The notes under the pieces are model-generated. The model was not told where the DNA came from. It made no database searches and worked only from the letters and a program-made list of their open reading frames with translations. Shown piece after piece: positions 1 through 24,049 of a stretch of DNA of 24,049 nt (positions are counted from its first letter, which is position 1; each line of letters begins with the position of its first letter). The stretch comes from Saccoglossus kowalevskii (Eukaryota > Hemichordata > Enteropneusta > Harrimaniidae): the NCBI RefSeq assembly GCF_000003605.2, contig NW_003143801.1, positions 191,183-215,231 on the forward strand, written 5' to 3'. Position numbers and translations under genes: made by a program.

Positions 1-2896
1 GGGAGGGGGCATATAAGTAAAAATAAATTAAAAAGACCACAGGCAACACATATCATTTTAATTTAATTATATTACAAATGTCATATTTCTCATCATCATC
101 AAGAGTGTAAATACTCCTGCGGGTGTTGTAGGAGAAATTAATTACATCTCCTTCCAATTATTAACACTAGATGGCACTGCACAACTTTGCTTACCTAATG
201 TTTAAATTAATCTAATTTCACAAGAGATGGAAAGACAGTTTGTCATAAATGTCAGACAAGATTAGAAATTGATTTATACAGTTAATAATTAATCAGTTGT
301 CAGGATTTTTAATTTCTGATGGATTGTTACATATTAAAATTAATATATGTATGACTCTGCCAGAAATACACTAGACACGTTTTTGTGTGCTTAGTATACT
401 ACCTTGTTTCATATGCACCCACCCTTCTGTCAACCCTGTCAAATGGAAAGCTTCTGGGCATAGACGTAGCAGAGGGTCTACCGACTACCAAATCAAAATC
501 AATACATTTTTTTAATAATAATATGGGTTTCAATGTCATATATCACATTTCATATTAACTGATACAGTAATATAGTTTTAGAGGTGGATGTGCTGATGTA
601 AATAACAGGGGTGTATATGATCAAAATAATTTCAATGAACTAGCATACAGTAAATGCAATTTTTGGTAAATGTGAACTTTTACCAGAGATGTGCATCTAC
701 CGGTAATAGAGATAATGCGGCAATATATATTGGGTATCTTAGAGTACCCATATTATTGATAATTTGGGTATTATGACAACTATTGATATTCTAGTTATAG
801 TTTTGAGTTCAACAAACAGTTACAGGTAGGTAACCAGATCATTTGCCCTGATTGTAAAAATAGACACGAGTTGCATGGATTAATTTGATTTGCACATTTC
901 ACCTGAAGATTATCTCAATCACTCTACTGGAAAAAAGTTAAAAAAAATATGGTAAAAGATTACACTTTTCCGAGAACTGGCATATTGTGTGGCTAAAACA
1001 TGGATTCTGTGACAGAATCAGCAGCTGGTTAGGAACGCTCCAGAGTATACCGACACTAGATTAACATTAATGATCACTTAGTAGTTTTTCCAAGAATTAA
1101 AATCATATGGTGCGACTGCAATATGCTCAATTACTAAATTTTTTTTAAACAGTGCTTTAGATTTTCTGAAAATGTAATTCATTTTGTGAAATTAAATTTG
1201 TCTACAGACCTTGTAGCATACTTATTAATATGTGGCCAGTGTTCCTCAACGATTTTGAAAAAAATATTTCAGATTTAGCCAATGTTTCAATTGATTCAAA
1301 TGGAAGATAATGTTCAACAAAACAAATTGAAATTAATAAAACTACCAAATATTAAACGAGAAATAAACAAATAATGATTTAATCACAAAATGTAATAAAA
1401 TTCCACACAAAGCAATCAGATTGATGGTTTTCAAAAACTTAATTACTAATGAAAAACATATTTAATAGCATCGATACTTTAGAATAGGTGAACAAATGTA
1501 TAATTTCAAACAGTTGGTGGAAATAATAGCCTAGGATTGTTATACCTACTAAGCTTGTTGTTGGCTAAAAATGAAAACCCTACATAATTATATAATAGTC
1601 AGCCACCCAAAGCACTGACAAATGTTTGCTCTCTTAGAAACGCATCTCCAATAGAATCACAAATATACCATCATTGGCTGTATAATAAATCATTAAAATA
1701 TTACTAAATTGACTATAAAAATACATCTGTAATTTACGCATATCCTACAAATAATGCAAATACATTTGGTAAATTATCACACAAAAAATGTTTTAATTTT
1801 TTGGAAAAAATTGAGACGAATAAATAAAATTGTTCTTTAATTATAACAATATTTGGCACCCCCTCTCCAAAAAGTGTGAAAAATGATGCACATGCTGACA
1901 TAGGGAGGGAGGTGGCTTAATTATCACATTTAGTTTAATAGTGGAATTACAGCACTTGAGTGGGCGTGTATATTATAAAATGTCACGTGCTAATAATTCT
2001 CATTATACCACACTAACACCTCCCTCACGCATACAAATAAATAAAGATTTAAATTCTTTCAAATAACACAATCCTTCATTTTTGATAATTCTGACATATT
2101 TATATGGCATGGTTTGAGTACTGTCTATTAATTGTTTCCAATGAAGTCTAGAATAATTCATCCCATGCAACATATGTTGAAAACATAATGGTACATGTAC
2201 GTGGGAGTATTGAAAAAAAGAAAACAATTAAATTTCTAATTCGTCTATTTAAATATATGATGTGTGTTTAATTTTCAAATGTCAACTTTTAGGAGTATTT
2301 ACCTGAGTTACTTCAGCTGGCTGTTACAAACTAAATTCAATCTGCTGATAAGTGAAAATCGAATACTAATATGAACTTTTTAAACTGTTTTAGGAAATTT
2401 GACCTTACAAATACATGTACAGGGAATTTGACCTTACAAATACATGTACAGGGAATTTGGCCATACATGTACAAATACAGGAAATTTTGCCAAATTGTTT
2501 TAATTCATGCTAAGCTAAAACTGCATGTTTTTGTAGTTCTGGGCAGACTTTCAATACTCAATGTTATACTGCTTAGTGAACAGCTGGTAATGGAAATGAA
2601 CCCATCTTTCACTACACAGTCCCTCAACACCACTGTGTTCACTATATATACCTAAAGGTCATTGACCCATCTATCTGTTACTCTATTTCCTACTAATTAA
2701 CACTTTTTAAATGACATTTAAACCATTTTAATGAAGGTAAAATGAACTACCATATGTTACCATGGATGATTACAATAGTTAATATTTTATTCAAATTTAA
2801 ATGAATAAATTGACAACTAGCTATTCTATGATTTTTCCATTACTCTTCCTGGTAATGGAACTTTAGAATTTAAAAGTTTTCTTTCATTTCCTGCAG
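1..2896. other. AT-rich noncoding stretch
   Basis: I see no convincing coding exon here on either strand, and the open frames are short and of low-complexity composition. If the exon at 2897 is real, this stretch would be the last intron of that upstream gene, at least in part. The only structured element I can point to is the 29-bp tandem repeat near 2.4 kb, listed separately. The window opens with a short G-rich run that is cut by the edge. Confidence 0.5.
2393..2480. repeat. 29-bp tandem repeat, about 3 copies
   Basis: The unit begins GGAATTTGACCTTACAAATA and ends in ACATGTACAG. Copies start at 2393 (one extra A), 2423 and 2452; the third is diverged. A plus-strand open frame runs through it, but the repetition and lack of similarity to any family argue against coding. 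Confidence 0.8.
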
Positions 2897-2974
2897 TTGA
2901 ATGGCAGACACATCCCATATGTTTGGGATGATAGAACTAAGGCATGGTCAGACTATAGAGTTTCTCTTGATTGA
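2897..2974 (+). CDS. Candidate terminal exon of an unrecognised upstream gene
   Basis: A long pyrimidine tract ending TTTCCTGCAG makes a strong acceptor at 2896. From 2897 in phase 0 the frame reads 25 codons, including RHIPYVWDDRTKAWSDY and ending VSLD, then TGA at 2972-2974. Two Trp, four Asp and three Arg in 25 residues is unusual for random AT-rich DNA, and two AATAAA signals follow within 65 bp. I do not recognise the family. It would be the last exon of a plus-strand gene whose earlier exons lie outside the window or were missed. A chance open frame behind a good acceptor is the alternative. This is inference, not homology. Confidence 0.35.
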   Translation: MNGRHIPYVWDDRTKAWSDYRVSLD

Positions 2975-3011
2975 ATATTACAAAGCAAAAAAAAAACTTA
3001 ATACATTAAGT

Positions 3012-3037
3012 AATAAATACCAATCAATATCAATAAA
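3012..3037 (+). terminator. Candidate poly(A) signals AATAAA (x2)
   Basis: AATAAA hexamers at 3012-3017 and 3032-3037 lie about 40-60 bp after the candidate stop at 2974, which suits a short 3' UTR. The region is AT-rich, so the hexamers alone are weak evidence. Their value depends on the exon at 2897 being real. Confidence 0.3.
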
Positions 3038-3072
3038 ATACAAATACTATTTTATTATTGTAACTGTCACAC

Positions 3073-3140
3073 GCAGCTACCACGTAAATTACATCGCAGC
3101 TACCACGTAAATTACATGCAGCTACCATGTAAATTACATC
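3073..3140. repeat. 22-23-bp tandem repeat, 3 copies
   Basis: GCAGCTACCACGTAAATTAC followed by AT is repeated from 3073, 3096 and 3118. The first two copies are identical and the third has one substitution (ACG to ATG). This is a short, recent tandem expansion. Confidence 0.85.
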
Positions 3141-3417
3141 TAACAACAAAAAATAAAAATATTTGGCAGGGTTACCAAAACGGGGGATTATTTGATATCA
3201 AAATGTCAGGTTTAGTATAAATAAGATTAGGCAAACAATGAGCAGACATGAGTCTATCAATATCAATATCAAAGTCATATTTTAATGATCGAGCTAGATT
3301 GCTTGCATGTGAATGTACTGAAAAAAGTTAGTAATATTTATTTATTTCATTTATTTATTAAAGTTACATGTAGTAATAACAGATCAGTGTGACTTTGTTA
3401 TACCTTAAAGCACCATG

Positions 3418-3585
3418 CTTAAAGGGAACCGCTCAATCTCATGGATTGCACCAAAGAATCATTGGACACTATTGTTTATGTTGTTTACAATGTTAAATCT
3501 ATCTATCTTTTGTTATCCATTGTTATTTTAATCCAGAAAGTAAACCGTTGTGAAATTAGGCTTAACTGGAAGGTGCCCCTTTAAG
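3418..3585. mobile_element. Possible short inverted-repeat element (MITE-like)
   Basis: CTTAAAGGG at 3418-3426 is inverted perfectly as CCCTTTAAG at 3577-3585. With one indel the similarity runs about 13 bp inward (AACC versus CACC). The 168-bp interval has no coding potential. No target-site duplication is clear at the edges, so the call rests on the terminal inverted repeat only. Confidence 0.35.
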
Positions 3586-3814
3586 TAAAGTCAACTTTTG
3601 CCTCCATTCACAAATTTGAAACCCCAAATAATTTTTTCAAAAATATTTATTATGACTCGTAGCCAATAGAAAATTAAAAAAACATACAGAGAATTACATA
3701 AAAAACAGGCAAAATGTCACAACAAAATGGGTTATCCCACAAATATAAACATGTTTTGCTTACATGAACTTCTGCAGAAAGCACTCCAATTAATATTGCA
3801 AAAAACTCAAAAAC

Positions 3815-4725
3815 ACTGTTGTTGACTGTTGACAGTTGAGCTGTTAAAAAGATAAACACATCCCAAACAGAATTTAATTTCAGAAAAAACACGGGGTGTT
3901 TATTTACAGTTTGTTCATTTACTGTAATTTCTAAACAATGTACCTGTCAGTTATCAAGAAAATGCAGTATAAACCAGTCAACCTTTATAGTAAACAGGAC
4001 TAGAACAATGATGGTTGGGAAAAAATCTCCAGTAAATATTGATGTGTATTCTGATCAGGTCAAAATCACAGATACGTGACTGATAACCCCCAATCTATGT
4101 TGACTACTTGCACTGCTGTTGTCTGTTGTCTGTTGACAGTTGAATTGCTTATAAAGATATAAACACATCCAATTAAAAAAAAAGAAGTGATTTTTATTTA
4201 CAGTTTGTTTATTTACTTAAATTTTTAAACAATATACATGTTTGCAAGAAAATGCAGTATATGCCAGTCAACTTTTATAGTAAATAAATAGAACAAGAAC
4301 AATGATGGTTCTAAAAAATCTCCCGTAAATTTTGACGTGTATTCTGATTGGAAATAGAGGTCAAAATCAAAGATACATAATGACCCACAATCTATGTTGA
4401 CTACTTGCACTGCTGTTGTCTGTTGACAGTTGCTTATAAAGATATATAAACACATCACAAACAGAAGTCAATTAAAAAAAAAAGTGGTGTTTATTTACAC
4501 TTTGTTCATTTACTGTAATTTCTAAACAATGTACCTGTCAGTTAACAAGTAAATGCAGTCAATCTTTATAGTAAACAGAACCAGAAAAATGATAGCCTTA
4601 AAATACCCTGTAAATATTAATGTGTACTCTGATGGAAAATGGAGGTCAAATTCACAGATATGCTTAAATGCTGACCTCCATATCCATGACCCATTATGTT
4701 GACTACTTGAAATCTTGACTCATTG
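3815..4725. repeat. ~295-bp tandem array, three copies
   Basis: A long unit is repeated three times with a period of 294-297 bp. Anchor points are the TTTACAGTTTG motif (its CAG at 3907 and 4201; the third copy has CAC at 4498). Other shared landmarks are AAATGCAGT, TATAGTAAA, TTGACTACTTG and the CTGTTGACAGTTG / AAACACATC segment that ends each unit. Copies differ by scattered substitutions and small indels, so the expansion is not recent. Open frames on the minus strand within it are repeat shadows. Confidence 0.85.
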
Positions 4726-7700
4726 CCATCCATTGTTATCACTATTTGGCTGTAAACAACATTCTTGGCATCTGTTCTCACACTAATTTTAAACCCTTTT
4801 AGTCTTCAACAGGCATTCAACAATCTTTTGGAAATATATATTATTTAAAAAACAAAAATCAAAATCAAGTTATATTACAAATTTAATACAGTATTTTGTA
4901 TTTTTATCTCAATAAAGTACTATCAGCATTCTCTTCATTATTTCAGATCATATTATGTAATACAACTTATAAACAACAGAGTTTATAATATTTAAAAAAT
5001 TTTCATAGAAAACCATCAAAAAACTTCTGTGTCCCATTTGTTACAAACAGTGAACGCCGTTTGACATATTAGGTGGATGACACTGTCCAGAGAATTTAAC
5101 TACAGAGATCTCTAAAAGTGTTAACTATCATTGAACCAAACCAATAAACTTCTCACAATGAAATATATGTATAAACATACAGGACCCAGCGCTGTCTCCA
5201 AACTTGTGATATTAACAACATTAGCATACAATGTTGGATATTTACATACAATTCATTGGTCTGTTTTCACCAAAGGATGTTTTTAAGTTACAATGTCCAG
5301 CTGGGACATAATCATCAACAGGATCATTTATTGAGCATAGACCTACAAACCCCAATTTGTAAAAGGTCCATGTTTACAGGTAGCTCGGTTTCATGGTCAG
5401 GGGGTTATCAATATCCTAGTGATAAACAGTACCAGGGTATCATACAAACAGCGCCCTCAATGACCAGGGTACATATATGGAGGGTGGGGTGTAGCTTGTT
5501 ATGCTCTGACAATATGCGAAGGTTCAGGTTCAAGATTATGTGTCAATTTTTTTTTTCATACAACACCTATTCTAGATTCATTCCATTAGAATCCAGAAAA
5601 TGTTGGTCTCTAAAAAAAACATCAGAACAGCAAGAACATTTATTTGCATTGGTTTTCCTGGTGAAAGTATTTCCTTTAATGTGCGAAAATTTTGCTCATA
5701 GCGTAGACTGAAAGATATGAATCCAAATATTTTTAAAAGATTGACGTTAAATTTAGTGAGTTCCCAGCGTGATAATGGCAAGTCATTTCCCATAATGCAT
5801 TGTACAGATGCATAGTACTGCAAAACTTAAAATCCAGGTTGGATACCTTCAAATGGTGAAGTTTGAATCATTAAATATATTTAATCTGAGACATATATTC
5901 CTGCTATGATGTAATGGTTCATAATATTTAAAAAAAAAACATTTTAAAAATGTTATTAATAATTTTATTTATTTCATTAATCTATTTATTACTCTGATCA
6001 ACAGGTAACAAGCCCAATTACATATCAGAAAGCCTCAGCTCTTATGAGAAGTGACATGATGGAAAATTACTATCATCCCATGGGAAATCTACTAATTTAT
6101 GGGATGGGATACTAGTATACAGGTTGTTCAAGACTGGAAAAGAACACAGAATCGACACAAGTCATCAACATGCATTCGCTTTTACTCAGTACATAATATT
6201 TTTTTAGTTGACAATATGCAGAAACAATTGCCATAGAAATTCATCTGAATTTCTTAATAATTTGTGTCACTCATAAGTACTCATCTTATAACTACATATA
6301 ATTAACAAGCAATTTGACGCCATAATAGTGGGAAACTGTGCAAGACATTTTATTCTCACCACATGTATTTTATTCAATTTAACTGCAAACAAATCCTCGC
6401 AAAATTCATGGCATATTAATTAAACATCAAAAAGCGAACCGTCATTGACCTGTACAACATATTTTTAAAGAGAACCGATCAGTATATGAACGAACAATTT
6501 CTATGAGATTATAACTGTCATGACCTACCTGCCCTTTTTGTGAACTGTTATCAAATTCGCACAATCTTTCATTTAGCAAAAAAAAAATTAAATTATTTGA
6601 TAAATAATTGTTTATATTACATTTGTATAAAAAAAATTACTGTATTTTGTAAATATTAAAGTGAAGATGAAAAAATAATAATTATAAATTCAGAGCATTA
6701 AATATCCTATTTTAGAACTAACTGTTAGTGGAATGTCATAAGCCAATACTTTATTAATAGTCTGTAACATCCAGTTATAGATATAAAAGTTATTTTTAGT
6801 TGATGATATCTAAACAATGTACAATATATTTTTTTACATTGTCAAAAAGAGATTACACTTGAACTTAATCAGAGACATCAGAACAAAGGTCAGTGTGTGT
6901 GATAATTGTTTGATTCATACCAACTCATTCATTTCTAATTGTCAGTTCCATTTGTAGTAATTAAACATCATTATAATTATAACACTTACATGCTAAACTG
7001 CAATTTTTACAATTTAACACTATGAATACAATTATTTTTGCCAAAATTTTCGACATTAGTATGTATTTTCCTATAATTTCTATAAATTTTGGACCCAGTG
7101 GATATAATTCGCTATTGGTCATGATGGTGTTGACAAATATATGATACCATTATGATGGTTTATTGGTCCCTTGTCCTATTATTATCAATGACAAGCATAA
7201 AACTGCTCATTATTTTATGTGGCATACACAATGGGGTATTTTCAAAATATACAGCCATTGTTTGTGGTATATCTGTTTATCTCTCCTGCTATGTGGGAGA
7301 ACTTTATTTTTGTTGTAATTGGAACACAGTATCTTTCATCTTTATCATACTCATGATTGTTACCATAGTAATAAAAGGTTAGCTTGTGTTCACCTACAAA
7401 GTAACCTTCACGAATCAACATACAAAGATCACACACATTACCTACTGATAGTTCTCACTGGGAAAAGTTACCCCATGTTTAATAAAAAGATAAAGATCTT
7501 GTAACTTTGGGTTCACACAATCATTTACTGGGGGCATAAATATGGCAGACAGTGAACAATGCGAACGATGCAGCTGACCAAAGGTAGACGATGTTTCGGA
7601 TGAACATATCTTCCAGTGCTTTTTCATTTATTTATCAATAGTTGACAACTCTCAACAACAGCAAATGTCATAATAATATACATATATTTATTTTTATTTA

Positions 7701-9410
7701 TATTGTTATATGATCATGGAACAACCCACTGTAGTTCATTTTAGTTTTGAATAAATATTATTATTGCGTAAATATTATTATTATATATACAAACATGTTC
7801 AAGGGAAGGAGCACATCTCAAGTTTAACAACACAAACAAGACAAAACAGACTGGAGCATGCATCTACTTTGAAGTAATTTATAATATCAATACAGATTTT
7901 GACAAAATACTCAAATAACTTGTTAAAGTTAGCTTCTTTGTTTCATCTGCATTTCCTTTATCTCTCCTATTACAACCCTGCCACAGAGGGCGCTGTAACC
8001 ACCCTGCCAATCATTATGCTAACAGATTGACAGATCATAAGTGTGACCAAAACAAAGGCAGGCTTGTAATGTGTTGCTGTGAAACCATTATTTTCACTGG
8101 TCTTTAATTTTGCTATTTTGATATTTTGAGCAATTCACATGGGTTCACAAACTTAAGGCAAAGAAAATATTTTGTTTTACATGTTGATGTGGATTTAATT
8201 TAGCAATTCATACTTATCAATGAAAATAGCAAATAATTAATTAATAATTAATCAATAATTAATGAGACAAGAAATCTAGTTTTTCTACTTTCGTATCTAA
8301 CGCGTTGCTAGAACTAAATGACCCGCTCCCAAGCATGATGTACTGGCGAAAAAAAAATACAATTACTGTAATGCATTAATTAACCCCTTTTAATTAATCA
8401 GCAACTCAACAACAATTGAACAATAACAATGCTCAAGAAACAACTCTGACGTTAATAAGTCTATAAATAGATTATATAATGGTTTAAATGTCAAGATCAC
8501 TTGACAGAATTGTGTCATTATACAAGCAGTCAATGAACCAGTGGTCAATGTCAACTGGTAAACTTGTACAATAGCTACATATGATGTGTCACTGACGTAC
8601 AAAAATTTGTTGTGAAGCAACTAGTTGTGCTAATTCACTGACACGTGATTGACGCAACAGAAAATATTAAATTGGTATAGTGACCTTGAAAAACATCTAA
8701 CTATAGTCATGGAATTCATAATTTGGTAAAATGATATTAACATTTTATAAACAACTTGATTTTGAAGATTTATTTTCATAAAATCAGTCCAGTTATAGGA
8801 CAAACTGGTTCTCGACATGAAAGAAACATATTACAGGTTTATATCGTGAAGAATTGTACTGGTATATGAGAGGCATACTAATGTGTTGAATGACTACCTG
8901 AGCTTTATTTCACAAGAAAATCATATTTATCACACATTCTAGTCTTTGACGATGGTTGTCAAGTAATTATACTACATACAATTCATCCCATATTATGGTG
9001 CATTGAATTGTGGGATATCTGACCTTCCTGCTGCGATATCCTATAATTCTATTTCAATTCCCAGGATGTGACAGATGTGACCTTTTCAATTTTTTCATTT
9101 AGGAGGATTTTGTGTGGGTGTGCAGTCGGTGTCCCACCTTGAAGAGCTGTGGGATGAAAATTATGACAGCAAAAGAATATTTTCAAATAAAAATGCATTG
9201 TACTTTCTATGTAAAACAAGACATGAATGTCATAATTCCAGTTTTGAGAATAGTACTTAAAAACATAAAAAGTGAAATAATTTAGATTTAGCAAAGAATA
9301 TCTTCATTTTATTCATTCATACAGCCATCTCATGGAACAGCTAAAGTTATTCTGCAATGGAACTAACATATTTTTTGAATTATGAGTATTTTATTATTTG
9401 AGAGTTTTTT
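4726..9410. other. AT-rich intergenic stretch without a supported gene
   Basis: No recognisable exon was found. The longest open frame (151 codons, plus strand, 5256-5711) is Met/Ser/Phe-rich, overlaps a similar-sized open frame on the other strand, and resembles no family I know. A CAG-preceded frame at 6004-6116 is discussed among the findings. An AATTAAT-rich block lies at 8229-8263, and a CCACAGAGGGCGCTG motif lies at 7980-7994. Confidence 0.45.
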
Positions 9411-9860
9411 TGTTCTCAGTCAGTCAAAGAACAACAAAATAAAAAAACCATATCAACATGCATATGTATGTGATTATGACGTGTAATTGTACCAAAACCA
9501 GTCAAAAAATGGTTAAGAACAAATGAAAATTAAACCATCAGGCTGACCAATAAGTCATTTTGATTCAAATCACAAAATAAAATAATGAATACCAGTAACC
9601 TGCCAATAACAAATTTAAATGAAATCAGTAAAGACATGCCTGAAAAATGATTGATGGACAACATGTGGAATTTTTTCAATATGACTTTTTGGGGATGAAA
9701 AAGGCTTCCACTCAGTCAAAGGTTGATGAAACGAAAAACAAAAATTGACATGCACATTTATGCGATTATGTCTAGTTTTTGAACAAGATTTATGAAAGCG
9801 TACTGTAAATAAGATAATTTTCAGTTGGAATGAATCAGTGAAAATATAATCCGGCAAAAA
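9411..9860. repeat. Diverged ~292-bp direct duplication
   Basis: TCAGTCAAAG at 9420 recurs at 9712, and the following ~70 bp stay similar (ACATGCA, then GATTATG at matching offsets). Overall identity by eye is only about two thirds, so this is an old duplication. The second copy runs into a 28-bp stretch at 9801-9828 that resembles the terminus of the MITE at 18212 (23/28 identical). Confidence 0.5.
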
Positions 9861-11342
9861 TACGGTATCTTTTTTTCCTATATTTTACATTTGACTCATC
9901 AAAAATCAGTGAAAATAAACTTCATAAAAAACAACCAAAATTTATAATTCCAGGAAGTATTTTTCAGTATTTGAAAAACGAGATGAAAACATGCACCGAT
10001 CAATATTCAGACACTTCGGTGTTCAGTCTAGACAAATTTGATACAACATCAATCTCCTTATGAAGTGCTTATCAAATATATGTGTGAAGTCAAATAAGGG
10101 CTATACTACTGGGGATAAACTCATTTTTATAGTCCAAATGTTGCAGACACTTGACAAAATTACTTATATTGACCCCTGAATATACAACAGTATTCTATAT
10201 AGTATTTTATTTTTTATTTCTGTCCAGGTATGGGCAAAAGAAGATTCAGTCATTGTGGATCATCTTGCTAACCGGTAATTATGAAATTGGATTCCTAAGC
10301 TCATTTAATACTTTGGCTAATTATTCTATCATGGTAAAGTTCAATAGAATTACACTGATGAAGGTTGGCATTTAAAGAAATTGATTTGCAACAAAATGAG
10401 TGATCAGCCTCACCCACACAATTGATCAGTTATCTGTGTGTTGCCATGGAAACTCCAGGGACATGATCTTGATGCCACTCCTCTGCCATCTTTTCACAGA
10501 ATCAAGAATCTCATTTTGCAAATTGCAGAATCTGTCTCCATCATGTGTCAAAAATTTTAAACTGAAAAACTGAGTTAGTGACTATAAAAATGGGTGTAAC
10601 TGCAAACCTAAAACAAATAGCTTGGATAATGACAAAAAATGAAATATAAAATATATTCTAATAAGACGATGTTTCTTCAGTTCAGAGGTGAGAATAATTA
10701 AATAAATTAATTCAAATGCGAGGCTTTCTAGTTGTGCTGCTCACCCTATATGTACAATGAATCAATGTTTGCATCGTTGATGGTGTTAACAAAGGCTGCC
10801 CTCTTAGTTAATCTGAAGAAAGTGATGTTAAAATAGCCTCAAGAGGGCAACCTTTATTTAAGTGTTCATCATCACAGAGACACAGAGGGCAGCGTATAAC
10901 ATAGTACATAACCATGCAAAAAGTTTATCTTCTTGGGAAGATAAACATGTTAGGAAACAATGTGAAGTTCTTTTAGTTTCTGTATTATCAGTTATGATAT
11001 TATTATGTCAGATTACAAATCTGCTGTCACAGAAACAATATTCCATGTTTGAAAAAATAATGACATGTGACCATTTTCCAATTGTAACAGTTTTAATGCA
11101 TCATGATTCAAGAATCAACCAGGCCGAGTAAAGGTTTATCACATTGAACCTTGATCAAGAGTTTCTTAAAGTTGCATTCATTAGTAAGAGAATCTTGGAG
11201 AGTAGTGATGATTGGGGTTTTATTTGACAATTGAACCATTACAACTCTTATATAAAATTAAGCTGCACAAGACTTTGACTGCAGTAAATTGTTCACCCTC
11301 TTTGTTTACCATTTACCAGCTCAATGGCAGTTGAATCCAACC
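9861..11342. other. Intergenic stretch without a supported gene
   Basis: Several 40-90-codon open frames occur on the plus strand, but none shows a recognisable domain, and their starts are arbitrary. A 47-bp acceptor-to-donor open segment at 10228-10274 is discussed among the findings. A short hairpin element lies at 10791-10855. Confidence 0.4.
10791..10855. repeat. Hairpin-forming inverted repeat
   Basis: AAAGGCTGCCCTCTT at 10791-10805 is inverted as AAGAGGGCAACCTTT at 10841-10855, with 14 of 15 positions paired. The loop is about 35 bp. It could be a folded remnant of a small transposon; no target-site duplication is visible. Confidence 0.6.
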
Positions 11343-11376
11343 AGCCAATCAACAACTGCAGTGCACAATGACGTCA
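11343..11376. promoter_or_regulatory. CCAAT box and CRE octamer upstream of QARS
   Basis: AGCCAATCA at about 11343-11351 matches an NF-Y CCAAT box, and TGACGTCA at 11369-11376 is a perfect palindromic CRE, the site for CREB/ATF factors. They lie about 25 bp apart and roughly 600 bp before the QARS start codon. Placement and pairing are suggestive of a distal promoter or enhancer, but function is inferred from motif matches only. Confidence 0.35.
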
Positions 11377-11879
11377 TTTGAAAATGGTCTACTGGTCAAT
11401 AGAAACTGCTTGAATCTTGAAATTAAATACAATGTAAATATTAATGAAAATAAAGGGAATGAGTTTGTTGTGTGGATAGTACTATTTGGATTTATTTTTT
11501 GAAAGTATGTTTGAGGTATGTTTTTTTTCTACTATGATAGCAAATCTCTAGAAAATGCCCCACTTTTGCAAGTTTATTATTTATTTTTGATTGGAATCTT
11601 AATGAAGAAATTAATGTTTTTTATAGAAATTTATAAAAACTTTTGCGTTTCATTCGAATCCAATGAAGATGCTTTCATTGGCTTAGAAGCAACCGATAAC
11701 TTCAAGTCACTGTGTCGCAATAGAAGGACATAGTTCAAGTTGATGCGTGGTTAGGAACATTACAACTCCTGAAACATGGCACGTATATGGGTCCTTAACT
11801 ATTTTTAATTTAAAATTAATGTCAATTAATTTGACACAATGTTACATATTTACCAATTTACCTTGACAAAGAATCATTC

Positions 11880-11984
11880 CTCCCCTCCATAATCCCGAAC
11901 GTAATCTTGTTCTTAGATGGTATTCTCTGCAGACGAACTTCCTTTACCCACAATGCATAGCAACTTGTCTAACAACATGGCGGA
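11880..11984 (+). promoter_or_regulatory. Probable QARS core promoter / 5' UTR
   Basis: A pyrimidine-rich block (11878-11888), ACCCACAATGCATAG at about 11947, which resembles the SBS/ZNF143 promoter motif, and AACATGGCGG overlapping the start codon, which resembles a YY1 site, are all typical of TATA-less housekeeping promoters. No TATA box is seen. Two in-frame upstream ATGs (11917 and 11953) would add 20 or 8 residues, but these lack similarity to animal GlnRS and are acidic, so they do not look like a mitochondrial presequence. The transcription start cannot be fixed from sequence. Confidence 0.4.
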
Positions 11985-12090
11985 CAATCTAGTACAGCTG
12001 TTTACTGGCATCGGGTTGAGCGAGCAAAAGGCAAAGGAAACTATAAAGAATGAAGGTCTTGCTGAAGATCTGAGGAAGATAGTTATCGAG
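11977..12090 (+). CDS. QARS1: QARS exon 1 (residues 1-38)
   Basis: This exon encodes the start of the N-terminal domain, with the diagnostic [15 protein letters not shown] helix. It ends at GAG followed by the perfect donor GTAAGT, phase 0. Intron 1 (12091-15677) is the longest visible intron and holds the PHD-bearing transposon. Confidence 0.93.
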
Positions 12091-15000
12091 GTAAGTCCTG
12101 GTTAAAGTTTGCTAATAAATTCTAATGTAGCGGGGAGAAATCACGCTCGAAAATGAGTCGTGGCGTGGAGCCCCCATCAATGATGTTACTGGTGTCATTC
12201 ATTATATGTTCGAACACTGTATCGTTTACGTTGGATCCTAACACTGCATTAAACAAAAATATTAGATTGACATGCAGAACCTAAGTACCCACAGCCATTG
12301 GCGTTTCTTGTTTAATGTTCAAGTGCATTTTTTGTTTTGTTTCATTTGTTTAATACACGACACTGACAACTTTTGTTTTTAGTTTGTTCCAGTTGCTCAA
12401 TCATTGCATCAGCCTGACATTTAATAGTAATCGTAAAACGCTTTACAAGTTACTTTTAGGAGAGATCAAGAAGTATAGTAAAGCTAGAGAAATTCTTGAA
12501 ATGCTTTAAATACTACTGGTGAATGATCTATAGTAATTTAATTGTTTTCTTTGACCATCGCCTGCAGTGTTATTACTGGCATTTACTGAATATCTGCCCC
12601 ACAGGGGCCTTTCTCCCCAGTCAGATCTGCAAAAATATTGACTGAAAATACGTATTTTCCTGGAACTTTGATTCTTGATTCATTGTTATGTTGGTGTCAC
12701 AAGGTCATGGGTTCAAATATTAGGCCAAAACAGTTTTCAGTATTTTTACTACTTAATGTGTGGGTTCTTAAATTATGGGAATTGATAATTTAGACTGATA
12801 GGAACCAGTATAGTTCAATACAGTTATATGCATACCGATCAATCTTACTCGTACAACCCCACACATGAGTTAGATGAAAGCATAGTTTATTAGGTACACA
12901 AAATATATATTTGGTCACGGTTACTAAAAGAATGGTTAGGAAACTCACTTGGTCCTTTTGTTAGTATGTGCATGGAGATAAAAAAAGAAGGAGCAGTGAT
13001 GCCTATTGTTTCCTTTGTGTACTAGGATAGTTGGCGATTGTTTGCCGAGCACACAATGTGTTATCTGTTTTCCTATTATCTGTTTAATCCCTTAAGGGGA
13101 TTAAGTATTTCGAAACTTCGGAAATTATGCGAATGAACTGTGCATGTGCAGAACCAGAGTAACAAACATGACGTCAGGCGTGAGTTTCCGTAGAAATTTG
13201 CGATATAGTTGAAGATTTTTATGCGGAAAAAATGGGCAGACTAGGCAGTAGTTGAAAATGAACTACTGGGTAGTAATTTTTCAGCAGTCCTTTCGTATAT
13301 GTGGTGGTGAAGCAACAAAAAGCATGATTGCATGTGACAGCAACGACTGCACGGTGAAATGGTTTCAATACGAGTGTACAGGGTTGACAGCAAAACTATA
13401 CCATCGCACCAATAGATAACTGCTCGCTGTCGCATGCCATATTTGACAGTGATTTTCAAAAGCAGAGGATGCAAAGATTCTATAAAAAGTTAAATATTTT
13501 TGCGAAATTCTGTGTATCATATAAATGAGCAGAATTAAATGTCCAACTGTTTAGTTCCTGGTGTGTAGTGTGAATGGTGACTTCTTGTTTTCAACAAAGA
13601 TGACTGCCCATGAGTAACGATCTTATTTATGATCTGCACAATATGATATAATATTTCATCGGAAAATTGTTTCTGTGTAATCTGAATATTATGGTCAATA
13701 CAAAACAAACGGCAACTATCATCGAGTTCAAACACCAGGAATACTAAAGGATTAAGAGCTTAACTCAGCAATGAACAATTTAAGTTAATAGGCTTACCAC
13801 CCCACATTGAAATAAAAAAAAATATTCTGATTGAAACTGCACTATGGCACCATAGAACTTCATGTGTCACAGTCGGGGGGGGGGGGGGGAATGGCCGACT
13901 TGTTACTTGGAAGAAAAATGTCTGCAAACTTCAAGAAAATGAAACTTGCTTTGTTTAATTAAGCTATTATAGTTCTCTTATAAAAGGCTCACAGATTCTA
14001 TTCAATGTACAAAATAAACTTGTGAAGCATCCCGAGATGCATTTTTGGGGTACAAATTTTAAACTATAAATACTAATTTAACAATGCGTGGTACTAAATA
14101 TAATTCCATTCGATTTCCCACAATTTTCCCAAACTATCATGACAAAGGCAGACAAAATGGTTGACGTCACTAACTTCAACAATAAGTGTTATTTTTTAAA
14201 ATAACGATTGAAACTAGTTTTGATAATTACTGTTCCATATTAATACACCCAAAACAATATCTTAGTAACAAATACTAACATTTTAGAACATTCACAGACA
14301 GAGTTTTAGAAGTACAAAATGCCATTCACAGACAAAACAAACAATCGGTATTTTCATTTTTCGAGAACAACGAAACTTTGAATATCACACAACCTTCGCA
14401 CAGAAGTTGGTGATGTTTTACGTCGATCTTTAGACTTAATTAGCTCTATTTCTTCAGTTTAGTGGACACGCATGAAAAGCAAGCGAAGATTGCAATATAA
14501 GCGATGACATTATAGTGGTTGGACACGCATCGAAGTGAAGTCAACGGTAATTAGCATTTCTAACAATAGAGTTTCCTAACCATTCTTCTAGTATACCGGT
14601 AGTTCTCGTATGGAGCTCACTGCTGTGGAGGTTACAAAATTACGCACTGTAGACACCACAGCAAGGTCGGTAATGATCCAGTGACAAGAGGGAGGGAGAC
14701 ATTACTTAGTCCTCACATATACACTTGTGAAATGTTATATAAATAAACTAGCTAGAAAAATAACAATTCTAGAAATTAACAGCATAGTACAAAACATGTA
14801 ACTGTAAGCCCAGGACTGAATAGTGTATGTATGTTGGAATGTTCTCTATCTGACGTTTCCCCAGACTTCTCAGACTTGGATATTTAATGCCAGTTTGGCT
14901 ATGGTAGTACTTGGTTTTGCTCGCCAGATTTCAGGGTCATGTACAGTGTGAACCCAATTTGTCGAACAAGATCTCAGTAGCAACAACCTCAAACCATGCT

Positions 15001-18000
15001 GTCTCAGTTTTAAATATGATGACCTCACAGTTTATTGTGTCAGTCATTAATTAGTCTATGGCAACTTATCATTTGTCATCTAGATACTCATCCAGCAAAG
15101 TCCAGAGATGCCACCTGGAGCACATAGCACAATCGCTTTCTGTTCGTGTAGTGTCAAATGGGTCTACTGAGCTATAAAATCTATCCCTGATTGTGGGCTG
15201 TTTAAATTTATTCCAATTTATATTATGATAATGAATAAATACATCTCTTATAATATGATCCAGACGCGTTGTGGCAGGCGATGACAGTGAATTTGTCTCA
15301 TGGTGACACAGTTTTAAATTTTTGACCCAGATGTTTCAGTCTCATTAGATAAATTGTCTTCCAAAAATGTGAGGAAATACATGGAACAATTTATAGATAT
15401 ACAGTACAGTTGATATACAGTAAGTCATTTTACAACAGACAGGAATTTTCCCCACTATGTCTGTGTCTCAAGTCCCCACATAGATGTGTAATTGGTAATT
15501 GTCTCATACTTTTCAAACTAATAGAACAAGTCTGTCCAACATATCTATATTGTGGTAAAAACATTGTAAATTACAATGCTACAGTTACTAGGCAACCACT
15601 AGTTTAGATGCAGTTATAGTGCTACTCCTTCCTAGACCAAGCACTTAATAGTTTCTATGCTCCTTATCCTACATTAGGCACAGAATAAAATTGGCAGCTC
15701 TGTGGAAAAAACTGTTGGTACATTGTTATACAATATTGCAACTAGACTTAAACAAAAGAGTCGATCTTCATTACTGGTGGAGTATATTGCAACCAAGAAG
15801 ATCTCTTCAGAAGCACAGCTCACAGGTAACTTTATCTGTACTGAATACAAACCATCTTTCATTATCTTTATTTAATTAATGGTAGTATGTCCCTCGGAAG
15901 TGAGAAAATGTGTGGAAAGTAGCTTTCACTTACTCACAATGTCAAGTCTGGGTTCAAAAAAGTTTAGGTCACCAAACTTGTTTCTTATAGAAATTGTATC
16001 CTTTTATATAATTATCTCCAACTGTTGAAGTTGCTCTCTGGGAGCTTTATTGGGGTATTTTTGATAATTTGAATTTACGCTCATGGGAAAGACTAGCATT
16101 CACCAGGATTTGAAAAAAACACATATTGAATCCTCGTATATTCAAATGCTTCAGCACAGAAAATGTACAGTTGAAGGCAGAAACCTAATTGCTGTGCAGG
16201 GAACAAATCAGTAATTTGATGTGCACAACAATCTGGATGTTTATAGTTGACAGATTCATGTTTTGATGCATTTCAGCGGCTTTTGATTACTTCAAGAGCA
16301 ATCCTCTTGACCCGATTGATATCAGTGCGTTTGAAGCAGCATGTGGAGTTGGGGTCGTTGTTACACCAGAGCAGATTGAAGAAGTGGTAAGTTTCCATAA
16401 GACACATAAGGAAATTGCATCTTCATTTATTCACAGAATGCAATGATGATGATGTTGACTCATTTCATAGTCTTGTAGTAGACATACGCTCGCCATGCCA
16501 TCTCTACTGTTGTCAGGCCTTTGTACATGGAATGTTTGAGAGCACTGTGACCATCCTCTGCCCAATCAGAAAATATTGTACCCCGTATTACCCCGGGCAC
16601 GCGCCCAGGGGCCTGAACATACAAAATTGTGAAAAATTGGGGGTGGGTGCTTACCCGAGGACCACCCCAAAAAAGATTTAAAAAAGTTGTTTTTGTGATC
16701 GTATGATAAGGTCAAATAAAGGAATGCTTTCGTACACTTTGTACACGTACTTATTTCTTGATTTATGCGAGGTTTCAACTTGAATAAATGTGAGCACGGT
16801 CAAGAACTGTGGGAACACTAAGACACAGGGTCAAATTTCAAGAATAAAACTTGTTTTATGTCAGCGAATGAAGTTGTATTTAATACTCATTGAAATTGGC
16901 TACAAAGTATGGTAAGTATTGTAATCAATGCACGGTTACATTTTTAGTAACCGTGATCAGTGCAAGTCGAAACGGCCGGGAAAAACTACCGCTTGTAATC
17001 CAAGATGGCGATGGCCTCATTAGCATAATTTTGTTCACGCACGTATTGATACATCGCATCGTAATTACTGAAGAATAGCAGACAGGGTTATGAAACAAAT
17101 AAACCTTTTATTACTGATGTGAAATGTTTACAAACTATTGTGAATACATAAACATATCCAAATGGCGATACATAAAAAACAGACTGAAAATAAACTCTGG
17201 TCGACCTCATTAACATGATTTATTCACGCACCCACAGACACGACAAAATTATGATGCAACAAGTTCCCATCGTCGGCATGCCTCATTATGGTTATCGTAA
17301 TGGACTTGAGGTCGGCAAAATGTTTTTTCTTCAACGACAGAAAAATAATCCACATGACCATAATGCCATAGCTGTGATGAAGGATGGAAAGAAATTAGCA
17401 AGTTTACGACGTGATGTCTCAAAAGTACTAGCTTCCATTTGCAGTCAGCTGGCACCGGTGTCGCTGGGTGTGTATGATAAAGGGAAGTTGTGCAACCAAA
17501 TTTGCCGAGTTCGCAATTTTCGCCAATAAAAAAATAACTAAGGCAAAAACTCACGGTTTTTCAGCATTTTTGTAATAAAGACATTATTTTCTATCAATAA
17601 TCCGCCCAAAACAGGAACATTTCTACTAATTCTTGTGTTTTTTTCGACGTTTTTTGAAAAACCTGCGATAAGGCTGCGAAAGTAGAACATTCCGGAGGGG
17701 GTGAAACAGAAGAGCCAAACTAAAAATAGTACGCGTATTTTGACCTATACGTGGCCAACCAATGGCTGGACACGGATACGTTTGCGGTCGTTGCCAAAAA
17801 GCTCAGCGTCCATCGCCTGGCGATGCTACGTTTTGAAACCAAAGCTAAGTGCTTCAAACCACTCACCAAGGTATGGATTATTGCAATATTGGATTCATCG
17901 TGAATGAAGAGAAAGCAGAACGTGTGCGCCACACGCTGCGTGGTTCATCTCACGTCGTTAAGTTCCAATGAGTTTTTACGTAAAAACACAAACAAAACAC

Positions 18001-21000
18001 ACTCGCAAAAGAGAACTACTGTAACAAACACACTATTTAAATAAATCAAACGCGTTCGTTTTTGACAAATAATACTTTATTGTTGATCCCGTTCTTGGCT
18101 AAAAATCACCCTGGGCGTTTAACCGAAGATGTCCCCAACATGTAACTTTTGTGAAAACAGGGGGGTGGGCGCTTGCCCAGGGAGGGGCGCGTGCCCGGGG
18201 TAATATGGTAATACTGTAAATAGACTAATTTTCACTGGGTTTAAATTTTGCTGATTTATCATTTCAGACATATTCAGTGGGTTTTAAAATTCACAGTTTT
18301 ATCATTTAGATAATGTGTTCTATGCTAAATTTTACATATTCACTAGGTTTTAATTTAGCGCATTTTCCAGTCAGCGAAATAAGCAAAATTAAAACGCAGT
18401 GAATAATCAACCCTTTTACAGTACCTGTCAACAAGTCGGACATTCTAGTTCTGTTGGACCTTCATTCTAGGGCCTTCATACATATCCTGCCTTGTCATCT
18501 GATTTGCTTTATTAAATTAATATCACTAATAAAACCATTCATAGGTTGAAGAAGTACTGAAAAAACACAAAGATGGATTGATTGAGCAGCGTTATCACTA
18601 TGGAGTCGGATCTATTATGGGTGAGATACTTGATTCATTGCTATATATTTCTAACAATTCAATGAATAATGAAGGTTCAATGAGTGACAAATTGATCATA
18701 CACTGATGAATGTTCTTGTTTCTTCCAGGAGAGGTACGTAGTAAACTGAAGTGGGCTGATGGGAGAGGTATCAAGAATGAGGTCGACATGCAGATACTGG
18801 ATTTGTTGGGACCAAAGACTGACGCTGACAAACAAAAACCTCAGAAAGCTAAGGCAAGTTCATTCATAAAACCACTTTAAAATATATTACTATGTAATGT
18901 GGATTTAAACTGAATTTATTTGCGATATGCACTTGATATGAATAGTGTGAATCTGGATTCATACAAATATAAGCATAATGTTGGTTTTGAGAAAGTACAG
19001 GGCTTGACACCAAGGGTAGTTTTATAACCCAGTATAAGATAAATTATTTGGACAACTAACTAACATCTCACATGCTTTACGGTAGCAACAGAAGCAAAGT
19101 GTATTATAATTTGAACTGTGATACAGGCATTCTCTAAAAGTTACTAAGCATGCTACTGTAACAAACTATACATTTTCTGAAAGCTGTGATTTAGCCAGAA
19201 GTAGTAGTGCATATGCTGTACCAATGTTTGTCTGGGATTACTTGATGACCAATGTTGATTGTGTGGGTTTATTTACTATTCAGACTATTAAAAACACAAT
19301 TAACACTTTTATTAACTTGAATGACCTGTGAATTTTTGCTCAGTGACTGCCATTTAAATTGAATTCACCATAAAATTTTAATCTATAGCCTCAAACTCAG
19401 TCAAAGAAAGAAGAAACAAAGAAAGCAGAAGTTGAGAAAGAGTTAGCCTCTCCTATGGATTCCAAGACTGACTATCAAATAATGGGAGATGCCATTAAGT
19501 TTCACAAGCCAGGTAATATACTCTTAAAAATACTCTGAATTTTTATTCATCCTGTCTAGTTGCTATAGCAATCACAGTACCTAGAAACCTATATTCGCTT
19601 TGTTTTTCAGGAGAAAACTACACTACTGAGGGCTATGTGGTCACTCCAAAAACTATGAAGTTGATGAAAAAACACCTTGAAGAAACTGGTGGTCAGGTGA
19701 GCCATTTGCTACAGTAATGTTCATTTGTACATTAACCCTAACAATCCGCCAGTAATGATGACTGTTGCACTTCTTCTCTAAATTCCACACATGTGTACAG
19801 TTGCAGTTTGCCCTCTAATGACATGGTTGGTTGAGCTGCATATTATTACCTCTTTCTATTCTTTGTTCAGATTCGGACAAGATTTCCACCAGAACCCAAT
19901 GGTATCTTGCATATTGGCCATGCTAAGGCAATCAACTTTAATTTTGGCTATGCAAGGGTACGTATGACCATTACTTTCAGCAATGACGCATAAATATAAA
20001 CTTCAATAATTTGCAAGCTGTTACTTTTTGACAAGTCACTGTTATAGTTTTCATTAATCACTAATGTCAGACCAGTACTCATCTGCAGGTTTTTGCGAGC
20101 CACCTAAAATGGCTGATTGGTGGCCATGTAGTGCAGTAAAGAACACATCCTCAAATCCCATATGGTGGTATTCATTTTTGTTCTTCAGGCCCATGATGGC
20201 ATCTGTTTCCTAAGATACGATGATACAAACCCTGAAAAAGAGGAAGAGAGATTCTTTCGTGGTATTCTTGAAATGGTTGAATGGCTTGGTAAGATTTCAG
20301 TTTCTCATAATCTGATGACTATTGGTTACTACCCCGGGTAGTATATTAATGACCAAAAGCAGAATATTCATTACCCAACAGCATGTGATACTGGTGACCT
20401 TTGACTTTGGGGTGTGATAGTAATGACCTGCGACCTCATGATCCAAATGTAGAATGTATTAATAAGTCACAGCACAATTCATTAATCTTGGTTATAGATC
20501 AGGGCAGTGTGATGGCTATTACATGACTTGAATTTACTGGGTCAACAGACTTTATACATACGAAATGTGTCACAAATTACATTTACAAAATTAGTTTTTG
20601 TCCTTTTCAATGCAAATGTGCTCTGTTGAACTATTCCCATGATGCAATGCACAAAGCTGAGGGAAAATGTTGGGGTTGGTAGTGATAACCATCAGTTGGT
20701 GCCTAGAGGCCAGGTTGTACTGTATTGACGAGTGACATCTTTTTAACTCTTGTTCTAGGTTATACGCCGTACAAAACAACACATGCTTCTGACTATTTTC
20801 ATGAACTATATGCATGGGCCATTGAACTGATAAAAAGGTAACCACATCCCTCTTATCATATGGTATTACCAATAATGTCTGAATAGGGGTATGGGTTATA
20901 CAATTATCAGGGAGTGTATACATATGACGATTTTCATTAACTATATGCATGGACCATTGAACTGATAAAAAGGTAATTACATCCCTCTTATTTCATCGTA

Positions 21001-23343
21001 TGATCACCAATAATGTCTGAATACGGGTATGGGTTGTACAATTTTTAGGGAGTGTATATCTGACTATTTTCATGAGCTATATGCATTGACCATTGAACTG
21101 ATAAAAAAGTAACCACATCCCTCTTATCACATGGTATAACCCAATAATGTCTATGAACGAGTGTAGGTTATACCGGTATATTCTTAGGGAGTTTAGGATA
21201 GTGTGGGTGTAAATGATGATGTGATTTAACCAATGGATCCTTCAGAGTTCCTCTATGGAATCATTGTTGATGTTTACTGCTATACTGATATACCACACAC
21301 ACACACACTGTAAATGTGAACGACAGTGTCAATTTTCTAACCCATACATCGTAGTGTGAAGTACTTAGTGTTTGAATTTTGAGAAAATGAAGAACCTTTT
21401 TAAATGTGACATTTAAAATATATGTTATATCAAGAGTTTATAGATTGGGTGTATGCTAGTTTGTGATACGCAATGAAAGAAGTGTAAATTGACAAACCAT
21501 TGAATTGCAAGATGATCCTAAGACACAGCTAAATTATAAATTCTAATGCAAATTAGTGATTATATAAAAAAAACTGATTAGTGTTTAAATAAATTCAATT
21601 GACGCACACTGAATATGATAATTCTCAACCGCTCATTCACTCAATTTCCTTGAGATCATTATCACATATCACTGTAGGTGGTTATGTATAAGTTGTATAC
21701 CCTTATCTTATAAATACCTGGTTTATATATATGTAGAAAGCTCTCTATGGTAGCTTATTAAAAATCTTGCAAAAGAGTGTAATCAGTGAGTGAAATCAGC
21801 TAATTTGCATAATTGGCATCTTAATTACCTATATAAAACACTTTTACAAACAAATTAGAGCTCATTGATGTGTCTTCCACAAAAAGTTAAAAAAAGTGAG
21901 TTTTACTTTAAAAATCTCCTAAAAGATACATCTCATTTGTTTTCAGAGGTCTTGCATATGTATGTCATCAGAAACAGGAAGAAATAAAAGGACGTAATCC
22001 ACCACCATCGCCCTGGAGAGACAGACCAGTGGAAGAGTCTCTTACATTGTTTGAGGTAAAATCCCTGGCAGATCTTCTCTGTCTAGCCCCCCCCCCCCCC
22101 CCCACAGGTCACCTTGGTCTAGCCCCCAGGCAGGTCACCTTGGTCTAGCCCCCAGGCAGGTCACCTTGGTCTAGCCCCCAGGCAGGTCACCTCCGTTTAG
22201 CACTCAGGCAGGTCACCTTGGTCTAGCCCCCAGGCAGGTCACCTTGGTCTAGCCCCCAGGCAGGTCACCTTGGTCTAGCCCCCAGGCAGGTCACCTTGGT
22301 CTAGCCCCCAGGCAGGTCACCTTGGTCTAGCCCCCAGGCAGGTCACCTTGGTCTAGCCCCCAGGCAGGTCACCTTGGTCTAGCCCCCCGGCAAGTCACCT
22401 TGGTCTAGCCCCCCGGCAGGTCACCTTGGTCTAGCCCCCAGGCAGGTCACCTCGGTCTAGCCCCCATGCAGGTCACCTCTGTTTAGCACCCAGGCAGGTC
22501 ACCTTGGTCTAGCCCCCAGGCAGGTCACCTCTGTTTAGCATCCAGGCAGGTCACCTCTGTTTAGCACCCAGGCAGGTCACCTCTGTCTAGCACTCAGGCA
22601 GGTCACCTCTGTCTAGCACTCAGGCAGGTCACCTCTGTCTTGTCCCAAGGCAGGTCACCTCTGTTTAGCCCCCAGGCAGGTCACCTCTGTTTAGCACCCA
22701 GGCAGGTCACCTTGGTCTAGCCCCCAGGCAGGTCACCTCTGTTTAGCACCCAGGCAGGTCACCTCTGTTTAGCACCCAGGCAGGTCACCTCTGTCTAGCA
22801 CTCAGGCAGGTCACCTCTGTCTAGCACTCAGGCAGGTCACCTCTGTCTTGTCCCAAGGCAGGTCACCTCTGTTTAGCCCCCTGGCAAGTCGCCTCTGTTT
22901 AGCCCCCCGGCAGGTCACCTGTCTAGCACCCAGGCAGGTCACCTCTGTTTAGCCCCCCGGCAGGTCGCCTCTGTTTAGCCCCCCGGCAGGTCACCTCTGT
23001 TAAGCCCCCCGGCAGGTCACCTCTGTTAAGCCCCCCAGCAGGTCACCTGTCAAGCACCCAGGCAGGTCACCTCTGTCTAGTTCCCAGGAAAAGAGTACTT
23101 TATAGCAGTTTTTGTCTTTCGAATTATTGCACTGGGGAACTATTATTTGTAACACTAACAAGTTGAACTATCACAATGACAACATATTTCAGTGTTTTGA
23201 TCTCATTTTCAGGACATGAAAAAAGGTAAACTGGAAGAAGGAGAAGCTACTCTTCGAATGAAGACAATTTTAGAGGATGGTAAAATGGATCCTGTAGCTT
23301 ATAGAATTAAATATACTCCGCATCATAGAACCAAAGATGAATG
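11977..23343 (+). CDS. QARS1: Glutaminyl-tRNA synthetase, exons 1-12 (3' partial)
   Basis: This gene encodes cytosolic class I glutaminyl-tRNA synthetase, which attaches glutamine to tRNA-Gln using ATP; in animals it usually sits in the multi-synthetase complex. Twelve exons join into one uninterrupted frame of 1289 nt (about 430 residues). Residues 1-190 form the eukaryotic YqeY-like N-terminal domain. Residues 180-225 are a Lys/Glu-rich linker. The catalytic Rossmann core begins near 235, with PPEPNG at 267-272, HIGH at 275-278, RYDDTNP at 299-305 and [11 protein letters not shown] at 334-344. The start at 11977 was chosen because [19 protein letters not shown] aligns with the start of the animal protein, and it has A at -3 and G at +4. 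The animal protein is about 775 residues, so the C-terminal ~345 lie beyond the window. Introns after each exon have phases 0,1,0,1,0,1,0,0,1,2,0,2. Confidence 0.97.
13169..13176. promoter_or_regulatory. CRE octamer in the intron 1 element (left)
   Basis: A perfect TGACGTCA palindrome. Together with the octamers at 11369 and 14162 it gives three within 2.8 kb. Confidence 0.3.
13252..13419 (+). pseudogene. Decayed PHD-finger fragment inside the intron 1 element
   Basis: The frame reads [18 protein letters not shown], then WFQYECTGL, and ends at TAA (13417-13419). This matches the PHD finger pattern CxC...MIxCD...C..WFHxxCxGL, the zinc-binding reader domain seen on chromatin proteins and on some transposon proteins. 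Two zinc ligands appear lost: the first Cys is Arg (CGT for TGT), and the His of WFH is Gln. An upstream TAG (13249-13251) closes the frame. These single-base losses and the short frame indicate a dead copy. The minus-strand open frame over the same bases is a shadow. Confidence 0.65.
13875..13889. repeat. Poly-G run (15 bp)
   Basis: Fifteen G in a row inside the intron 1 element. Length is uncertain because of homopolymer error. Confidence 0.8.
14162..14169. promoter_or_regulatory. CRE octamer in the intron 1 element (right)
   Basis: A second perfect TGACGTCA inside the same transposon, followed by C. Confidence 0.3.
15678..15825 (+). CDS. QARS1: QARS exon 2 (residues 39-88)
   Basis: [21 protein letters not shown] and [17 protein letters not shown] match the animal N-terminal domain without gaps. 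The acceptor is CTACATTAG. Starting at 15678, rather than at the next AG (15684), keeps the alignment with exon 1 gapless. It ends phase 1 before GTAACT. Confidence 0.93.
15826..16276 (+). other. QARS intron 2 (451 bp)
   Basis: Bounded by GTAACT and ATTTCAG. I see no repeat or gene inside it. Confidence 0.85.
16277..16386 (+). CDS. QARS1: QARS exon 3 (residues 88-124)
   Basis: [20 protein letters not shown] and TPEQIEEV are the conserved GVGV/TPEQIE segment of the YqeY-like domain. The acceptor is ATTTCAG and the donor GTAAGT, phase 0. The following 2158-bp intron holds the HIRAN element and the MITE. Confidence 0.95.
16931..16955. repeat. 9-bp inverted repeat in the HIRAN element
   Basis: CACGGTTAC and GTAACCGTG are separated by 7 bp and could form a hairpin. 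Its role is unknown. Confidence 0.6.
17215..17529 (+). CDS. HIRAN-like domain protein of the transposon (104 aa)
   Basis: Residues ~17-72 fit the HIRAN pattern: a VxGxxxY strand ([10 protein letters not shown]), a G-K/E-x-hydrophobic strand ([12 protein letters not shown]), the core motif [11 protein letters not shown], then a small-residue turn and [11 protein letters not shown] in place of the usual G-x-ipr..a..La. HIRAN binds 3' single-stranded DNA ends in HLTF/Rad5 and also occurs alone on mobile elements. The frame is intact from ATG to TAA. The usual Gly after the core motif (VG) is replaced by AS. It lies within the TIR element, so it is likely transposon cargo and not part of QARS. 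A short C-terminal tail has no recognised domain. Confidence 0.6.
   Translation: MIYSRTHRHDKIMMQQVPIVGMPHYGYRNGLEVGKMFFLQRQKNNPHDHNAIAVMKDGKKLASLRRDVSKVLASICSQLAPVSLGVYDKGKLCNQICRVRNFRQ
17730..17903 (+). pseudogene. Unrecognised open frame downstream of the HIRAN frame
   Basis: A 57-codon stop-to-stop frame includes [20 protein letters not shown] and [10 protein letters not shown], with no ATG at its start. The composition is protein-like and GC-richer than the intron. I cannot name a family. It could be a further exon or a decayed part of the transposon protein. Confidence 0.3.
18212..18423. mobile_element. 212-bp MITE with long imperfect TIRs
   Basis: TACTGTAAAT at the left and its inverse, ending TTTTACAGTA, at the right start an imperfect inverted repeat of about 50 bp with a shared TTCACTG-GTTT-AATTTTGCT core. 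TA at both ends fits a TA target duplication. The motif is also repeated internally (near 18270 and 18337). No coding potential. It lies 1 bp beyond the end of the HIRAN element. Confidence 0.8.
18545..18620 (+). CDS. QARS1: QARS exon 4 (residues 125-150)
   Basis: [20 protein letters not shown] aligns with the helix and RYHF motif of the animal N-terminal domain. It ends after ATG G before GTGAGA, phase 1. The next intron is only 108 bp. Confidence 0.93.
18729..18853 (+). CDS. QARS1: QARS exon 5 (residues 150-191)
   Basis: [20 protein letters not shown] is the conserved end of the N-terminal domain, followed by LLGPK and the start of the charged linker. The exon ends at AAG before GCAAGT, a GC donor, which keeps phase 0 with exon 6. 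No GT site nearby restores the frame. Confidence 0.92.
18854..18859 (+). promoter_or_regulatory. Non-canonical GC 5' splice site of intron 5
   Basis: The junction is AAG|GCAAGT, matching the U2-type donor consensus everywhere except GC for GT. That is the hallmark of GC-AG introns, which keep strong flanking complementarity to U1. Reading frame and homology on both sides require this junction. GC donors are a minority class and are often linked to regulated splicing. Confidence 0.85.
18860..19388 (+). other. QARS intron 5 remainder
   Basis: The intron runs 18854-19388 (535 bp), from the GC donor to AATCTATAG. No repeat or gene is visible. Confidence 0.8.
19389..19512 (+). CDS. QARS1: QARS exon 6 (residues 192-233)
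   Basis: The first half is the Lys/Glu-rich linker ([15 protein letters not shown]), variable in length between animals. The second half ends DAIKFHKPG, the conserved entry to the catalytic core. The acceptor is AATCTATAG and the donor GTAATA, phase 1. Confidence 0.93.
19611..19696 (+). CDS. QARS1: QARS exon 7 (residues 233-261)
   Basis: [19 protein letters not shown] and HLEETGGQ match the animal enzyme just before the nucleotide-binding fold. The acceptor is TTTTTCAG and the donor GTGAGC, phase 0. The preceding intron is 98 bp, the shortest in the window. Confidence 0.95.
19871..19957 (+). CDS. QARS1: QARS exon 8, HIGH motif (residues 262-290)
   Basis: This exon carries the class I signature. 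[20 protein letters not shown] includes PPEPNG and HIGH (19910-19921), which bind ATP phosphates and form the adenylate site. It continues NFNFGYAR. The acceptor is TTTGTTCAG and the donor GTACGT, phase 0. Confidence 0.97.
20189..20288 (+). CDS. QARS1: QARS exon 9, RxDDTNP strand (residues 291-324)
   Basis: [20 protein letters not shown] holds the conserved RxDDTNP strand. One Asp of this motif corresponds to the residue that contacts glutamine in the E. coli enzyme. The exon ends phase 1 before GTAAGA. Confidence 0.96.
20289..20758 (+). other. QARS intron 9 (470 bp)
   Basis: Bounded by GTAAGA and TTGTTCTAG. Apart from the 17-bp palindrome near its start, and a TGATGCAAT motif (20640-20648) matching the C/EBP-ATF composite element, it holds nothing I can name. 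Confidence 0.8.
20327..20343. repeat. 17-bp palindrome in intron 9
   Basis: TACTACCCCGGGTAGTA is a near-perfect palindrome with 8-bp arms around a single C. It lies 38 bp after the exon 9 donor. No function is evident. Confidence 0.6.
20759..20837 (+). CDS. QARS1: QARS exon 10 (residues 324-350)
   Basis: [20 protein letters not shown] is the conserved SDYF segment; its Tyr is the probable counterpart of the glutamine-binding Tyr of bacterial GlnRS. The exon ends phase 2 at AAAAG before GTAACC. Its 3' portion and donor were copied twice downstream, and only this first donor keeps the frame open. Confidence 0.95.
20788..21195. repeat. ~135-bp tandem triplication spanning exon 10 end and donor
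   Basis: Copy 1 contains the last ~50 bp of exon 10, its donor and ~85 bp of intron. Copies 2 and 3 follow at 135- and 136-bp spacing (ACTGATAAAA at 20826, 20961, and ACTGATAAAA at 21097). Shared landmarks include ACATCCCTCTTAT, CAATAATGTCT and AGGGAGT. Copy 2 has TAA in place of GAA. Copy 3 retains an open exon-like frame. Copies 2 and 3 also keep donors at 20973 and 21109. Confidence 0.92.
21196..21946 (+). other. QARS intron 10, distal part
   Basis: Beyond the tandem triplication, this AT-rich stretch holds only the CA microsatellite. It ends in a strong TTGTTTTCAG acceptor. Confidence 0.8.
21294..21308. repeat. CA microsatellite
   Basis: A perfect (CA)7 run lies within intron 10. It is short, and likely polymorphic only at low rate. 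Confidence 0.85.
21947..22055 (+). CDS. QARS1: QARS exon 11 (residues 350-386)
   Basis: [15 protein letters not shown] and [19 protein letters not shown] match the animal enzyme's insertion into the catalytic core. The acceptor is TTGTTTTCAG, completing the split Arg codon; the donor is GTAAAA, phase 0. Confidence 0.95.
22087..22103. repeat. Poly-C run (17 bp)
   Basis: Seventeen C in a row at the left edge of the minisatellite. It is probably an expansion of the CCCCC inside the repeat unit. Exact length is uncertain because homopolymers are prone to sequencing error. Confidence 0.8.
22104..23090. repeat. 26-bp GC-rich minisatellite, ~38 copies
   Basis: The unit is GGTCTAGCCCCCAGGCAGGT followed by CACCTT. 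I counted 38 copies of its CAGGTCACC core or close variants (CAAGTCACC, CAGGTCGCC). Two main unit types alternate: CTTGGTCTAGCCCCC in the first half and CTCTGTTTAGCACCC in the second. A block of about eight units is itself duplicated with a 208-bp offset (22581 and 22789). Units contain TAG and the period is not a multiple of three, so it is not coding. Confidence 0.97.
23213..23343 (+). CDS. QARS1: QARS exon 12 (residues 387-430, last in window)
   Basis: [31 protein letters not shown] and [10 protein letters not shown] match the animal enzyme. The acceptor is TCATTTTCAG. The exon ends after TG of a split Trp codon before GTACGA, phase 2. Reading through the donor would meet a stop 14 codons later, so splicing to an exon outside the window is required. 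Confidence 0.94.
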
Positions 23344-24049
23344 GTACGACTGCTATCAATTCTCACAAACCCTCCTTTCCTAAGGCACTTTTTAATTTCA
23401 AAGATTGAATATTGTTAGTTGATCATGATTGGGCGGATTTACTGAAAATACCGTATTTGTCTTCAGTTAAGCGCCACCTTCAATTAGGCGCCAGTGCCAC
23501 AAAAACTTTGTATTTTACACCTCAATTAAGCACCAGACAAAGTTGAAATTTTGGCAGGTAATGATCGTGAATTGGGCGCCGGCGGATCGACTACCGGTTA
23601 GCGGTTCGTAGCGATGGACGCGATCGCGGAAGTCCCTCGCTGTTACTGTACGAATGGCTTTTATGTAAAAAAAAATGGTTTTGTTTCTAACAATTTTTAA
23701 GAAATCGGTCTATAATCTCTTGAAACATGTCTTTTTAGTCTACTGTAGAAAATATCAGCGTGGTTTTTAATTTCGCAGTAAGTCCATAAAAACGAAATTA
23801 AAACAATGCGAAAATGTTCTGTTTCAAATGCATTGTTGTCACAGTAAACAGTGTTAAATTATTCTTTAAATGCTCAGTTTACTTTCCAAAAATAACTAAT
23901 TTCTTGATTTGAAAAAAAAAATCATGCAGTTTTTCCCACCAAAATCAAAGCCAAAATATCGCAAACATCGGCAAATCACTTCCGCATTGCGTTCATACAT
24001 TATTTAAATGAGCTATGGTAATTTGATCACGTTGGCATCATCCAGCATT
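23344..24049 (+). other. QARS intron 12 (incomplete)
   Basis: It begins GTACGA and runs off the window. After about 105 bp it enters the left end of a transposon. Confidence 0.85.
23449..24049. mobile_element. Left end of a TIR transposon (right end outside)
   Basis: TACCGTATTTG marks the likely edge (TA at 23449-23450). Four subterminal copies of a TTAAGCGCC-like motif follow (starts 23465, 23482, 23524 and 23570: AGTTAAGCGCC, AATTAGGCGCC, AATTAAGCACC, AATTGGGCGCC), the arrangement expected of transposase-binding repeats. TTTTAATTTCG is inverted at 23765-23775 and 23793-23803. A GC-rich segment near 23580-23640 contrasts with the intron. Without the right end the class cannot be settled. 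Confidence 0.5.

Follow-up and report, generated by a model that had tools for sequence, protein, structure and literature searches.

Minigenes with duplicated splice sites are said to have been built in the laboratory by Reed and Maniatis in 1986. Duplicated splice signals also arise in genes by partial tandem duplication. In the potato RdRp gene such a duplication runs across an intron-exon boundary and the copied splice signals have been put to use; the 3' side of an intron was copied together with the start of the next exon, and a new intron arose (PMC4974935). The tandem genomic duplication model of intron gain, covered by a review (PMC3443670) and a Drosophila survey (PMC2891723), starts from an exon-internal segment with a latent AGGT. 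A minigene design with duplicated 3' splice sites was borrowed from Reed and Maniatis 1986 in a further study (PMC5389562).

The locus described here, in a QARS gene, shares features with each. As in potato RdRp, the duplication crosses an intron-exon boundary and carries splice signals along with it; but here it is an exon end and the 5' start of an intron that occur in two extra copies, a mirror image of the potato case. As in the tandem genomic duplication model, tandem copies of an AG/GT-bearing segment lie within a gene, whereas that model has a latent AGGT inside an exon and QARS has a real donor duplicated into an existing intron. As in the Reed and Maniatis minigenes, one transcript contains a splice site twice, each time next to its exon sequence and open to competition; those minigenes were laboratory constructs, while the QARS array is natural and diverged. 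No case of an exon end copied with its donor as in QARS was found in the openly licensed literature, screened mostly by title. In our reading, the QARS locus belongs to a known kind of mutation and gives no sign of a new intron or exon.

A three-copy array at the end of QARS exon 10

The window (the whole stretch of DNA analysed, 24,049 nt) carries an animal-type gene for glutaminyl-tRNA synthetase, QARS, on the + strand. It was modelled by hand as 12 coding exons from 11977 to 23343, whose joined frame is open over 429 aa and matches PDB chain 4ye6_A (E 1.1e-187, residues 6–428), which we take to be human glutamine--tRNA ligase; this match bears out the gene name given in the initial annotation. 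Predicted residues across the exon 10/11 region were set beside 4ye6_A, 25 residues each. Exon boundaries come from sequence only, as does everything said below of splicing behaviour, and the least sure boundary is the exon 12 donor, whose partner is absent inside the window. The hand model agrees with the positions proposed earlier for the exon 10 donor GT (20838) and the exon 11 acceptor (21947). The donor modelled for intron 5 is a GC site at 18854 (AAG/GCAAGT). The features around exon 10 are as follows.

20759–20837, + strand: QARS coding exon 10, 79 nt (hand model; joined frame matches glutaminyl-tRNA synthetase)
20838–21946, + strand: QARS intron 10, with the repeat array near its 5' end (hand model)
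21947–22055, + strand: QARS coding exon 11, with the shared acceptor at 21947 (hand model)
20788–20915, + strand: repeat copy 1; exonic part 20788–20837, donor GT 20838–20839, 78 nt of intron, then a 7-nt filler (20916–20922)
20923–21053, + strand: repeat copy 2; donor-like AAG/GTAATT with GT at 20973, 81 nt of intron, then a 5-nt filler (21054–21058)
21059–21192, + strand: repeat copy 3; donor-like AAA/GTAACC with GT at 21109, 84 nt of intron

The array spans 20788–21192 as three tandem copies with periods of 135 and 136 bp, each copy combining the 3'-terminal 50 bp of exon 10 with the donor and 78–84 bp of intron 10. Such adjacent direct copies, each with an exon end and an intron start, define a partial tandem duplication across an exon-intron boundary. 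Tandem Repeats Finder reported 20788–21152 (period 135, 2.7 copies, score 558), and blastn of the array against the window gave off-diagonal matches at E 2e-73 and 8e-35. Ungapped 94-nt copies begin at 20783, 20918 and 21054, the second 83% and the third 85% identical to the first. At lags of 120–150 the best 90-nt stretch reached an identity of 0.83, whereas 300 first-order Markov resamples of 20759–21946 gave at most 0.52. The three-copy array is far beyond chance, and these results, together with a full alignment, confirm the tandem triplication of exon end, donor and intron start that had been noticed.

Pairwise identities between copies were 46/50, 46/50 and 44/50 in the exon part (88–92%) and 67/78, 65/78 and 62/79 in the intron part (78–86%, plus indels). 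Intron-part Jukes-Cantor distances of 0.16–0.25 substitutions per site indicate a duplication that does not look recent. The same divergence bears on whether the genome really has a single copy and the array is an assembly artefact, a concern raised in the initial annotation for which the sequence offers no support. Mis-assembly would be expected to yield near-identical copies, or copies matching two haplotypes; because the copies instead differ at 8–12% of exon-part and 14–22% of intron-part sites and by indels as well, we regard an artefact as extremely improbable.

Proposed origin of the array and tests for upkeep

At each of the two inner junctions AGGGAGT is followed by GTATA and the next copy, whereas copy 3 leads into AGGGAGTTTAGG. 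The same GTATA filler at both junctions, with a different end to copy 3, suggests one founding duplication followed by one expansion. Copy 1 has GCC (Ala) where copies 2 and 3 have ACC; since 4ye6_A also has Ala there, copy 1 appears to keep the older state at this site. We propose that a stretch of about 130 bp over the exon 10/intron 10 boundary was duplicated in tandem, perhaps by replication slippage or unequal exchange, and that the two-copy array later grew to three. As the added copies lie wholly inside intron 10, the transcript from the original donor would be unchanged and the event tolerated. Copies 2 and 3 now seem to be drifting: read in the exon 10 frame, the exon-like part of copy 2 carries a TAA stop in place of E, and copy 3, open in that frame, has a damaged donor.

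Constraint on the extra copies was assessed by two comparisons. Columns identical in all three copies made up 86% of the exon-like part (43/50) and 76% of the ungapped intron part (59/78), with no significant excess in the former (Fisher p 0.18); 8 gapped columns were left out, and three copies give this comparison little power. Nor was there a significant excess of conservation in a block around the donors, the longest identical run being 18 columns (p 0.31, 20,000 shuffles). By these weak tests, the extra copies show no clear sign of selection.

Donor strengths and predicted consequences of their use

Donors were scored with an approximate matrix, and duplex energies were computed against the U1 5' end. 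By these measures donors 1, 2 and 3 scored 3.05, 2.66 and −1.25, with energies of −6.5, −6.6 and −3.2 kcal/mol. Three competing 5' splice sites of nearly equal strength had been proposed within 275 bp. The three GTs are indeed present, at 20838, 20973 and 21109 (271 bp from first to last), and the near-equality stands for donors 1 and 2; it fails for donor 3, which has lost the G at −1 (AAAAAA/GT, against AAAAAG/GT in copies 1 and 2) and scores below all 12 modelled QARS donors (1.56 to 8.82, same matrix). On this approximate matrix, an alternative 5' splice site arrangement, in the sense of at least two comparable donors before one acceptor, is formed by donors 1 and 2 only.

Such scores were compared with the background of GTs in the gene. 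The 11 modelled introns contain 638 further GTs (copies included); the score of donor 1 was equalled or exceeded by 10 of them, that of donor 2 by 14 and that of donor 3 by 110. Within intron 10, GGG/GTATGG at 20889 (3.51), CGG/GTATGG at 21027 (4.43) and AAA/GTGAGT at 21896 (4.01) all outscore the true donor, so score alone is no proof of use or of competition.

The earlier argument from reading frame holds: donor 1 alone stays in frame with exon 11, and reading through it gives AGG TAA. Splicing to exon 11 from 20889, donor 2, 21027 or donor 3 would end the protein after residue 350 at this AGG TAA. QARS is an essential gene, and since the other donors cut the protein short, the gene must keep donor 1. 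With donor 2 the exon would gain 135 nt, becoming 214 nt instead of 79 nt, with the stop directly past the old boundary. Donor 1 is most likely the site joined to the exon 11 acceptor; some low-level use of donor 2 may occur, and the resulting 214-nt exon with its stop would leave that transcript open to nonsense-mediated decay.

We consider it probable that a partial tandem duplication over the exon-intron boundary gave rise to the array, which then expanded once more and is now drifting, with splicing mainly from donor 1. The repeat itself is real, and it is most likely a decaying and harmless leftover rather than a working device. The parity of donors 1 and 2 by both matrix and U1 pairing counts against a leftover and makes real competition possible. 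When two equal donors lie close together, experiments often favour the one nearer the acceptor, and on that preference donor 2 would be the favoured site, which again argues against a harmless leftover. The slightly higher conservation of the exon-like part points the same way, though without statistical significance. If the two truly competed, a sizeable share of QARS pre-mRNA would be spliced from donor 2 and degraded, lowering or tuning output, and the position of the stop right after residue 350 would suit such a role. We think this unlikely: donor scores in intron 10 do not predict use, donor 2 would lengthen the exon from 79 to 214 nt, and the upkeep of copy 2 shows no significant sign. 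Were donor 2 used, the locus would be a natural counterpart of the laboratory experiments with duplicated splice sites, its diverged copies showing which changes are tolerated; were it silent, the locus would show that an intron can take up a copy of a working donor with no evident harm. Whichever holds, this is one locus of a known kind.

Candidate cassette exons within the copies

An acceptor in the repeated intron part, at 20911 or 21049, could in principle combine with a copied donor to make copy 3 (or copy 2) a nascent cassette exon. The in-frame candidate, assessed by frame and by approximate-matrix splice scores, is as follows.

21049–21108, + strand: hypothetical 60-nt cassette in copy 3; acceptor ATTTTTAG/GG, donor AAA/GTAACC

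Its inclusion would keep the frame, meet no stop and add 20 aa, and its acceptor scores −1.42 by an approximate matrix on which the 11 acceptors modelled for QARS span −4.31 to 6.27. That acceptor is, however, equalled or beaten by 39% of 550 intronic AGs, and donor 3, at −1.25, lies under the lowest modelled donor (1.56); an additional helix would probably be damaging to the catalytic domain. The copy-2 version, 20911–20972, is out of frame and stops, so that it would be a poison-exon candidate whose inclusion gives a stop, but its acceptor score is reached or exceeded by 40% of the 550 intronic AGs. A nascent cassette is accordingly very unlikely in our judgement. We give still less credence to a bolder proposal, that copy 3 is already spliced as the 60-nt in-frame cassette, giving some transcripts a second, diverged copy of a 16-residue segment of glutaminyl-tRNA synthetase, with donor 2 functioning as an intrinsic off switch. 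Also considered, and judged unlikely, was recursive splicing at the AAG/GT of copy 2, as a zero-length exon (acceptor −6.05, matched or exceeded by 72% of the 550 intronic AGs).

Searches elsewhere and other features of the window

Two exact-pattern scans, of viral contigs and of genome contigs, yielded no relative. A 23-base pattern had 0 matches in the viral contigs; an 18-base pattern matched 49 loci in the genome contigs, all titled as bacteria and, from these titles, taken as chance. Elsewhere in the window the unit had only three weak matches of 29–36 nt, all at 3829–3864 (81–86% identity, E 2e-4 to 0.008), where a different, 297-bp repeat starts. There, a 29-nt stretch at 3836–3864 is 86% identical to the exon 10 donor region (E 2e-4), and an 18-base donor-region pattern gave one extra match near the start of the 297-bp repeat, with 3 mismatches (0.09 expected from shuffles). 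We lean towards chance as the source of the likeness at 3829–3864. The 297-bp tandem repeat itself runs from 3814 to 4559 in 2.5 copies (Tandem Repeats Finder).

Most of QARS intron 11 (22056–23212) is taken up by a 26-bp minisatellite of about 38 copies (22105–23088, consensus CAGGTCACCTCTGTCTAGCCCCCAGG), and GC content is 0.62 in 22001–23000. Of 8 frames in the window scanned against Pfam, one matched HIRAN and the frame over exon 11 gave a tRNA-synt_1c match below threshold; the other six gave nothing. The HIRAN match (E 8.3e-10) is in a 111-aa frame at 17194–17529, inside a 1.6-kb stretch of QARS intron 3 (16583–18208) flanked by 24-nt inverted repeats that are 96% complementary. The inverted repeats and HIRAN frame suggest that this stretch is a DNA transposon encoding a HIRAN protein.
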